Positions 1-64,000 of a stretch of DNA of 64,000 bases are shown one piece after another (the first letter of the stretch is position 1; each line of letters begins with the position of its first letter). The position numbers and the translations under genes were made by a program. The notes below the pieces were generated by a model. It was not told the origin of the DNA, ran no database searches, and worked only from the letters and a program-made list of their open reading frames with translations. Location of the stretch: positions 124,001 through 188,000 of the forward strand of contig JANXSZ010000011.1 of assembly GCA_025356445.1 (NCBI GenBank). The letters run 5' to 3'. This DNA is from Betaproteobacteria bacterium (GTDB taxonomy: Bacteria; Pseudomonadota; Gammaproteobacteria; Burkholderiales; Burkholderiaceae_C).

Positions 1-1203
1 GTCACGCCCTGCGGACACGTTGTTCAGCGCATCGTGTGCGTCGCGAAAGGCGCTTTGCACGGCCTGCGTGTACTGCGCCACGGCTTGTTGCTGGCGTGCG
101 TTGGTGGCAGCCACCACCGCATCGATGGCACCGGCGCGGAAGATAGGTTGCGTCAGATTGCCAATCAGGTTCCAGAACAGCGAGGCGGGGTCAAACAGGC
201 TGCTCAAATCTTTGGACTGCTGACCCACGCCAGCGGTCAGGCTGAACTTGGGAAAGTAGGCGGTACGGGCTTGGCCAATGTCGGCGTTGGCGGCGATCAG
301 ACTTTGCTCGGCACTGACCACATCGGGACGGTTGTTCAGCAAATCCGAGGGCAAATTGCCGGGCACAGAGGGACGGGCATAGAGCGTCGCCATGTCCGCA
401 CCACGGGCGATCACCGGGTTGGCAATGGCTGTGGGCGTGCGGCCCAACAGCAAGGCCAGCGAGGACTCGGCATTGCTGCGGTTTTGGCGCACGGCTTGCA
501 ACGTGGCCTCGACGCTGGCGGCCTCGGATTCGGCCTGACGCAAGTCCATTTCACCGATCACACCACCTTCAAAACGGCGCTTTTGCAGGCGCAGATTCTC
601 TTGACGGGTTGCGAAGGTTTGCTCGTTCAGCGTGAGCTGTGCGTCCAGTGCGCGCAGGGCGAAGTAGCCCTGGGCGACGTTGGCGTAGAGCGTGGTCAGC
701 ACCGTCCCCCGGCTGGCGGACTGGGCCACCATACGGGCACGCGCAGCTTCGTCAGCGCGGGCGTATTTGCCCCAGAAGTCGATCTCGTAGCTGGCACTGA
801 GGCCCAACTGCCGGTCGTTGGAATACGCACCAGCGGTGGGACTGTAAGTGGCCGAGTTTTGACTGACCTCACGCCGGGTGGCGCTGGCGTTCAAATCGAC
901 AGTGGGGTAGAAGTTAGCCGCATTTTGGTTCAGCGTGGCACGGGCTTCGGCAATGCGGGCGCTGGCCAGGGCCAGGTCCTGGCTGTTCGCAGAAGCTTCT
1001 TGCAGCAAGGCATCGAGTACCGGGTCCTGGAACGACTTCCACCAGACAAGCCAATCGGCATTGCTGGCAGCCCCCACCGTGGCGGGTGTGGCCAAGCTGG
1101 CGGGCACGTCCAGGGTAGGCCGCTGGTAATTTGGACCTAAAGGGGCTACCCCGCAAGCTGCCAGGGCACTGACAGCTACTAAAGTCATAGCAAATTTAAA
1201 CAT
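1..1203 (-). CDS. Outer-membrane efflux lipoprotein (OprM/NodT family), 3' end outside window
   Basis: Outer-membrane channel of a tripartite RND pump, which would carry drugs or solvents from the inner-membrane transporter to the outside. The window shows 401 codons without a stop, and the gene runs off the left edge; family members are about 450-500 residues. The N-terminus is a lipoprotein signal with the lipobox LAAC near residue 17, followed by GPNYQRP, typical of NodT/OprM proteins. The interior is rich in Ala, Gln, Ser and Asn, as in the helical TolC-like tunnel. The ATG overlaps the stop of the RND gene by 8 bases, so the two are translationally coupled and the operon order is MFP, RND, OMF. 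The family is certain; the substrate is not. Confidence 0.93.
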   Translation of the reverse strand, partial: MFKFAMTLVAVSALAACGVAPLGPNYQRPTLDVPASLATPATVGAASNADWLVWWKSFQDPVLDALLQEASANSQDLALASARIAEARATLNQNAANFYPTVDLNASATRREVSQNSATYSPTAGAYSNDRQLGLSASYEIDFWGKYARADEAARARMVAQSASRGTVLTTLYANVAQGYFALRALDAQLTLNEQTFATRQENLRLQKRRFEGGVIGEMDLRQAESEAASVEATLQAVRQNRSNAESSLALLLGRTPTAIANPVIARGADMATLYARPSVPGNLPSDLLNNRPDVVSAEQSLIAANADIGQARTAYFPKFSLTAGVGQQSKDLSSLFDPASLFWNLIGNLTQPIFRAGAIDAVVAATNARQQQAVAQYTQAVQSAFRDAHDALNNVSAGRD

Positions 1204-4200
1204 GGGTTGATCCTTTCGCAGGGGCGTCCAACATCGCAAAGTCTTCAGGCTTGCTGCGCAGGTGCCAGTCGTTCACCAGTTTGAAGAACAAGGGCACCAG
1301 AAAAATGGCCAGGAAGGTGGCGGCCAACATGCCCCCCAAGACGCCTGTACCGATGGACTGGCGAGCGGCTGCACCCGCACCACTGGAGAAGGCCAGCGGC
1401 ACCACACCCAAGATGAAGGCGAGTGAGGTCATCAAAATCGGACGGAACCGCAACCGCGCTGCTTCCAGTGCGGCAGCCACCGGGGTCATGCCTTCGTGCA
1501 CTTTCATCGTGGCGAATTCCACAATCAAAATCGCGTTTTTGGCGGACAGGCCCAAGAGCGTGACCAGACCAATCTGGAAGTACACGTCGTTGGCAAAGTT
1601 GCGCAAATACACGGCAGTCAGCGCACCGAAGATGCCAAACGGCAGCGCCAGCAACACCGACAACGGCAGCGACCACTTTTCATACTGCGCCGCCAAGATC
1701 AAAAAGATCATCACAAAGCCTGCACCCAAGGCCAACCCTGCGGCACCGCTGCTGCGTTTTTCCTGGAAAGCGGAGCCACCCCAGTCGTAGCCCATGTCGT
1801 TAGGCAAGACGGCTTTTGCGGCGCGCTCCATCGCGGCGATGGCTTGGCCTGAGCTGTAGCCAGGTTTCGGGTCGCCCAGGATTTGGATCGACGGCAGCGC
1901 GTTGAAATGCTGCACAGAATCCGGCCCGGCGACAAACTTCACATCAGAGACGGAACGGATGGGGATCATCTGGCCCGTCTTGGAGCGCACATACAGCGCA
2001 CCAATATCGTCCGGTTTGGAGCGGAATTGGCCTTCCGCCTGCATCAGCACCTGGTAGATACGGCCACTTTTGTTGAAGTCGTTCACGTAGTAGCTGCCCA
2101 GCGTGGCAGACAAGGTGTTGTAGATGTCTGCCACAGCAATGCCCATAGCACGTGCTTTTTCGGTGTCCACACTGACATAAAGCTGCGGTGAATTGGCTTG
2201 CCACAGGGTTTTGACACCTTGCAGCTCGGGCTGTTTGTTGGCTTCTTCGAGCAACTGGGGCAAGATGGCCGCCAGGCGGCGCACACCGCCATCGCCCTTG
2301 TTTTGCAGGTAAAACTCAAAACCACCGGTCTGGCCCAGGCCTTGGATGGCGGGTGGGCTGAAGGCCAAAGGCAGGCCTTCTTTGATGCCACCGGTTTTGC
2401 CATAAAACTCACCCACGATGTCTTTGGCCGACTGATGGCGCTCGTCCCACGGAATCAACGGGAAGAACATGGTGGCAGCAGAGGACTTCAGGCCACCGCC
2501 ACCCAGGAAATTCAGGCCAACCAAGCTGAACATCGTGTCGATGTTTTTGTTGGAAGACATGGCATCCTCGATCTTTTTCACCATCTTGTCGGTGCGGTCC
2601 AGCGACGCACCTTCCGGCAAAATCGCCGCGCCAATGAAGTAGCCTTGGTCTTCGTCAGGCACCAGGCCGCCGGGTACTGTTTTGAACAGCACACCAGTTA
2701 AGACGCCCATGCCGATGAACAACAAAATACCGACAAAGCCACGCTTTAAAAAGAAGCCCACACCCCGGGTGTAGCGGTGCGTCAAGCGCTCAAAACCGCT
2801 GTTGAAGGCATTGAAAAACGCGTTCTTGCGCTCGGCACCAGGCTTGAGCAGCACCGCGCACAGCGCAGGCGTCAGCGTCAGTGCGACCAAGCCTGACAGC
2901 ACCACGGCGATGGAGATCGTCACCGAGAACTGGCGGTACAACTCACCCGCCAAGCCGCCGAGGAAGGCGACCGGGATGAAGGCGGCACACAGCACCAGCA
3001 CGATGGCGATGACGGGGCCGGTCACTTCGTTCATGGCCTCGATGGCGGCGTCACGCGGTGTCATGCCTTCTTCGTGCATCAGGCGCTCGACGTTTTCCAG
3101 CACCACGATCGCATCGTCCACCACGATACCAATGGCCAGCACCATGCCGAACAGCGTCAGCGTGTTGATGCTGTAGCCCAGCAGCTGCAAGCCCGCCATG
3201 GTGCCGATGAGCGACACCGGTACGGCCAGCGTGGGAATGATGGTGGCGCGCCAGCTCTGCAAGAACAGATACACCACGATAAACACCAGCACCATCGCTT
3301 CCACCAAGGTTTTAACCACCTCATAAATCGACTCGGATACGAAAGGCGTGGTGTCGTAAGGCGTGGTGTAAGTCAAGCCCTCAGGAAACTTGGCTTTGAG
3401 TTCTTGCAAGGTTTTTTCAACCGCTTTACGGGTGTCCAGCGCGTTGGCGCCGGTCTGCAAGAACACGCCAACCGGCACTGCGGGGTGACCGTTCACGCGG
3501 CCATAGAAGTTGTAATCTTTGGAACCCAACTCGACACGGGCCACATCTTTCAGGCGCACGATGGCGCCTTTGTCCCCGCTGCGGATAACGATCTCGGCAA
3601 ACTGCTCAGCGGTCAGCAACCGGCCTTTGGCGGTGACGGTCAGGGTCAACTCTTCGGAGTTGTTGGGCGGTGCGCCAATTTTGCCGGCAGGGTACTGGGC
3701 GTTTTGCTCGGTGACAGCAGCGGTCACGTCGCTCACAGTGATGCCCAGCTGCGCCATGCGGTCAGGCCGCAACCACAGGCGCATCGCGTAGTCTTTGGCA
3801 CCGAAAATTTGCACATTGGTGGTGCCGGGCACGCGCTTGATGGCGTCCAGCATGTTTTGCAACACGTAGTTCGAGATGAACAGCGAGTCGTAGCGGTCAT
3901 CAGGCGAGAACACCGCCGCCACGACCATGAAGTTGGCCGAACTTTTGGCCACCGTCAAGCCCTGGCGCTGCACTTCTTGGGGCAGTTTGGACAGCACCTG
4001 GTTCACACGGTTGTTCACGTTCACCGCGGCAATGTCCAGATCGGTACCCACTTCAAACGTCACGTCAATGCTGACAGAGCCATCACCCGATGAGGTGCTG
4101 CTCATGTAGAGCATCTTCTCGACGCCGTTGATGGACTGCTCAATGGGTGCAGCGACAGCGGTTTCCAGCACTTCAGCAGAGGCCCCCGGGTAGATGGCGC

Positions 4201-4339
4201 GCACGTTGACCACCGGTGGCGAAATGTCGGGGTAGCGCGAGATAGGCAGCACGCGCATGGCGGCCAACCCGGCAAGCACCAGGAACAGGGACAGCACCGT
4301 CGCGAAGATCGGACGGTCAATGAAAAATTTGGAGAACAT
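1196..4339 (-). CDS. acrB: RND multidrug efflux transporter, AcrB/MexB (HAE1) family
   Basis: Inner-membrane proton/drug antiporter that forms the engine of the pump. At 1047 residues it has the usual HAE1 length. It starts MFSKFFIDRPIFA, the standard HAE1 N-terminus. The proton-relay aspartate pair of transmembrane helix 4 is present as VVDDA at D408/D409 (D407/D408 in E. coli AcrB). The N- and C-terminal halves both end in hydrophobic helix bundles and two large periplasmic loops are present. It lies between the membrane-fusion gene (15-bp gap) and the outer-membrane gene (8-bp overlap), so all three should form one operon under the divergent TetR repressor. The exact orthologue (AcrB, MexB, TtgB, BpeB) cannot be told by eye. 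Confidence 0.96.
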   Translation of the reverse strand: MFSKFFIDRPIFATVLSLFLVLAGLAAMRVLPISRYPDISPPVVNVRAIYPGASAEVLETAVAAPIEQSINGVEKMLYMSSTSSGDGSVSIDVTFEVGTDLDIAAVNVNNRVNQVLSKLPQEVQRQGLTVAKSSANFMVVAAVFSPDDRYDSLFISNYVLQNMLDAIKRVPGTTNVQIFGAKDYAMRLWLRPDRMAQLGITVSDVTAAVTEQNAQYPAGKIGAPPNNSEELTLTVTAKGRLLTAEQFAEIVIRSGDKGAIVRLKDVARVELGSKDYNFYGRVNGHPAVPVGVFLQTGANALDTRKAVEKTLQELKAKFPEGLTYTTPYDTTPFVSESIYEVVKTLVEAMVLVFIVVYLFLQSWRATIIPTLAVPVSLIGTMAGLQLLGYSINTLTLFGMVLAIGIVVDDAIVVLENVERLMHEEGMTPRDAAIEAMNEVTGPVIAIVLVLCAAFIPVAFLGGLAGELYRQFSVTISIAVVLSGLVALTLTPALCAVLLKPGAERKNAFFNAFNSGFERLTHRYTRGVGFFLKRGFVGILLFIGMGVLTGVLFKTVPGGLVPDEDQGYFIGAAILPEGASLDRTDKMVKKIEDAMSSNKNIDTMFSLVGLNFLGGGGLKSSAATMFFPLIPWDERHQSAKDIVGEFYGKTGGIKEGLPLAFSPPAIQGLGQTGGFEFYLQNKGDGGVRRLAAILPQLLEEANKQPELQGVKTLWQANSPQLYVSVDTEKARAMGIAVADIYNTLSATLGSYYVNDFNKSGRIYQVLMQAEGQFRSKPDDIGALYVRSKTGQMIPIRSVSDVKFVAGPDSVQHFNALPSIQILGDPKPGYSSGQAIAAMERAAKAVLPNDMGYDWGGSAFQEKRSSGAAGLALGAGFVMIFLILAAQYEKWSLPLSVLLALPFGIFGALTAVYLRNFANDVYFQIGLVTLLGLSAKNAILIVEFATMKVHEGMTPVAAALEAARLRFRPILMTSLAFILGVVPLAFSSGAGAAARQSIGTGVLGGMLAATFLAIFLVPLFFKLVNDWHLRSKPEDFAMLDAPAKGSTHV

Positions 4340-4354
4340 AGTGAGGCTTACTCC

Positions 4355-5752
4355 TTATTTAGTAGCTGGAGAAGCCGATACAGCTTGCACATCGAGCGCT
4401 TTTGGCTTGTTTTCAGCAGCTACGGGCGCTGCGGAGGCTGGGGCAGCGGCAGGTGCGGCTGCGGACTTGTTGCCCATTTCACCGTTACCTTTGGCTTCGG
4501 CCACGTAAGGCACAGGTGTGACGGTCATCCCAGGGTCATGCGCCTTGATGAAGCCGTCCACCAGCACACGGTCACCGCTTTTCAGCCCCTTGGTCACGGC
4601 CCATTTGCCTTGGTTCCACTCGCCCAGCTCAACCGGGTTAGGAACCAATTTGTTGTCTGGTGACACGGTGAACACCATCTTGCCAAACGGACTGTCGATC
4701 ACCGCACGCTGGGGTACAGCCAGGGTATTCGGACGGCTCGCACCGCTGAGCATCACGCGCACAAACTGGCCAGGTCGCAGGCTGCCGTCCGGGTTAGGGA
4801 TTTCAGCCCGGGCGTCAATGCTGCCCGTTTGCGGGTTGACTTTTTCGCTGGCGAAATTGAGCTTGCCAGTGCGCGCAAAGATGCTGCCATCCGCTTGCTT
4901 CACACTCACCGTGAAGCCCAGACTGCCATTGGCAGCGCGCTTGCCGGGCACATTCAACTGGCCGGCATTGAGCTGCTTGTTCAGGCGCAGGAAATCGCTT
5001 TCCGAAATGCTGAAGTTCACATACATCGGGTTGGTTTGCACGATGGTGGTCAACAAGCTGTCGGCGGCCGTCACCAGGCTACCGTCCGATTTGGAGACGA
5101 TGCCGGTGGTACCCGTGATGGGGGCGACGACCTTGGTGTAACCCAGGTTCAAACGCGCCTCATTGGCTTGCGCCTGCGCTTGCTTCAAAGAAGCTTCTCC
5201 CGATTCCAGCGCTGATTTGCTGTCGTCGTATTCTTTTTGACTGATCGCTTTTTCAGCGATCAGCGGGGCCAGACGGGCTTGGTCGCGCCGGGCCTGGTTG
5301 ACCTTGGCTTGGGCCACGGCTACCGCTGCATCGGCAGATGCAGCCTGGGTTTGGAAGTTGGCGGGGTCAATTTGGAACAGGGGCGTACCGGCTTTGACTG
5401 TGGCGCCCTCTTCGTACAGGCGACGTTGCAAGATACCGGCCACGCGGGCGCGCACCTCGGTTTCACGCGAACCAGCGGTTTGGCCGGTGTATTCCAGCTC
5501 AACCGGCTGGGTTTCGGATTGCACGGTAATCACAGCAACTTGGGGTGGTGGCATCGCGCCACCAGGGCCACCGGGGCCAGCCGTTGCGCCACTTTTGCCA
5601 CAGGCCACCAGCGCAAAAGGCAGGGCAGCCACAACAAAGGGGGCCACCCAGCGCTGGCGCCATAAAGAGACCGAGGTAGTGGTTACGGGGGATGAAGTCT
5701 GCAAATCGTTCTGAAACGCGTTAACTTGGGCGCTAGGTGGTGCGATTGACAT
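4355..5752 (-). CDS. acrA: RND efflux periplasmic adaptor (membrane-fusion) lipoprotein, AcrA/MexA family
   Basis: Periplasmic adaptor that joins the RND transporter to the outer-membrane channel. I place the start at the ATG at 5752 (MSIAPPSAQ, 465 residues). The reading frame stays open to an ATG at 5809, but that codon sits in the centre of the palindromic operator and has no Shine-Dalgarno. A hydrophobic segment ending in LVACGKSG gives a lipoprotein signal. Then come the lipoyl-like half motifs (GTPLFQIDPANF), an alpha-helical hairpin rich in Ala/Gln (AQAKVNQARRDQARL), and the beta-barrel region. The C-terminal tail of about 45 residues is Ala/Pro-rich and contains one AGCTGCT...AGCGCT repeat (see findings). 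Confidence 0.93.
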   Translation of the reverse strand: MSIAPPSAQVNAFQNDLQTSSPVTTTSVSLWRQRWVAPFVVAALPFALVACGKSGATAGPGGPGGAMPPPQVAVITVQSETQPVELEYTGQTAGSRETEVRARVAGILQRRLYEEGATVKAGTPLFQIDPANFQTQAASADAAVAVAQAKVNQARRDQARLAPLIAEKAISQKEYDDSKSALESGEASLKQAQAQANEARLNLGYTKVVAPITGTTGIVSKSDGSLVTAADSLLTTIVQTNPMYVNFSISESDFLRLNKQLNAGQLNVPGKRAANGSLGFTVSVKQADGSIFARTGKLNFASEKVNPQTGSIDARAEIPNPDGSLRPGQFVRVMLSGASRPNTLAVPQRAVIDSPFGKMVFTVSPDNKLVPNPVELGEWNQGKWAVTKGLKSGDRVLVDGFIKAHDPGMTVTPVPYVAEAKGNGEMGNKSAAAPAAAPASAAPVAAENKPKALDVQAVSASPATK

Positions 5753-5801
5753 GGATTTAAGGCTTTTTAGGGCTTTTGAAGTAGATGGTGTAGTATCACA
5801 T

Positions 5802-5815
5802 ACATTCATGAATGT
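5802..5815. promoter_or_regulatory. Palindromic TetR/AcrR-type operator
   Basis: A perfect 14-bp palindrome, ACATTCATGAATGT, lies in the gap between the divergent efflux and tetR genes. With its flanks it reads ACATACATTCATGAATGTTTACT, close to the E. coli AcrR site as I remember it (TACATACATT...AATGTATGTA). Its position fits repression of both the pump operon and tetR itself. This is inferred from the sequence and the layout. Confidence 0.75.
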
Positions 5816-5863
5816 TTACTTTGATTAAGTAGTAACCCTAAAAACAGCTGCATCACCGAGACC

Positions 5864-6502
5864 ATGGCCAGAAAAACCAAAGAAGACACCGAGCAAACCT
5901 ATACCGCCCTGCTGGACGCCGCAGAGCAGGTGTTTTTTGACAAAGGTGTCTCCCGCACCACGCTCAGCGACATTGCCGCTGCGGCGGGGCTGACCCGTGG
6001 GGCCATTTACTGGCACTTCAAAGACAAAGCCGCCCTGCTCCACGCGCTGTTCGAGCGCGCCATGCTGCCCATGGAAGCCATGCTTGACGAGCTGATGCAG
6101 TGCAGCGACGGCGACCCCATGGGCGCGATGCGCCACCTGTGTATCCACGCGCTCACCATGCTCGCGCAGTCCCCCCGCCAGCAACGCGCCATGGGCATCT
6201 TGTTCCATAAATGTGAGAGCACAGGCGATGTTGCCGATGTGATGCAACAAGAACTGGCCAACCGCGACGAATGCCTGGCCGGATTTGAGGTGATCTTGCG
6301 CAAAGCGGTTGACCAAGGTCAGCTGCCTGCGGACACCGATGTGTTTGTCAGCCTGCAAGCGCTGCACAGCTTCATGGTGGGCACCATGCACGAGTGGCTG
6401 CTCGACCCGGGGCGCTATGCACTGGACAAGGCCGCACCAGCCATGGTGGACATGGTGATGGCGGGATTACGGGGGAATCCGCCTCGAATGAAAGCAGGCT
6501 GA
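5864..6502 (+). CDS. TetR-family repressor of the efflux operon (AcrR/TtgR-like)
   Basis: A 212-residue DNA-binding protein, the usual AcrR length. The helix-turn-helix is clear at about residues 30-60 (TLSDIAAAAGLTRGAIYWHFKDKAALLHALFE). The C-terminal half is a helical ligand pocket of AcrR type that would release DNA on binding drugs or solvents. It is divergent from the pump genes with a palindromic operator between, the classical autoregulated layout. The start MARKTKEDTEQTY matches the AcrR N-terminus. Confidence 0.93.
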   Translation: MARKTKEDTEQTYTALLDAAEQVFFDKGVSRTTLSDIAAAAGLTRGAIYWHFKDKAALLHALFERAMLPMEAMLDELMQCSDGDPMGAMRHLCIHALTMLAQSPRQQRAMGILFHKCESTGDVADVMQQELANRDECLAGFEVILRKAVDQGQLPADTDVFVSLQALHSFMVGTMHEWLLDPGRYALDKAAPAMVDMVMAGLRGNPPRMKAG

Positions 6503-6607
6503 TATCGGCTACCGGCAAGACGGTATACGCAATTGGCATAACACCCGTCAGTTTCAAACGTATGATTTCTAGCCCTCTCAACACCTCTGTTTTCGGAGAC
6601 CTCTGTT

Positions 6608-8329
6608 ATGTCATTCCCTTTAAAATGTCTGAGTTTGATCGCCAGCGCTGCCGTGCTGTGCTGCAACGCCCAAGCCGCCTCGGTAGCCCCTGTCGCGGCC
6701 GAGCATGGCATGGTCGTCACCGCGCAGCATTTGGCCACCCAAGTGGGTGTGGATGTGCTCAAACGTGGTGGCAATGCCATTGATGCCGCCGTCGCCGTGG
6801 GTTATGCGCTGGCCGTGGTCTACCCGGCTGCGGGCAATTTGGGCGGTGGCGGTTTCATGACGGTGCAACTCGCCGATGGCCGTAAGACCTTTTTGGATTT
6901 CCGCGAAAAAGCCCCTTTGGCAGCGACGGCCAACATGTACCTGGACGCTGATGGCAACGTCATCAAAGGAGCCAGCACCAACGGCTATCTGGCCGTCGGC
7001 ATTCCCGGCTCGGTGGCCGGTTTTGAAGATGCCCGCACCAAGTACGGCACCATGTCACGTGCCAAGCTGCTCGCCCCGGCCATCACAATGGCTGAGCGCG
7101 GCTTTGTGCTGCAAGAAGGTGATGTGGACATGCTGAAAACAGCCACCGCTGATTTCAAAAAAGACGCCCCCACAGCGGCCATCTTTTTGAACAAGGGTGA
7201 ACCCTTCCAGATCGGCCAAACCTTGGTGCAAAAAGACCTCGCCAAAACCCTGAAACAGGTCAGCCTCAAAGGCACTGACGGTTTTTACAAAGGCGAGGTT
7301 GGTGCCAACATCGTGGCTGCCAGCACGGCGGGCAAAGGCATCATCACGCAAGAAGATTTGAACCAGTACAAAGTACGTGAGCTGGCCCCCATCGAGTGCG
7401 ATTACCGGGGTTACCACATCGTGTCAGCACCGCCTCCCAGCTCAGGTGGCGTGGTGATCTGCGAGATTTTGAACATCGTGGAAGGCTACCCGCTCAAAGA
7501 CCTGGGCTTTCGCTCCGCACAAAGCGTGCATTACCAGATCGAGGCCATGCGCCACGCCTACCTGGACCGCAACAGCTACCTGGGCGACCCCGATTTCGTG
7601 AAAAACCCGCTGGATCGCCTGCTCTCTAAAGACTACGCCGCCAGCATCCGCGCCGTGATTGACCCCGCCAAAGCCGGCGTATCCAAAGACATGAAGCCCG
7701 GCGTGGCCCCGCATGAAGGCTCGAACACCACGCACTACTCCATCGTGGACAGCATGGGCAACGCCGTTTCCGTCACCTACACGCTGAACGACTGGTTCGG
7801 AGCCAAAGTCACCGCTGCGAAAACCGGCGTGCTGATGAACAACGAGATGGACGACTTCACCTCCAAAATCGGCGTGCCCAACATCTACGGTCTGGTGCAA
7901 GGCCAAGCGAACAGCATCGCTCCCGGCAAGCGGCCCCTCAGTTCAATGAGCCCCACCATCATCACCAAAGACGGCAAGCCCGTGATGGTGGTTGGCACAC
8001 CGGGCGGCAGCCGCATCATCACCGCCGTGACACACACCATCATGAACGTGATCGACTACGGCATGAACGTGCAAGAAGCCGTGGACGCCCCTCGCTTTCA
8101 CCAGCAATGGCTGCCTGATTTGACCAACATGGACACCTTCGGCATCAGCCCCGACACGCAAAAAATCCTGGTCGGCATGGGCCACAACCTGGGTGCGCCC
8201 CAGCCTGCCAACCATTTGGCAGCAATTTTGGTGGGTGCGCCCACGCTGGGCGGCAAGCCACGCGGTAACTTCAAGTTCTACGGCGCGAACGACCCACGCC
8301 GTAACACCGGCTTGGCTGCGGGCTATTGA
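6608..8329 (+). CDS. ggt: Gamma-glutamyltransferase, periplasmic
   Basis: Cleaves gamma-glutamyl bonds such as that of glutathione, transferring the glutamyl group to water or amino acids. It has 573 residues, normal for the family. A cleavable signal peptide (SLIASAAVLCCNAQAASV) sends it to the periplasm. The autoprocessing site is the segment SNTTHYS: cleavage before T374 would create the small subunit with that threonine as nucleophile. Other family marks are GGNAIDAAVAVGYAL, GGGGFM and PGKRPLSSMSPTI. It is transcribed alone and ends at a strong hairpin terminator. Confidence 0.97.
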   Translation: MSFPLKCLSLIASAAVLCCNAQAASVAPVAAEHGMVVTAQHLATQVGVDVLKRGGNAIDAAVAVGYALAVVYPAAGNLGGGGFMTVQLADGRKTFLDFREKAPLAATANMYLDADGNVIKGASTNGYLAVGIPGSVAGFEDARTKYGTMSRAKLLAPAITMAERGFVLQEGDVDMLKTATADFKKDAPTAAIFLNKGEPFQIGQTLVQKDLAKTLKQVSLKGTDGFYKGEVGANIVAASTAGKGIITQEDLNQYKVRELAPIECDYRGYHIVSAPPPSSGGVVICEILNIVEGYPLKDLGFRSAQSVHYQIEAMRHAYLDRNSYLGDPDFVKNPLDRLLSKDYAASIRAVIDPAKAGVSKDMKPGVAPHEGSNTTHYSIVDSMGNAVSVTYTLNDWFGAKVTAAKTGVLMNNEMDDFTSKIGVPNIYGLVQGQANSIAPGKRPLSSMSPTIITKDGKPVMVVGTPGGSRIITAVTHTIMNVIDYGMNVQEAVDAPRFHQQWLPDLTNMDTFGISPDTQKILVGMGHNLGAPQPANHLAAILVGAPTLGGKPRGNFKFYGANDPRRNTGLAAGY

Positions 8330-8383
8330 TGGTGTGATGATGTGAGAAGTTGAGCGCTTCCCAGCGCTATCTTTAATGTAGCT

Positions 8384-8420
8384 AAAGGTGCTTTCTGTGT
8401 ATGCGGAAAGCACCTTTTTT
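8384..8420 (+). terminator. Intrinsic terminator of ggt
   Basis: A perfect 12-bp stem (AAAGGTGCTTTC pairing with GAAAGCACCTTT) with a 10-base loop runs directly into a run of T residues. It lies 55 bp after the ggt stop. Confidence 0.9.
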
Positions 8421-8474
8421 AATGTCCAGTGGACTCATGGCCAATATTTTCAGGCAAGAGAAGTGGAATATGAC

Positions 8475-8538
8475 ACCTAACGCAGAAGCTACGCAGCGAC
8501 GCGCTTACGCGTTGTCCGACCTGAGCGACTCGTTAAAC
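8475..8538 (-). repeat. Candidate attC recombination site at the 3' end of the brnT/antitoxin cassette
   Basis: Read on the minus strand, this 64-base element begins with GTTTAAC (fits the R'' core RYYYAAC), then a 5-base spacer, and ends with GTTAGGT (fits the R' core GTTRRRY). In the middle is a short hairpin, ACGCG-TAAG-CGCGT. The size equals short attC sites such as that of aadA cassettes. The pairing of the L boxes is only partial. It overlaps the last 16 codons of the antitoxin gene, and the stop codon falls inside it, which is common for cassette genes. The orientation fits a cassette array leading away from the integrase remnant. Confidence 0.55.
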
Positions 8539-8752
8539 CTTGCGTTTCCTGCGCAAAGGCCAACATGCTCGCCAACGCCTTGTTGACCGCCTCAGAAGTG
8601 GGAAATGCCTTCTGAATTTCGGGTTGAAGCACCACGACATTGCTGTCTTGCATAAAGTGCTTCAGGTACTTGCCCCTTACACCCTTACCAAGCTCATCGC
8701 GCTTCAATTCGGGAATGTCTTGGTCAGCCATTTTCATAGATGCTTTTTTCAT
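8489..8752 (-). CDS. Small antitoxin-like protein in the BrnA position
   Basis: 87 residues, directly following and overlapping brnT by 29 bases, so it takes the antitoxin (BrnA) place of a brnTA operon. It does not show the usual BrnA ribbon-helix-helix signature that I know. The visible core is RGKYLKHFMQ...NVVVLQPEIQKAFPTSEAVNKALASMLAFA, a short strand plus helices, which may be a DNA-binding antitoxin fold. An AAAGG Shine-Dalgarno about 9 bases upstream supports the ATG at 8752; an alternative ATG is at 8731. The basic C-terminal tail (SRSGRTTRKRVAA) is encoded by the attC-like element and may be a by-product of cassette formation. Confidence 0.7.
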   Translation of the reverse strand: MKKASMKMADQDIPELKRDELGKGVRGKYLKHFMQDSNVVVLQPEIQKAFPTSEAVNKALASMLAFAQETQGLTSRSGRTTRKRVAA

Positions 8753-8999
8753 ATCGTGTTGCCTTTCTGGCGCTGATGATTCGCATGCCGTTGCGACGAT
8801 CGGTGTGGATTACCACCAAAAGCCGTGACTTGCTGGAGATTCCGTATGTTCGACTTCGATCTTCAAATTCGCTGTGATCTGAGTCAGAAAACGTCAGTGC
8901 CCGCCCGTCGCCAAAAACGCTCACCGCCTCGTCAAACAATACACCGTGTTTCGATAAATTGCTGGCGGCCTTCTGATCATCTCATTCAAACTTGAACAT
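8724..8999 (-). pseudogene. brnT: BrnT-type toxin gene with an early nonsense codon
   Basis: BrnT toxins are ribonuclease-like proteins of about 90 residues neutralised by BrnA. From the ATG at 8999 the frame reads MFKFE, then TGA at 8984-8982, then DDQKAASNLSKHGVLFDEAVSVF. In BrnT proteins the residue after FE is tryptophan (FEWD), so TGG has become TGA by one base. The rest is intact (LTFSDSDHSEFEDRSRTYGISSKSRLLVVIHTDR...RIISARKATRYEKSIYENG). A shorter protein could start at a TTG at 8939, but it would lack the first strand. The toxin is probably inactive unless the stop is read through. Confidence 0.85.
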
Positions 9000-9016
9000 G
9001 CGAAATACCCGAGAGG

Positions 9017-9102
9017 TTTAAAGTTGAAGGCAACCGGCCCGCCACACTTGCGGCGAAGCTGCCTCCTGTAGTGGCGGGTCCGTGTTGGCCGACATGTTAG
9101 AG
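9017..9102 (-). repeat. attC-like imperfect inverted repeat between brnT and the integrase remnant
   Basis: The arm 9029-9045 (GGCAACCGGCCCGCCAC) pairs with 9071-9090 over 17 base pairs, with three single unpaired bases (T9079, T9083 and one G at 9087/9088), all on the same arm. attC sites carry two or three such extrahelical bases on the double-prime arm. Read on the minus strand, the bulged arm is preceded by CTCTAAC (one mismatch to the R'' core) and a 5-base spacer, as in attC. The R' side near 9017-9023 is degenerate. It is oriented like the other attC-like site. No cassette gene remains between this site and the integrase. Confidence 0.5.
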
Positions 9103-9124
9103 GGCGCCCTCACACACCAGTTAT

Positions 9125-9591
9125 AAATTTTCTATCAAACCCGGCACTCCTCCGTTCCAATCAATCCGGATACTTGACCCAGTGCGGGAGCGGATTCGCT
9201 ACTTGCACTATAGCCTTAGTACCGAAAAGGTTTACCTGTACTGGATTCGATTTTTCATCCGCTGGCATGGCCGGGGTGGTCAGATGCAGCACCCACGGGT
9301 GATGGGTGCGCGGGAGATTGAAGCCTTTCTCACTATGCTGGCAACCGAGCGCTGCGTATCCACATCTACCCATAACCAAGCCTTGAGCGCCCTGTTCTTT
9401 TTGTACCGTGAAGTGCTGGACATGGACCTGCCATGGATGGATGGCATCAACCGCCCCACGCAAAAGCGGCGCATTCCCAGCGTGATGACACACAGTCGCT
9501 GGCAGCAGCTTTGCGTAAGCAACTGCTGGCGGAACACGAAGCCCATTGGATGCATTGGCCGCTTGAAGAATGCGTTCACAGCTTTCAATAA
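9125..9591 (+). pseudogene. intI: Integron integrase (IntI-type tyrosine recombinase) remnant
   Basis: The translation PPFQSIRILDPVRERIRYLHYSLSTEKVYLYWIRFFIRWHG...VSTSTHNQALSALFFLYREVLDMDLPWMDGINRPTQKRRIPSVMT matches the N-terminal SAM-like domain of IntI integrases very closely. No ATG, GTG or TTG lies in frame upstream of the GTG at 9182, which is too far inside the domain, so the start seems lost. After SVMT the frame breaks. Two bases off, the text continues SLAAALRKQLLAEHEAHW and stops at 9591, resembling a later IntI segment (LPESLAPSLREQL in IntI1). About 75-80 codons are missing there, including the first catalytic Arg, and the C-terminus with the catalytic Tyr is absent. Confidence 0.85.
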
Positions 9592-9637
9592 AAATCAGCT
9601 TCACCTGCTGACCGGCTCAGTATTGGGGTATTTTTTG

Positions 9638-10423
9638 CTAAAAACTACCCGTAAACCGATAACGCGAAGCCGGGTGCCACATCGTCGCCACCGATGCCAC
9701 TTGGCCCTGCGAATAGGTACGGCGGCGCAGTACCAGGCACGGCTCAGACAAACTCATGTGCAACATCTCGCTGATGGGAGCTGGTGCGACGCAAGCCTCG
9801 ATCTCAAAGCGCACGCCTTGCAGCGGGGCCACCCGCATCAGGTATTCATTGGGCGTGTGGGTGCGGAAATCCTGGTCTAAATAATCCGGGGCAACCAACG
9901 GATTGACATAGCGGTCTTCCGCCTGGATCGCCACGCCATTTTCAAAATGAACCACGATGGTATGGAACAGCAGGTGCAGCAGCGGCAACTCAAACTGCGG
10001 GGCCAGCAGATCATCGGCCTTGCAGCGTTCGGCCACATGCAGTTCGCTGCTGTGCTGGTGGCCGCGTGCCTTCACCTCTTCGGCAATATTGCGAATCTCC
10101 ACCAGCGTCGCCTGGTATTTTTGCTGTGCCACAAACGTGCCTGAGCCTTGCACCCGCACCAGCGTGCGCTCATCGCTCAGCTCACGCAACGCACGGTTCA
10201 CCGTCATGCGTGACACGCCAAAGCTCTTGGCCAGGCTTTCCTCCCCCGGAATCGCATCGCCCTCACGCCACGTACCCGATTGAATCTGCGCCAGCACGTG
10301 GCGTTTGATGCGCTCAAAAGCAGGCAGGGGGACGAGGCTTAGCGCGGATTTTCGGGATGTGGGCACAGGGGTTTTACTGTCAGGGAACAAAGCACAGGGA
10401 ATGTGCGGCAATTGTATTGACAT
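9638..10423 (-). CDS. hutC: HutC, GntR-family repressor of histidine utilization
   Basis: A 261-residue repressor expected to bind the hut promoters and to be released by urocanate. The N-terminal winged helix lies at about residues 35-100 (FERIKRHVLAQIQSGTWREGDAIPGEESLAKSFGVSRMTVNRALRELSDERTLVRVQGSGTFV), followed by a UTRA effector domain (GHQHSSELHVAERCKADDLLA...AIQAEDRYVNP...APDYL). It is divergent from hutU with one promoter and a HutC operator between them. The start at 10423 lies inside a second operator-like site (TTGTATTGACAT), which suggests autoregulation. A paralogue sits beside hutH at 23.4 kb. Confidence 0.93.
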   Translation of the reverse strand: MSIQLPHIPCALFPDSKTPVPTSRKSALSLVPLPAFERIKRHVLAQIQSGTWREGDAIPGEESLAKSFGVSRMTVNRALRELSDERTLVRVQGSGTFVAQQKYQATLVEIRNIAEEVKARGHQHSSELHVAERCKADDLLAPQFELPLLHLLFHTIVVHFENGVAIQAEDRYVNPLVAPDYLDQDFRTHTPNEYLMRVAPLQGVRFEIEACVAPAPISEMLHMSLSEPCLVLRRRTYSQGQVASVATMWHPASRYRFTGSF

Positions 10424-10445
10424 ATAAAACCGCCATGGCTATATT
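10417..10445 (+). promoter_or_regulatory. Sigma-70 promoter of hutU
   Basis: TTGACA at 10417-10422, a 17-base spacer, and TATATT at 10440-10445: a near-consensus promoter. The predicted transcription start falls in the operator just downstream, so HutC binding should block it. Confidence 0.8.
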
Positions 10446-10456
10446 TGTCTATACAA
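10445..10456. promoter_or_regulatory. HutC operator
   Basis: TTGTCTATACAA is the reverse complement of TTGTATAGACAA, which I recall as the HutC/GntR-type site in front of hut operons. It begins at the last base of the -10 box of the hutU promoter. A related sequence, TTGTATTGACAT, lies at 10412-10423. Confidence 0.8.
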
Positions 10457-10474
10457 CTTAACAGCTGACACACC

Positions 10475-12208
10475 ATGACCCCCTCATCCCACACTTCAAC
10501 CGCCCCCGTTGCTGACGCGCTTGCAGACCCCCGTTACGATGCCTCCCGCGTTATCCGAGCTCCTCGCGGCACCGCGCTTAACTGCAAAAGCTGGCTCACC
10601 GAAGCCGCCTACCGCATGCTGCAAAACAACCTCGATCCTGAAGTGGCGGAAGACCCGAAGAACTTGGTCGTCTACGGCGGCATGGGTCGGGCGGCACGGA
10701 ACTGGGCGTGTTTTGACCAAATCCTGGCATCGCTCAAAGAACTGAACGACGATGAAACCCTGCTGGTGCAGTCGGGCAAGCCGGTCGGGGTGTTCAAAAC
10801 CCATGCCAATGCCCCCCGCGTGCTGATTGCGAACTCCAACCTCGTGCCCAAATGGGCCAACTGGGACCACTTCAACGAACTCGACCGCAAAGGCCTGTTC
10901 ATGTACGGCCAGATGACCGCAGGCAGCTGGATTTACATCGGCAGCCAGGGCATCGTGCAAGGCACCTTCGAGACCTTCGTTGAAGCCGGCCGCCAGCACT
11001 ACAACGGCAGTTGGAAAGGCAAATGGATTTTGACTGCCGGTTTGGGTGGCATGGGCGGCGCACAACCGCTGGCCGCCACGCTGGCCGGTGCCGTGTCGCT
11101 GAACATCGAATGCCAGCAAAGCAGCATCGACTTTCGCCTGCGCACCCGTTATGTGGACAAGCAGGCCAAAGACATTGACGACGCACTGGCCCTCATCGCC
11201 CACCACTGTGAGCGCCAAGAGGCCATCTCGATCGCCCTCCTGGGTAACGCCGCAGACATCTTGCCCGAGTTGGTCAAACGGGCCAAAGCGGGTGCCATCA
11301 AACCTGATTTGGTGACGGATCAAACCTCTGCCCACGACCTGATTAACGGCTACCTGCCCACCGGCTGGAGCGTGGCGCAATGGAAAGCGGCCCAAAAAGA
11401 CCCTGCTCAGCACGCGCAACTGACCGCACAAGCGGCCCAATCCTGCGCCGTCCATGTGCAAGCCATGTTGGATTTCCAGGCCATGGGCATCCCCACCGTG
11501 GATTACGGCAACAACATCCGCCAAGTAGCCAAAGACATGGGCGTTCAAAACGCCTTCGATTTCCCTGGCTTTGTGCCCGCCTACATCCGTCCCCTGTTTT
11601 GCGAAGGCAAAGGTCCGTTCCGCTGGGTGGCCCTCTCGGGCGACCCGGAAGACATTTACAAGACCGACGCCAAAATCAAAGAACTGTTCCCCAACAACCA
11701 CCACACCCACCGCTGGCTGGACATGGCCCGCGAGCGCATCGCCTTCCAGGGTTTGCCCGCACGCATCTGCTGGCTGGGCTTAGGCGAGCGCCACATCGCG
11801 GGCTTGGCGTTCAATGACATGGTGAAAAACGGCGAACTCAAAGCCCCCATCGTGATTGGCCGCGACCATCTGGACACCGGCTCCGTTGCCAGCCCGAACC
11901 GCGAAACCGAGAGCATGAAAGACGGCACCGATGCCGTCAGCGACTGGCCATTGCTTAACGCCCTGCTGAACACCAGCGGTGGCGCGACCTGGGTCAGCCT
12001 GCACCACGGCGGCGGCGTCGGCATGGGCTATTCGCAGCACTCCGGCATGGTGATCGTGGCCGATGGCACCGACGCAGCGGCGGCACGCTTGGCACGGGTG
12101 TTGGTGAACGATGCGGGTTCTGGCGTGATGCGCCATGCGGATGCAGGCTACGAACTGGCGATTGAAACCGCCAAGAAGCAGAAGCTGAACCTGCCGATGA
12201 TTCTGTGA
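10475..12208 (+). CDS. hutU: Urocanate hydratase
   Basis: Second step of histidine breakdown: urocanate plus water gives 4-imidazolone-5-propionate, with tightly bound NAD as catalyst. It has 577 residues, 10-20 more than usual at the N-terminus. The NAD-binding glycine stretch is GLGGMGGAQ at residues 189-197. Other conserved blocks are [40 protein letters not shown] and the C-terminal [19 protein letters not shown]. It opens the hutU-hutD-hutI operon, under a HutC-controlled promoter. Confidence 0.97.
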
Positions 12209-12223
12209 TCTTCAACCCTGTAA

Positions 12224-12260
12224 AGCACGTTATGAGCATACTCAATGGTCTTAACGTGCT
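12224..12260. repeat. Inverted repeat between hutU and hutD
   Basis: Perfect 8-bp arms, AGCACGTT and AACGTGCT, are separated by 21 bases. No T run follows on the plus strand, so it is not a good forward terminator. It could be an RNA processing or stabilising hairpin inside the hut transcript. Confidence 0.4.
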
Positions 12261-12267
12261 ATAAAAA

Positions 12268-12900
12268 ATGATGTTTCACCGCTTCGACATCAACGCCATT
12301 GCGCCCGCTCCATGGAAAAATGGCGGTGGCAGCACCCGTGAAATCGCGTGCCTCCCCGCCCACAGCAGCCTGGACTCGTTTGATTGGCGCGTCAGTCTCG
12401 CCAACGTCGCCAGCGACGGGCCGTTCTCTGTCTTTCCTGGTGTCGACCGTGTGCTGACGCTGCTCAGCGGCACCGGGCTTCGCTTGCAAAGCATGGCCGG
12501 AGCGCCGGACACCGTAGACGCGTGCATCACCGCCACCAGCCCGCCTTACGCCTTTGCGGGCGAAACCCCGCTGCACTGCACCATGCTGGACGGCCCCAGC
12601 ACCGATTTCAACGTGATGACCCGGCGCGGCAAAGTCACCGCTCAGGTTCAGCTTGTGGAACGCGACCACAGCATGACCTCAGCCCCCCAAGGTTTGCTGC
12701 TGGCCTGGGGTGGCCTGTGGACCCTGAACCAGGGTGGCGACCGCTGGATCTGTCCGGCTGGCACGGGCTTGTACTGGAATGGCATGGGAGAAAGCAAAGA
12801 CAACAGCGATGATGCCCTCTGGCATCTGACGCCGCAGTCCAGCCGATCCAAGCTGCTGCTGGTGCAGATCACGCCTGTACCGCAGTCAAGCGCCAAATAA
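12268..12900 (+). CDS. hutD: HutD/Ves family protein
   Basis: A 210-residue cupin-like protein found in many hut operons. In Pseudomonas it is thought to limit hut overexpression; its biochemical role is not firmly known. Typical family blocks are PAPWKNGGGSTREIA at the N-terminus, FDWRVSLANVASDGPFSVFPGVDR, and FNVMTRRG in the middle. It lies 59 bp after hutU and 54 bp before hutI, so it is co-transcribed. Confidence 0.9.
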   Translation: MMFHRFDINAIAPAPWKNGGGSTREIACLPAHSSLDSFDWRVSLANVASDGPFSVFPGVDRVLTLLSGTGLRLQSMAGAPDTVDACITATSPPYAFAGETPLHCTMLDGPSTDFNVMTRRGKVTAQVQLVERDHSMTSAPQGLLLAWGGLWTLNQGGDRWICPAGTGLYWNGMGESKDNSDDALWHLTPQSSRSKLLLVQITPVPQSSAK

Positions 12901-12954
12901 GGCCTTGGTGCATACCAGATCGGCACATACAGCTATCAAAATCAGAGTAAACCG

Positions 12955-14265
12955 ATGAAAACCATCACCTCCCACACCCATGCGGCCAGTGCGAATGGCG
13001 TTTGGCACCATCTCAAGCTGATGCCCGGTGCATCAGATGACATCGCTTCAGCTGATGGGCTGAGCAGCCTCGTCGTACAGCAAGGCCGCATCGTCTGGAT
13101 GGGTGCGCACAGCAGCCTGCCCGCCGCCTTTGCATCTTCATTGTCCGGCCTGCCCCCCCTCCCACATTTCGACGGCCAAGGCGTACTGGTCACGCCAGGC
13201 TTGGTCGATTGCCACACCCACCTCGTCTACGGCGGCACCCGGGCCAACGAATACGCCATGCGCCTGGCCGGTGCCGACTACGAGGCCATTGCCCGCGCCG
13301 GTGGAGGCATCGTTTCCACTGTCAAAGCCACCCGCGAAGCCACCGAAGACCAGCTCTACGCTCTGGCCGCACCCCGTTTGGAACAACTGTTGGCCGATGG
13401 CGTCTGCGCCATTGAGATCAAATCCGGCTACGGCTTGGCGCTGGAGCCTGAAGCCCGCATGTTGCGCGTCGCCCGCCGCCTGGGTGTGGACTACGGCGTG
13501 ACGGTACGAACCACCTTCCTCGGTGCCCATGCCCTGCCTCCTGAATATGCAGGGCGCAGTGGCGCCTACATTGATCTGGTCTGCAACGACATGATGCCCT
13601 CGCTCGCAGCTGCTGGCCTGATCGACGCTGTGGACGTATTTTGCGAACGCATCGCCTTCTCGCTGGCCGAAACCGAGCAGGTGTTTCAAGCTGCACAGGC
13701 TTTGGGCCTGCCCGTCAAACTCCACGCCGAGCAGCTTAGCGACATGGGTGGCAGTGCGCTGGCAGCCCGCTACGGTGCGCTGTCATGCGACCACATCGAA
13801 CACCTGAGCGATGAGGGCATTAGCGCGATGAAAAAATCCGGCACCGTCGCCGTGCTGCTGCCCGGTGCCTACTACTCGTTGCGCGACACCCACGTCCCGC
13901 CCATCGCAGCCCTGCGAGCAGCAGGCGTGCCCATGGCGGTATCGACCGACCACAACCCTGGCACCTCACCCGCTTTGAGCCTGCTGCTGATGGCCAACAT
14001 GGCCTGCAACCTGTTCCACCTGACGGTCCCCGAAGCCCTGGCAGGCATCACCCGCCACGCCGCCCGAGCGCTAGGACTTCAAGCCACCCACGGCACATTG
14101 GCCGTGGGCCAGGTTGCCAATTTCGTGCTGTGGGATTTGCAAGACAGCGCCGAGCTGGTGTACTGGCTAGGTCAACGCCCCAAACGCACCATCGTGCGGC
14201 AGGGGCGCATCACGTGCAATGACCTGATGAACCAGCCCATCAATGTGCTGGCGTCAAGGGGTTAG
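12955..14265 (+). CDS. hutI: Imidazolonepropionase
   Basis: Third step of the pathway: opens 4-imidazolone-5-propionate to N-formimidoyl-L-glutamate. It is a metal-dependent amidohydrolase of 436 residues, slightly longer than the usual 400-410. Metal-site motifs are [16 protein letters not shown] near residues 85-100, [10 protein letters not shown] in the middle with [10 protein letters not shown], and the late aspartate block [10 protein letters not shown]. It is the last gene of the plus-strand hutUDI operon and faces the minus-strand ABC operon across a 21-bp gap. Confidence 0.96.
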
Positions 14266-14286
14266 GCCATTCATTTGCCTGCACAA

Positions 14287-15081
14287 CTAGGCCATCGCTG
14301 CTTGCGCCGCCAGCACTTCAGCCCGTACCTGCTCTGTCAATTCAGCCTTCAGCGCCATGAACTCCGGCGTGGTCTTGATGGCATAGTTGCGGGGATGCGC
14401 GATGGGCACCGCCCTGTCCAGTTTAATGCGGCCAGGGCGGGCGCTCATGACCACCACGCGGCTGCCCATGAAAACGGCTTCATCGATGTCGTGGGTCACG
14501 AACAGCACGGTTTTGCGCTCGGCTTCCCAAATACCCAGCAGCAGCTCTTGCATCAGCTCGCGGGTTTGGTGATCCAGCGCGCCAAAGGGCTCGTCCATCA
14601 ACAGCATACGGGGGCCATTGGCGAGGGCTCTGGCGATGGCGGTGCGCTGCTGCATGCCACCTGAAAGTTGCTTGGGGTAGTGGTTCTCAAAGCCTTTCAA
14701 GCCTACTTTGTGGATGAAGCTTTGGGCAATCTCCAGCTGCTCAGCGCGTGCCATGCCGCGCTCGTTCAGGCCAAAGCACACGTTGTCGCGCACGGTCAAC
14801 CAAGGGAACAGCGTGTAGCTTTGGAACACCATGCCACGGTCTGCTCCGGGGCCGGTGATGCGTTGGCCTTCCAGCAGCACCTCGCCGGAGGTTTGCTGGT
14901 CAAGGCCCGCCACAATACGCAACAGCGAGCTTTTACCGCAGCCCGATGGGCCAAGGATGGTGATGAAGTCGTTCTCGGCCACGTTCAGGCTGGTGGCTTG
15001 CAGCGCCAGGGTGGGTGCACCTCCCGTGGTGGACGGGAAGCTGCGGGATACGCCATTGATGGCTAAAAAGGGGGGCGTCAT
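14287..15081 (-). CDS. ABC transporter ATP-binding protein, NitT/TauT type
   Basis: A 264-residue ATPase that powers the permease encoded just upstream. Walker A is GPSGCGKSS at about residues 44-52, the signature is LSGGMQQR, and Walker B is MLLMDEPFGALDHQ followed by the switch histidine in LFVTHDIDEAV. It belongs to the SsuB/TauB/NrtD class. It is the third gene of a minus-strand operon (binding protein, permease, ATPase) placed inside the hut region, so the substrate might be a nitrogen compound, but nothing in the sequence names it. Confidence 0.93.
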   Translation of the reverse strand: MTPPFLAINGVSRSFPSTTGGAPTLALQATSLNVAENDFITILGPSGCGKSSLLRIVAGLDQQTSGEVLLEGQRITGPGADRGMVFQSYTLFPWLTVRDNVCFGLNERGMARAEQLEIAQSFIHKVGLKGFENHYPKQLSGGMQQRTAIARALANGPRMLLMDEPFGALDHQTRELMQELLLGIWEAERKTVLFVTHDIDEAVFMGSRVVVMSARPGRIKLDRAVPIAHPRNYAIKTTPEFMALKAELTEQVRAEVLAAQAAMA

Positions 15082-15115
15082 TTAATTTCCTTGCTGGCTT
15101 TGATGATGACCTTGA

Positions 15116-15895
15116 TCAGCGGCCTAACTGCGCCCAAGGGAACAGCTTGCGGTTCAGCGCCATGAAACCCAGGTCACTGACCAGCCCGATCAAGCCGATC
15201 ACGATGATCCCAAAGATGATTTGGTCGGTGGCCAGCAGCGCCTGGCTGTCGGTGATCATGTGGCCAATGCCGGCAGACGCACCGATCAACTCAGCCACGA
15301 TCACATACGTCCAGGCCCAGCCCAGCACCATGCGCAAAACTTCACAAATCTCGGGGGCCGCACCACGGATCAGCACCCGCCTGACAATGCCGGCATCGGT
15401 GCAACCCAAGGTGTAGGCGGCTTCCACCAAATCGCGCCGGGTGTTACCGACCGCCACCGCAATCATCAGCACCAGCTGAAAGAAACTGCCCAGGAAAATG
15501 ACAGACAGCTTTTGTGCTTCGCCAATGCCAGCCCACAAAATCAGCAGCGGAATGAAGGCGCTGGCAGGCAGGTAGCGGGCGAAGGAGATGAACGGCTCGA
15601 AAAATGCCTCCACCGGTTTGTACGCGCCCATCATCACGCCCAGCGGCAGTGCAAACACGGTGGCAATCAAGAAGCCGCCCAGCACGCGCCAGACCGTCCA
15701 GCCGATGTCCCAGCCAAAGCCCATCTCGGTCAGCAGCGTCCAGCCCGACTTGACCATGGTGAACGGATCGGCCAAGAAGTTCTTGGGTACCACCCCGCCC
15801 AGCGTGACCGCAGCCCAGACAGCCGTGAACAGCATGAAAAATAGAATGCCCAGCGCCACGCGGGTGGTACGGTCAACGGGTTTGAGAGGGGTCAT
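15116..15895 (-). CDS. ABC transporter permease, NitT/TauT type
   Basis: A 259-residue inner-membrane protein with about six hydrophobic segments and the cytoplasmic EAA-type loop (EAAYTLGCTDAGIVRRVLIRGAAPEICEVLRMVLGWAW), which contacts the ATPase. It matches SsuC/TauC-like permeases. It ends 34 bp before the ATPase and starts 61 bp after the binding-protein gene, so the three form one operon. Confidence 0.93.
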   Translation of the reverse strand: MTPLKPVDRTTRVALGILFFMLFTAVWAAVTLGGVVPKNFLADPFTMVKSGWTLLTEMGFGWDIGWTVWRVLGGFLIATVFALPLGVMMGAYKPVEAFFEPFISFARYLPASAFIPLLILWAGIGEAQKLSVIFLGSFFQLVLMIAVAVGNTRRDLVEAAYTLGCTDAGIVRRVLIRGAAPEICEVLRMVLGWAWTYVIVAELIGASAGIGHMITDSQALLATDQIIFGIIVIGLIGLVSDLGFMALNRKLFPWAQLGR

Positions 15896-15956
15896 GGTGC
15901 GGGCTCGGTGGAAGCGGTAGCCAAAGTAGCGGCGTTAATAACGTTAACTACGTTTA

Positions 15957-16925
15957 TTACTTCAAAAACCGGGTATCGGCCAGTTTCGACATGTCCGGCA
16001 ATTGCTTGACGATGCCCATCTCCAGCAACAAATCCCCAGCCTCTTTGCTGAACTGCGCGTGTTCACCGGCAAAGAATTTCTGGTTCGCAGCGCGGTCTTG
16101 CCAGCGCAGGTAGGCGGCGCTTTTAGCGAAGGCTTCACCAGGCTGCTTCACGTCGGCGCCCATGATCTCGTAGCTTTTGGTGGGCTCGGCCTTGATCATG
16201 TCGAGCGCATCAAAGTAGCCATCGGCCAGTGCTTTGGCGGCCTGGGGGTGTTCGCTCAGGAACTTGGGCGTGCAGCCGAAAGTATCCATCACCATCGGGT
16301 AGTCCAGGGTAGTGGCGATGATTTTTCCAGCCTCGGGCTTGGCCCGCACGGCGGACAAATACGGCTCATACGTCATACCCGCATCCACACCGTCGGTGCC
16401 AGCGATCATGGCGTTGGCGGCAGCCTGGGGCGAGAGATTGACCACTTTCACGTCTTTGATCGACAGACCATTTTTCTTCAGCATCCAGGCCAGGCCGAAA
16501 AACGGTGCCGTACCGGGTGCATCGGCGGCGATGGTTTTGCCTTTGAGGTCGCTGATTTTGGCAACATTGGGTTTGACGACCAAACCGTCAGCGCCATAGC
16601 TTTTGTCAAGCTGAAAAATTTGGGTGGTGGCCACACCGGCGGCGTTCCAGCCAATCCAGGTTTCTACCGTGGTGGCAGCGCACTGTGCGTCCCCGGAGGC
16701 GAGCACCAGATGCCGGTCTTTTTGTGGCACTTTCTTGATCGTCACGTCCAGCCCCAGCTTCTTGTAAATACCAGCCTCTTTGGCCAGCGTGAGCGGTGCA
16801 AAACCCGTCCAGCCGGAGATGGCGATCACCACCTTGGTTTCTTGCGCAAAACTGATGCTGGCAGTGCCTGCCAGCAAGGCGGTGGCGGTAGCAGTCTTGA
16901 CTAGGGTGAGCAAGTTTTTCTTCAT
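15957..16925 (-). CDS. ABC transporter substrate-binding protein, NitT/TauT type
   Basis: A 322-residue periplasmic binding protein with a signal peptide (MKKNLLTLVKTATATALLAGTASISFAQ). The SsuA/ThiY-like fold shows in VVIAISGWTGFAPLTLAKEAGIYKKLGLDV near the N-terminus and DLKGKTIAADAPGTAPFFGLAWMLKKNGL. It is the first gene of the minus-strand ABC operon. The ligand is unknown; the setting suggests a nitrogen compound related to histidine use, which is only inference. Confidence 0.92.
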   Translation of the reverse strand: MKKNLLTLVKTATATALLAGTASISFAQETKVVIAISGWTGFAPLTLAKEAGIYKKLGLDVTIKKVPQKDRHLVLASGDAQCAATTVETWIGWNAAGVATTQIFQLDKSYGADGLVVKPNVAKISDLKGKTIAADAPGTAPFFGLAWMLKKNGLSIKDVKVVNLSPQAAANAMIAGTDGVDAGMTYEPYLSAVRAKPEAGKIIATTLDYPMVMDTFGCTPKFLSEHPQAAKALADGYFDALDMIKAEPTKSYEIMGADVKQPGEAFAKSAAYLRWQDRAANQKFFAGEHAQFSKEAGDLLLEMGIVKQLPDMSKLADTRFLK

Positions 16926-17094
16926 GGCAGTACGCTTTCAAGGGTTGGATGAACAATGAATCTACGCAGTAAAGCACGCAAGATTAGCGCCCAGCATAGA
17001 GGCATCCCCTAGCTGAAGCACAAAATAGCAGTGCATTCCCACAGGCTGATAATTTCGGGTTGATGCAGCCTTGTACGCCCCTGATACTTTGACC

Positions 17095-17829
17095 ATGTTG
17101 ACCGGCACCCACCCTGTTTCTGCTGTTGACCGTGCACTGGTCGTTTTAGCGACGCTGGCCAAACACGGCGGGGCGTTAACGGCGATCGAGTTGATGGCCA
17201 AAACCCATCTGAGCCAGAGTACGCTGTACCGTCAACTGGCCACCCTCAAGCGCTGGGGCTTTGTGCTGGAGGTCGAAGGCCGCTACGCCCCCGGCCCGCT
17301 GAGTCTGCAACTCGCCCTGGGGTTCGACCTGGCCTCCCACTTGGCGCAACAGGCCCGCCCCGACATGCTGGCGCTGGCCCAACAATCCCAAGAAAGCGTG
17401 GGCCTGATCGTCGCGGTAAACAGCCAAGCCGTGTGCATCGACATGGTGGAAAGCCGCCAAGCCCTGCGCTGCTCGTTTGAAAAAGGCCGCAGCGTACCCC
17501 TGCAAAAAGGCGCGTCGGCCAAGTGCCTGCTGGCACACCTGCCCCCCAGTGCCTTGAACGCCACACTGGCCGCTACGTTGGCCCCCCCCTCTTCCGTTGA
17601 TCTGGCCGAATTGGCCGCGATCCGCAAGTGCGGGTATGCCGTGAGCACCGGCGAGGTGGACGAAGGCGTCTGGGGTATCAGCGCCCCCTTGTTTGGCGCC
17701 GACAAGCGGGCTGTAGGCGCACTGACGCTGATGGCCCCGAGCGTGCGCGTGCTGAGCAAGCAATCCCCGTTGATACAGATGACCGTGGTCGCAGCAGCAC
17801 GAATTTCGCGTAGTTTGTGCACGCACTAG
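17095..17829 (+). CDS. IclR-family transcriptional regulator
   Basis: About 244 residues from the ATG at 17095 (MLTGTHPVSAVDRAL); a TTG at 17071 is also in frame but has no better ribosome site. The N-terminal winged helix is AVDRALVVLATLAKHGGALTAIELMAKTHLSQSTLYRQLATLKRWGFV, and the IclR effector domain follows, ending in GVWGISAPLFGADKRAVGALTLMAPSVRV. It is divergent from the NitT/TauT-type operon and followed 74 bp later by an amino-acid ABC binding protein, so it may control either transporter. Confidence 0.9.
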   Translation: MLTGTHPVSAVDRALVVLATLAKHGGALTAIELMAKTHLSQSTLYRQLATLKRWGFVLEVEGRYAPGPLSLQLALGFDLASHLAQQARPDMLALAQQSQESVGLIVAVNSQAVCIDMVESRQALRCSFEKGRSVPLQKGASAKCLLAHLPPSALNATLAATLAPPSSVDLAELAAIRKCGYAVSTGEVDEGVWGISAPLFGADKRAVGALTLMAPSVRVLSKQSPLIQMTVVAAARISRSLCTH

Positions 17830-17903
17830 CCCCTTTTTCCATTCTTCTATCTTTTCAACTCTTGCCCCCGTTCCCATCGTTTCAACCCTCTGGAGATTTC
17901 CCC

Positions 17904-18644
17904 ATGACCCTTCGCCGTACCTTGATCTGCTTCGTCGCCCTGAGCTGGCTCACCGTCAGCGCCCAAGCCCAAGAGACGCTGAAAGTGGGTACAGATGCCA
18001 CCTTCCCACCCATGGAATACGTGGATAACGGCAAGCGCACTGGCTTTGACATTGAGCTGGTAGAGGCCCTGGGCAAGGCCATGAACAAGCGTATCGAATG
18101 GGTGGACATTGACTTCAAAGGCCTGATCCCGGGCCTGGTCTCCAAGCGGTTTGACATGTCTGTTTCGGCCATTTACATCACCGACGAGCGCAAAAAGGTG
18201 GTGGATTTCACCGATGCCTACTACGCCGGTGGCTTGGTGGCGATGGTGAAAGATGGCAACACCACCATCAAAACCCTGGCGGATCTGAATGGCAAGAAAG
18301 TGGCCGTGCAAGTGGGTACCAAATCCGTCAGCTACCTGGGCACCAACCACCCCCAAGTGCAGTTGGTAGAAGTTGAAAAAAACCAGGAGATGTTCAACTT
18401 GGTGGAGATTGCCCGCGCGGATGCGGCCGTCACCGGCAAACCCGCCGCCTTTCAATATGTGCGTACCCGGGGCGGCATGCATGTGCTTGAGCAGCAACTC
18501 ACCACCGAAGAGTACGGCATGGCGCTGCGCAAAGACACGCCAGAGCTGACCCGTGCCGTCAACGCGGCGCTAGCCAAACTCAAGGCTGATGGCACCTATG
18601 CGTTGATCGTGAAGAAATGGTTCAGCAACGCGGCAGCCAAATAA
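17904..18644 (+). CDS. Polar amino-acid ABC transporter substrate-binding protein
   Basis: A 246-residue periplasmic binding protein of the His/Lys/Arg/Orn/Gln class (PBP2, SBP_bac_3). I take the ATG at 17904, which has GGAG upstream, followed by a signal peptide ending in SAQAQ. Family marks: LKVGTDATFPPMEYVDNGKRTGFDIELVEALGKAMN at the mature N-terminus, VDIDFKGLIPGL, and the C-terminal NAALAKLKADGTYALIVKKWF. Its place between hut genes makes histidine or urocanate a plausible ligand. It is 12 bp upstream of its permease gene. Confidence 0.92.
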   Translation: MTLRRTLICFVALSWLTVSAQAQETLKVGTDATFPPMEYVDNGKRTGFDIELVEALGKAMNKRIEWVDIDFKGLIPGLVSKRFDMSVSAIYITDERKKVVDFTDAYYAGGLVAMVKDGNTTIKTLADLNGKKVAVQVGTKSVSYLGTNHPQVQLVEVEKNQEMFNLVEIARADAAVTGKPAAFQYVRTRGGMHVLEQQLTTEEYGMALRKDTPELTRAVNAALAKLKADGTYALIVKKWFSNAAAK

Positions 18645-18656
18645 GCCAGAGGCCCC

Positions 18657-19325
18657 ATGGGACTCGATTTTTCCCCCGCCTTGGCGGGTTGGCCAGCCTT
18701 GCTGGGCGGCGCGCTAGTGACGGTACAAATCACGTCGCTCTCGCTGGTTTTGGGCTGCGTGCTGGGCCTGTTGGTGGGCATTGGCCGGCTTCACCCGGCC
18801 AACCGCGTGGTTTACGCCCTGTGCACTGGCTATGTGGCCGTGATCCGTGGCACGCCGTTGCTGGTACAGCTGTTTTTGCTGTTTTTTGGCTTGCCGCAGT
18901 TCGATATTTTGTTGCCCGCCATGGTCTGCGGTGTGCTGGGGCTGGGCATTTACTCGGGGGCTTATGTCTCAGAAATTGTGCGCGGTGCTATCCAGTCGAT
19001 TGACCGGGGACAAATGGCAGCAGCCCAATCCTTGGGGATGGGCTACAGCACCGCCATGCGCACCATCATCGTGCCGCAAGCCCTGGTACGCATGATCCCA
19101 CCACTGGGCAATGAATTCATCGCGTTGATCAAAAACTCGGCGCTGGTATCGCTGTTGACCATCCACGACCTGATGCACGAAGGTCAAAAAATCATCAGCG
19201 TCAGTTACCGCTCGCTGGAGGTGTATCTGGTGATTGCCGTGATGTATTTCGTACTGACCGGCTTGACCGCGTTGGCCCTGCGGCGTATCGAAAAGCGCCT
19301 GAGTGCAGGGGGCTTTTTGCAATGA
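18657..19325 (+). CDS. Amino-acid ABC transporter permease (HisM/HisQ type)
   Basis: A 222-residue inner-membrane permease. The HEQRO signature shows in IYSGAYVSEIVRGAIQSIDRGQMAAAQSLGMGYSTAMRTIIVPQALVRMIPPLGNEFIALIKNSALVSLL, and the N-terminus has the usual GALVTVQITSLSLVLG. It follows the binding protein closely and precedes hutG. Only one permease is present, so it would work as a homodimer. No matching ATPase gene is adjacent. Confidence 0.93.
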   Translation: MGLDFSPALAGWPALLGGALVTVQITSLSLVLGCVLGLLVGIGRLHPANRVVYALCTGYVAVIRGTPLLVQLFLLFFGLPQFDILLPAMVCGVLGLGIYSGAYVSEIVRGAIQSIDRGQMAAAQSLGMGYSTAMRTIIVPQALVRMIPPLGNEFIALIKNSALVSLLTIHDLMHEGQKIISVSYRSLEVYLVIAVMYFVLTGLTALALRRIEKRLSAGGFLQ

Positions 19326-19353
19326 ACTTCGCCGACAAGCCATCAATAAGCCC

Positions 19354-20202
19354 ATGAATGACACCATGCAAAACCCTGTGAACATTCCCGTGGTTTACAC
19401 CCTGCAAGCAGGCAGCATCCCGCTCTTGGTCAGCATGCCGCACATCGGTACGCACATTCCCATCGAGCTTCGTGGCGCCTATGTGCCCCGCGCCCTGGAC
19501 GTGGAAGACACCGATTGGCATCTGAACCTGCTGTACGACTTCCTGGGCGAACTGGGGGCCAGCGTGCTGCAGCCTGTCTGTTCGCGCTACGTGATCGACC
19601 TGAACCGCCCGCCTGATGACGCGCCCATGTACCCCGGTGCCGCGAACACCGAGCTGTGCCCCACCCGCTTTTTCTCCGGCGAGCCGCTGTACCACGAGGG
19701 CTGGGAGCCTTCACCGTCCGAGCGCGAGCGGCGGCGCACAGCCTACTGGCAGCCCTACCACGCGGCACTGGCGGCAGAACTGGCACGCCTGAAAGCCATC
19801 CACGGCTACGCACTTTTGTGGGACGCACACAGCATCCGCTCGCACATCCCGTGGTTGTTTGAAGGCAAATTGCCAGATTTGAACCTGGGTACAGCCAGCG
19901 GTGCAGCGGCAGACGCACGCATCGCTGATGCGGTGCTGGGGGCCTGCACCGATCAAAGCCCTGCTCAAACCGCCTACACCACCGCGCTGAATGGCCGCTT
20001 CAAGGGCGGCTACATCACCCGCCACTACGGCCAACCCGCCAGCCACGTCCATGCCATCCAGCTGGAGATGTGCCAAAGCACCTACATGGCCGAAACCTCG
20101 CCTTACGCCTACAACGAGGCGCTGGCTGCACAGATACAACCTTTATTGAAAAAAATGATCTTTAGCGCAATACAGGCGGCCAAAGTTTGCTATGAAAAGT
20201 AA
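19354..20202 (+). CDS. hutG: N-formylglutamate deformylase
   Basis: Last step of the five-step pathway: N-formyl-L-glutamate gives glutamate plus formate. The start is taken at the ATG at 19354 (MNDTMQNPV), giving 282 residues; another ATG lies at 19366. The N-formylglutamate amidohydrolase blocks are clear: VSMPHIGTHIP, VIDLNRPPDDAPMYPG, LLWDAHSIRSHIPWLFEG and GGYITRHYGQP with HAIQLEMCQSTYM. It overlaps the start of hutF by 11 bases, so the two are translated together. Confidence 0.95.
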   Translation: MNDTMQNPVNIPVVYTLQAGSIPLLVSMPHIGTHIPIELRGAYVPRALDVEDTDWHLNLLYDFLGELGASVLQPVCSRYVIDLNRPPDDAPMYPGAANTELCPTRFFSGEPLYHEGWEPSPSERERRRTAYWQPYHAALAAELARLKAIHGYALLWDAHSIRSHIPWLFEGKLPDLNLGTASGAAADARIADAVLGACTDQSPAQTAYTTALNGRFKGGYITRHYGQPASHVHAIQLEMCQSTYMAETSPYAYNEALAAQIQPLLKKMIFSAIQAAKVCYEK

Positions 20203-21691
20203 AGTAAATAACGCAAATAAAGCCAATGAAGTAACCGTATTCTTTGCCAAACAGGCCTGGGTCAACTGCGCTTGGGCCCAAGACGTGCTGCTGACGGCAG
20301 ATGCCAGCGGCCACTGGCACCGCATCCAGCCCAACGCCAGCGAGGCGGATCGCAGCGGCGCCACCCACCTGAACGGCCCGGTGCTGCCCAGCCTCGTCAA
20401 CGCCCACAGCCACGCCTTTCAACGCGCCATCGTCGGCTTGACCGAGCGCCGCAGCGTAGGCACAGCGACGGCAGGCGACGATTTTTGGACATGGCGCGAC
20501 CGCATGTACAGCGCCGCCAACCGCATCAGCCCCGACCAGCTGGAAGCGATTGCCAGCCTGCTCTACGCCGAAATGCTGGCGGGCGGCTACACCCACGTCT
20601 GCGAATTCCACTACCTGCACAACGGGCTGGACGGTCAACCCTACACTACGCCCACCGAGATGTCTTTGGCATTGGTGCGCGCGGCCCAGCGCGTGGGCAT
20701 CGGCTTGACCTTGCTGCCCACACTCTACATGCGCTCAGGCTTCACCGCCACCGGCCTGCGCCCCGACCAGCAGCGCTTTGCCAGCACGCCCGACAGCATC
20801 ATGCGCATGGTGAAAGATATGCAGCGCAGCATTCAACATGACACTGCTGGCGACCCGTGCAGCAACGTCGTTAATGTGGTCAACGTCGGTGTGGCGCTGC
20901 ACTCCCTGCGTGCCGTCACCCCCGATGCCGTGCAAACCCTGGCCGAATGGACAAAAGTGCAGGGCTTGCCCGTCCACATCCACATCTCAGAGCAGGTGCT
21001 GGAAGTCACCGATTGCATGGCCCACACCGGCCAAAGCCCGATGGACTGGCTGCAAAGCCACGTCGCCCTGGACAGCCGCTGGAACCTGGTTCACGCCACC
21101 CAAGCCACGCCAGCAGAGTTGCAGGCCGTGCAAGCCGCAGGCGCCTCGGTGGTGATTTGCCCGGCCACTGAGGCGAATCTAGGCGATGGCGTGTTCGACT
21201 TCCCGAGCTATTGCCACGCTAACGAGGGAACCAAGGGGATATGGTCTATCGGCTCAGACAGCCACGTCACCCGCAGCTGGCCCGAAGAATTGCGGCTGCT
21301 GGAATATTCGCAGCGCCTGACCTTGAAGCAACGCAACATCGCAGGCTGCTTGGGCGAACACCCCAGCAGCGCGGCGGCCCTGTTTGAAGGTGCTTTGGCG
21401 GGTGGAGCAGCAGCAACCGGGCAGCAAATAGGTGGATTGGCAGCAGGCAACCGTGCCGATTTTGTGACGCTGGACAGGCAATCATCCGCACTGCTGGGCG
21501 TGCCCAACGACTACCTGCTGGACGCGCTGGTGTTCTCCAGCCACGGCGGCGGACTGGGGGCCACGTTTGACGCGGTGTATGTGGCGGGAAGGCAGGTGGT
21601 GTCGAAGGGGCAGCCGATGTTCAATGAACAGGGACTGTGGGCCAAGTTGACGCAGAAGTATGTTCAGGCCATGAAGGCGTTGTGGGGCTGA
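20192..21691 (+). CDS. hutF: Formimidoylglutamate deiminase
   Basis: Fourth step: N-formimidoyl-L-glutamate gives N-formylglutamate plus ammonia. It is an amidohydrolase-superfamily enzyme of 499 residues, about 40 longer than Pseudomonas HutF. The metal-site motif is NAHSHAFQRAIVGLTE near residues 70-85. Others are GGYTHVCEFHYLHNG, HIHISEQVLEVTDC, NLVHATQATPAEL and IGSDSHVTRSWPEELRLLEYSQRL. With HutG it fits the five-step route that releases formate rather than formamide. It converges with hutH across a 14-bp gap. Confidence 0.96.
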   Translation: MKSKVNNANKANEVTVFFAKQAWVNCAWAQDVLLTADASGHWHRIQPNASEADRSGATHLNGPVLPSLVNAHSHAFQRAIVGLTERRSVGTATAGDDFWTWRDRMYSAANRISPDQLEAIASLLYAEMLAGGYTHVCEFHYLHNGLDGQPYTTPTEMSLALVRAAQRVGIGLTLLPTLYMRSGFTATGLRPDQQRFASTPDSIMRMVKDMQRSIQHDTAGDPCSNVVNVVNVGVALHSLRAVTPDAVQTLAEWTKVQGLPVHIHISEQVLEVTDCMAHTGQSPMDWLQSHVALDSRWNLVHATQATPAELQAVQAAGASVVICPATEANLGDGVFDFPSYCHANEGTKGIWSIGSDSHVTRSWPEELRLLEYSQRLTLKQRNIAGCLGEHPSSAAALFEGALAGGAAATGQQIGGLAAGNRADFVTLDRQSSALLGVPNDYLLDALVFSSHGGGLGATFDAVYVAGRQVVSKGQPMFNEQGLWAKLTQKYVQAMKALWG

Positions 21692-21705
21692 TCAGATATT
21701 TTCCC

Positions 21706-23244
21706 TCACCCCAACGTCCACAGCGCAGGCAGCCCGGGTAGCGTTCTGAAAATCCGCGACAACGCCCCCCCCTTCACCATCTCCAGCGCATGCGCGATGT
21801 CATTTCCGAAGTAGCGGTCTTGGTTCATGTTGGGAATCGCGTCGCGCACGGCGGTGTGCAGCAACTCCAAGGGTTCCGAGCTTTTCAGGGGGCGCAAAAA
21901 ATCAATGCCCTGCGCTGCGGCCAGCATTTCAATGGCAAGAATGTGCGCGGTGTTGCTCACCATGGGCTGCAAGCGGCGGGCGGCGAAGGTGGCCATCGAG
22001 ACATGGTCTTCCTGGTTCGCGCTGGTAGGCAGGCTGTCTACGCTGGCAGGGTGGGCCAGGGATTTGTTTTCAGAGGCGAGCGAGGCAGCGGTAACGTGCA
22101 AGATCATGAAACCGCTGTGCAGGCCAGCATCGGCAGTCAAGAAAGGCGGTAGGCGCGAGACGCTGCTGTCGATCAGCATGGCGATGCGGCGCTCGGCGAT
22201 GGCACCGACTTCGGCAATCGCCAGTGCAATGCCATCGGCGGCCAATGCAACGGGTTCAGCATGGAAATTCCCTCCTGAAATCATGGCTCCATCATCAGGA
22301 AAAACGAGCGGATTGTCTGTAACAGCATTGGCTTCAATGAGCAAAACCCGGCTGGCGTGGCGCAGCTGATCGAGACAGGCACCGACGACTTGCGGCTGGC
22401 AGCGCAGCGAATACGGGTCTTGCACGCGGTCATCGCCGCTTTCGTGGGAATGTCGGATTTCGCTGCCCGCCATCAGCGCCCGGTAGTACTGGGACACGTC
22501 GATCTGGCCGGGCTGGCCGCGCAGGGCGTGGATGCGGGGGTCGAACGGGCCGTCGCTGCCACGGGCAGCTTCGACGGTGTAGGCACCGATCAGCAGGGCG
22601 GCTTCCAGCACCGGCTCAAAGCTCAAAAAGCCGTGCAGCGCCAGCGCGGTTGAGGTTTGCGTGCCATTGATGAGGGCCAAGCCTTCTTTCGCACCGAGCA
22701 CCAGCGGTGCGATACCGGCAGCTTGCAAGGCCAGGGCGGCGGGCTGGCGCACACCGTCCACCCACATTTCGCCCTCGCCCAGCAAGGCCAGCGTCATGTG
22801 GGCCAGCGGAGCCAAATCGCCGGATGCACCGACAGAACCTTGCGAAGGCACATGCGGCACCAAGCCTGCGTTGTGGACAGTCAGCAGGGTGTCGATCACC
22901 ACCTCGCGCACGCCGGAATAGCCGCGTGCCAAGCTGGCGGCTTTCGTTGCCAACATCAAGCGCACGACGGGTGCCGACAGTGGCTCGCCCACGCCCACAC
23001 TGTGCGAGCGGATCAAATTGAGCTGCAGCACTGCCAGCTGGTCTTTGCTGATGCGCTGGTTGGCCAGCTTGCCAAAGCCGGTGTTCACGCCATACACCGG
23101 CGCGTCGCCATCGGCGGCACGCTGCACCAGCGCTTGGCTGGCACGGATGCCGGGGCGACAGGCGGGGTCCAGCGCTAGCGGAGTCACGCGGGTGTGGATG
23201 TGCTGGAGTTGGTCGAGGGAAAGGTGGCCGGGGGTAAGCAACAT
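21706..23244 (-). CDS. hutH: Histidine ammonia-lyase
   Basis: First step of the pathway: L-histidine gives urocanate plus ammonia. It has 512 residues, normal length. The residues that cyclise into the MIO cofactor are Ala-Ser-Gly at 140-142, in GSVGASGDLAPLAHM. Other marks are YGVNTGFGKLAN near 51-62, QDPYSLRCQPQVVGA and NPLVF. It has its own promoter with HutC-like sites and is divergent from a second HutC-like regulator. AAGGA upstream of the ATG serves as ribosome site. Confidence 0.97.
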   Translation of the reverse strand: MLLTPGHLSLDQLQHIHTRVTPLALDPACRPGIRASQALVQRAADGDAPVYGVNTGFGKLANQRISKDQLAVLQLNLIRSHSVGVGEPLSAPVVRLMLATKAASLARGYSGVREVVIDTLLTVHNAGLVPHVPSQGSVGASGDLAPLAHMTLALLGEGEMWVDGVRQPAALALQAAGIAPLVLGAKEGLALINGTQTSTALALHGFLSFEPVLEAALLIGAYTVEAARGSDGPFDPRIHALRGQPGQIDVSQYYRALMAGSEIRHSHESGDDRVQDPYSLRCQPQVVGACLDQLRHASRVLLIEANAVTDNPLVFPDDGAMISGGNFHAEPVALAADGIALAIAEVGAIAERRIAMLIDSSVSRLPPFLTADAGLHSGFMILHVTAASLASENKSLAHPASVDSLPTSANQEDHVSMATFAARRLQPMVSNTAHILAIEMLAAAQGIDFLRPLKSSEPLELLHTAVRDAIPNMNQDRYFGNDIAHALEMVKGGALSRIFRTLPGLPALWTLG

Positions 23245-23298
23245 AACGGTGTCCTTGAGGGTGTCAGGATGACTTGGAGGATGAGATTCTCTGTATCA

Positions 23299-23327
23299 AT
23301 CTTAGTTGTCTACACTTGTCTAGTCAA
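23299..23327 (-). promoter_or_regulatory. hutH promoter overlapped by two HutC-like half sites
   Basis: On the minus strand: TTGACT at 23327-23322, a 17-base spacer, and TAAGAT at 23304-23299. On the plus strand the same segment holds TTGTCTACACTT (23306-23317) and TTGTCTAGTCAA (23316-23327), each resembling the TTGTCTATACAA operator and set 10 bp apart, one helical turn. A repressor here should block hutH and perhaps also the divergent regulator gene. Confidence 0.7.
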
Positions 23328-23370
23328 TTATAAAGAAGAACAAACAAGCACAGACACCTACAATTTAAAA

Positions 23371-24117
23371 ATGGTCTTCCCGAAACAATCGACACCCTCC
23401 CCCCGACGCGATACCGCCGCCCAAGCCCCGTTCGCTAAAGTGAAGGCGTACCTGATGAAGGAACTGTCCACGGGGCGCTGGCCGCCGGGCAGCGTGATGC
23501 CATCAGAGCCTGAATTGGTCGCGCAATTCCAGGTCAGCCGCATGACGGTATCGCGGGCGCTGCGCGAGTTGCAAACGGAAGGCTTTGTCACCCGCGTGCA
23601 AGGCGTAGGTACCTTCGCCGCGCACCTGGGGCTGGTGTCATCAACCCTGACGCTGCCCGATTTGCAGCATGAAATCGTCTCCAGCGGCCACCGCCACAGC
23701 GTACAGGTGCATATGGCGCAAGAAGAACGGTGCAGCGCGGCGCTGGCAGCGGAGTTTCATTTGGCTGAGGGCACGCTGGTGTTTCACACGCTGGTGGTTC
23801 ACTTTGACAACGGTATCGCCATGCAGTGCGAAGACCGCTTTGTGAACCCGGCCTGCGCCCCGGATTACCTGGCGACCGATTTCAACCAGATCACCCCCAC
23901 CGTTTACCTGCGCACTGTCGCCCCGCTGTGGGAGGCGCAGTACTCGGTGGAAGCCGCGCTACCAACAGCACAAGAAGCTGCGCTGTTGGGCGTAAGCGCG
24001 GCCACGCCTTGCTTGATCGTGCTGCGTAAAACAGCGAATGCCGATGTCCCCATCACCCTGGCGCGGCAGGTGCATCCGGGGGACAGGTACCGATTGAATG
24101 GACATTTCAAGCCGTAG
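23371..24117 (+). CDS. Second HutC-like GntR-family regulator
   Basis: A 248-residue paralogue of the HutC at 9.6-10.4 kb. The winged helix is PFAKVKAYLMKELSTGRWPPGSVMPSEPELVAQFQVSRMTVSRALRELQTEGFVTRVQGVGTF, followed by a UTRA domain with GHRHSVQVHMAQEERCSAALA, MQCEDRFVNPACAPDYL and RQVHPGDRYRLNGHF. An earlier ATG at 23284 lies upstream of the operator, so I take the ATG at 23371 (MVFPKQ). It is divergent from hutH with operator-like repeats between. Whether it shares targets with the first HutC is unknown. Confidence 0.88.
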   Translation: MVFPKQSTPSPRRDTAAQAPFAKVKAYLMKELSTGRWPPGSVMPSEPELVAQFQVSRMTVSRALRELQTEGFVTRVQGVGTFAAHLGLVSSTLTLPDLQHEIVSSGHRHSVQVHMAQEERCSAALAAEFHLAEGTLVFHTLVVHFDNGIAMQCEDRFVNPACAPDYLATDFNQITPTVYLRTVAPLWEAQYSVEAALPTAQEAALLGVSAATPCLIVLRKTANADVPITLARQVHPGDRYRLNGHFKP

Positions 24118-24138
24118 GAAGCGCAGCAAGACGAAGGC

Positions 24139-25482
24139 TCACCGGTCCAACGCAGGCCGCTTGGGATTGAACTGCCAACCTGGCACAAGGTACTGCATGG
24201 CGCTGGCATCGTCGCGTGAGCCCAGACCATGCTGTTTGTAGAGCTGATGGGCCTTTTCGACTTCCACCATGTCGAGCTCCACGCCTAAACCGGGTTTTTT
24301 CGGGACTTGCACATGACCACCGACGATTTGAAGCGGGTCTTTGGTCAGGCGCTGGCCATCTTGCCAAATCCAGTGGGTGTCAATGGCGGTCACGCGGCCG
24401 GGGGCAGCGGCACCGACGTGGGTGAACATGGCCAGCGACACGTCGAAATGGTTGTTGGAATGCGAACCCCAGGTCAAACCCCAATCGCGGCAGGTTTGGG
24501 CCACACGTACCGAGCCGGCCATTGTCCAGAAATGTGGATCAGCCAATGGAATATCGACCGATTGCAGCGAGAGGGCATGCGTGAGCTGACGCCAATCGGT
24601 GGCCACCATGTTGGTGGCGGTAGGCAAGCCGGTGGCACGGCGGAATTCAGCCATCACTTCGCGACCGGAGAAGCCGTCTTCTGCGCCGCAAGGATCTTCG
24701 GCGTAAGCGACGACGCTGCGCATGTCGCGCATGAGGCGGATGGCGTCTTTGAGCATCCAGCCACCATTGGGGTCAAGGGTAACGCGGGCATCGGGGAAGC
24801 GTTCGTGCAAGGCATGGAGGGCTGTGATCTCTTCGTCGCCGTGCAGCACGCCGCCTTTGAGCTTGAAATCGTTGAAGCCGTAGCGCTCACGGGCGGCTTC
24901 AGCCAGACGGACGATGGACTCAGGCGTCATGGCTTTCTCGTGGCGCAGGCGTGACCATGCGTCAGCGGCACCGGGGTCGCTGGCGTAGTCCAAATCGGTT
25001 TGGGTGCGGTCGCCGATGAAGAACAGGTAGCCGAGCATTTCCACGGCATCACGCTGTTGGCCTTCGCCAAGCATTGCGGCCACGGGCACGCCCAGGTGCT
25101 GGCCCATCAAATCGAGCAGGGCCGATTCCACCGCCGTCACCGCATGGATGGTGGTGCGCAGATCGAAGGTCTGCAAGCCGCGCCCACCGGTATCGCGGTC
25201 GGCGAACTGCTGCTGCATTTTTTGTAGCAGCTTGTGCATACCTCCTATGCTCTGGCCCACGATCAGAGCACGGGCATCTTCCAACGTTTGGCGGATTTTT
25301 TCGCCACCAGGGACTTCGCCGACGCCGGTGTTACCCGCGTTGTCGGTCAGGATCAGCAGGTTGCGGGTGAAGAACGGGCCGTGGGCACCACTGAGGTTGA
25401 GCAGCATGCTGTCGCGGCCTGCAACAGGAATCACACGCAAATCGGTGATGACGGGGGTGGTGTTGAGGGGGGTGTTCGACAT
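24139..25482 (-). CDS. gudD: Glucarate dehydratase
   Basis: Enolase-superfamily enzyme that dehydrates D-glucarate (and often L-idarate) to 5-keto-4-deoxyglucarate. It has 447 residues, matching GudD. The general-base lysine motif is DFKLKGG near residue 207. Metal ligands show in TLDPNGGW and AEDPCG. The catalytic histidine block is [14 protein letters not shown] near residue 340. Ends with the family tail [17 protein letters not shown]. It is controlled by a promoter with an overlapping LacI-type palindrome, and the LacI-family gene lies upstream on the same strand. No aldolase or transporter gene for this pathway is nearby. Confidence 0.94.
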
Positions 25483-25524
25483 GAAGGCGCTTTCAAAAGG
25501 GCAGGTAAAAATCAGTAATGATGC

Positions 25525-25544
25525 AAATGGTAGCGCTACCTTTT
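25525..25544. promoter_or_regulatory. LacI/GntR-type operator of gudD
   Basis: The core GGTAGCGCTACC (25529-25540) is a perfect 12-bp palindrome with a central CG, as in LacI/GalR-family sites. Three further base pairs match on each side after one mismatch (AAA and TTT). Confidence 0.8.
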
Positions 25545-25555
25545 CAGAAAGTCAA
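25527..25555 (-). promoter_or_regulatory. gudD promoter
   Basis: On the minus strand: TTGACT at 25555-25550, a 17-base spacer, and TACCAT at 25532-25527. The -10 box and the end of the spacer overlap the palindromic operator, so repressor binding should exclude RNA polymerase. Confidence 0.65.
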
Positions 25556-25610
25556 AGCAAAAAAGTCAAAAAATTGCACCCTCCACGTGTGCATTGAACC
25601 TGCTGAAAAC

Positions 25611-26681
25611 CTATGCGCTGTCGCGCTCGACGATGGAAAAGCCCACATCCACCGCCCTGAGCGCCACGCCCCTGCCCTCTGCGCGGTCGACGATAAACTG
25701 CGCCGCTTGGCGGCCTATGGCATTGCCGTCAATGCGCACCGTGGTCAGCGCGGGATGCAGGTCAGCGGCAAATTCGATGTCGCCAAAACCCACCACCGCA
25801 AGCTGGGTGGGGATAGAGAGGCCACGGGCCTGCGCTTCGGTCATCACACCCAAGGCCAGTAAATCAGAGCTGCAAAATACAGCGCCGGGCGGAGCATCAG
25901 GGGCGGCAGCCAACAACGCCACCAACGCACTGCGACCGCTTTTCAGGGTGGTGGGTGCGGGCACACGCACCACCTGCACAGGTGGTGCGTGTGCGGCATG
26001 GGCTGCGGCTTGGAACGCGTGCAACCTACGCGTGGAGCGCTCATCATCACCGGCCACCAAGGCGAGGCGGCGGTGGCCTTTGGCGATCAGGTAGTTCGCG
26101 ACCGCACAGCCCACATCTTCGTGGGAAAACCCCACCAGCATGTCAAGCGGCGTAGGCGTGAAATCCCAGGTCTCGACAACAGGAATGCCCGAGGCCAGCA
26201 AGCGCTTGCGGCCTTCGGGGGAATGCAAGATGCCGGTCAGCACAATGCCGTCAGGGCGGCGGCCAATGATGGCGTCCAGCAAGGCGTCTTCCCGCGAATC
26301 CACATAGCCACTTTGCCCCAGCATCAGCTGGTAGCCGTGCTCTGCCAACGCCGCCGTGAGCGCTTGCACGGTCTGTAGGAACACAGGCCCGGCAACGGTG
26401 GGAACCACCGCTGCCACCAAGCGGCTGCGCGTGGAAGCCAAACCACCGGCAATATGGTTGCGCACGTAGCCGGTGCTGGCCACCGCTTCAGTGACTTTTT
26501 GAAGCACCTTCGCAGACACCTGATCGGGCGTGTTCAGCGCGCGGGAGGCCGTGATGGGCGCCACCCCGGCAAGTTTGGCAATGGCATGGAGGGTGACAGC
26601 ACCGCTGCCACGCCGCGCACGGCGTGCCGGATGGGGTGATTCAGCAAGAGGGTCGGCGGTGGCGCCTGGGTCGGGGTTCAT
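25611..26681 (-). CDS. LacI-family regulator (GntR/gluconate-type), probable gudD repressor
   Basis: A 356-residue regulator. The LacI helix-turn-helix is VTLHAIAKLAGVAPITASRALNTPDQVSAKVLQKVTEAVASTGYVRN at about residues 28-75, including the hinge helix. A periplasmic-binding-like effector domain follows (VAAVVPTVAGPVFLQTVQALTAALAEHGYQLMLGQSGY). The gene lies 128 bp upstream of gudD on the same strand, with the operator in between. The ligand is probably a sugar acid. A 34-bp near-perfect palindrome lies inside its coding sequence at 25961-25994. Confidence 0.9.
   Translation of the reverse strand: MNPDPGATADPLAESPHPARRARRGSGAVTLHAIAKLAGVAPITASRALNTPDQVSAKVLQKVTEAVASTGYVRNHIAGGLASTRSRLVAAVVPTVAGPVFLQTVQALTAALAEHGYQLMLGQSGYVDSREDALLDAIIGRRPDGIVLTGILHSPEGRKRLLASGIPVVETWDFTPTPLDMLVGFSHEDVGCAVANYLIAKGHRRLALVAGDDERSTRRLHAFQAAAHAAHAPPVQVVRVPAPTTLKSGRSALVALLAAAPDAPPGAVFCSSDLLALGVMTEAQARGLSIPTQLAVVGFGDIEFAADLHPALTTVRIDGNAIGRQAAQFIVDRAEGRGVALRAVDVGFSIVERDSA
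25961..25994. repeat. 34-bp near-perfect palindrome inside the lacI-family gene
   Basis: GCACACGCACCACCTG and its exact reverse complement are separated by only two bases (CA). It codes for part of the effector domain (AHAPPVQVVRVPAP on the minus strand). DNA or RNA here can form a strong hairpin. Confidence 0.8.
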
Positions 26682-26834
26682 ACCGAGATTTTAGAGACAG
26701 CTCCCCTCTGCTCCTCTCGGTCACCACCTGGCCACTGCGCATAAAATCTTATGTGTACCTGCGCTGTAACTCCGGTGGCAAGCCACGCAAAATCCTTTCA
26801 CGATATCCACAAACCATTCCCCAAGAGACACACG

Positions 26835-28532
26835 ATGACCAACGAAGAAATACTCGCCCAGCACGGCCCGCGCGAAGCCATGGAATACGACGTGGTCGTC
26901 ATCGGCGGTGGCCCTGGTGGCCTCGCTACGGCCATCCGTCTGAAGCAAATGGCGGCCAAATCGGGCAAAGAAGTGTCGGTGGTGGTATTGGAAAAAGGCT
27001 CTGAGCCTGGTGCGCACATCCTCTCGGGGGCCATCATGGATCCCCGCGCCCTCACCGAACTTTTTCCCGACTGGAAGAAAATGGGTGCCCCGCTGAGCCA
27101 GCCCGTGACTGACGATGCGATGGTGTTCCTGGGTGAAAAATCTTCTTTACGTACCCCGAATTTTGTGTTGCCAGAATGCTTTCAAAACCACGGCAACTAC
27201 ATCGTCAGCCTGGGCAATGTGACCCGCTGGCTGGGCGAGCAAGCCGAAGCGCTGGGCGTGGAAATTTTCCCCGGCTTCGCTGCGGCTGAGGTGCTGTACA
27301 ACGCCGATGGTTCGGTCAAAGGCGTGGCCACCGGCAACATGGGCGTGGGTAAAGATGGCGTACCCACAGGCGATTTCCAGCTTGGTATGGAGCTGCTAGG
27401 CAAATACACCGTGTTTGCCGAAGGCGCACGCGGCCACTTGGGCCGGCAGCTGATCGCCAAATTCAAACTGGATGCGGGCAAAGACCCCCAGTCGTATGCC
27501 CTGGGCATCAAAGAACTGTGGGAAATCGACCCCAAGCGCCACCAGCCCGGCTTTGTGCTGCACACAGCTGGCTGGCCCATGGACAACGACACCTATGGCG
27601 GTGCGTTCCTGTACCACATGGAAGGCAACAAGGTCTCGCTGGGCTTCATCACTGGCCTGAATTACAGCAACCCCTACCTCAGCCCGTTTGAAGAAATGCA
27701 GCGCTGGAAACTGCACCCCAATATCCGCTGGTACCTGGAAGGTGATGCAGAAAAAGGCATCAAGCCAGCCAAACGTATTGCCTACGGTGCACGCGCCATC
27801 ACCGCTGGTGGTCTGCTGAGCCTGCCTAAAACCGTGTTCCCTGGCGGCGCACTGGTGGGCTGTGATGCGGGCTATTTGAACGTGAGCCGCATCAAAGGCA
27901 GCCACGCCGCCATCAAAACCGGCATGTTGGCCGCAGAAGCCGCCTTTGACGCGCTGCAAGCAGGCCGTCAACACGATGAGCTGAGCGCCTACCCCGAGGC
28001 TTTCGAGAAAAGCTGGCTCTACACCGAACTGAACAAGGCACGCAACTTCAAAGCCTGGTTCAAAAAGGGCTTGGTCGTCGCCACGCTGATGAACGGCATC
28101 GAGCAATTCGCCCTGCGCGGCTGCATCCCCTGGACGCTGCACCGCGACAAGCCCGACCACGCGTACCTTAAGCCCGCCATCGAGTGCGCCAAGATCGACT
28201 ATCCCAAGCCCGATGGCAAGCTGACCTTTGACCGCCTGTCCAGCGTGTTCATCAGCAACACCAACCATGCCGAACAACAGCCTGCCCACTTGACGCTGAA
28301 GAACGACCTGGTGCCCGTCAACACCAACCTCATCACCTACGCTGGCCCAGAAGCCCGCTACTGCCCGGCTGGGGTGTACGAGTTCATCAAGACGGATGCC
28401 GGGCAAGACAAGCTGCAAATCAACGCGCAAAACTGCGTTCATTGCAAGACCTGCGACATCAAAGACCCAACCCAAAACATCGTCTGGGTTACGCCTGAAG
28501 GCGGCGGTGGGCCAAATTATTCGGGGATGTAA
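26835..28532 (+). CDS. Electron transfer flavoprotein-ubiquinone oxidoreductase
   Basis: Membrane-associated FAD and 4Fe-4S enzyme that passes electrons from ETF (fatty-acid, amino-acid and choline oxidation) to ubiquinone. I start at the ATG at 26835 (MTNEEILAQHGPREAMEYD), giving 565 residues; longer frames upstream lack support. The FAD site is VVVIGGGPGGLATAIRLKQ near residues 19-37. The ubiquinone/membrane region holds GCDAGYLNVSRIKGSHAAIKTGMLAAE. The C-terminal cluster is NCVHCKTCDIKDPTQNIVWVTPEGGGGPNYSGM. Transcribed alone; no etfAB genes are adjacent. Confidence 0.96.
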   Translation: MTNEEILAQHGPREAMEYDVVVIGGGPGGLATAIRLKQMAAKSGKEVSVVVLEKGSEPGAHILSGAIMDPRALTELFPDWKKMGAPLSQPVTDDAMVFLGEKSSLRTPNFVLPECFQNHGNYIVSLGNVTRWLGEQAEALGVEIFPGFAAAEVLYNADGSVKGVATGNMGVGKDGVPTGDFQLGMELLGKYTVFAEGARGHLGRQLIAKFKLDAGKDPQSYALGIKELWEIDPKRHQPGFVLHTAGWPMDNDTYGGAFLYHMEGNKVSLGFITGLNYSNPYLSPFEEMQRWKLHPNIRWYLEGDAEKGIKPAKRIAYGARAITAGGLLSLPKTVFPGGALVGCDAGYLNVSRIKGSHAAIKTGMLAAEAAFDALQAGRQHDELSAYPEAFEKSWLYTELNKARNFKAWFKKGLVVATLMNGIEQFALRGCIPWTLHRDKPDHAYLKPAIECAKIDYPKPDGKLTFDRLSSVFISNTNHAEQQPAHLTLKNDLVPVNTNLITYAGPEARYCPAGVYEFIKTDAGQDKLQINAQNCVHCKTCDIKDPTQNIVWVTPEGGGGPNYSGM

Positions 28533-28549
28533 GGACTTGATTTTTACGA

Positions 28550-28579
28550 ACTCAAGCCATCACCACCGGTGGCTTGAGT
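28550..28579. repeat. Hairpin between convergent ETF-QO and vapC genes
   Basis: Perfect 9-bp arms, ACTCAAGCC and GGCTTGAGT, around a 12-base loop. It contains the vapC stop. No clean T run follows on either strand, so its action as a bidirectional terminator is only possible. Confidence 0.4.
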
Positions 28580-28944
28580 CGATATTGCTTGGCCTTTTTC
28601 GCAAAAGCCCGATCAAACGTGTACAGCGCATCAAACGCCTGACTCAAGGCCAAGTGCAGCGCATCCGCAAAGTCCAAGCCCTGTGCATAGGATTCGACAG
28701 CGTTTTCCAATGCCTCCATGTCTTGCGCGACAAAATTCGGCAAAGCACACAAGCGCATCAAGGCTTGCGCTACATCGGTGCGCTGAAAACCTTTGTTTTG
28801 CAGCACCCATACCAACTCCAACATGACGGTGGTTGGCGCACTGCACAGTTCACCAGAGTCCAGCAAACGCTCAACAGCTTGGGCTTGTGTAGGGTCATCG
28901 TCCAGACACAGACGAACCAGCATGTTGGTGTCCAGGCCAATCAC
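28552..28944 (-). CDS. vapC: PIN-domain toxin (VapC family)
   Basis: A 130-residue PIN-domain ribonuclease that would cut RNA (often initiator tRNA) when free of antitoxin. The acidic active-site residues show in MIGLDTNMLVRLCLDDD at the N-terminus, SGELCSAPTTVMLELVWVLQ with its Glu, and GLDFADALHLA near residue 95. It overlaps the vapB stop by 4 bases. There is a second, different VapBC pair at 55 kb. Confidence 0.92.
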   Translation of the reverse strand: MIGLDTNMLVRLCLDDDPTQAQAVERLLDSGELCSAPTTVMLELVWVLQNKGFQRTDVAQALMRLCALPNFVAQDMEALENAVESYAQGLDFADALHLALSQAFDALYTFDRAFAKKAKQYRLKPPVVMA

Positions 28945-29258
28945 AGTGGGCTTACCGCTTTGCGCTGTGTGCGCTTGATGCGGTCGTCATCAGCACCCAG
29001 TTCAGCCATGATCGCTGCCCGCATCGGATTGGCTTGTGATACGGCGTCTACAACCGGTTGCTGTGGTTTACCCTTCAAAATGCCCCGCACCTGAGCCACA
29101 GTGCTGGCGGGGAAGCGCGACATCTTCTTCAGCACCACGCTGTCACCCACATGAACCGCCGCTAATTCAATGCCTTCGGCCCATCCCAAGCTGGCACGCA
29201 TGGCAGCGGGGATGACGATTTGGCCTTTACTGGAGAGTGAAATGGCGTGGTGTTGCAT
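28941..29258 (-). CDS. vapB: AbrB/MazE-type antitoxin (VapB)
   Basis: About 105 residues. The N-terminal swapped-hairpin AbrB domain is AISLSSKGQIVIPAAMRASLGWAEGIELAAVHVGDSVVLKKM, and the C-terminal part (about 50 residues, including RGILKGKPQQPVVDAV) should wrap the toxin. I take the ATG at 29258 because AGAGG lies before it; a TTG at 29282 would add eight residues. It is the first gene of a two-gene operon with vapC and likely represses its own promoter. Confidence 0.9.
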   Translation of the reverse strand: MQHHAISLSSKGQIVIPAAMRASLGWAEGIELAAVHVGDSVVLKKMSRFPASTVAQVRGILKGKPQQPVVDAVSQANPMRAAIMAELGADDDRIKRTQRKAVSPL

Positions 29259-29375
29259 GATGCGTGCCTCTTGAAAAATCAAACAATTCAGCCTCAGTGT
29301 AAGCCAAAACGTAAGATTATTGGAAGCGAACCACAGGCGAAAAACCGCGGCCCCTCGGGGAGGTAAAGGGAACGA

Positions 29376-31205
29376 CTAAGCATTAGCAAGCAGGCGCGGC
29401 CTGACAAACAGCCCTGCGCCCGCCAACTTGGCATCGTGCTTGGCAAGCGCCGCCTCGTTGGCAACCTCTTCGGAGTGGAAAAACTCACCGGGTTGAACCG
29501 GTGCGGCACCGATGGACAAGGTTGTGCACGGGAAAAACCGCATCACACCATGCCGGTCTTCGGCATGGATGCCTCCCGCCTGGCGGGCAGGCTCGTCAAA
29601 CAGCGCCAACGCCTGTACCGCAAAATCGGCAACGATCTGATTGCAACGCTGTTGCCAGTCCGCACTTTGAAACAGCATTAAGAAATCATCCCCGCCAACG
29701 TGCCCCACAAAGTCAACGCAGGCATCGCAGTGGGCTACGGCCAATTTGGCCACCACGCGGATCATTTCATCGCCGCGCCAGTAACCATAGTAGTCGTTGA
29801 ACGGCTTGAAGTTGTTCAAATCAGCGTAGCAAGCCACAAACTCAGTCCCACTTTTTAACAATCGGTCAATGTGCAAACTGATCGGAATATTGCCGGGCAA
29901 AAAAGTCAGCGGATTGGCATGGCGCGCCGCTTCAATGCGGGACTCGGTGACAGACCGCACCAGCTGGTCTGCCGTGCCCAAACCGACATACCGCCCGTTG
30001 TCGGTCACGATAAACCCGTCTGTCAAGTAACGCTGATCTTGCGAAGTCAGGATGCCCACCAGCTCGTCCACGTCGTAGTCCAGTTCCACAATCCGGGGCT
30101 CATGGTTGGCAAGCACCGTACAGGGTTTACGGCCGTTAACTTCCCTGAAATACAGGGTGGCGTAGCGGTTCATGAAATGCTGTCGGTTCACCAGAGCGAC
30201 GGGGCGCCCATCATCGACTACCGCAACAGCATGAAGATCAGCATACCCATTGAACAAGGCGTGCAACGTGTCGTTGGTGGTGTTCAGGTCAACGCTGGGG
30301 GCGTAAACCACAATGATGTTGTGCAACACCGCAGGCCGCCCAGTAGCACGTGGCTGCGGCATCACGGCTACCTTGTTGTTTTGCATGACGGAGAGCGCCA
30401 ACGCGTGGATCTCCGCTTGCGGCTCTCGGTGAGGTCGCCCCAGCAAATAGCCCTGGCCACAAGGCAGACCCAAATCACGCACAACCCGCAGGTCTTCAGC
30501 CGTCTCGATACCTTCTGCGATCAACTGGGTGCGAAATACGCTGGCAATGCCCTTGATGGCATGCACCATTTGCAAATTTTCAGTGCTCCGGCTGATGTTG
30601 TGAATGAAGTATTTGTCGATTTTCACAAAGTCAGGGCGAATTTCCGACCAGAGCCGCAAGCTGGAGCGGCCGTCCCCAAAATCATCCAAAGCCAGCATCG
30701 CCCCGCTGGCGCGCACCGTTTTAACGACTTCGCACAAAGCGGACATGTCGACAACACGCTCATGCTCGGTGATCTCAAACACCAATAAACGCGAAGCGAT
30801 GCCATAGCGCTGTGCCAAACTGGCCAGAAACCCCGCTGGCCGGTGCGTAATGACCTGAACGAGGGTGTCTGCACTGATATTGACAAACAAACGGCCGGGT
30901 TGATTGGAGGCACCCCATTGCGACAGTGCTGTGGTGATGCAAAAAAGCTCGAATTCCACCAGCAGATTTTCATTGGAAGCCATCGCAAGCAAGATGTCTG
31001 GTGACTGAAAAGGGGAGCCTGCCGGGCCACGGATCAATGCCTCATGCGCAAAAACGGTTGCTTTGTGCAAATCCCCCAGAGGCTGGAATACCGCATGCAG
31101 TGCCTTGTTGCGCATCAGACGTGCCAAAGCACCTTGATTGGCCACCACGACGGACAGCACATCCAGCTCCAAATCATCCGTCACGCAGAATTTCCCACTG
31201 AACAT
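29376..31205 (-). CDS. Cyclic-di-GMP signalling protein with EAL, CBS-like and GGDEF domains
   Basis: A 609-residue cytoplasmic protein with the order EAL (about 30-262), a CBS-like pair (about 290-420) and GGDEF (about 440-590). The EAL phosphodiesterase motifs look complete: HEALIRG (EAL at 55-57), DDFGDG (174-179), VKIDKYF and EGIET. The GGDEF motif reads GGDDF at 504-508, a conservative change, in HVGGDDFLML. This order, EAL first and GGDEF last, is like YkuI or EAL-CBS-GGDEF proteins. No membrane segment is visible. It may be a phosphodiesterase modulated by the other domains. Confidence 0.9.
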   Translation of the reverse strand: MFSGKFCVTDDLELDVLSVVVANQGALARLMRNKALHAVFQPLGDLHKATVFAHEALIRGPAGSPFQSPDILLAMASNENLLVEFELFCITTALSQWGASNQPGRLFVNISADTLVQVITHRPAGFLASLAQRYGIASRLLVFEITEHERVVDMSALCEVVKTVRASGAMLALDDFGDGRSSLRLWSEIRPDFVKIDKYFIHNISRSTENLQMVHAIKGIASVFRTQLIAEGIETAEDLRVVRDLGLPCGQGYLLGRPHREPQAEIHALALSVMQNNKVAVMPQPRATGRPAVLHNIIVVYAPSVDLNTTNDTLHALFNGYADLHAVAVVDDGRPVALVNRQHFMNRYATLYFREVNGRKPCTVLANHEPRIVELDYDVDELVGILTSQDQRYLTDGFIVTDNGRYVGLGTADQLVRSVTESRIEAARHANPLTFLPGNIPISLHIDRLLKSGTEFVACYADLNNFKPFNDYYGYWRGDEMIRVVAKLAVAHCDACVDFVGHVGGDDFLMLFQSADWQQRCNQIVADFAVQALALFDEPARQAGGIHAEDRHGVMRFFPCTTLSIGAAPVQPGEFFHSEEVANEAALAKHDAKLAGAGLFVRPRLLANA

Positions 31206-31240
31206 AAGCCACCTTTTGCGATATAAATCACAATAACCTT

Positions 31241-31264
31241 ACCGTTTTTCAGTGACAAAACGGT
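31241..31264. promoter_or_regulatory. Inverted repeat upstream of the EAL-GGDEF gene
   Basis: Perfect 8-bp arms, ACCGTTTT and AAAACGGT, with an 8-base spacer, 36 bp upstream of the EAL-GGDEF start. It looks like an operator, but the binding protein is unknown. The rest of 31206-31463 shows no convincing gene. Confidence 0.4.
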
Positions 31265-31463
31265 GAAAAAGTCTCTTTTTTCAGGTGATGTCTGCCCAGG
31301 TCGATCCCCGTTTGCTTGCAGCTTTGGGCCGTGAGCAGAAGATAATGGCCAAGATTCCCAGAAAATACCGGCAAAAAAACCGGGACAGCCAAGGCATGAC
31401 GTACCCACTGCACGGCATGACGGCATCCATCGCCCCCTCTCACCACCAAACCAAGCCTCCCGC

Positions 31464-31841
31464 GTGAACCCCATCCAACTTACCCGCCGCAGTCTGTGCC
31501 TTGGCCTGCTTGCAACCGCAGCCAACGCACAAGCCGCACCCCATACTGGCCAGGGCATCACCATCCGCAATGCGCAACTGAAGGTCATGAAAGAACTGCG
31601 CACCGGCGCCGAGGTGGCTGAGTTTTACAAATACTGGAACAGCAAACAGGCCACCGGACAGACCTCTGCCGAAGTGCAGGACTGGTCGTTCACACTGGAC
31701 ATCGTGTCCGGCTCGAGTGTTGACCGCTGGCTGTACCAATCCACCGGCATGGCCACCAAGGTGGACGCTAAAGTGCAGCAGGTCTACAACATCAAAAACC
31801 CGGCTGTGTTCAACACCCTGATTGGCGCGCCCCGGTACTGA
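31464..31841 (+). CDS. Small exported protein of unknown function
   Basis: 125 residues from a GTG. The N-terminus is a signal peptide with a twin-arginine-like start (LTRRSLCLGLLATAANAQA), cleavage probably after AQA. The mature part of about 100 residues has no motif I recognise: TGQGITIRNAQLKVMKELRTGAEVAEFYKYWNSKQ and DWSFTLDIVSGSSVDRWLYQSTGMATK. No cysteines remain after the signal peptide. It precedes the DenD-like gene by 62 bp on the same strand. Reading quality and composition match the neighbours, so it is likely real. Confidence 0.65.
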   Translation: MNPIQLTRRSLCLGLLATAANAQAAPHTGQGITIRNAQLKVMKELRTGAEVAEFYKYWNSKQATGQTSAEVQDWSFTLDIVSGSSVDRWLYQSTGMATKVDAKVQQVYNIKNPAVFNTLIGAPRY

Positions 31842-31903
31842 TCCCCCGTGCCCTGACTTCACTTACTTCGCATACTGATAACAACCGAGACAGGACTTTT
31901 CCC

Positions 31904-32923
31904 ATGCATATCGTTATCACTGGCGGCGCCGGATTTTTGGGTGCTTTGCTCGCCCGCACCTTGCTGAAACAAGGCAAACTGGCTTTGAATGGGGCTTCGC
32001 CCGCCGCCATCACCCGCATCACGGTGCTCGACCGCGCTGCTCCACCGGCTGATTTGGCAAGCGACCCGCGTGTGGTCTGCGTGGTGGGCGATCTGAACGC
32101 ACTGCTGCAAAGCCAGCAAGCCGTGCCCGCCGATGCGGATGTGGTGTTCCACTTGGCGGCCGCCGTCAGCGCCGAGTGTGAAGCTGATTTCGACCTGGGA
32201 ATGCGCAGCAACTTGGCGGCCACGCACCAGCTGCTGGAAGCCTGCCGCAGCCTGCATACGGCATCAGGCAAAGCGCTGCATTTCGTCTTTGCCAGTTCAC
32301 TGGCTGTCTTTGGCAATTCACCCGAGCAGCCGCTGCCCGAGGTGATTACCGACACCACCCTGCCCACGCCGCAGGGCAGCTATGGCATTCAAAAATTCAT
32401 TGGCGAGCAGCTGGTGGCCGATTACGCCCGCAAAGGCTTTGTGCAGGGTCGCACCGTGCGGCTGATGACAGTCAGCGTGCGCCCGGGCCTTCCCAATGGC
32501 GCGGCTTCAGGCTTTTTCTCGGGCATGTTCCGCGAACCTCTGGCGGGGGTACGAGCCCGTGTGCCTGTAGGACGCGACTTGCCCGTCGCCATTGCCTCAC
32601 CTGCCCGCACGGTGGAGGGCATTTTGCGGGCGGCTGAAGTCGATGCAGCAACCTGGGGTGCACGCACAGCCGTGAACCTGCCCGCTTTCCACACCACCGT
32701 AGGGGGCATGGCCGACGCTCTCGAAAATGTAGCAGGCAGTGCCGTATCAGCGTTACTGGACTGGGCACCCGACCCTGCCATCGAACGTCTGGTGCGCAGC
32801 TGGCCAGGCAAATTTGACGCCGCCCGCGCCCATGGGCTGGGCCTGAAATCGGACAGCAGCGTCGAAGACATCCTGCGCCAGTACATCGCAGAAAACCCCC
32901 AGGCCATCAAAAACGCGGTGTAA
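31904..32923 (+). CDS. denD: NAD-dependent epimerase/dehydratase, DenD-like (D-erythronate dehydrogenase)
   Basis: A 339-residue short-chain dehydrogenase of the extended type. The nucleotide-binding motif is VITGGAGFLGALLARTLL at residues 4-21, the catalytic serine region is FASSLAVFG, and the active-site pair is in YGIQKFIGEQL (Tyr-x-x-x-Lys). RLMTVSVRPGLPNGAASGFFSGMFREPL is typical of the DenD group that oxidises D-erythronate. No OtnK or other tetronate genes are adjacent, so the substrate is an inference from family memory only. Confidence 0.82.
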   Translation: MHIVITGGAGFLGALLARTLLKQGKLALNGASPAAITRITVLDRAAPPADLASDPRVVCVVGDLNALLQSQQAVPADADVVFHLAAAVSAECEADFDLGMRSNLAATHQLLEACRSLHTASGKALHFVFASSLAVFGNSPEQPLPEVITDTTLPTPQGSYGIQKFIGEQLVADYARKGFVQGRTVRLMTVSVRPGLPNGAASGFFSGMFREPLAGVRARVPVGRDLPVAIASPARTVEGILRAAEVDAATWGARTAVNLPAFHTTVGGMADALENVAGSAVSALLDWAPDPAIERLVRSWPGKFDAARAHGLGLKSDSSVEDILRQYIAENPQAIKNAV

Positions 32924-33027
32924 AGCGTGGTGTAAAGCGCCATCGCAAGCGGGAGTTTTTCCCTGGAGGTGGCCGCCCTGGCAACGCACACTCGCGCTCA
33001 GTTTGACAGCTTACTGAGGAGACACCG

Positions 33028-35538
33028 TTGCGCAACACCCCCGCCCCCCCCAAATCGACAGCCCTGCCCCTGACGGCCATCACCGTCGCAGTGCTGGCGA
33101 TGCTCCAGACACAGGTCGCCCATGCAGCCAACGGTGCAGCTGTTGCGGACGGCGCTGAGCTGTCCACCATCACCGTCATCGCCACCACCCCACTGCCTGG
33201 CATCGGCCTCACCAAGGCGCAAATACCAGCTGCCGTGCAAACGGCCACATCGCAGGACATTGAGCGCAGCGGCGCACTGGACATCTCCGATTTCCTCAAC
33301 CGCAGCCTGGGCAGCATCTACATCAACGAGGCGCAGGGCAACCCGTTCATGGCGGATGTGAATTACCGAGGCTACACCGCTTCCCCGCTGCTAGGCACGC
33401 CGCAAGGCTTGTCGGTTTACCTGGACGGCGTGCGGATGAACCAGCCGTTTGGCGACGTGGTGATGTGGGATTTGATCCCTAAATCGGCGATCTCTTCGGT
33501 GAGTTTGATGGCTGGGTCTAACCCGCTGTTTGGCCTCAACACGCTGGGCGGCGCACTGTCGCTGCAAACCAAAGATGGCCGCAAAAACGCAGGTACCGCC
33601 ATCGAGATTGGCGCAGGCAGCTTTGGCCGCAAAAATCTGCAACTGGAACACGGCGGCGCCAATGCCAAAGGCCTGGACTGGTTCATCACCGCGAACGCTT
33701 ACAAAGAAACCGGATGGCGTGACGACTCGCCCTCGCGCCTAGGCCAGCTCTTTGGCAAACTCGGCTGGCACGATGCGAACACCCAATTGAACCTGAGCTA
33801 CGCACACAGCGACAACGCGCTCAACGGTAACGGGATGCAAGAGGCGCAAATGCTGGCCACCAACCGTGCCAGCGTCTACACCAAGCCCGACACCACCGCC
33901 AACCGGGCGGACTTTTTGAACCTGCAAGGCCGCAATGCCTTGTCTGACAGCCTGCTGCTCTCAGGCAACGCCTACTACCGCAACACCCGTACCGACACCA
34001 CCAACGGCGATTTGAACGAAGGTGCATTGGGCGAATCCGTCTACTACACCGGGCAAGCTGCTGACAAAGCGTGGCTGACTGCGCATGGCTATGGCACGCC
34101 CGCTACGGAGAGCACCAACGCCAAAACCAGCAGCAACTACGCCTTTCCCAAATGGCGCTGCATCGCACAGGCGGGACGCAACAGCGAACCCAATGAAAAA
34201 TGCACGGGCCTCATCACCACCTCGAACACGCGGCAAGAGAACATCGGTTTTTCCGGCCAGTTGACGCTTTTGAGCGAAGCCCCCGGCCAGCGCAACCAAG
34301 CCGTGGTGGGCGCCGCGTTTGACACCAGCCGCACCACGTTCCGACAGGCCTCCCAGTTCGGCTACCTGAATGCTGACCGCTCCATCACGCCAGTGGGCGC
34401 GTTTGCTGATGGCACGCAAGACTCTGAGAACGCCTTTGACCAGCGCGTCAGCCTGGACGGCAAAGTCCGTACCTGGAGCTTGTTTGGCACCGATACCCTG
34501 ACCCTGCGCGACGTATGGCACCTGACTGTCGCAGGTCGCTATAACCAGACCCGCCTGAAAAACACCGACAACCTCTACCCTTACAACAACGCCACCACGA
34601 CAGGCGAGCAGCGCGGCTCGCTGGACGGCGACCACCGCTTTCAGCGCTTCAACCCCGCTATCGGCGTGAGCTATGCACCCAGCAGCGCCCTCAACGCCTA
34701 CGCCAGCTACAGCGAAAACAGCCGCACGCCCACCTCAATCGAACTCGGCTGCGCTGACCCCAAATTCGGTTGCCGCTTGCCCAATTCCATGGCAGGCGAC
34801 CCAGCGCTGAACCAAGTGGTCTCCAAAACCTGGGAAGCTGGATTTCGCGGCAGTTTGAACCCGAAAACACAGTGGAATGTGGGTGTGTTCCGAGGTGATA
34901 ACTCGGACGAGATTCTGTTCGTCGCCAACTCGGCCTCTACCGGTTACTTCAAAAACTTCGGCAAAACCCGCCGCCAAGGCTTGGAGATAGGCATGGCCAC
35001 CGCCCTGGACAAGCTCAACCTGAGTGTGAACTACACCTACCTGCGTGCCACTTACCAGACGACGGAACAAGTCCGAAGCCAGTACAACAGCACGGCAGAC
35101 GCCAACGGCGCCATCACCATCAACCCTGGCGACCGCATTCCCCTGGTGCCCCAGAACATCCTGAAAATCCGGGCGGACTACCAGTTCCTGCCCAACCTGA
35201 ACGCAGGGCTGAATCTGGTGGCCATTGGCAGCAGCCTGGTGCGCGGCAACGACAACGCCAGCCATGCAGCAGACAACGTCACCACCTTCGGTTCAGGCCG
35301 GGTACCGGGGTATGCGGTGGTGAATTTGGCAAGCAGCTACAAACCCACCGCGAACATCACGCTGTCGGCCAACGTGGCCAACCTGTTCAACCGGGGTTAC
35401 GCCACCGTCGGACAACTGGGGCCGTATGCGTTCACATCCACGGGGGGCTACCGGAATTCAGACACCACCAGCACCAGCTTCTATACCCCTGGTGCCCCGC
35501 GTGCGCTGTGGGTGAGCGCGCGGTATGCGTTTTTGTAA
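33028..35538 (+). CDS. TonB-dependent outer-membrane receptor
   Basis: 836 residues from a TTG that has a good GAGGAGA ribosome site. A signal peptide ends near AHAAN. The TonB box is probably STITVIATTP, followed by a plug domain (SQDIERSGALDISDFLNRSLGSIYINEAQGNPFMADVNYRGYTASPLLGTPQGLSVYLDGVRMNQPFGDVVMWDLIPKSAI...NPLFGLNTLGGAL). A 22-strand barrel follows, ending in the terminal Phe-containing strand ALWVSARYAFL. The ligand is unknown. It has no nearby siderophore genes or FecIR-type regulators; it converges with the response regulator gene across a 16-bp gap. Confidence 0.93.
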   Translation: MRNTPAPPKSTALPLTAITVAVLAMLQTQVAHAANGAAVADGAELSTITVIATTPLPGIGLTKAQIPAAVQTATSQDIERSGALDISDFLNRSLGSIYINEAQGNPFMADVNYRGYTASPLLGTPQGLSVYLDGVRMNQPFGDVVMWDLIPKSAISSVSLMAGSNPLFGLNTLGGALSLQTKDGRKNAGTAIEIGAGSFGRKNLQLEHGGANAKGLDWFITANAYKETGWRDDSPSRLGQLFGKLGWHDANTQLNLSYAHSDNALNGNGMQEAQMLATNRASVYTKPDTTANRADFLNLQGRNALSDSLLLSGNAYYRNTRTDTTNGDLNEGALGESVYYTGQAADKAWLTAHGYGTPATESTNAKTSSNYAFPKWRCIAQAGRNSEPNEKCTGLITTSNTRQENIGFSGQLTLLSEAPGQRNQAVVGAAFDTSRTTFRQASQFGYLNADRSITPVGAFADGTQDSENAFDQRVSLDGKVRTWSLFGTDTLTLRDVWHLTVAGRYNQTRLKNTDNLYPYNNATTTGEQRGSLDGDHRFQRFNPAIGVSYAPSSALNAYASYSENSRTPTSIELGCADPKFGCRLPNSMAGDPALNQVVSKTWEAGFRGSLNPKTQWNVGVFRGDNSDEILFVANSASTGYFKNFGKTRRQGLEIGMATALDKLNLSVNYTYLRATYQTTEQVRSQYNSTADANGAITINPGDRIPLVPQNILKIRADYQFLPNLNAGLNLVAIGSSLVRGNDNASHAADNVTTFGSGRVPGYAVVNLASSYKPTANITLSANVANLFNRGYATVGQLGPYAFTSTGGYRNSDTTSTSFYTPGAPRALWVSARYAFL

Positions 35539-35554
35539 CTTGAGTCGCTGACAG

Positions 35555-36217
35555 TTAAGGCGCGTGCGGTGCAATGATGCTGTTGCGCAGCGCCAGATGC
35601 ACCAACGCAGCCGAGGTGGTCACGTCCAGTTTTTCTTTGATGAGCGTCTGGTTGTTGGCCACCGTCTTCGGACTCAAATTCAGCGCGCGGGCGCAGTCGG
35701 CGGCGGAGCTGCCCTGGGCCAGCAGGCGAAAAATCTCGAACTCGCGCTGGCTCAGGCTGGCCAGACGCTGGACTTCGTCGTCCAAACGGCACAGACGGCT
35801 TTTGAGCAAATCGGGTGATAAATCCTCACTCACATAGCGCTGCCCGTTGTGCAGTGCGTGCACAGCAGCGACTAAATTGTCAGGCGCTGCATTTTTGCTG
35901 ACGAAGCCATAGGCACCGCCGTCCAAAGCCCTGCGCACCAGCTGGGGCGAGTCGTACATGCTGAATACCAGCACTTTGGCCTGCGGGTGGCGGGTCAACA
36001 TCTTGCGCATCAGCTCAAGCCCACCGGCACCGGGCATGGAAAGATCGGTGATGCTGACATCCAGGGCACAGGCGTGCATGTGGGTGAGAAAGGCTTCATA
36101 GCCCGCATCGGCGTTGGTCGCTTCGGCCACCACGCGGATATCGCCGGCCTGCTCCAGCAAGCGGTGGTAGCCCGAGCGCACAACGGGGTGGTCATCGACC
36201 AAGAGGACGCGGATCAT
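35555..36217 (-). CDS. Response regulator, NarL/FixJ (LuxR) family
   Basis: 220 residues from the ATG at 36217. The receiver domain has the acidic pair VDDHP near residues 8-11, the probable phospho-aspartate D58 in SITDLSMPG, and the conserved Lys in FVSKNAAPDNL. The C-terminal LuxR helix-turn-helix is LSQREFEIFRLLAQGSSAADCARALNLSPKTVANNQTLIKEKLDV. It overlaps the kinase gene by 4 bases and should be its partner. Confidence 0.94.
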   Translation of the reverse strand: MIRVLLVDDHPVVRSGYHRLLEQAGDIRVVAEATNADAGYEAFLTHMHACALDVSITDLSMPGAGGLELMRKMLTRHPQAKVLVFSMYDSPQLVRRALDGGAYGFVSKNAAPDNLVAAVHALHNGQRYVSEDLSPDLLKSRLCRLDDEVQRLASLSQREFEIFRLLAQGSSAADCARALNLSPKTVANNQTLIKEKLDVTTSAALVHLALRNSIIAPHAP

Positions 36218-37191
36218 GACGGCGTGGCCTCCATCACCAAGGGCACATCGGCGGCAACACACAAACCAGCGCCGGGCAGGCTGATGAATGCGATGGTGCC
36301 CTGTAACGCAGCCACCCGCTCGCGCATCCCCATCAGGCCGAAACCTGAGGCGGCAACCTGCGACGGAGCCATGCCACAGCCATCGTCCTGGATGCGCAGG
36401 TGCAAACAGGTACCGTCAGCTGTGGGGCTCAGCTTGACCGTGACTTGCGTCGCCCCTGCATGGCGTGCCACGTTGGTCAATGACTCTTGCACCAAGCGAA
36501 ACACCGCCACCGCCGTGGCATCGCTGAGCTGCGTGGGCACACCTTGGGGAAAGAAACCACAGGCAACACCGGTTTGCGTCTCCCAACTTTCGCACAGGGT
36601 TTGCAGCGCGGCCTCCAGCCCCAGGCTGTCGAGTGAGGGCGGACGAAGGCGCAAGAGCATGTCGCGCACCATGGCGTGCAGCGTTTGGGCGGCATTGGCG
36701 ATGCGCTGCGCGCTGGCGGTGATGGGGTCACGCTCGGCACTCGTATTGGCAGTCACATGGGCACTGGCGTGCAGGATGTAGCTGGCCTCGGCGCGGATGG
36801 CGGTGCAGTTTTGTCCTACGTCATCGTGCAAATCCCGCGCCAAAACCCGGCGTTCGTGCTCTTGCACCACGATCAGGCGCTGGGACAAATCACGGTTGTG
36901 CGCGAGCAGCGCCGTCACTTGCGCTTGAGCCACAATCCGCTGCGTCAAAGCCAGGTGGGCTTCACGCGCACGGCGAAAGGCAAACCACGACAGCCCCACA
37001 CTCAGCCACAGCAGGGTCAACGGCAGTTCATCGAACTGCCAATCTTCGTAGCCCTGGGCGAAACCCGACATGGCTTCGGACAGATCCAGCGTTGCCGCCA
37101 GCAGAAAATAGCCAATGACAACCGCAGCGATAACGCCCAAATCGCGCCAGAGAACCGGGGTGTGGGCAAAGGAGGATGGAGGAGAGTTCAC
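36214..37191 (-). CDS. Membrane sensor histidine kinase (HisKA_3/NarX type)
   Basis: 325 residues with two membrane segments near residues 16-35 and 57-75 and a short periplasmic loop between them. The phospho-histidine is H122 in RRVLARDLHDDVGQ. The ATPase region holds RLVQESLTNVARHAGA and RIQDDGCGM...SGFGLMGMRERVAALQG. The small outside loop (about 20 residues) suggests sensing in the membrane or through a partner. It is the first gene of the kinase/regulator pair, and TonB receptor control by it is possible but not shown. Confidence 0.93.
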   Translation of the reverse strand: MNSPPSSFAHTPVLWRDLGVIAAVVIGYFLLAATLDLSEAMSGFAQGYEDWQFDELPLTLLWLSVGLSWFAFRRAREAHLALTQRIVAQAQVTALLAHNRDLSQRLIVVQEHERRVLARDLHDDVGQNCTAIRAEASYILHASAHVTANTSAERDPITASAQRIANAAQTLHAMVRDMLLRLRPPSLDSLGLEAALQTLCESWETQTGVACGFFPQGVPTQLSDATAVAVFRLVQESLTNVARHAGATQVTVKLSPTADGTCLHLRIQDDGCGMAPSQVAASGFGLMGMRERVAALQGTIAFISLPGAGLCVAADVPLVMEATPS

Positions 37192-37245
37192 GGGTATGCA
37201 GCGCTTGTCTGTTATGTTATTGGCTTGTTTTTAGCACGTAAGCCC

Positions 37246-38148
37246 ATGACCTTTCCTGACACTGTCTCCTCTCAAGCAGCCAACCGCAGTACCTGGGTCA
37301 GCGTGGGGGTGAACGTGCTCCTCAGCGCCTGCCAGCTGGTCGTCGGCGTGCTGGCCCATTCGCAGGCGCTGGTGGCCGATGGTGTGCATTCACTGTCGGA
37401 TTTGGTAGCCGATTTTGTGGTGCTGCTGGCCAATCACCACAGCCGAAAAGCCGCAGATGACGACCACCCCTATGGCCACCAGCGCTTCGAGACCGCCGCG
37501 TCGCTGGTGCTGGGCTTGTTGCTGGTGGCAGTTGGCGGTGGGTTGCTGGTGTCCGCGCTGCAAAAGCTTCAAACGCCGCATGAAATTCCCAGCGTCCATC
37601 TCTCAGCACTGTGGGTAACGGGTGTCGCCCTGGTCGCCAAGGAAGGTCTGTTCCGCTACATGCTGAGCGTGGCCATGCGGCTTAAATCCAGCCTGCTCAT
37701 CGCCAACGCCTGGCACGCCCGCTCCGATGCGGCCTCATCGCTGGTGGTGGGTGTAGGCATCGTTGGCAATGTGATGGGTTACCCACTGCTTGACCCGATT
37801 TCGGCCCTCATCGTGGGCCTGATGGTGGGCAAAATGGGGCTCAGCTTTGCCTGGAGCGCCCTGAGCGATCTCGTCGATCAGTCTGCCGACCAGCAAGAAG
37901 TGGCCGCCATCAGCCAAACTTTGCGCGACACACCCGGTGTGCGTGGCGTTCATGACGTGCGCACCCGCAAAATGGGCGACATGATCGTCGTCGATGCCCA
38001 CCTGGAAGTGGACGGCACGCTGACCGTGACCGCAGGCCATGCGATCGCTGACGCAGCCCGCGAACGTGTGCTGCAAGGGCACCGGGTATTGAGTGTGATG
38101 ACACACATAGACCCGGCACCAGCCATGCCACCGCCCAAAGCCGGTTAA
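37246..38148 (+). CDS. Cation diffusion facilitator family metal efflux protein
   Basis: 300 residues from the ATG at 37246. It exchanges divalent metal (Zn, Fe, Cd or similar) for protons. Two metal-site motifs fit the FieF pattern: ADGVHSLSDLVADF in helix 2 and NAWHARSDAASSLVV in helix 5, with DDDHPYGHQRFE in between. A cytoplasmic C-terminal domain (VRGVHDVRTRKMGDMIVVDAHLEVDGTLTVTAGHAIAD) follows. The gene is divergent from the histidine kinase and stands just before the glycine riboswitch. Metal choice cannot be read from sequence. Confidence 0.93.
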   Translation: MTFPDTVSSQAANRSTWVSVGVNVLLSACQLVVGVLAHSQALVADGVHSLSDLVADFVVLLANHHSRKAADDDHPYGHQRFETAASLVLGLLLVAVGGGLLVSALQKLQTPHEIPSVHLSALWVTGVALVAKEGLFRYMLSVAMRLKSSLLIANAWHARSDAASSLVVGVGIVGNVMGYPLLDPISALIVGLMVGKMGLSFAWSALSDLVDQSADQQEVAAISQTLRDTPGVRGVHDVRTRKMGDMIVVDAHLEVDGTLTVTAGHAIADAARERVLQGHRVLSVMTHIDPAPAMPPPKAG

Positions 38149-38162
38149 ACTCTCGCCCGTAT

Positions 38163-38400
38163 CAGGAGAGAGTTTTCCCCGAGAAAACCGCCGAAGGCTG
38201 AACGCTCAGGCAAAAGGACTGGTACGAATTGATTCTGTTGGAGAGCGGTCATTCCCTTGTCACTTACCAGTTAACAAGGCGCAATGGCCCACCGAAGGGG
38301 CAAGCCGAAACTTCTCTGTGAAGCGGTGAATCTCTCAGGTATCCCGGACAACAGGGTTTCCCACACGGCCACATATTGCGGGCCGTGGGTTAACTTTTGG
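38163..38400 (+). promoter_or_regulatory. Tandem glycine riboswitch of the gcv operon
   Basis: Two glycine aptamers in a row. The first (about 38165-38222) has GGAGAG, CCGAAGG and CGCTCAGGCAAAAGGAC. The second (about 38240-38350) has GGAGAG, CCGAAGGGGCAA and TCTCTCAGGTATCCCGGACA. A hairpin follows (38360-38389; CACGGCC paired with GGCCGTG, extended by two more pairs past a bulge) and then TTAACTTTT, a likely expression platform. It directly precedes gcvT, the best known target of this riboswitch. A long frame that runs through it from 38284 is not the real gcvT start. Confidence 0.95.
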
Positions 38401-38409
38401 AACCCTGTT

Positions 38410-39585
38410 ATGACCGCTGCCACGCCTGCCACCTCGTCCGCTACTGCTGAACTCCTCACAACCCCGCTGCACGCCCTGCACCTTGAGCTGAACGCCCGCA
38501 TGGTGCCGTTCGCGGGCTACCACATGCCCGTGCAGTACCCGATGGGCCTGATGGCCGAACACCTGCACACCCGCGCTGCCGCCGGTTTGTTTGACGTGTC
38601 GCACATGGGTCAGTTGCGCTTGGTCGGCCCGGACGCCGCCGCCGCATTCGAGACACTGATGCCCGTGGACGTGATCGACCTGCCCGTGGGCAAACAGCGC
38701 TACGGTTTGCTGCTGAACGACGAAGGCGGCATCCTGGACGATTTGATGTTTTTCAAGCGCGAGGCGGACATCTTCGTGATCGTCAACGGCGCATGCAAAG
38801 TCGCGGATATCGCGCACATCCAGACCAAGATCGGCCAGCGCTGCCAGGTCATCCCCATGCCTGAACGCGCTCTGCTCGCACTGCAAGGCCCCAAAGCCGT
38901 CGATGCCCTCGCCCGCCTCGCGCCCGGCGTGGAAAAGCTGGTGTTCATGACGGGGGGGGATTTTGTCGTCGCCGGTATCCCGTGCTTTTTGACGCGCAGC
39001 GGCTACACAGGCGAAGACGGCTTTGAAATCTCGGTGCTGGACGCTCAAGCCGATGCCCTGGCCCGCGCCTTGTTGGCCCAGCCCGAAGTCAAGCCGATTG
39101 GTCTGGGAGCGCGCAATTCGTTGCGCCTGGAAGCCGGTTTGTGCCTGTACGGCCAAGACCTGGACACCACCACCACACCCGTTGAAGCAGGGCTGAACTG
39201 GGCGATGCAAAAAGTGCGTCGTGCAGGCGGTGCGCGCGAGGGGGGATTCCCAGGCGCTACCAAAATACTAGCTGCTATAGCCGATGGAATAAGCGCTACA
39301 GGCTCAAATGGAACTCGAAAACGCGTCGGTTTGATCGCCTTGGAGCGCGTCCCGGTGCGCGAACACACCGCATTGCAAGACCTGACCGGCAAGGGCATCG
39401 GTGAAGTCACCAGCGGCCTGCTCGGCCCCACGTTCGACCGCCCAATCGCAATGGCCTATGTGAACGCCGACTGCGCCGCCATCGGCACCCGCATCAACGC
39501 CATCGTGCGCGGCAAGCCGGTGCCGATGGAGGTCAGTACCATGCCGTTTGTGCCTGCGCGCTACTACCGTGGGCCAGCCGTTTAA
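38410..39585 (+). CDS. gcvT: Glycine cleavage system T protein (aminomethyltransferase)
   Basis: Transfers the methylene group from H-protein-bound aminomethyl to tetrahydrofolate, releasing ammonia. 391 residues from the ATG at 38410; E. coli GcvT has 364. Family blocks: LHALHLELNARMVPFAGYHMPVQYPMG, AAAGLFDVSHMGQLRL, TRSGYTGEDGFEISV, ARNSLRLEAGLCLYGQDLDTTTTPVEAGLNW and the C-terminal MPFVPARYYRG. About 15-18 extra residues (around KILAAIADGISATGSNGT) between the two main parts come from an in-frame AGCTGCT...AGCGCT repeat. First gene of gcvT-H-P. Confidence 0.96.
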   Translation: MTAATPATSSATAELLTTPLHALHLELNARMVPFAGYHMPVQYPMGLMAEHLHTRAAAGLFDVSHMGQLRLVGPDAAAAFETLMPVDVIDLPVGKQRYGLLLNDEGGILDDLMFFKREADIFVIVNGACKVADIAHIQTKIGQRCQVIPMPERALLALQGPKAVDALARLAPGVEKLVFMTGGDFVVAGIPCFLTRSGYTGEDGFEISVLDAQADALARALLAQPEVKPIGLGARNSLRLEAGLCLYGQDLDTTTTPVEAGLNWAMQKVRRAGGAREGGFPGATKILAAIADGISATGSNGTRKRVGLIALERVPVREHTALQDLTGKGIGEVTSGLLGPTFDRPIAMAYVNADCAAIGTRINAIVRGKPVPMEVSTMPFVPARYYRGPAV

Positions 39586-39634
39586 GCTTTCTCAACCTTC
39601 TTTCAACCACTTTCAACCTTTCAGGAGCCTCACC

Positions 39635-40012
39635 ATGAACGTCAAATACACCGAAGAACACGAATGGATTGCCCGCGCTGACGCTGCAACCCCCGCCACG
39701 GTCGGCATCACCGTCCACGCCCAGGATGCGCTGGGCGACGTGGTGTTCGTTGACCTGCCTGAAGTCGGCAAAGCCTACGCCAAAGGCGAAGTGGCTGGCG
39801 TGGTGGAGTCCGTCAAAGCAGCGGCCGACGTGTACATGCCGCTCTCAGGCGTTGTCACCGAAGTGAACGAAGCCCTGCGTGCAGACCCGTCTCTGGCCAA
39901 CAGCGACCCGCTGAACACCGGCTGGTTTTTCAAAATAAGCATTGACGATGCCGCCCAGTTTGACGCGCTGATGGAAGCGCCTGAGTACGAAAAATTCTCC
40001 GCTAACGCTTAA
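39635..40012 (+). CDS. gcvH: Glycine cleavage system H protein
   Basis: Lipoyl carrier that shuttles the aminomethyl group between the P, T and L proteins. 125 residues from the ATG at 39635, preceded by AGGAG. The lipoylated lysine is K61 in [18 protein letters not shown]. The N-terminus [12 protein letters not shown] is typical. It lies 49 bp after gcvT and 22 bp before gcvP. Confidence 0.97.
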
Positions 40013-40034
40013 AAGTCCAGCCTCAAAGTTCACC

Positions 40035-42968
40035 ATGTCGATGCCCCCTGCCCACACTTTCGCCACCACCACTTTGCCCGCGCTGGTTGAACTCGAAAAC
40101 ACCAGCGAGTTCATCGCCCGCCACATCGGCATCAGCCCCGAAGACGAAACGCTGATGCTGAAAACCGTGGGTAGCAGCTCGCGCAGCGAACTGATCGCGG
40201 GCATCGTGCCGGCCAGCATCGCTCGCAGCACGGCCATGGCGATCCCCGCGCCGATTACCGAGGCGGCGGCATTGGCCGAGTTGAAGGCCATGGCGGGCAA
40301 AAACAAGGTACTGAAAAACTTCATCGGCCAGGGCTATTACGGCACGCACACGCCCGGCGTGATCTTGCGCAACATCCTGGAAAATCCGGCTTGGTACACG
40401 GCTTACACGCCCTACCAGGCTGAGATCAGCCAGGGCCGCATGGAGGCGCTGATCAACTTCCAAACCATGGTGTGCGACCTCACGGCCATGCCTATCGCCA
40501 ATGCGTCGATGCTGGACGAAGCCACCGCAGCCGCCGAGGCGATGACGCTGGCCCGCCGCAGCGTGAAGAGCAAAAGCAACACCTTCATCGTCAACGGTGA
40601 CTGCCATCCCCAGACGATTGAGGTGATCCAAACCCGCGCCAAGCCGCTGGGCATCGAGGTACTGGTGGCGATGTCTGGCGACCAGTGGCACGACTGGGTA
40701 GCCAACCGCGATTTCTTTGCGCTGATGGACCAGTACCCCACCACCAGCGGCCACATCGAAGACATGCGCGCAGAAGTCGCCAAAGCCCACGCCAAGCAGG
40801 CCGCCTTCATCGTCGCCGCCGATTTACTGGCTCTGACGCTGCTGACGCCTCCCGGTGAATGGGGTGCGGACATCGTAATCGGCACGACCCAGCGCTTTGG
40901 CATGCCGATGGGTGCCGGTGGCCCCCATGCTGCTTACATGGCCTGCCGCGACGAATTCAAGCGCTCGCTGCCGGGTCGGCTGGTGGGTGTCAGCGTCGAT
41001 GCGCACGGCAACCCGGCTTACCGCTTGGCCTTGCAAACCCGCGAACAGCACATCCGCCGCGAAAAAGCCACGTCCAACATCTGCACCGCGCAGGTGTTGC
41101 CAGCGGTAGTGGCCAGCATGTACGCCGTTTACCACGGGCCAGCAGGACTCCAGCGCATCGCCTCGCGGATAGCCGCGTACACCGCTATCTTGGCCAAAGG
41201 GCTGGCACAACTGGGCTACTCAACCGCGCACCGAGGCACACTGGCGCAGGCGTTTGACACACTATGCCTGAAGACCGATGACGCTACACATACCATAGCT
41301 GCTAAAGCCCTATCTATGGGTGCTAACGTCAGAACTGCATGGGACATCTACACCTGCATCTCGCTGGACGAAACCACCAGCCGTGAAGATATTGCGCTGC
41401 TGTGGTCGGTCTTCGCCAAGCCGGGTCAAACCCTGCCCACGGTGGCAGAATTCGAGAGCGGTATCCAACCCCTCATCCCCGCCAGCCTGCGCCGCACCAC
41501 CCCGTTCCTGACGCACCCCGTCTTCAACACCCACCACTCCGAAACCGGCATGTTGCGCTACATCCGTGCCCTGAGTGACAAGGATCTGGCACTCGACCGC
41601 AGCATGATCCCGCTGGGCAGCTGCACCATGAAACTCAACGCCACCAGCGAGATGATCCCCATCACCTGGCCCGAGTTCGCCAACATCCACCCCTTGGCAC
41701 CGGCTGACCAGTTGCTGGGCTACAAAGAACTGGACGAGCAACTCCGTGCCTGGCTGTGCGCCGCCACCGGCTACGCAGGCATCAGCCTGCAACCCAACGC
41801 GGGCAGCCAAGGCGAATACGCCGGGCTGCTGGTCATCAAGGCCTACCACGATGCCCGTGGCGAGAGCCACCGCAACATCTGTCTGATCCCCAGCAGCGCC
41901 CACGGTACCAACCCGGCCAGCGCGCAAATGGCGGGCATGACAGTGGTCGTCACCGCCTGCGACACGCAAGGCAATGTGGACATGACCGACTTGCAAGCCA
42001 AGTGCAAAAAGCACAGCGCCAACCTCGCGGCGATCATGATCACCTACCCCAGCACGCACGGCGTGTTCGAGACCCAGGTGAAAGAACTTTGCGCCCTGGT
42101 ACACAGCCACGGCGGGCGCGTTTACGTGGACGGCGCAAACATGAACGCCTTGGTGGGCGTAGCCGCCCCTGGTGAATTCGGCGGCGACGTGAGCCACCTG
42201 AACCTGCACAAAACCTTCTGCATCCCCCACGGCGGCGGCGGCCCTGGTGTTGGCCCCGTCTGCGTGGTGGCCGACTTGGTGCCCTACCTGCCCGGTCATG
42301 CCACAGGTGGATTGCCTGTGAACGGCGTCGGTGCCATCAGCGCGGCGCCACTGGGTAACGCAGCGGTACTGCCGATCAGTTGGATGTACTGCCGCATGAT
42401 GGGGGCCGAGGGCCTGAAGCACGCCACCGAGGCCGCCATCCTTGCTGCCAACTACATCAGCGCCCGCCTCAAAGACCATTACCCCACGCTGTACGCCAGC
42501 GAAAATGGCCATGTCGCCCACGAGTGCATCCTGGACTTGCGCCCCATCAAAGACAGCTGCGGTGTGACCGCTGAAGACGTGGCCAAGCGCCTGGCCGACT
42601 ATGGCTTCCATGCCCCCACCCTCAGCTTCCCCGTGCCCGGCACCTTGATGGTGGAACCGACAGAAAGCGAAACCCTGGCCGAGCTGGACCGCTTCATCGC
42701 CGCGATGATCGCCATCCGCCAGGAAATCACCCAGGTCGAAACCGGTGTCTGGCCGCAGGACAACAACCCGCTGAAGCATGCCCCCCATACCGCCGCAAGC
42801 TTGATGGGTGCGGCGTGGGATCGCCCGTACAGCAGAGAGACAGGCGCTTTCCCGCTATCAACTTTGAAGCAATCCAAATACTGGCCATCCGTGGGCCGGG
42901 TGGACAACGTGTATGGCGACCGCAATCTGTTTTGCAGTTGCGTGCCGGTGGCGGACTACGCAGAGTAA
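40035..42968 (+). CDS. gcvP: Glycine dehydrogenase (decarboxylating), P protein
   Basis: PLP enzyme that decarboxylates glycine and loads the aminomethyl group on GcvH. 977 residues, the single-chain form with fused alpha and beta halves. PLP lysine is K726 in [16 protein letters not shown]. Other marks: [53 protein letters not shown], and [25 protein letters not shown]. The segment around residues 417-430 contains another AGCTGCT-type repeat but no obvious length change. The dihydrolipoamide dehydrogenase gene is not in the window. Confidence 0.97.
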
Positions 42969-43016
42969 GCAGATTCATTCGTAGAATCCGCTGCAATTAC
43001 GGCGCTAGCTTGACAA

Positions 43017-43038
43017 CCATGGGGGGGCGTCCCCATGG
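43017..43038 (+). repeat. Perfect inverted repeat after gcvP
   Basis: CCATGGGG and CCCCATGG flank a 6-base loop 49 bp after the gcvP stop. Only TATTT follows a few bases later, so it is at best a weak terminator between gcvP and the ATP-grasp gene. Confidence 0.5.
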
Positions 43039-43072
43039 GCTATTTCGCCGGGGTGAGACTTCAAGACGGGTG

Positions 43073-44329
43073 ATGCAAAGCCCCATAAGAATGGCTAAAA
43101 AGTTGAAAGCGCACAACGTATTGGTTGTGAACACGGCTGTGTGGGAAGGTCTTTCGCGCCTGCCCTACCTGCTTCACCGAGCAGGCTGCCATGTCAGCCT
43201 GATGGCACCCGAGTCAAGTTACGCGGCCCGTTCGGGCTTCGTTGACCAGCACTTCATAGCCCCCAGCGATCCAGATGCAGCGCTGGATGTCTTGCACCAC
43301 CATCTGGAAACCCAAGCCACACCTTACGACTGGGTCATCATGGGAGACGACCCCCTGCTGTACGCACTGGGACGGCGGCAGTATGAAGCCTGGGTCAGCC
43401 GCGTTTTCCCCGCGCACTTCACGCCCAACGGCTTGGCCTTTGTGGTGTCCAAAATCGCCTTCATCACCCAGTGCCATGCCGCTGGCGTGGCGATGCCTGA
43501 CTTTCGGGTCTGCCACGACACCGCTGCGCTGACGCAGGCCGCCGTACAGTTGAAGTTCCCCCTGGTGCTCAAATCTGAACAGGGGTTTGCAGGGAATGCT
43601 GTGTTTGTCGTGCCCGATGCCCAGGCCTTGGCAACATGCCCTGCCGCCTACCCACTGATTGCACAAGCGTTCGTCCCTGGCAAAACCGGGAGCGCAGCAG
43701 CCATTTTTAACCATGGCAAATTAGTGTGCTGGTTTTCCTACCTGCGTGAAAGAACCTGGGGCGCCTTGGGGCCGTCCACCGCTGTCAAATTCCAATACAT
43801 GCCCGAGCTTCAACCGATGCTGACCAAACTGGGGCATTTGTCGGGCTACCACGGGCTGTGCGGGGTTGACTTCATTCAGCACGCGCAAACTGGCGACATC
43901 GTGCTGCTGGAGCAAAACTTCCGCCCCACCCTGACCATGAACCTGGGCCAGCGCGTGGGAGTGGACTTTGCAGCCGCCTTGCGCACCTTGCTGACAGGCG
44001 GTGCCAAAGACCATGGCGATGGGACTATCGACATGGGCACCCAGCCCCACCCGCCCATCACCCAAAAGGAAACCATCCAGACCACGGTGCCCTTGTTCCC
44101 CACGGATGTTTTCAGGGCCATCGACGACAAAGACTGGGCAGGCTTGCTGCGGTGGCTGCTGAAGGCCTCGTGGTGGCGCGAACTGAGCTGGCACGACACT
44201 CCGCTGCTGCGCTATAACTTGAAACAAATTGCACTGCGCCCTTTGCGCTCGGTGAAAAGAAGGTCGCTCAAGCAACCGTTTGGGGCAAATACCGCTCCAC
44301 CAAATGCGCCCAATAGCTCGCCCCGGTGA
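43073..44329 (+). CDS. ATP-grasp domain protein of unknown substrate
   Basis: 418 residues from the ATG at 43073; an ATG at 43091 gives 412. ATP-grasp enzymes join a carboxylate to an amine or thiol using ATP through an acyl-phosphate. Visible parts: an N-terminal Rossmann-like section (HNVLVVNTAVWEGLSRLPYLLHRAGCHVSLMAPESSYAARSGFVD), the ATP-binding lysines in FVVSKIAFITQCHAAGVAMPDF and FPLVLKSEQGFAGNAVFVV, and the metal-site acid block LCGVDFIQHAQTGDIVLLEQNFRPTLTMNLG. The basic C-terminal tail of about 80 residues is not part of the core. It follows gcvP but is separated by a hairpin. The substrate is not recognisable. Confidence 0.82.
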   Translation: MQSPIRMAKKLKAHNVLVVNTAVWEGLSRLPYLLHRAGCHVSLMAPESSYAARSGFVDQHFIAPSDPDAALDVLHHHLETQATPYDWVIMGDDPLLYALGRRQYEAWVSRVFPAHFTPNGLAFVVSKIAFITQCHAAGVAMPDFRVCHDTAALTQAAVQLKFPLVLKSEQGFAGNAVFVVPDAQALATCPAAYPLIAQAFVPGKTGSAAAIFNHGKLVCWFSYLRERTWGALGPSTAVKFQYMPELQPMLTKLGHLSGYHGLCGVDFIQHAQTGDIVLLEQNFRPTLTMNLGQRVGVDFAAALRTLLTGGAKDHGDGTIDMGTQPHPPITQKETIQTTVPLFPTDVFRAIDDKDWAGLLRWLLKASWWRELSWHDTPLLRYNLKQIALRPLRSVKRRSLKQPFGANTAPPNAPNSSPR

Positions 44330-45482
44330 CCAAAATTTCATCGTTGAAATCGTAGCCTGGGTTGTGCACCATGCAGCTGCCCTCCCCTGCGCCATTGCCG
44401 ATCAGCAGGTAGCAGCCCGGCACTTTTTCCAGCATAAAGGCGAAATCTTCGCTGCCTGAAAGCGCCGCCCCCTGCGCAGTGACACGCTCAGCCCCGAACA
44501 ACTCGGTAGCGACAGCCGTCGCAAAGTGGGTTTCTGCCTCGGCATTGACCAGCACAGCATAGCCATGGCGGTAGTCCACATCGGCCTGCACGCCATAACT
44601 GGCGGCCTGTGCAGCCACCAGCGCGTGGATGCGGCGCTCCAGCAACACACGCACGGCGGGGTTCAGCGAACGCACGCTGATCTCCAACCTCACTTCATCG
44701 GGAATCACGTTGTTGGCGTTACCGCCATGGATGGCCCCCACCGTGACCACGGCCATGTCCAGCGGATTTACATTGCGGGAGACCACGGTTTGCAACGCCA
44801 TGATGATGGATGCCGCAGCCACAACAGGGTCGGCCGTGTGCTGCGGCAGCGCACCATGCCCACCGGTACCGCGCACCAGTACCGTCACGTAATCCGATGA
44901 CGCCATGAACGGCCCACTGCGAAACACCATGTGCCCAGCAGGGTGGCCCGGCATGTTGTGCTGCGCAAACACCGCATCGCAGGGGTATTTGGTGAACAGG
45001 CCATCGGCCATCATTCGCACTGCGCCGCCCAGGCCTTCTTCAGCAGGCTGAAAAATCAGGTTCAGCGTGCCCGAAAACCTGCGTGTATCCGCCAGGTAAT
45101 GCGCAGCCCCCAGCAGCGTGGCTGTGTGGCCGTCATGGCCGCAGGCGTGCATCACGCCCTCCGAGGTGCTGGCCCAAGTGAGGCCGGTCTTCTCGTGGAT
45201 AGGCAAGGCGTCCATGTCAGCCCGCAGCCCCACGGCGCGCGTGCCGTTGCCGTTGCGCATGCGCCCCACCACACCGGTGCCACCCAGCCCACGCTCGACC
45301 TCGTAGCCCCAGTCGGTCAGGCAGCGGGCCACGATGTCGCTGGTGCGGTGCTCTTCAAAACCCAATTCAGGGTGGCGGTGGACATCGCGGCGCAGCGTGG
45401 TCATTTCGCTGCGGTAGTGCTGCAAGGCATCCATAAGGGGTGTGGTCATGTGGGGCTCGTCGGTAGGGTTGTTCGTTGTCAC
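44268..45482 (-). CDS. M20-family amidohydrolase (hippurate hydrolase/HipO-like)
   Basis: A 404-residue metal-dependent amidase/carboxypeptidase, the class that hydrolyses N-acyl amino acids such as hippurate. Motifs: RDVHRHPELGFEEHRT near residue 38, the metal site MHACGHDGHTATLLGAA, FQPAEEGLGGA with the catalytic Glu pair, QHNMPGHPAGHM and SGSEDFAFMLEKVPG. The GTG start overlaps the Bug gene stop (GTGA), which supports coupling; an ATG at 45449 is a fair alternative. Its 3' end overlaps the convergent ATP-grasp gene by 62 bp. The pairing with a Bug binding protein suggests uptake plus hydrolysis of an N-acylated compound. Confidence 0.92.
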   Translation of the reverse strand: MTTNNPTDEPHMTTPLMDALQHYRSEMTTLRRDVHRHPELGFEEHRTSDIVARCLTDWGYEVERGLGGTGVVGRMRNGNGTRAVGLRADMDALPIHEKTGLTWASTSEGVMHACGHDGHTATLLGAAHYLADTRRFSGTLNLIFQPAEEGLGGAVRMMADGLFTKYPCDAVFAQHNMPGHPAGHMVFRSGPFMASSDYVTVLVRGTGGHGALPQHTADPVVAAASIIMALQTVVSRNVNPLDMAVVTVGAIHGGNANNVIPDEVRLEISVRSLNPAVRVLLERRIHALVAAQAASYGVQADVDYRHGYAVLVNAEAETHFATAVATELFGAERVTAQGAALSGSEDFAFMLEKVPGCYLLIGNGAGEGSCMVHNPGYDFNDEILVTGASYWAHLVERYLPQTVA

Positions 45483-46510
45483 TGGCGTTCAATGCCCACA
45501 GCCTTGGCCAGCTTGCGGTAACTGGCCGCCTCAACAGCATAAAACTTGGCGGACTCGTCAAGCGACATCGGCTTGGCCACGATTTGGAACTGCGCACCCA
45601 AAGACTCGCGCACCTTGGGGTCTGTCAGCACCGCCTGAATGGCCTTTTGCAGTTTTTGCATCATCTCTGGAGGCGTTCCCTTTTTGACCATATAGCCCGA
45701 CCAGATAGTGAAGTTAAAGTCTTTGAGCAGCTTGCCCTCCGTCACGGTTGGCAGGTTTTTAAGCGACTCAGCACGGCTGGCCCCCAATTGCCCCAGCACC
45801 TTCACCCGACCCGCCGCGACCATGCCATCAATTGCGCCAAATTGCGGCAATATGGCGTAATCCAGATTACCCCCCGCCAAATCTTGCAGCATGGGTGCCA
45901 CGCCTTTGTAGGGCACATGCGTCATCGGCGCTTTAATCACCTGCCCCAGGTGCTCCGACAGCACATGGTAGAGCGAGCCGATGCCCACACTCCCGTAGTT
46001 CAGCGGCTTGTCTTTGGGTGCATTGCGGGCCAGCGTGATGAGTTCATCCATGTTGGACGCGGCCAGCTCTTTTTTGGCAACCACCACCATAGGCGCATAG
46101 GCAATCAGCTGCACCAGCTGGAAGTCCTCGGCATCGAACTTGACCGCCGCATTCGCCAGTGGCGACAAGATCACTTCGTTAGGTGAACCCTGGTAAATAA
46201 AATGCCCGTCCGCAGGTGCTGAAAGCACCTTTTGGGCACCCAAGGCACCACTCACGCCGCCCAGGTTTTCCACCATGACGGGCACGCCCAACTCCCGCCC
46301 CAGCGGCGTATTAAAGACACGGGCGATCACATCAGACGGCCCACCAGCGGGGTAAGGCACCATCAGCGCAACCGTGCCCCCGGGGATGTTCTGGGCGCTG
46401 ACAGGGGATACAGGCAACAACACAGCAACCAGCGCAGCCGTCATAACGACAGCAGCGCGGATAAAGGGGTGTGGCATCAAAAACCGAGCATGGCGTTGAA
46501 CAAGGTGCAT
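45479..46510 (-). CDS. Tripartite tricarboxylate transporter-type substrate-binding protein (Bug/TctC)
   Basis: 343 residues from the ATG at 46510, which has GGAG upstream. A signal peptide ends near PVSAQ. The Bug family pattern is clear: GTVALMVPYPAGGPSDVIARVFNTPLGRELGVPVMVENLGGVSGALGAQKV at the N-terminus, MTHVPYKGVAPMLQDLAGGNLDYAI, and GYMVKKGTPPEMMQKLQKAI. No TctA/TctB membrane genes are nearby, as is common for the expanded Bug families of Burkholderiales. It is upstream of and coupled to the M20 gene. Confidence 0.92.
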   Translation of the reverse strand: MHLVQRHARFLMPHPFIRAAVVMTAALVAVLLPVSPVSAQNIPGGTVALMVPYPAGGPSDVIARVFNTPLGRELGVPVMVENLGGVSGALGAQKVLSAPADGHFIYQGSPNEVILSPLANAAVKFDAEDFQLVQLIAYAPMVVVAKKELAASNMDELITLARNAPKDKPLNYGSVGIGSLYHVLSEHLGQVIKAPMTHVPYKGVAPMLQDLAGGNLDYAILPQFGAIDGMVAAGRVKVLGQLGASRAESLKNLPTVTEGKLLKDFNFTIWSGYMVKKGTPPEMMQKLQKAIQAVLTDPKVRESLGAQFQIVAKPMSLDESAKFYAVEAASYRKLAKAVGIERQ

Positions 46511-46737
46511 GAAGACTCCGGGCAGTGAGAGGGTGGTAAATGAAAGATGAGAAACAAAGCAGATGCTAAAAACCCTTGCACCATTTGTCCAATGCATGTT
46601 TTTTATAAAAACAATTACCAAAACTCATGGATAAAACCCTAGACTCCAGAGCACAGAAGCTTCAGTCCGACCACACCAGCAATGGCCAACCGTGAACCAA
46701 CAAGTCACGTCCCACACAACCACCCGCTTGGCACCCG

Positions 46738-47538
46738 ATGATCGCCTCCCTCCCCATGTACCTGGCCCACCCAGCCGGTAGCGCCGCCCTCTGGCATTAC
46801 TTGGCTCACTGCCTGCGCCAAGCAGGCGTGCCCAACGTGCCCCTCACGCTGGACATACCCACCAACGCCGACCTCACCGCCCACTGGCTGCGACCCGATC
46901 TGCTGTTCAGCCAAACCTGCGGCTACCCCATCGTGGACGCGCTGGAAAGCCAGGTACAGGTCATAGGCGCACTGCGCTACACGGCCCCGGGTTGCGATGG
47001 CATCCACTACAGCAGCCATTTGGTCTGCCGCGCAGACGACCCCAGCACCCAGCTGGCCTCGTTCCGCAACCGGGTTGCAGCCTACAACTCGACCGACTCG
47101 CAATCGGGCTACCACAGCCTGCGCAACCTGGTAGCCCCACTGGCCGTGGGCGGACAGTTCTTTGCACGGGCCATAGCGTCCGGTGCCCACATCGACTCCC
47201 TCGCCTTGATCCGCAACGGCACCGCCGACATCGCCGCCATCGACTGCATCAGCTACGCCCAATTCCAGCGCTACCAGCCCGAAAGCCTGCACAACATCCG
47301 CATCCTGGGCCGCACCGCCAGCGCCCCCGGCACCCCACTGATTACCGCCCGAAGCACACCCCCAGCGCTCCTAGCCCTCCTGCGCCAAACCCTGCACCAA
47401 GCCATGACCGACCCCGCACTCGCCCCAACACGCGCCGAGCTGCTGATCGGCGGGTTTGAAGAAGTGCCTGCGGCGGCGTATGGGGTGTTGCAGGATGGGG
47501 AGCGGCAAGCAACGGCGCTGGGGATGGCGCAGTTGTAG
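46738..47538 (+). CDS. PhnD-like (phosphate/phosphonate-type) binding-protein fold, without signal peptide
   Basis: 266 residues starting MIASLPMYLAHPAGSAALWHYLA, with no signal peptide, so probably cytoplasmic. The fold is suggested by DLLFSQTCGYPIVDAL, RVAAYNSTDSQSGYHSLRNLV, GTADIAAIDCISYAQFQRYQP and ILGRTASAPGTPLITA, which match PhnD/SsuA-like proteins. No ABC permease or ATPase is near. It is divergent from the Bug/M20 operon (227-bp gap). The role, such as a sensor or an enzyme, is unknown. Confidence 0.75.
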   Translation: MIASLPMYLAHPAGSAALWHYLAHCLRQAGVPNVPLTLDIPTNADLTAHWLRPDLLFSQTCGYPIVDALESQVQVIGALRYTAPGCDGIHYSSHLVCRADDPSTQLASFRNRVAAYNSTDSQSGYHSLRNLVAPLAVGGQFFARAIASGAHIDSLALIRNGTADIAAIDCISYAQFQRYQPESLHNIRILGRTASAPGTPLITARSTPPALLALLRQTLHQAMTDPALAPTRAELLIGGFEEVPAAAYGVLQDGERQATALGMAQL

Positions 47539-47602
47539 GTGGGGAATGGCTTGAATTAGGCCGTAATGCTAGGGAAGCTCTGCATAATCCCCGTCATTGT
47601 GA

Positions 47603-47842
47603 GGTAGGCTAGATCAAGCAGCCTCAAACGATAAAGCTATAGGTGCAGGAGTCATCCTGTTTTGGCCTGCACTCTTCTTTCTTGGAGGAACAAAGCAGCA
47701 AGAAGCAGACTATGCACGGCTCAAGGGGGAATATGATGCCGTTCAACAAGCGGCCATACAAAAGAAGTGCGCCGGTTTAGTCATATCACCTCCAAAATTA
47801 TCCCCACCAGTACCAATGCCTGCGGCATCCTCTCCAAGCTAA
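47603..47842 (+). pseudogene. 5'-truncated remnant of a small membrane-protein gene
   Basis: An open frame of 79 codons with no start codon, beginning just after a TGA: GRLDQAASNDKAIGAGVILFWPALFFLGGTKQQEADYARLKGEYDAVQQAAIQKKC and then a Pro/Ser tail to TAA at 47842. I recall the segment ...LFWPALFFLGGTKQQEAEYARLKGEYDA... as the C-terminal part of a small uncharacterised lipoprotein family, whose N-terminal half (signal peptide and lipobox) is missing here. The rest of 47539-47895 holds nothing I recognise. Confidence 0.6.
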
Positions 47843-47895
47843 GTGGGATCGAACAGGTCAGCCAAGCAAAGCACTCACCGCATGCCTCTCCCCCC

Positions 47896-48825
47896 ATGAA
47901 CCTCAGCCAACTCAACCACCTGATTGCCCTTTACGAACTGGGTTCGTTCAGTCGGGCGGCGGAGCGGTTGCATTTGACGCAACCGGCGCTCAGCCGCAGT
48001 GTGCAGGCGCTGGAAGCTGAGTTGGGGGTGGCGCTGATTGACCGTGTGGGCAAGCGCAATGAATTCACGCAGTTTGGCAAAACCGTGGTGGCCCGTGCGC
48101 GCCGGGTGGCGCATGAGGCGGATGAGCTGAAGCGCTCGGCGGTGCTGCTGCGTGAAGGCGCGATGGGGTCGGTGCGGATAGGCTTAAGTTCGGGCCCGGC
48201 GGCGTTGCTGATGGTGCCGCTGCTGAAATTCATGGCCAATGCTTACCCGGCGGTTCACCTCAGTCTGGTGCAAGGCCCCATCGCGATGCAGGTCGCAGCG
48301 CTGCATGACAAGGCGCTGGACGCGCTGGTGGTGGACTCGCGCGCGTTGGTACCCGCAGTGGATTTGCAGGTCGAGCAACTGCCGGATGTGCACGCCGGGT
48401 TCCTATGCCGCAGCGGGCACCCGCTGTGCAGCCTGGAACGCATCACGCTGGCGCAGTTGGTCAAGTTTCCGGTGGCGTCGTCGCCCTTGAGCGATGAGGT
48501 GGCCCGTGCGCTGGTGGAGCGCTACGGGCCAGGGGGCCACCCTGACAGCCTCGTAACGTTGCGCTGTGAGCACCTCGCCAGCCTGCTGGAGGTGACGCTG
48601 CAAACCGATGCGGTCTACCTGGGCACGCTGGCATCGGCGCGTGCAGCGCTGGACGCGGGCTTGCTGGTGAACTTGCCGATGGCGATGCCTTTGCTGTCAT
48701 CGGCCCGCTACGCGCTGGTCAGCCTGCTGGGACGGACTGAACCGCCCGCGCTGAACATCGTGCGCCGCTTTGTGGTTGACCAGATCGTGGACTGCTCAAC
48801 CTACCAACCTCCTCTCAGCGGGTGA
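47896..48825 (+). CDS. LysR-family transcriptional regulator
   Basis: 309 residues from the ATG at 47896 (MNLSQLNHLIALYELGSF). The LysR helix-turn-helix is clear: FSRAAERLHLTQPALSRSVQALEAELGVALIDRVGKRNEFTQFGKTV. An effector-binding domain follows (GSVRIGLSSGPAALLMVPLLKFMANAYPAVHLSLVQGP). The usual divergent target is not obvious: upstream lie the PhnD-like gene and the gene remnant, and downstream the gene converges with dadA, overlapping by 11 bases. Confidence 0.92.
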   Translation: MNLSQLNHLIALYELGSFSRAAERLHLTQPALSRSVQALEAELGVALIDRVGKRNEFTQFGKTVVARARRVAHEADELKRSAVLLREGAMGSVRIGLSSGPAALLMVPLLKFMANAYPAVHLSLVQGPIAMQVAALHDKALDALVVDSRALVPAVDLQVEQLPDVHAGFLCRSGHPLCSLERITLAQLVKFPVASSPLSDEVARALVERYGPGGHPDSLVTLRCEHLASLLEVTLQTDAVYLGTLASARAALDAGLLVNLPMAMPLLSSARYALVSLLGRTEPPALNIVRRFVVDQIVDCSTYQPPLSG

Positions 48826-50068
48826 AAGCGAAATCCACTTCCGTTGCCAACCCGCTGACGATGCGCGCAATGGATTTGCCCGAACCACAAGCGTGCGTCC
48901 AGCCCAGCGTGCCGTGGCCGGTGTTCAGGTAGAAGTTAGGCAGTTTGGTTTTGCCAATCAAGGGCACGTTGCTGGGTGTGGCGGGACGCAAACCCGTCCA
49001 GTAGCTGGCCTGGGACGCATCGCCCGCACCGGGGAACAGCTGCTCGACGCGCTTCACAATGGCTTCGCAGCGCACGCGGTTCAGGTCGCGGTCATAGCCG
49101 TTGAATTCAGCGGTGCCGGCAATGCGAAGGCGGTCACCAAGGCGTGAAAACACCAGTTTGTACTCGTCATCGGTCAAGCTGACCTGGTGTGCCATGGACG
49201 CGTCTTTCACCGGCATCGTCACCGAATAGCCTTTGGCGGGGTAGATGGGCAGGTGGATGCCCAGCGGCGCGGTGTACAGCGGGCTGAGCGAGCCCATCGC
49301 CATCACATACGCGTCAGCCTGGATGCGTTGGAAGCGGCCTTCGCTGTCGGTGGCTTCCACGTGGTCGATGCGTCCACCGGCCTCGCGCAGCGCGGTGATG
49401 GTGTGGCTCATCAGGAACCTGACGTCGCTGGCTTGGCAGAGCTTGACCAGCTCGCGAGCGAAGGCGTTGGCGTCGCCGGATTCGTCTTCGGCGGTGAAGG
49501 TGGCCCCGGCCAGCTGGGGGCGGATGTGGCGCAGCGTGGGCTCGATACGCACGGCCTCGTCAGCGGAAATCACCTGGCGCTCACAGCCCAGGGCGCGCAT
49601 TTGCTCGGCAGGCTTCAAGGCACCGTCAAACTCTTTTTGCGTGGTGTAGAAATGCAAAATACCCTGGGTGCGCTGGTCGTAACTGATGCCGGTGTCGCGC
49701 CGCAGCTGTTGCAAGGTGTCGCGGCTGTAGGTGCCCAAACGCACGATTTGCTCGATGTTGTGGCGGGTGCGTGCAGGCGTGCATTCGCGCAAGAACTGCA
49801 AGCCCCACAGCCACTGCCGCATATCAGCGCGGATGCGGAACAGCAACGGGGCGTCTTCGCGGCCCAGCCACTGCAAGACCTTGAGCGGTGCACTGGGGTT
49901 GGCCCAGGGTTCGGCGTGGCTGACCGAGATTTGCCCGCCATTGGCAAAGCTGGTTTCCGCAGCAGGGGTGGCCTGCCGATCAATCACTGTGACCTCGTGA
50001 CCGAGTTGAGAAAGGTAGTAAGCAGAGCTTGCGCCGAGCAAGCCGCTGCCGAGAACGAGTACGCGCAT
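48815..50068 (-). CDS. dadA: FAD-dependent D-amino-acid dehydrogenase-like oxidoreductase (DadA family) under a glycine riboswitch
   Basis: 417 residues from the ATG at 50068. FAD-binding motif VLGSGLLGASSAYYLSQLGHEVTVIDRQ at residues 5-32. DadA blocks follow: ANGGQISVSHAEPWANPSAPLKVLQWLGREDAPLLFR, YDQRTQGILHFYTTQKEF, PIYPAKGYSVTMPV, and WTGLRPATPSNVPLIGKTKLPNFYLNTGHGTLGWTHACGSGK. It would oxidise a D-amino acid or glycine to the oxo-acid and ammonia, passing electrons to quinone. The leader holds a tandem glycine riboswitch with a terminator, so glycine probably switches it on and may be a substrate or related metabolite. Confidence 0.94.
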   Translation of the reverse strand: MRVLVLGSGLLGASSAYYLSQLGHEVTVIDRQATPAAETSFANGGQISVSHAEPWANPSAPLKVLQWLGREDAPLLFRIRADMRQWLWGLQFLRECTPARTRHNIEQIVRLGTYSRDTLQQLRRDTGISYDQRTQGILHFYTTQKEFDGALKPAEQMRALGCERQVISADEAVRIEPTLRHIRPQLAGATFTAEDESGDANAFARELVKLCQASDVRFLMSHTITALREAGGRIDHVEATDSEGRFQRIQADAYVMAMGSLSPLYTAPLGIHLPIYPAKGYSVTMPVKDASMAHQVSLTDDEYKLVFSRLGDRLRIAGTAEFNGYDRDLNRVRCEAIVKRVEQLFPGAGDASQASYWTGLRPATPSNVPLIGKTKLPNFYLNTGHGTLGWTHACGSGKSIARIVSGLATEVDFAFTR

Positions 50069-50122
50069 GGTGAACACCTGAAAGTGTGCTCCCCGCAGCA
50101 TGGATGGGCGTAGACAGCTATT

Positions 50123-50158
50123 AAAAATGTAGCAACCTGACGCGTGCTGCGTGGTTGC
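50123..50158 (-). terminator. Riboswitch-controlled terminator before dadA
   Basis: On the minus strand: GCAACC (50158-50153) pairs with GGTTGC (50137-50132), with an inner ACGC/GCGT pair, and is followed by TACATTTTT. It lies between the second glycine aptamer and the dadA start, the normal place of a glycine-controlled terminator. Confidence 0.75.
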
Positions 50159-50159
50159 C

Positions 50160-50365
50160 GCTCCCCCTGTCCTTGGTACCTGAGAGATTCGCCCGCCAGC
50201 ACACGCTGAGGGGTTTGCTCCTTCGGTGCACCACATGGTGTGGTGGCTCTCCAGACGGCTTTTCAATGGGTGCAGTACGTGGCCCTGTGTGACGAGGGGG
50301 ATACCTGAGCGTTCATGGGAGTTTGCGCCTTCGGTGGAACGGCTTGGGCTGTTCACTCTCCTGCA
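50160..50365 (-). promoter_or_regulatory. Tandem glycine riboswitch upstream of the DadA-like gene
   Basis: Read on the minus strand there are two glycine aptamers. The first (about 50364-50283) has CAGGAGAGTGAAC, CACCGAAGGCGCAAA and GAACGCTCAGGTATCCCCC. The second (about 50255-50160) has CTGGAGAGCC, CACCGAAGGAGCAAA and GAATCTCTCAGGTACCAAGGAC. These are the same conserved blocks as in the gcvT leader at 38.2 kb. A terminator follows at 50158-50123. The remaining 50366-50489 should hold the divergent promoters of this RNA and of the M48 gene; I could not place them with confidence. Confidence 0.92.
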
Positions 50366-50489
50366 TTACGGATTCTATCGGTATCTGGTCGATTCGGGTT
50401 ATGTCTATTCGTTCACGGTGCCTGCCGTGAGGGGCCAGGGCCAGCCCTAAAATCAAATTCATCTTTACAACGCTACCGGAGCCCCTTCT

Positions 50490-51311
50490 ATGAACCGACT
50501 TATCTCCCGAGGGGCACTCCCGCTCTGCGCCGCTGTCTGTTTGCTGGCTGCATGCGCCTCGTCAACCAAATCCAGCGTGATGGGCAGCCACCGCTCGCAG
50601 CTGTTGCTGGTGTCGGCGCAAAGCGTGAACCAGTCTTCATTGCAGTACTACGCCCAGCAAAACGCAGATGCGCGCAAGAAAGGGGAACTCATCACCAGCG
50701 GGCCGGAATACAGCCGCGTCTACACCATCATGCAGCGCATGGTGCCGCAAGTGGGTGTGTTCCGCGACGATGCGATGAAATGGAAATGGGAGCTGGTGCT
50801 CATCAACGAAGACACGGTAAACGCGCATGTGATGGCGGACGGCAAAATCACGTTTTACACCGGCCTGATCCGCAAACTGAACCTGACAGACGACGAGATA
50901 GCTGCCGTCATGGGCCATGAAATCTCGCATGCCTTGCGCGAACACACCCGCGAAAAAATGTCGCAGCAGCAGGCGGCGGGTCTGCTGCTGGCGGTGGGCG
51001 GTGCAGTGGCGGGTGCGGGCGAAGGCACCATGCAAGTGGCCGGTCTGGCAAAAAGCATCGCGCTGGATTTGCCTTTCTCACGCGGTATGGAAGCCGAGGC
51101 CGATGAGTTTGGGCTGGAGCTTTCCGCCCGCGCTGGCTACAACCCGCAAGCGGCCATCACCCTGTGGGACAAGATGGGCAAACTGGGCGGCGGCGGTGGC
51201 CCCGGATTTTTGTCCACCCACCCCGCCCCTGGCGACCGCAAAGCGACCCTGACGGCCATGCAGCCCCAAGTCTGGCCGCTGTACCAAGCGGCGTTGCAAA
51301 ACAGGCGTTAA
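50490..51311 (+). CDS. M48-family metalloprotease lipoprotein
   Basis: A 273-residue envelope protease of the BepA/LoiP/YcaL kind, probably for quality control of outer-membrane proteins. The lipoprotein signal ends in LLAAC with Cys22. The zinc motif is HEISH at residues 143-147 (VMGHEISHALREH), and the third ligand Glu is in GMEAEADEFGLEL. The tail includes FLSTHPAPGDRKATL, common to these proteins. It has no TPR repeats. It is divergent from the dadA riboswitch and converges with the pseudouridine synthase gene. Confidence 0.93.
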   Translation: MNRLISRGALPLCAAVCLLAACASSTKSSVMGSHRSQLLLVSAQSVNQSSLQYYAQQNADARKKGELITSGPEYSRVYTIMQRMVPQVGVFRDDAMKWKWELVLINEDTVNAHVMADGKITFYTGLIRKLNLTDDEIAAVMGHEISHALREHTREKMSQQQAAGLLLAVGGAVAGAGEGTMQVAGLAKSIALDLPFSRGMEAEADEFGLELSARAGYNPQAAITLWDKMGKLGGGGGPGFLSTHPAPGDRKATLTAMQPQVWPLYQAALQNRR

Positions 51312-51337
51312 TACGTCAACTGTCGCATCAACCCAGC

Positions 51338-52288
51338 TCAGGCAGCGGTCAAGGCCTGCAAACTTAAGCGGCTCTCAAACGCCCTCGCCTCACCCGTCAC
51401 CGGATCGGTAAAGGCCAGCGCTTTGGCCAGCAGTTGCAGCGGGCGGCTGTAGTCAGGTGCGGTACCGGGCGGGCATTCTGGCGTGAGGTGCGGGTACATG
51501 CCGTCATTCAGAATGGGCATCCCAAGCCCGGCCATTTGCACCCGCAGTTGGTGGTGCCGCCCGGTGTGGGGCGAAAGGCTGTAGCGGGCAAGCAGACCGT
51601 TGTGTTCTATCAGGGCGATGTGGGTTTGTGCATTCGGCTCGCCGGGGACTTCGCGCATGGTCATGAAAGTGTCACCCTCAACGATGCGGCTCTCAAAGTC
51701 CACAGGCAGCGCCAAGTCAGCCCGCCACGGGGCAACCGCCTCATAGTGCTTGACGATGCGCCGCTCGCGAAACAGCGCGGCATACGCACCCCGGGTGGCC
51801 ACGTCCGCAGAAAACAGCACCAGGCCAGCGGTGTCCCGGTCAATCCGGTGCAGCGGTGTCAGGCTGTCACAACCGAGTTGGCGCTTCAAACGTACCAGGA
51901 GCGTCTCTTGCAGGTAGCGCCCGGCAGGGATGACGGGCAAAAAATGCGGCTTATCGGCCACCACCAGGTGCGCGTCTTGGTAAAGCACGGTGGCTTCAAA
52001 CGGGATGGGAAGCTCCGCGCCCAAGCTGCGGTAGTAGTAGACCTTGCTGTGCGGCAGGTAGGACTGGTCAACGGGCAGCGCGCGGCCCTGTGCGTCCAGC
52101 ACATCACCGGCGTGCAGGCGGATGAGCCATTCGCTGCGCGGGATGGCTTTGAACCGCTCCACCAGAAAATCAAGCAGACTGGGCCATGTGCCTGCGGGCA
52201 AGGGAACGCAGCTCGGGCCTACACCGTTTTTGGTGGGCAAGGATTTTGCCGTGGACAGCGCTGCCTTCGGCACTGGGGCACGGGTCAC
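51338..52288 (-). CDS. RluA-family pseudouridine synthase
   Basis: 316 residues. Converts uridine to pseudouridine in rRNA or tRNA. The catalytic aspartate is in PLHRIDRDTAGLVLFS, and later motifs include LSPHTGRHHQLRVQMAGLGMPILNDGMYP and LQLLAKALAFTDPVTGEAR. The first section before VVADKPHFLPVIPAG lacks a standard S4 motif. It resembles the RluA/TruC group that modifies 23S rRNA or tRNA, but the target site cannot be read from the sequence. Its start overlaps the trhO stop by 4 bases, so both RNA-modification genes form one operon. Confidence 0.92.
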   Translation of the reverse strand: MTRAPVPKAALSTAKSLPTKNGVGPSCVPLPAGTWPSLLDFLVERFKAIPRSEWLIRLHAGDVLDAQGRALPVDQSYLPHSKVYYYRSLGAELPIPFEATVLYQDAHLVVADKPHFLPVIPAGRYLQETLLVRLKRQLGCDSLTPLHRIDRDTAGLVLFSADVATRGAYAALFRERRIVKHYEAVAPWRADLALPVDFESRIVEGDTFMTMREVPGEPNAQTHIALIEHNGLLARYSLSPHTGRHHQLRVQMAGLGMPILNDGMYPHLTPECPPGTAPDYSRPLQLLAKALAFTDPVTGEARAFESRLSLQALTAA

Positions 52289-53133
52289 TCCGCGTCACCC
52301 TGCAAGCGCCGCGCCCGCTGCAAGCGCCATTCGCCATCAGGCTCGCCCTGGTACACGTCTTCGAGCGTGGTGGGGGTTTCTTGCAGGCGGGTGTCGAGCG
52401 CGATGCGGTTGTCAAAGACGAAGCATTCGCCCGCCCATTCCTGCACCGCATCGGGCAGCGCCTGGAAGTAATTCAGGATGCCGCCTTCGAGCTGCAACAC
52501 CTCCAACCCCAGGTCTTGCATCCATGGCCCAGTTTTCTCGCAGCGGATGCCGCCGGTGCAGTACATAGCGACGCGCTTGCCAGCAGCCTTCCAGGCAGGG
52601 GCGTTGGCCTCAATGAAGCGGGGGAAATCGCGGAAATTCGCAACCTGTGGGTCAAGCGCGGTTTTGAAGTGGCCCAGGCGGTATTCAAAGCTGTTGCGGT
52701 TGTCCACCACCACCACGTCATCGTGGGTGAGCAGTTCGCGCCACGCTTGCGGACTGAGCAGCGTGCCGCCGTGCGAGGATGTGTTGTCTGCACGCTTAAC
52801 GCTGGGGCCACTCTCGGCGGGCAGGCCTACAGCCACGATCTGCGGCTTCTTGTGCACCTTGATGCGTGCAAACGGCGGCGTTGTGCAGGCGCTGCGCTTG
52901 AACACCATGTCGGCAAACGAGTCACCCCACTGCGGGTCGTTCAGCAGTGCAAATTCCATAGCATCCAACGCCGCTGCGGTGCCCGCCAGCACGCCGTTGA
53001 TACCCTCATGAGCCACCAAAATACTGCCGAGCACATCGGCGCTCAAACTGCGCAGACGCAGCACCACGGCATCGGGGTCTGTGAGGGGGGTGAATTTGTA
53101 AAAAGCGATGTGAAACAAGGGGCTGGTTATCAT
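52285..53133 (-). CDS. trhO: tRNA uridine(34) hydroxylase (rhodanese-like, UPF0176)
   Basis: A 282-residue enzyme that makes 5-hydroxyuridine at tRNA position 34 with oxygen. Family order: N-terminal acylphosphatase-like part (FHIAFYKFTPLTDPDAVVLRLRSL...VLGSILVAHEGINGVLAG), FARIKVHKKPQIVAVGLP, and the rhodanese domain with DDVVVVDNRNSFEYRLGHFKTA and the active-site loop YCTGGIRCEK. It is the first gene of a two-gene operon with the pseudouridine synthase and is divergent from the GST gene (34-bp gap). Confidence 0.95.
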   Translation of the reverse strand: MITSPLFHIAFYKFTPLTDPDAVVLRLRSLSADVLGSILVAHEGINGVLAGTAAALDAMEFALLNDPQWGDSFADMVFKRSACTTPPFARIKVHKKPQIVAVGLPAESGPSVKRADNTSSHGGTLLSPQAWRELLTHDDVVVVDNRNSFEYRLGHFKTALDPQVANFRDFPRFIEANAPAWKAAGKRVAMYCTGGIRCEKTGPWMQDLGLEVLQLEGGILNYFQALPDAVQEWAGECFVFDNRIALDTRLQETPTTLEDVYQGEPDGEWRLQRARRLQGDAE

Positions 53134-53167
53134 GGTGCGTCGATTGTCGCCAGATTTTTCTCACCCC

Positions 53168-53836
53168 ATGCCAGCCCCGTTCCCCGCATCTGTCCCTGCA
53201 CCGGCAAAACCCACGCTGTACTCGTTTCGCCGCTGCCCCTACGCCATCCGCGCCCGCATGGCACTGAGCTACGCAGGCGCTGCTGTGGACATCTGCGAAG
53301 TGGCGCTGCGGCAAAAACCCGCCGCCCTGCTGGCAATTTCGCCCAAAGCCACCGTGCCCGTGCTGCAACTGCCCAGCGGCGAGGTGATTGACCAAAGCCT
53401 GGACATCATGGCCTGGGCTTTGCACCAGTGCGACCCGGCGAATTGGCTGACGGCGGGGAACCCCACCCAATCGGCCCAAGCCCACCGCTGGATCACGCTG
53501 AACGACGAGGTTTTCAAACCCTTGCTCGACCACTACAAATACCCCGCCCGGCATCCCGAACTGAGCGTCACCGAACACCACAGCCGTGCGCTGGACGCCT
53601 TCATCCGCCCCCTGGATGCGCAACTGCAAGCCACGCGCTACCTGCTGGGAGCGGAGGTGTCCCTGGCAGATGTGGCGCTTTTCCCGTTCGTACGCCAGTT
53701 TGCGATGGTCGATCAACAGGGGTTCGACGCTCTGCCCTTGCCCGGGGTGCAAGCGTGGTTGGCGGGGTGGCTGGGCAGTGCTTTGTTTGGGGCGGTGATG
53801 CGCAAGCCTGAGGTAAAAGCGACAAACATGCCCTGA
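53168..53836 (+). CDS. Glutathione S-transferase-like protein
   Basis: 222 residues from the ATG at 53168; an ATG at 53132 overlaps the trhO start and is unlikely. The thioredoxin-like N-terminal domain shows PTLYSFRRCPYAIRARMALSYAGAAVDICEVALRQKPAALLAISPKATVPVLQLPSGEVIDQSLDIMAW, with the cis-Pro motif VPVL and the Cys-containing SFRRCPYA. The helical C-terminal domain has YLLGAEVSLADVALFPFVRQF. The class is uncertain. Its substrate is unknown. A pyruvate kinase remnant lies just downstream. Confidence 0.9.
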   Translation: MPAPFPASVPAPAKPTLYSFRRCPYAIRARMALSYAGAAVDICEVALRQKPAALLAISPKATVPVLQLPSGEVIDQSLDIMAWALHQCDPANWLTAGNPTQSAQAHRWITLNDEVFKPLLDHYKYPARHPELSVTEHHSRALDAFIRPLDAQLQATRYLLGAEVSLADVALFPFVRQFAMVDQQGFDALPLPGVQAWLAGWLGSALFGAVMRKPEVKATNMP

Positions 53837-53887
53837 CTGTGGCCGGCCGTACACCCCTTACCTCATCAATCACATGGAACTTGACAC

Positions 53888-54350
53888 GTAGGTACCTTTG
53901 CCAACGGACCGGTACAACTGGTGGAAGGTGCGGCGTTCCGCCTGGATCTGGATGCCGCCACGCCCGGCGATGCCCGCCGCGCCCCCATGCCGCATCCGCA
54001 AATTTTTGCCGCTCTGCAGCCCGGTGGCTGGGCTGCTGGACGTGGCCGCCATGGTGGCCTACACCAGCTCGGGTGCGTCGGCCCTGCGCATGGCCCGCGA
54101 ACGCCCGCGCGCCCGCATCCTCGGCATGACCCCCAGCCCCGCCACGGCCCGCCGCTTGACGCTGGCCTGGGGCGTGTATCCGGTACTGTGCCAGGATGTG
54201 GTGAACGTGGACGAAATGACAGGAGTAGCCCTCCAAACTGCGGTTACGCAGCAGTTTGCCCAGCTTGGCCAGACCATCGTGGTGGCGGCTGGTATGCCGT
54301 TTGGCGCGTCTGGCAGCACCAATCTGCTGCGGATTGCGCAGGTGAGTTGA
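53888..54350 (+). pseudogene. pyk: Pyruvate kinase remnant with internal deletion and frameshift
   Basis: The first piece, VGTFANGPVQLVEGAAFRLDLDAATPGDARRAPMPHPQIFAAL, resembles the pyruvate kinase section around the start of the B domain. After QPG the text changes frame and continues LLDVAAMVAYTSSGASALRMARERPRARILGMTPSPATARRLTLAWGVYPVLCQDVVNVDEMTGVALQTAVTQQFAQLGQTIVVAAGMPFGASGSTNLLRIAQVS, the C-terminal domain with its natural end. The beginning and about 250 central codons, including most of the catalytic barrel, are missing. The remnant fills most of the 691-bp gap 53837-54527; the remainder shows no gene. Confidence 0.85.
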
Positions 54351-54527
54351 TTTCAACGCGATGGAAAAATGCACATGGCAAAAATCATATGGAGCCTCGG
54401 CACCGCAACACAGGGTTCCATGCAACCGCCTGCGCTTAGAAACGCCAAGCGCTGAGGCTATAAACTTGCCTTCAGCCCAAATGGCCTTTTTAATTTTTTA
54501 ACGCTTTGTCAACGCCTGTTTATCCGC

Positions 54528-54941
54528 ATGAAATCCCTGCACACCCTCTTCGCCATCGCCGCCCTCACCTCTGTCGCTGCTTGCGCCACAGCTGCTGACA
54601 GCGCCACCGAAACTCTGCCCTCCGGCGTCAAGATCGTTCACACCACCGTGGGCACAGGCGCCAACCCCAAGGCCACCGACACCGTGAAAGTGCATTACAA
54701 AGGCACGCTGGTAGACGGCAAGGAATTCGACAGTTCGTACAAACGCGGTGCACCTGCCACCTTCCCGCTGAACCGTGTGGTGCCTTGCTGGACGGAAGGG
54801 ATGCAAAAAATCAAAGTCGGCGGCAAAGCCACGCTGACCTGCCCACCCGCCACCGCCTACGGCAGCCAAGGCGCTGGCGGCGTGGTGCCCCCGAACGCAA
54901 CGCTGACGTTTGAAGTGGAACTGATTGCTATTGAAAAGTGA
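54528..54941 (+). CDS. FKBP-type peptidyl-prolyl isomerase, exported
   Basis: 137 residues. A signal peptide (MKSLHTLFAIAALTSVAACATAA) leads to a single FKBP domain: LPSGVKIVHTTVGTGANPKATDTVKVHYKGTLVDGKEFDSSYKRGAPATFPLNRVVPCWTEGMQKIKVGGKATLTCPPATAYGSQGAGGVVPPNATLTFEVELIAIEK. The pocket residues Tyr, Phe-Asp, Val-Ile-like and Trp are at the expected places, and two cysteines (VVPCW, LTCPP) may form a disulfide. It acts on prolyl bonds of envelope proteins. It is transcribed alone and followed by a hairpin. Confidence 0.94.
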   Translation: MKSLHTLFAIAALTSVAACATAADSATETLPSGVKIVHTTVGTGANPKATDTVKVHYKGTLVDGKEFDSSYKRGAPATFPLNRVVPCWTEGMQKIKVGGKATLTCPPATAYGSQGAGGVVPPNATLTFEVELIAIEK

Positions 54942-54950
54942 GCTAGTTAA

Positions 54951-54980
54951 GGCCACCTGTATTGCACAAGTGGTCATTTT
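54951..54980 (+). terminator. Probable terminator of the FKBP gene
   Basis: GGCCAC at 54951-54956 pairs with GTGGTC at 54970-54975 (one G-T pair), followed by ATTTTG. It is short and the T run is weak. Confidence 0.5.
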
Positions 54981-55043
54981 GATGTGAATACTGCACACCC
55001 AGGTCGCTTTGGCGGCCTTGGGTTGTGTCAGCGTACCGTGGGG

Positions 55044-55448
55044 TCAGTGGGCGTCAGGGCGGATGCGCCTGATATCCAACCCCAGTGGGTGTGCCAAGCT
55101 CAGCCAATGACGGTCAGCCGTCAGTACAGGCGCATCCAGGCGTTTGGCAACCGCCAAGCACAGCCGATCACCCAAACTCAAGCCCAAGGCCCGGGTAGCA
55201 GGACGCATCAATCCAGCAGCCATGCCATCTTCAGCCATCACGTCGATCACGGCGTAATCAAGCTGGGCCAGCAATTGCATCAACGCGGTCACGTCCACCC
55301 CTCGGTCTAACGCTTTGGTTATCACTTCACAATGGTTTGCTGCCGTCACACAGCAGCCACCGGCTTGCAATGCAAGACCTACAGTGTCGCCACCGGGTTC
55401 ACCATTCAAAAAAGCCAAGATGGCCGAAGCGTCCAAGACGACACTCAT
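55044..55448 (-). CDS. vapC: PIN-domain toxin (VapC family), second copy
   Basis: 134 residues. PIN acidic residues appear in MSVVLDASAILAFLNGEPGGD at the N-terminus, ANHCEVITKALDRG and SLGDRLCLAVAKRLDAPVLTADRHW. It differs clearly from the PIN protein at 28.6 kb and belongs to the subgroup with a C-terminal LTADRxW block. It overlaps the antitoxin stop by 4 bases. Confidence 0.92.
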   Translation of the reverse strand: MSVVLDASAILAFLNGEPGGDTVGLALQAGGCCVTAANHCEVITKALDRGVDVTALMQLLAQLDYAVIDVMAEDGMAAGLMRPATRALGLSLGDRLCLAVAKRLDAPVLTADRHWLSLAHPLGLDIRRIRPDAH

Positions 55449-55690
55449 TCGGACTCCGAAGCCGCTCGACGCTCGGCGATTAACTCATCCACCACCGAGG
55501 GTGCAGAACGAGGTGCATACTTTTGAAACAGCGCTTGAGCGCTGCTCAGCTGCGCGCGCCGGGTGATTGCCGTCAGCGCACCGTCACGCACACTCCAAAT
55601 CAGCTGATCGCCATTTTGAATATCGAGTTGTTCACGCAAGGCGACGGGTATCACCGTTCTGCCATTGGACAGGCTTGTAGCATGATTCAT
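55445..55690 (-). CDS. vapB: AbrB-type antitoxin, second copy
   Basis: 81 residues. The AbrB swapped-hairpin domain is ATSLSNGRTVIPVALREQLDIQNGDQLIWSVRDGALTAITRRA; the C-terminal section SAQALFQKYAPRSAPSVVDELIAERRAASESE should bind the toxin. First gene of the operon with vapC; the AT-rich upstream region (55691-55800) should carry its promoter. Confidence 0.9.
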   Translation of the reverse strand: MNHATSLSNGRTVIPVALREQLDIQNGDQLIWSVRDGALTAITRRAQLSSAQALFQKYAPRSAPSVVDELIAERRAASESE

Positions 55691-55873
55691 GGCATTTTTA
55701 AAAAATTATTGAGATATGCCATTTTAGAATTTTTCTATAAAAAATGGCAAAAAAATGAACAATGTGCTCACCAGCGTCAATTCACGATACCAGATAGACT
55801 GCACAGGTAATTAACTTACCCGTCAGTCACACGTCCTCCCTTTCACGCTGTTTCGGCGCCACAAAGACATCTC

Positions 55874-56533
55874 ATGTTGAACAAATTGATAGCAGCCCTT
55901 GCCCTTTTCACCTGCACTACGCTGCTTTTGGCACAGGCACCAGCCCCCACTGTCGCACCTGCTGCAACCCCGGTAGCTGCCCCTGTGGTTCGCCTGCGTG
56001 GCACGGTAGAAAAAATTGAGCCTGGCTTGCTGACGGTGAAAGAGCGCAGCGGCGAAGTCATCACGCTGGTGTTGCCTGACAAAACACCGCTGTCTGAAGT
56101 GCTGCCGATTGCCATGTCCGACATCAAGGCCGGGAGCTTTATCGGTACGGCGGCGATGCCCAAAGCCGATGGCTCGCTGGAAGCGCTGGAGGTGTTGGTG
56201 TTCCCAGAAGCGGCGCGCGGCACGGGTGAAGGGCACTACCCCTGGGATTTGCAGCCACAAAGCACGATGACCAATGCCACGGTAGCCGATGTGATGGGAA
56301 CCACGTCAACCGCCGGCAGCGGCAATGGTGTCAACACGCTGAAGCTGAAGTACAAAGACGGCGAAAAAACACTGACCGTATCGCCCAGCACCCCCATCGT
56401 CACCTTCAAACCTGCTGGCATGGATTTGCTGGTGGTAGGTGCCAAGGTGCTGGTCAACGCCCAAGAGCGGGATGGCAAACCCACGGCGCTGCGCATCCTG
56501 GCAGGCCGCAACGGGTTCACGCCGCCGATGTAA
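55874..56533 (+). CDS. Exported protein of unknown function (DUF5666-like repeats)
   Basis: 219 residues. A signal peptide (LIAALALFTCTTLLLAQ) precedes an Ala/Pro/Val linker (APAPTVAPAATPVAAPVV). Two beta-rich segments follow that look alike: VRLRGTVEKIEPGLLTVKERSGEVITLVLPDKTPLSEVLPIAMSDIKAGSFIGTAA and VNTLKLKYKDGEKTLTVSPSTPIVTFKPAGMDLLVVGAKVLVNAQERDGKPTALRI. This is the pattern of small OB-like DUF5666 domains. Function unknown. It converges with the FrnE-like gene across 6 bp. Confidence 0.75.
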   Translation: MLNKLIAALALFTCTTLLLAQAPAPTVAPAATPVAAPVVRLRGTVEKIEPGLLTVKERSGEVITLVLPDKTPLSEVLPIAMSDIKAGSFIGTAAMPKADGSLEALEVLVFPEAARGTGEGHYPWDLQPQSTMTNATVADVMGTTSTAGSGNGVNTLKLKYKDGEKTLTVSPSTPIVTFKPAGMDLLVVGAKVLVNAQERDGKPTALRILAGRNGFTPPM

Positions 56534-56539
56534 AAGCCG

Positions 56540-57208
56540 TCAGGCCTGTACGGCCGTGGTGGCTGCGATCTGGCGCAAGGCCTGCTCGAACACCTCCACT
56601 GGTTGCCCGCCTGAGATCAAGTGCTTGTTGTTGATGATGACGGCAGGCACCGAATTGATACCCGCGCGCAGGTAAAACTGGGCGCTTTCGCGCACCTCCG
56701 CAGCAAACTCATCACCGGCCAAGACCGCTTTGGCACGGTCAATATCCAGACCCACAACGCCTGCCACGCGCACCAGCAACTCGTGGGATTCAGGGCTACC
56801 TCCGTCGGTGAAATAGGCACCGAGCAAGGCTTTTTTAAGCGCGTGCTGCTGGCCTGCTGCGCCCTCCACATCCGCCCAATGCAACAACCTGTGCGCATCA
56901 AACGTGTTGTAAATGCGGCCACGGCCTTCTTTGCGAAAGATGAATCCGACTTCGGCACCGCGCTCGCGAATGGTGTCGCGGATGGCGGTTTGCTGCTCGG
57001 GTGTGGAGCCGTACTTTTGCGTCAAGTGCTCGGTGATGTCCTGGCCGCCCGCAGGCATGTGGGGGTTCAGCTCGAACGGCTGAAAGTGCAACTCAGCCTT
57101 CACATCGGGGCCGACACGCGTCAGCGCCTGCTCCAAAGCCCCCAGACCAATGGCGCACCAGGGGCAAGAAACATCAGAGACGAAATCAATTTTGAGGGTG
57201 GTGGTCAT
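56540..57208 (-). CDS. DsbA-family oxidoreductase (FrnE-like)
   Basis: A 222-residue cytoplasmic thioredoxin-fold protein. The active site is CPWC at residues 15-18 (FVSDVSCPWCAIGLGALEQAL). Further FrnE marks: FQPFELNPHMPAGGQDITEHLTQKYGSTPEQQTAIRDTIRERGAEVGF, NTFDAHRLLHWADVEG and GINSVPAVIINNKHLISGGQPVEVFEQAL. There is no signal peptide. Disulfide isomerase or reductase activity under oxidative stress is likely by family. Confidence 0.93.
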   Translation of the reverse strand: MTTTLKIDFVSDVSCPWCAIGLGALEQALTRVGPDVKAELHFQPFELNPHMPAGGQDITEHLTQKYGSTPEQQTAIRDTIRERGAEVGFIFRKEGRGRIYNTFDAHRLLHWADVEGAAGQQHALKKALLGAYFTDGGSPESHELLVRVAGVVGLDIDRAKAVLAGDEFAAEVRESAQFYLRAGINSVPAVIINNKHLISGGQPVEVFEQALRQIAATTAVQA

Positions 57209-57474
57209 GGGTAGGCAATCAAAAATTGAGGAGGATTTGAGGGGAGATTTTTCAGTTTTTCAACAGGCCCATCAGTTGGGTACGGGTCGCCCAAGTTTCA
57301 AGCACTGAGCGCTATCACCGTGCTGATCCCCTCAGGGTAAGTCCTTACAAATGATTACTTTCCATAATCAATTTGAATACATAAAATAACTAACTAGACA
57401 GAACATTTCGTCATTGAACCTGTTTCAACGAACTGAAATGCGCTGTCTAAATCCACCCTAAACAGGAGACTTTG

Positions 57475-59331
57475 ATGCGCCCTTCCCGACCTATACGCTC
57501 AGCACCACGCTTAACATTCGGCTCAGTGTTTCGCCCCAGCACCCTCATGCTGGCCATGGGGCTTCCCTTGCTGATGTCCGCCTGCGGTGGCTCTGACAAC
57601 TCGCCGCCTCAGTTGTCAGCGGCGCAACCTGGCACGCTGGCGAACTGCGCCTCGCTGACAGGTTTCAGCTTTGCCAACGCCACGATCACCTCGGCCACAC
57701 CGATGGCGGCGAGCGCGGTCACGTCCACGGCGGATGGCGTCACGCTGGCCCTGCCGGCACATTGCGTGGTGGTGGGAAAGATGAACCCACGCACCGGTAT
57801 TGACGGCAAGAGCTACGCCATCAATTTTGAAATGCGCTTCCCCAATGCCTGGAACGGCCGCTTTTTCCATCAGGTGAATGGCGGTAACGATGGCGCTATC
57901 AACACCGACGGCACCCGCGCCTATGGCCGCAAACTTGGCGGCAGCCCCGCCAGCAATGGCCTGATCGACGGTTTTGCAGTGCTGAGCTCAGACGCTGGTC
58001 ACGCGCCTGATACCAGCTATGCGAACGACCTGGCAACCGGCATGGGTATCTCGGGTCAGGTGTTTGGCTTGGATCCACAGGCACGCAAAGACTATGGCTA
58101 CGCCGCCGTCGGCAGCTTGACCCCGATGGCCAAGAGCCTGATCGGCGCCGCCTATGGTCGCGGACCGGATCGCTCGTATATGGCGGGCTGTTCCAACGGC
58201 GGTCGGCACAGCATGGTGGCCGCTTCTCGCTACGCAGCCGACTACGATGGCATATTGGCAGGTGACCCTGGGTTCAACCTTCCACGCGCCAATGTGGCGG
58301 AGCAATGGGACTCGCAGGCGCTGATGGCTGCTGCCCAAAGCACAGATTCCGTGACGGGGAAGCCTGCCATCTGGAGTGCCTTGAGCGCTGCCGACATGGG
58401 CTACGTCAACACCCAGATTCTGGCTAAATGTGATGCTCTGGACGGTGCCACCGATGGCATGGTAAGCGACATCAAGAGTTGCCAGGGAGTCTTCTCACTT
58501 GCCAACGACGTAGCCACCTGTGCGACAGGTGTTACACCTAACGGAAGCTGCCTGAGTACGGTGCAGAAAACGGCATTGAACAAGATTTTCACGGGTGCAA
58601 AAAGCTCCGATGGCAAGGCGCTGTACTCGGACTGGCCGTTCGCACACGGCATCAACGCTGGCGGTTGGCGTGCTTGGAAAATGGGCGTCACCAACGGCGC
58701 AGGCTCGGGCACCAACAAATACGGCCTGAACCAAGTGTTCGCGACTTCTGGTGCACTCATTTTCAGCACGCCACCAGCTGACCCCACCGTTTTCACCGGC
58801 TTGGGCAGCACCGTGATTGATTGGACCCAGAATTACAACTTCGACAAAGCCGAGGCGCTGATCAACGGCACCACCTCGGTATTCACAGAGTCGGCTAACA
58901 CCTTCATGACACCACCTAATCCGACCAATCTGGGTACCCTGCGTGACAGGGGTGCCAAGTTGCTCGTGTTCCACGGCAGTGCCGACCCTGTGTTTTCGTA
59001 CAACGACACGCTGAACTGGTATGCCGGTTTGACCAGCGCCAACAGTGGCGACGCCAGCAAGTTTGCCCGCGTCTTCCCTGTGCCCGGCATGAACCATTGC
59101 TCTGGCGGCCCCGCCACCGACCAGTTCGACATGCTGACACCTTTGGTGGCCTGGGTTGAAAAAGGCGTGGCACCTGACAGCGTGATCGCAACCGCTCGCA
59201 CCGCCACACAAAACACCGATCTCGGCGGTGTGGTGGCGGGTCGCACCCGTCCCCTGTGTGCTTATCCCAAAGTGGCGAAGTACAAAGGCAGCGGCAGCAT
59301 TGAAGATGCAGCAAGCTTCAGCTGCCAGTGA
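57475..59331 (+). CDS. Tannase/feruloyl esterase-family lipoprotein
   Basis: 618 residues from the ATG at 57475, which has AGGAGA upstream. A lipoprotein-like signal ends in LLMSAC, so the enzyme is probably anchored outside. The esterase nucleophile is S240 in AGCSNGGRHSM; the Asp is probably in HGSADPVFSYNDT and the His in PGMNHCSGGPATDQFD, as in fungal tannases. The family cleaves gallate, ferulate or mono(2-hydroxyethyl) terephthalate esters; the substrate here is not known. The gene stands alone between a 266-bp AT-rich upstream region and a hairpin. Confidence 0.92.
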   Translation: MRPSRPIRSAPRLTFGSVFRPSTLMLAMGLPLLMSACGGSDNSPPQLSAAQPGTLANCASLTGFSFANATITSATPMAASAVTSTADGVTLALPAHCVVVGKMNPRTGIDGKSYAINFEMRFPNAWNGRFFHQVNGGNDGAINTDGTRAYGRKLGGSPASNGLIDGFAVLSSDAGHAPDTSYANDLATGMGISGQVFGLDPQARKDYGYAAVGSLTPMAKSLIGAAYGRGPDRSYMAGCSNGGRHSMVAASRYAADYDGILAGDPGFNLPRANVAEQWDSQALMAAAQSTDSVTGKPAIWSALSAADMGYVNTQILAKCDALDGATDGMVSDIKSCQGVFSLANDVATCATGVTPNGSCLSTVQKTALNKIFTGAKSSDGKALYSDWPFAHGINAGGWRAWKMGVTNGAGSGTNKYGLNQVFATSGALIFSTPPADPTVFTGLGSTVIDWTQNYNFDKAEALINGTTSVFTESANTFMTPPNPTNLGTLRDRGAKLLVFHGSADPVFSYNDTLNWYAGLTSANSGDASKFARVFPVPGMNHCSGGPATDQFDMLTPLVAWVEKGVAPDSVIATARTATQNTDLGGVVAGRTRPLCAYPKVAKYKGSGSIEDAASFSCQ

Positions 59332-59374
59332 TGCGTTGCTAGCTTAATGCGGTAAAAATCAAGGCCATGTGACT

Positions 59375-59399
59375 GCAGGCAGCAAAACACGCTGCCTGC
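59375..59399. terminator. Hairpin between convergent tannase and tetR genes
   Basis: Perfect 9-bp arms, GCAGGCAGC and GCTGCCTGC, around a 7-base loop (AAAACAC). There is no good T run on the plus strand; a TTTTT occurs further out on the minus-strand side. It probably serves both genes weakly. Confidence 0.5.
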
Positions 59400-59423
59400 C
59401 CAGGTCTTCACTTAAATCGTCAC

Positions 59424-60134
59424 CTAAGCCTTCACATAGCGCAACACCATATCCACCACGTTGGCGCGCCGCTGCGCAACCGCCTCCGGGCTGTCCACAT
59501 CGAGCTTGAACACCAACGCAAAGGTGTGGGCGTTGGCCACATTGAAGAAACTCAATGCACTGATGGACATGTGCAAATCCACCGGCTCAAGACCGGGGCG
59601 AAAAACCCCTGCTGCCACGCCCCGAGCGTACACCGCACCGACGGCGGTGATGGCGGGCACATTGAGCTGCTGAATAACCGTGCTTTGCGCCAAAAACTCG
59701 CCCCGGTGGATGTTTTCGTTCATCACCAGTCGGATGAAATCAGGGTTGTTGCGCTGGTAATCCACGGTGAAGGCGACCAGTTTGCACAGCGCGTCTTCAG
59801 GCGACAGGTTTTCCAGTTTCAGATCGGCCTCAATCCGCCGAACCCGGCTGTAAGCGGCCTCCAGCACCTTGACGTACAAGCCTTCCTTGCTACCAAAATA
59901 GTAGTAAATCATGCGCTTGCTGGTTTTCATGGCCTCGGCAATCACGTCAATGCGGGCACCGGCGAGGCCTTTTTCTGAAAACTCATGGGTGGCAACCTCA
60001 ATGATGTTTGCCATCGTGCGCTCAGGGTCGTTGGTGCGTGGCACGGGCTTGGGGATGGCTTTACCCCTGGCTTTTGCCTTGGTCTGCCCCATTGCAGGGT
60101 TTGTCTCGGAATGTACTAACTCGTTCATGCGCAC
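59424..60134 (-). CDS. TetR-family transcriptional regulator
   Basis: 236 residues. An unusually basic, disordered N-terminal section of about 35 residues (TKAKARGKAIPKPVPRTND) precedes the helix-turn-helix MANIIEVATHEFSEKGLAGARIDVIAEAMKTSKRMIYYYFGSKEGLYVKVLEAAY. The C-terminal half (LVMNENIHRGEFLAQSTVIQQLNVPAI) is of the TetR_C type found with aromatic or fatty-acid catabolic genes. Other in-frame starts (ATG for MGQTKAK) are possible. It is last in a minus-strand run with the hydrolase, Bug and AtuA genes, and may regulate them. Confidence 0.9.
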   Translation of the reverse strand: MRMNELVHSETNPAMGQTKAKARGKAIPKPVPRTNDPERTMANIIEVATHEFSEKGLAGARIDVIAEAMKTSKRMIYYYFGSKEGLYVKVLEAAYSRVRRIEADLKLENLSPEDALCKLVAFTVDYQRNNPDFIRLVMNENIHRGEFLAQSTVIQQLNVPAITAVGAVYARGVAAGVFRPGLEPVDLHMSISALSFFNVANAHTFALVFKLDVDSPEAVAQRRANVVDMVLRYVKA

Positions 60135-60161
60135 GAGTGTAGGAGAAATCCGGCCAGGGTT

Positions 60162-61004
60162 TCAAGCGGTCTCGGCAGGTTCCAGGATTTTCAGCAGAAC
60201 AGCATTGAACACCTCGGCCTGCTCGTACTGTACCCAGTGCCCGGCCGCCTCAACCCACTGCAAACGCTGGAATGTGGGCGCGGCGTTCAAGGCCGCCTCC
60301 AACGCCGCCAGACGCCCCAGATACAGCGCGTCTTCATGGCCATAGATGGCGAACACAGGGCAATGCACACGCGCCAGAGACTGGGCCAGCACATCAGTCA
60401 CCGACAAGCGGCGGCCAGGCATACGGTCGCGCACCACGTTGGTTTTGTGCAGCGCCATCACCTGTGCATCAATCCGCTGCGGGTCGTGCAGCATCAGCAC
60501 GCTCAAGTTGTGGCGGTGAACCTCATCGCGCCGGGCCTCATCGGGGAAATGCCGCCAGCCTTTCAGGTTGAGGCTGCGGTGCGACCCTACCCCCAGCGCT
60601 GGGGCCCCCACCAAAACCAAGCGGGCCACCCTCACCGGAAAATCAGCGGCCCAATAGCCACCGACCATGCCCCCAAACGAAAAGCCAACCAAATCCACCG
60701 CGCGCGCGCCCAGCAGCTGTTGCAAGCCCATTTCCAGCGGTTCCGCCAAGGCATCGGCGTCGTGGCCATCGGTAGGCAAGGCAGAATCGCCAAAACCCGG
60801 TAAATCAGGCACCCAGACTTCACGCCCGGCATCCACCAGACTCTGGATATTGCGCACCCAGTGCGTCCAGCTGCCACTGCCGCCATGGAGCAGCACCACG
60901 GGGCTGCGCCCAGAAGGGTTGCCACGGCCCCACCCATGCCAGACCAGCGTGCCTTCGCCGCAGGGTGTTTCCAGGCGGGTGGCGCTGTGCAACAGGGCTG
61001 TCAT
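60162..61004 (-). CDS. Alpha/beta-fold hydrolase
   Basis: 280 residues from the ATG at 61004, which has AGGTGG just upstream; a frame from 61082 would overlap the Bug gene. Oxyanion region PVVLLHGGSGSWTHWVRNI near residue 36, nucleophile Ser in LVGFSFGGMVGGY, the acid probably in AIYGHEDALYLG and the catalytic His in WVEAAGHWVQYEQAE. It resembles meta-cleavage-product hydrolases and esterases, but the substrate is unknown. It follows the Bug gene in the same operon. Confidence 0.9.
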   Translation of the reverse strand: MTALLHSATRLETPCGEGTLVWHGWGRGNPSGRSPVVLLHGGSGSWTHWVRNIQSLVDAGREVWVPDLPGFGDSALPTDGHDADALAEPLEMGLQQLLGARAVDLVGFSFGGMVGGYWAADFPVRVARLVLVGAPALGVGSHRSLNLKGWRHFPDEARRDEVHRHNLSVLMLHDPQRIDAQVMALHKTNVVRDRMPGRRLSVTDVLAQSLARVHCPVFAIYGHEDALYLGRLAALEAALNAAPTFQRLQWVEAAGHWVQYEQAEVFNAVLLKILEPAETA

Positions 61005-61039
61005 TCCACCTGCGGCTTCATCGGTTAGCCCTGGATCGC

Positions 61040-62002
61040 TCACTCCGCCACAATCCCTGCCGATTGGATGATCCGGCCCCACTTCACCGACTCATCGGCC
61101 TGCACTTTGCGCAGCCCCTCGGGTGAGGTGGTGGTGATTTGCGTGCCACTGCTCTGGTAAAAACCGGCAGCCGCATTGCTCTTGGCCGCGTTCACCAGCA
61201 GCTCGTTCAGGCGCGTGACGATGGGTGCGGGCGTGCCTGCGGGGGCATAGGCGGCAAACCAGTAGGTCATCTCGTAGCCCTTCACCCCGGCTTCGCTGAT
61301 GGTGGGCACGTCGGGTGCCAGCGGGCTGCGCTGCAAGGTGGAGACGCCCAAAGCTTTGAGCTTGCCTGCCTTGACCTGCGGCATGCCGGTCGCCATGTCG
61401 GTAATCATCGTGTCGATTTGCCCACCTATCAAATCGGTGACGGCGGGGGGGTTGGAGCGGTACGGGATGGCAACGATGTAGGCCCCGGCCATTTGCTTGA
61501 ACAGCTCCCCTGCGATGCGGCTGGACGAACTGCCCGAGCCAAACGTCAGCTTGCCGGGCTTGGATTTGGCAAGTTTGACGAATTCAGCCACGTTGTTCAC
61601 GCCCAAGCTGGGGTTGACCACCATGATCTGCCCACCCCGGCCCAGCAGCGTGAGCGGCTCAAAGTCTTTCACCGGGTCATAAGGCAATTTTTTGTACAGG
61701 TGCTCGTTGGCAGCGTGGGTGGTGTTGGTGGCAATCAGCACGGTATAGCCATCGGGCTTGGCCTTGGCTGCGGCTTGCGCACCAATGAAGGCGTTGGCGC
61801 CGGGTTTGTTGTCCACCACCACATTGATTTTGGTGTCCAGGGTAATAGCCTGGGCCAGCGAGCGGGCCAGCTGGTCGGTGGCGCTGCCTGCGGCAAAGGG
61901 AACAATGAAGGTGATGGGCTTGTCCGGGAAGGTCTCGGCATGGCTGGGCAGGCTGAGCAAGGCGGCGGCAGACAAGGCTGCAATCAAAAGGGGGCGGTGC
62001 AT
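61040..62002 (-). CDS. Bug/TctC-type substrate-binding protein
   Basis: 320 residues. Signal peptide (LLIAALSAAALLSLPSHAET) followed by FPDKPITFIVPFAAGSATDQLARSLAQAITLDTKINVVVDNKPGANAFIGAQAAA, the classical Bug N-terminus. Later blocks: VNNVAEFVKLAKSKPGKLTFGSGSSSSRIAGELFKQMAG and YEMTYWFAAYAPAGTPAPIVTRLNELL. Ligand is likely a carboxylate. It sits between the AtuA genes and the hydrolase, suggesting uptake of the compound the cluster degrades. Confidence 0.93.
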   Translation of the reverse strand: MHRPLLIAALSAAALLSLPSHAETFPDKPITFIVPFAAGSATDQLARSLAQAITLDTKINVVVDNKPGANAFIGAQAAAKAKPDGYTVLIATNTTHAANEHLYKKLPYDPVKDFEPLTLLGRGGQIMVVNPSLGVNNVAEFVKLAKSKPGKLTFGSGSSSSRIAGELFKQMAGAYIVAIPYRSNPPAVTDLIGGQIDTMITDMATGMPQVKAGKLKALGVSTLQRSPLAPDVPTISEAGVKGYEMTYWFAAYAPAGTPAPIVTRLNELLVNAAKSNAAAGFYQSSGTQITTTSPEGLRKVQADESVKWGRIIQSAGIVAE

Positions 62003-62022
62003 GGGGTGTCTCTTTCGGAAGT

Positions 62023-62400
62023 TTAAATGTCTGGCTGCAAAAATGGCAGCAATGCAGGAGGTATTGTCAGGGGCAAATCCAACAGCCAGTACGACAAGGC
62101 TTTGCCGTGGCTGTCCAGGTTCAGTGCATCGTTCACGCCACCGTCCAGCACCGTGTCGAGTACAAAATTCATAGCACCCAGTGCCGGCAGGATGTGCCTT
62201 ACAACGCTGCTGGGCTGCCGATGGGCAAAATGCGCGGCCACCGCAGCCTCGGTAACTTGGGCAACCAGCAGGTCAAACAACTCGGGGCGGTAGGCGATCA
62301 CGCTGATGTTGCTGCGGTTGCCTTTGTCACCGGTGCGGCTGTGGGCGGCACGGTAGAGAGGCACGGTTTGGTGACTATTGTGAGGGGTGGTTACGTTCAT
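62023..62400 (-). CDS. AtuA C-terminal-domain-like protein (separate small subunit)
   Basis: 125 residues from the ATG at 62400. The block YRAAHSRTGDKGNRSNISVIAYRPELFDLL is the mark of the ferredoxin-like domain that ends the long AtuA proteins. It overlaps the stop of the large AtuA gene by 4 bases, so the two should be translated together and probably form one complex. Function in acyclic-terpene or related acid catabolism is known only by association. Confidence 0.85.
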   Translation of the reverse strand: MNVTTPHNSHQTVPLYRAAHSRTGDKGNRSNISVIAYRPELFDLLVAQVTEAAVAAHFAHRQPSSVVRHILPALGAMNFVLDTVLDGGVNDALNLDSHGKALSYWLLDLPLTIPPALLPFLQPDI

Positions 62401-63815
62401 AGCGCCTCCAGCATCGTGAACCCGGTCTTCACCAACCCACGTGGCAACAGGCATGAGAGTGTGTTCAAACGCGGTGTCAGCGCCGTTCGCACCCCACCAC
62501 CGCCCGCAGGCCCGCAGGTGTAGAGCGCGGTGACTTCGCGGCACAGACGCTCGGCCTGCGCCTTGTCGGCGTGGGCAGCGGCAACGCGCAGGCGCACATC
62601 TTTGGACGTACTTTTTGACATACTTTGGGGGATACCTTTGGCATGGCTTGAGGGCATGTTGGCAAGCAACCGCCCACCGTCATCCGCCAGCACACTGACC
62701 ACGCCAATCAAATCCACCCGCAGCGCCAAGTGAGGCAGGCGCTGGCGCAGCACGTCAGCAGCCATGTACGCCCGCCCCTCGGCACGCGGCCCAGCGTAAG
62801 AGATTTCGCCCTCGGCCAGCCAGCCCCCCTCAAAGCAAACATTCACTTTGAGCGACGTGGGTTGCGCATGGCCCCGCACACCGTTCAGTGCCACCTCGTC
62901 AGGGCCGGTTTGCACGACCGTTGCCTGCGAAATATCAGCCACCACATCGGGTGTGAGGTAGGCGCAGGGGTCATGCACCTCGTACAGCAGCTGCTCTTTG
63001 ACGGTGGCAAGACTGACCAGTCCGCCTGTACCTGCGGCCTTGGTGATGCTGCACTGCCCGTCTGCGGCCAGCGTGGCAATGGGATAGCCCACCTCGGCCA
63101 AGTCTGGCACGTCTTTGAAACCAGGGTCAGCAAAGTAGCCACCGCAGACCTGGGCCCCGCATTCGAGCAAATGCCCGGCCATGGTGGCACGCCCGAGTTT
63201 GTCCCAGTCATCGCGTGCCCAGCCAAAGTGGTGCAACGCGGGGCCAACGGTCAACGACGGGTCAGCAACACGGCCACAAACCACGATCTGCGCCCCGGCG
63301 TCCAGCGCATCGGCAATCGGCTCGGCACCGGTGTAGGCGTTGGCGCTGACGATTTGCAGGTCATCGAACACGGGGCCGAGCTGCTCACGCAACGCGGGGC
63401 GGAATTCAGGGCCAGAAACATCGTCGCCCCAAACCACGGCAATGCGCGGTGGGGACAAACCCAACTCCACCGCCATGCGCGCAATATGCCGCGCCGCCGC
63501 GAGCGGATTGGCCGCGCCGAAGTTGCTAACGATACGGATACGGTGCGCCAAGCAACGCGCCAGCACCGGGCGCAGCAGCGCGTCCAGCAGCGGCTCGTAG
63601 CCCGCCTCCGGGTCGGCACGGCGGCGCAACTGTGCCAACGCCAGCGTGCGCTCGGCCAGCGTTTCAAAAATCAGGAAAGCAGGGCCGCCTTGTGCAATGA
63701 GGGTGTCCACCACGGCATTGGCAGCGTCCACACGGTCGCCAGAAAAACCAGCCGCGCAGCCAATGCGCAGCGGAGATGCCGTCCGTGGGGACTCGGGAAT
63801 GGAAGGGTTCGGCAA
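62397..63815 (-). CDS. AtuA-family protein (DUF1446, acyclic terpene utilization)
   Basis: 472 residues. The N-terminus LRIGCAAGFSGDRVDAANAVVDTLIAQGGPAFLIFETLAERTLALAQLRRRADPEAGYEPLLDALLRPVLARCLAHRIRIVSNFGAANPLAAARHIARMAVELGL and later VVCGRVADPSLTVGPALHHFGW are typical. In Pseudomonas, AtuA belongs to citronellol and geraniol breakdown, but its reaction is not settled. No other atu genes (carboxylase, ligase) are seen. It is the first gene of the minus-strand cluster and divergent from a LysR gene. Confidence 0.9.
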   Translation of the reverse strand: MPNPSIPESPRTASPLRIGCAAGFSGDRVDAANAVVDTLIAQGGPAFLIFETLAERTLALAQLRRRADPEAGYEPLLDALLRPVLARCLAHRIRIVSNFGAANPLAAARHIARMAVELGLSPPRIAVVWGDDVSGPEFRPALREQLGPVFDDLQIVSANAYTGAEPIADALDAGAQIVVCGRVADPSLTVGPALHHFGWARDDWDKLGRATMAGHLLECGAQVCGGYFADPGFKDVPDLAEVGYPIATLAADGQCSITKAAGTGGLVSLATVKEQLLYEVHDPCAYLTPDVVADISQATVVQTGPDEVALNGVRGHAQPTSLKVNVCFEGGWLAEGEISYAGPRAEGRAYMAADVLRQRLPHLALRVDLIGVVSVLADDGGRLLANMPSSHAKGIPQSMSKSTSKDVRLRVAAAHADKAQAERLCREVTALYTCGPAGGGGVRTALTPRLNTLSCLLPRGLVKTGFTMLEAL

Positions 63816-63895
63816 AGGGGCTCCTTAAAGCGAATGGACGCATTGTTCAGAGAAAGACATCATCCGTAAAATGGAAAAAACAGCATGATTCATCC

Positions 63896-64000
63896 ATGAA
63901 ATCAATCAATCTTTCAGTACGCGACATTGAAGCCTTCATGGCCCTGGCACAGGCCCGGCATTTCACGCGCGCGGCTGAGCGCTGCCACCTGTCGCAAAGC
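63896..64000 (+). CDS. LysR-family regulator, 3' part outside window
   Basis: Only 35 codons are visible: MKSINLSVRDIEAFMALAQARHFTRAAERCHLSQS, the start of a LysR helix-turn-helix. It is divergent from the AtuA gene with an 80-bp gap, so it is the natural candidate regulator of the atuA-bug-hydrolase cluster. Confidence 0.85.
   Translation, partial: MKSINLSVRDIEAFMALAQARHFTRAAERCHLSQS

Follow-up and report, generated by a model that had tools for sequence, protein, structure and literature searches.

In the window, by which we mean the whole stretch of 64,000 nucleotides that was analysed, a tandem glycine riboswitch precedes dadA-A, which encodes an FAD-dependent dehydrogenase belonging to the DadA superfamily, and we consider it likely that this leader is an ON-switch and that the enzyme acts mainly on glycine, converting it to glyoxylate. 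The riboswitch class and its fold were already known; the assignment of dadA to the glycine regulon across the family is new. The argument starts from the presence of both aptamers, the clade-specific conservation of the switch, the covariation of a pseudoknot and, in several leaders, hairpins that compete with the bound state. The features of the leader, its gene and a second switch in the window are as follows.

50372-50377, minus strand: -10-like hexamer TAGAAT just 5' of aptamer 1, read from the sequence.
50263-50373, minus strand: glycine aptamer 1, diverged (RF00504, 37 bits), with P1 formed by UGCAG (50365-50361) and CUGCA (50275-50271).
50317-50321, minus strand: CUCCC of the aptamer-1 P3b loop, forming the first half of the pseudoknot and complementary to GGGAG.
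50157-50264, minus strand: glycine aptamer 2, canonical (RF00504, 55.7 bits).
50161-50165, minus strand: GGGAG, following the aptamer-2 GGACAG and forming the second half of the pseudoknot, from pairing and covariation.
50123-50159, minus strand: expression-platform hairpin GGCAACC...GGUUGCU, then ACAUUUUU, from the ligand-free minimum-energy fold.
48815-50068, minus strand: dadA-A, FAD-dependent dehydrogenase of the DAO fold, 417 aa (NF001933, 496.4 bits; Pfam DAO, 228.8 bits; tree).
38153-38361, plus strand: second glycine riboswitch with two aptamers (53.2 bits and 44.4 bits), before gcvT-gcvH-gcvP.

In the scan of the 64-kb window, aptamer 2 exceeded the RF00504 gathering score of 32 by a wide margin (E 8.7e-09), and it ends 88 nt ahead of dadA-A. 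Aptamer 1 was likewise over the gathering score in a search of the whole genome; when its stretch was scanned alone, the match covered 50285-50373 with 32.1 bits (E 3.7e-05), which is marginal relative to that score. It was absent from the RF00504 matches of the whole-window scan, probably owing to a 2-nt overlap with aptamer 2, as only the top-scoring of overlapping matches is retained. The core motifs (GGAGAG, CGAAGG and CUCAGG) are all intact in aptamer 1, and its divergence lies in the 3' junction, which reads GUACUG instead of the family GGACnG. An earlier sequence-only reading of this DNA had described two complete glycine aptamers and named an Rfam search as a check. That search matched both, each over the gathering score, but aptamer 1 is nonstandard at its junction. 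The leader limits given there, 50069-50365, were borne out, with the start codon at 50068. Across relatives, the spacing from the CUCAGG of aptamer 1 to that of aptamer 2 ranged from 91 to 181 nt.

The position of the TAGAAT hexamer suggests that the transcript starts at about P1 of aptamer 1. A TANAAT hexamer 7-13 nt ahead of the aptamer-1 AGGAGA was found in 59 of 104 distinct leaders, compared to 14 of 5200 random 24-mers from the same loci; a sigma-70 scan returned no full promoter at the window's leader. For the second switch, the two aptamers were detected at 38153-38231 (53.2 bits, window scan) and 38232-38361 (44.4 bits, scanned apart), and Pfam identified GCV_T, GCV_H and GDC-P proteins, confirming the earlier claim that gcvTHP lies under a glycine switch 12 kb away. 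The RF00504 matches listed for the genome number three, all of them in the window: the two dadA-A aptamers and the gcv aptamer at 38153-38231.

The pairing of a glycine switch with dadA is not special to this genome and is widespread across relatives. To describe its distribution, we distinguish the A genes, found by protein search of 100 family genomes, from a type B subfamily (NF009074/PRK12409), which was searched in 150 genomes, the first 100 of them being used for pairing, and was matched in 25 of the 150 (24 over the cut-off). Switch sites and genes were paired by place and strand. The 100 family genomes held 131 glycine-switch sites, scored against RF00504 with stricter filters under which weak matches are lost: 80 were ahead of gcvT, 32 ahead of dadA-A, 13 ahead of dadA-B and 6 ahead of none of these. 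Counted from the genes of the same genomes, a switch precedes 32/33 A genes (the exception is in G031), 13/15 B genes and 80/84 gcvT genes, and none of the 78 other DadA homologues (41-53% identity). Among the six unpaired sites, two (in G026 and G043) belong to gcv, since both genomes gave a gcvP match, and that in G047 belongs to a truncated B gene. In G007 (L196 / L011, G007:C1:1068901-1069105), a B-type switch lies ahead of a gene read as a periplasmic substrate-binding protein; in G027 (L198, G027:C131:3905-4124), the stretch fetched contained an A-type tandem switch but no dadA; and in G069 (L201, G069:C22:282268), a decayed A-type aptamer 1 lies near an open frame read as a transposase.

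Similar results were obtained with the best 80 of the named loci listed, the named loci including Variovorax, Polaromonas, Rubrivivax, Acidovorax and Rhodoferax. Upstream sequence was available for 79 of these (L078 being the exception), and 73 of the 79 have the switch; both aptamers were recognised by strict motif in 72 of the best 80 and by relaxed motif in L074, and the six switch-less loci gave no RF00504 match. This conservation over many genera, together with the loop/tract covariation described below, supports the earlier claim that dadA-A is probably under the control of a glycine riboswitch.

Beyond the family, a DadA-A-like protein (E <=1e-143) was found in 104 of 300 genomes of the order, and the tandem switch in 20 of 72 assessed order-level A-like loci, indicating that the enzyme can do without the switch. 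This assessment drew on 76 further loci (L169-L195, L206-L245 and L257-L265), leaving out L175, which has no upstream sequence, L212, L257 and L264; ten of the 52 switch-less loci were judged by Rfam and the others by motif alone. In a tree of 133 proteins, switch-bearing A genes of several families were interspersed with switch-less ones, and this scatter would fit either an old switch that was lost many times or transfer. Just 3' of one dadA-A gene without a glycine switch (L106:2024-2100), we also observed a match to SAM_alpha of 38.8 bits (gathering score 36).

The restriction of the switch to A and B, with 0/78 among the other homologues, favours glycine as the substrate. A further argument comes from five genomes (G019, G022, G028, G030 and G067; completeness 96-100) in which a glycine switch was detected solely ahead of dadA-A, and in which searches for gcvT (at E 1e-60) and gcvP (at E 1e-50) gave no match; retention of the switch in these GCV-less genomes likewise favours glycine. 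The idea that the enzyme generally makes up for a lost GCV system was rejected, since A is not enriched in GCV-less genomes: it occurs in 5/13 genomes with neither gcvT nor gcvP detected compared to 27/87 others (the 87 include G006, whose two gcvP pieces score under the cut-off), and 6 of the 13 carry neither A nor B. The original study of Cupriavidus necator DadA6 as a glycine oxidase is reportedly that of Claassens and others from 2020. Two papers call DadA6 a glycine oxidase (PMC11879842; PMC12421819), and this treatment in print also favours glycine.

DadA-A would then oxidise glycine to glyoxylate and ammonia and, by analogy with DadA, would pass the electrons to the respiratory chain. 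Malate synthase G was present in 8/8 genomes searched, and no glyoxylate carboligase over the cut-off was found in the same 8, so glyoxylate would most likely pass through malate synthase G to malate. In most genomes the enzyme would operate alongside the glycine cleavage system, and in a few it would act in the absence of that system. The suggestion of a second glycine-oxidation route to glyoxylate, made from the sequence of the window, thus stands as the best-supported function, but the activity itself is put forward from the linkage to the switch, the retention in GCV-less genomes and the role of DadA6.

We regard it as unlikely, though it is the strongest competing explanation, that DadA-A acts on D-amino acids (D-alanine, D-serine or others), with glycine a mere signal of general amino-acid or peptide abundance. 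This explanation agrees with NCBIfam, which places DadA-A in its D-amino acid dehydrogenase subfamily (496.4 bits to NF001933 compared to a cut-off of 383), and with Escherichia coli DadA, described in PMC9436414 as a D-alanine:quinone oxidoreductase with a higher efficiency on D-serine than on glycine. The same source gives, for glycine, a KM >500 mM and a kcat/KM of 0.275 per M per s. Because E. coli DadA is so poor on glycine, the family name is no predictor of glycine activity, and glycine use, if real, must be a property of the clade. DadA-A is 39% identical to E. coli DadA (b1189) and 42% identical to the other DadA of its own genome, and it is this separate, canonical DadA (L246:5565-6788), with 663.8 bits to NF001933, that argues against a D-amino-acid substrate for DadA-A, given that no listed RF00504 match lies ahead of it. 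All 78 of the other DadA homologues lacking the switch, and the existence of a second DadA subfamily with a glycine switch of its own, point in the same direction. The canonical gene adjoins a frame read as a class III aminotransferase.

In the tree, a quick maximum-likelihood reconstruction with 48 of 130 inner branches drawn open, E. coli DadA clustered with this genome's canonical DadA (SH-aLRT 100) and not with A; type B formed a separate group (SH-aLRT 100), and the 104-row group holding A had a value of 85. DadA-A fell under the cut-offs of both the type B model (326.1 vs 494 bits) and the glycine oxidase ThiO model TIGR02352 (115.2 vs 250.8 bits). It matched 13 solved sequences, among them 7 glycine oxidases, 3 sarcosine oxidases and 2 dimethylglycine oxidases, the best-scoring being the glycine oxidase 4ysh_A (E 9.9e-17). 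An AlphaFold model of DadA-A had a mean pLDDT of 63.4, too poor for comparison of the pocket. A search of a plasmid collection returned no DadA-A homologue of at least 60% identity and no match to the leader.

The type B leaders are built differently. At the type-B loci (L004-L025 and L144-L167), we observed mostly a type-1-like switch, its loop being CCGCCCCGG and its tract resembling GGGGGCG; the first aptamer is strong and the second is weak, ending in AACAG or similar for GGACAG. The different build of the glycine switch on B suggests that this subfamily was tied to the same signal independently, which favours glycine as the substrate of A. Taken further, A and B would be riboswitch-controlled, respiratory-chain-linked glycine dehydrogenases of the Burkholderiales, each with its own kind of switch, that are served by about one third of the glycine riboswitches found in the family (45/131 sites, 100 genomes) and form the main glycine-degrading route in some GCV-less genomes; to this wider proposal we give an even chance. 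Strict mutual exclusion of A and B was rejected, as the two co-occur in 1 of the 100 genomes (G067, in which B is a fragment at a contig edge that scores under the cut-off). Their avoidance of each other (Fisher p 0.033, calculated without correction for kinship) is suggestive only.

In Variovorax and relatives, we also noticed a second, fast-diverged DadA-like copy (37-43% identity to A) directly 5' of dadA-A, at about 2410-3690 in L044, L050, L051, L052, L058, L064, L086 and L102, and at 2398-3642 in L093. A motif match placed a glycine-aptamer core ahead of this copy, and the motifs FANGGQ, GLRP and GHGTLGW were missing from both of the second copies aligned (L051 and L093). This second copy is possibly a pseudoenzyme that has stayed under the control of glycine, which would imply that the switch can persist on a gene whose catalysis has probably been lost.

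The genes that follow dadA-A in the window bear on a different explanation for its substrate.

47767-48825, plus strand: LysR-type regulator, convergent with dadA; homologue in the flanks of 27 of the best 80 loci.
46738-47538, plus strand: phosphonate-binding-like periplasmic protein, its gene flanked by those for LysR and TctC.
45479-46621, minus strand: TctC receptor (Pfam TctC); homologue near dadA in 31 of the best 80 loci.
44268-45482, minus strand: M20 amidohydrolase (TIGR01891, 359 bits); homologue in 21 of the best 80 loci.

A neighbourhood of LysR regulator, TctC receptor, M20 hydrolase and dadA recurs in the window (44268-48825), in L053, L065, L068 and L108 and in others, and it may serve the uptake of N-acyl amino acids and their hydrolysis with release of glycine. 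Some of the TctC homologues near dadA are only 28-39% identical. It could be argued from this neighbourhood that the enzyme really acts on an N-substituted glycine (sarcosine, for example), or that dadA-A ends an N-acylglycine pathway by way of M20 and TctC. The frequencies given above, the TIGR01891 amidohydrolase in the window, the M20 homologue lying directly 5' of dadA in L053, L065, L068, L085 and others, and the five sarcosine and dimethylglycine oxidases among the 13 solved relatives are all in keeping with that possibility. However, M20 was found in only 21 of the best 80 loci, hippurate as the compound concerned is a guess, and a pathway releasing glycine would still leave glycine as the substrate. 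We therefore judge this explanation improbable, and glycine remains the more likely substrate.

The direction of the switch is suggested by an interaction between the two aptamers. In the window, the G-tract that follows the GGACAG of aptamer 2 finds its pairing partner in the aptamer-1 P3b loop, as in ON-type switches. Both halves of this pseudoknot were present in 123 of 182 leaders and not in the remaining 59, with a few leaders counted twice. The co-varying loop/tract pairs include CUCCC/GGGAG, CUCUC/GAGAG, CUUCC/GGAAG, CCCUC/GAGGG, CACCC/GGGUG, CCCCG/CGGGG, CCGCCCG/CGGGCGG and CCCC/GGGG; in L179 both halves are gone, and in L079 three pairs are left. Eleven loop/tract classes gave 54 pairs, compared to 36.8 (sd 3.1) after shuffling (0/20000 shuffles as high), and 29 distinct combinations had a mean of 5.21 contiguous pairs, compared to 4.00 (sd 0.15; 0/5000 as high). 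In 21 distinct ungapped rows, 97.1% of 105 cells pair, with two-sided changes at 3/5 pairs (six cells), and sliding the partner reduced pairing to at most 85.7%; the covariation score was reached by 0/500 shuffles, with the caveat that kinship among sequences may also lift the score above shuffles, and the number of further pair types, 3, was not above that of the shuffles (mean 3.6). A covariance model of our own (R1) had only 7 base pairs and was set aside. The same pairing test was not significant for 13 family gcvT leaders (640/5000 shuffles as high). Among type-B leaders picked by motif, 20/20 distinct rows had 4-6 pairs between a C-rich loop and a G tract; the loop is mostly CGCCCC, with GGGGCG or a near variant as partner, and hardly varies.

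This pairing was rejected as a new interaction, being the P5 pseudoknot of Torgerson et al., as cited in PMC13104608. The same paper reports that, in 66% of aminomethyltransferase switches, a pseudoknot joins a C-tract of the P3b loop to a G-tract downstream of aptamer 2, and it describes the P5 pseudoknot as frequent in ON-switches and absent in OFF-switches. The pseudoknot, already known, serves here only as evidence, and its reported distribution argues for an ON-switch.

The expression platform would fit this direction, most clearly in L222, L186 and L065. The hairpin GGCAACC...GGUUGCU spans 50159-50131, with ACAUUUUU directly after it (50130-50123), and its 5' arm starts inside the 3' strand of aptamer-2 P1, the GGC being common to both. 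For aptamer 2 and the leader, the ligand-free minimum-energy fold (-75.2 kcal/mol) includes this hairpin; the best fold with P1 forced has -64.9 kcal/mol, both values being computed without pseudoknot or ligand. A stable hairpin was found at the platform position in 84 of 94 distinct family leaders, the window included. At least four U right after the hairpin were counted in 4 of these 84, the window being one of them, although the count takes the most stable hairpin and so misses some U-runs, e.g., in L093 and L122. The earlier mention of a terminator was right as to a hairpin with a U-run, but a terminator consensus scan of 49950-50500 gave 0 sites vs 0.4 expected, and the terminator of the window is weak. 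In other leaders (L065, L136, L186 and L222), hairpins absorb the GGACAG and the following tract, wholly or partly: in L222 and L186 the competing stem is followed by a U-run, in L136 it is strong and lacks a clean U-run, and in L065 its arm extends to the Shine-Dalgarno stretch. We read this as platforms that are interchangeable among leaders, transcriptional or translational, and in which the bound state would free the gene. When glycine is plentiful, the two aptamers would dock, aptamer-2 P1 and the pseudoknot of P3b loop and G-tract would form, and that strand would be withdrawn from a downstream hairpin that otherwise halts transcription or hides the ribosome site. An OFF-switch, or a switch that has decayed and lost its function, is a very improbable reading of the leader, since the divergence of aptamer 1 (32-37 bits), the failure of the scan to recognise the window terminator and the decayed leader of L201 are set against strong conservation with compensatory changes, a pseudoknot reported for ON-switches (PMC13104608) and hairpins that compete with the bound state.

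These results provide a testable function for a large number of genes whose default annotation is D-amino acid dehydrogenase, add glycine oxidation to the genes under glycine riboswitches, and indicate that two subfamilies are possibly mis-named, with glycine oxidation by both directly testable. In the literature searched, we did not find a glycine riboswitch linked with D-amino acid dehydrogenase, dadA or the Burkholderiales; PMC3766115 reports twelve orthologue groups of glycine metabolism under glycine switches, itemised in an additional file, and this gene list may include dadA-A. The findings are also relevant to beta-proteobacteria engineered to use the reductive glycine pathway, in which oxidation of glycine has been examined as a potential wasteful sink, and the switch predicts from sequence which strains carry such an enzyme. 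In C. necator, deletion of glycine oxidation is reported to have brought no further gain (PMC11879842; PMC12421819).

Among known systems, E. coli DadA (b1189) shares with DadA-A the DAO fold family and the NCBIfam subfamily NF001933, but differs in identity (39%) and tree position; its gene adjoins dadX, whereas no racemase was found among the scanned window neighbours of dadA-A. ThiO is similar in that it supplies the best-scoring solved sequence and 7 of the 13 matches are named glycine oxidase, but DadA-A lies below its TIGR02352 cut-off. C. necator DadA6, compared by its published description, is likewise a DadA-named beta-proteobacterial enzyme with a published glycine-oxidase role. The type-B leaders look like the type-1 singlet with a 3' ghost aptamer, but precede a DadA gene, whereas 93% of type-1 singletons are reported to precede GCV genes (PMC6944388). 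The closest counterpart of the dadA-A leader is the ON-type tandem gcvT riboswitch (RF00504), with which it shares two aptamers, the core motifs, the P5 pseudoknot and a platform that would compete with aptamer-2 P1. It differs in the gene controlled, in GUACUG for GGACnG and in its tolerance of inserts after CUCAGG, and, because the dadA-A transcript probably starts at P1, it would leave little room for the P0/kink-turn, unlike the gcvT switch.
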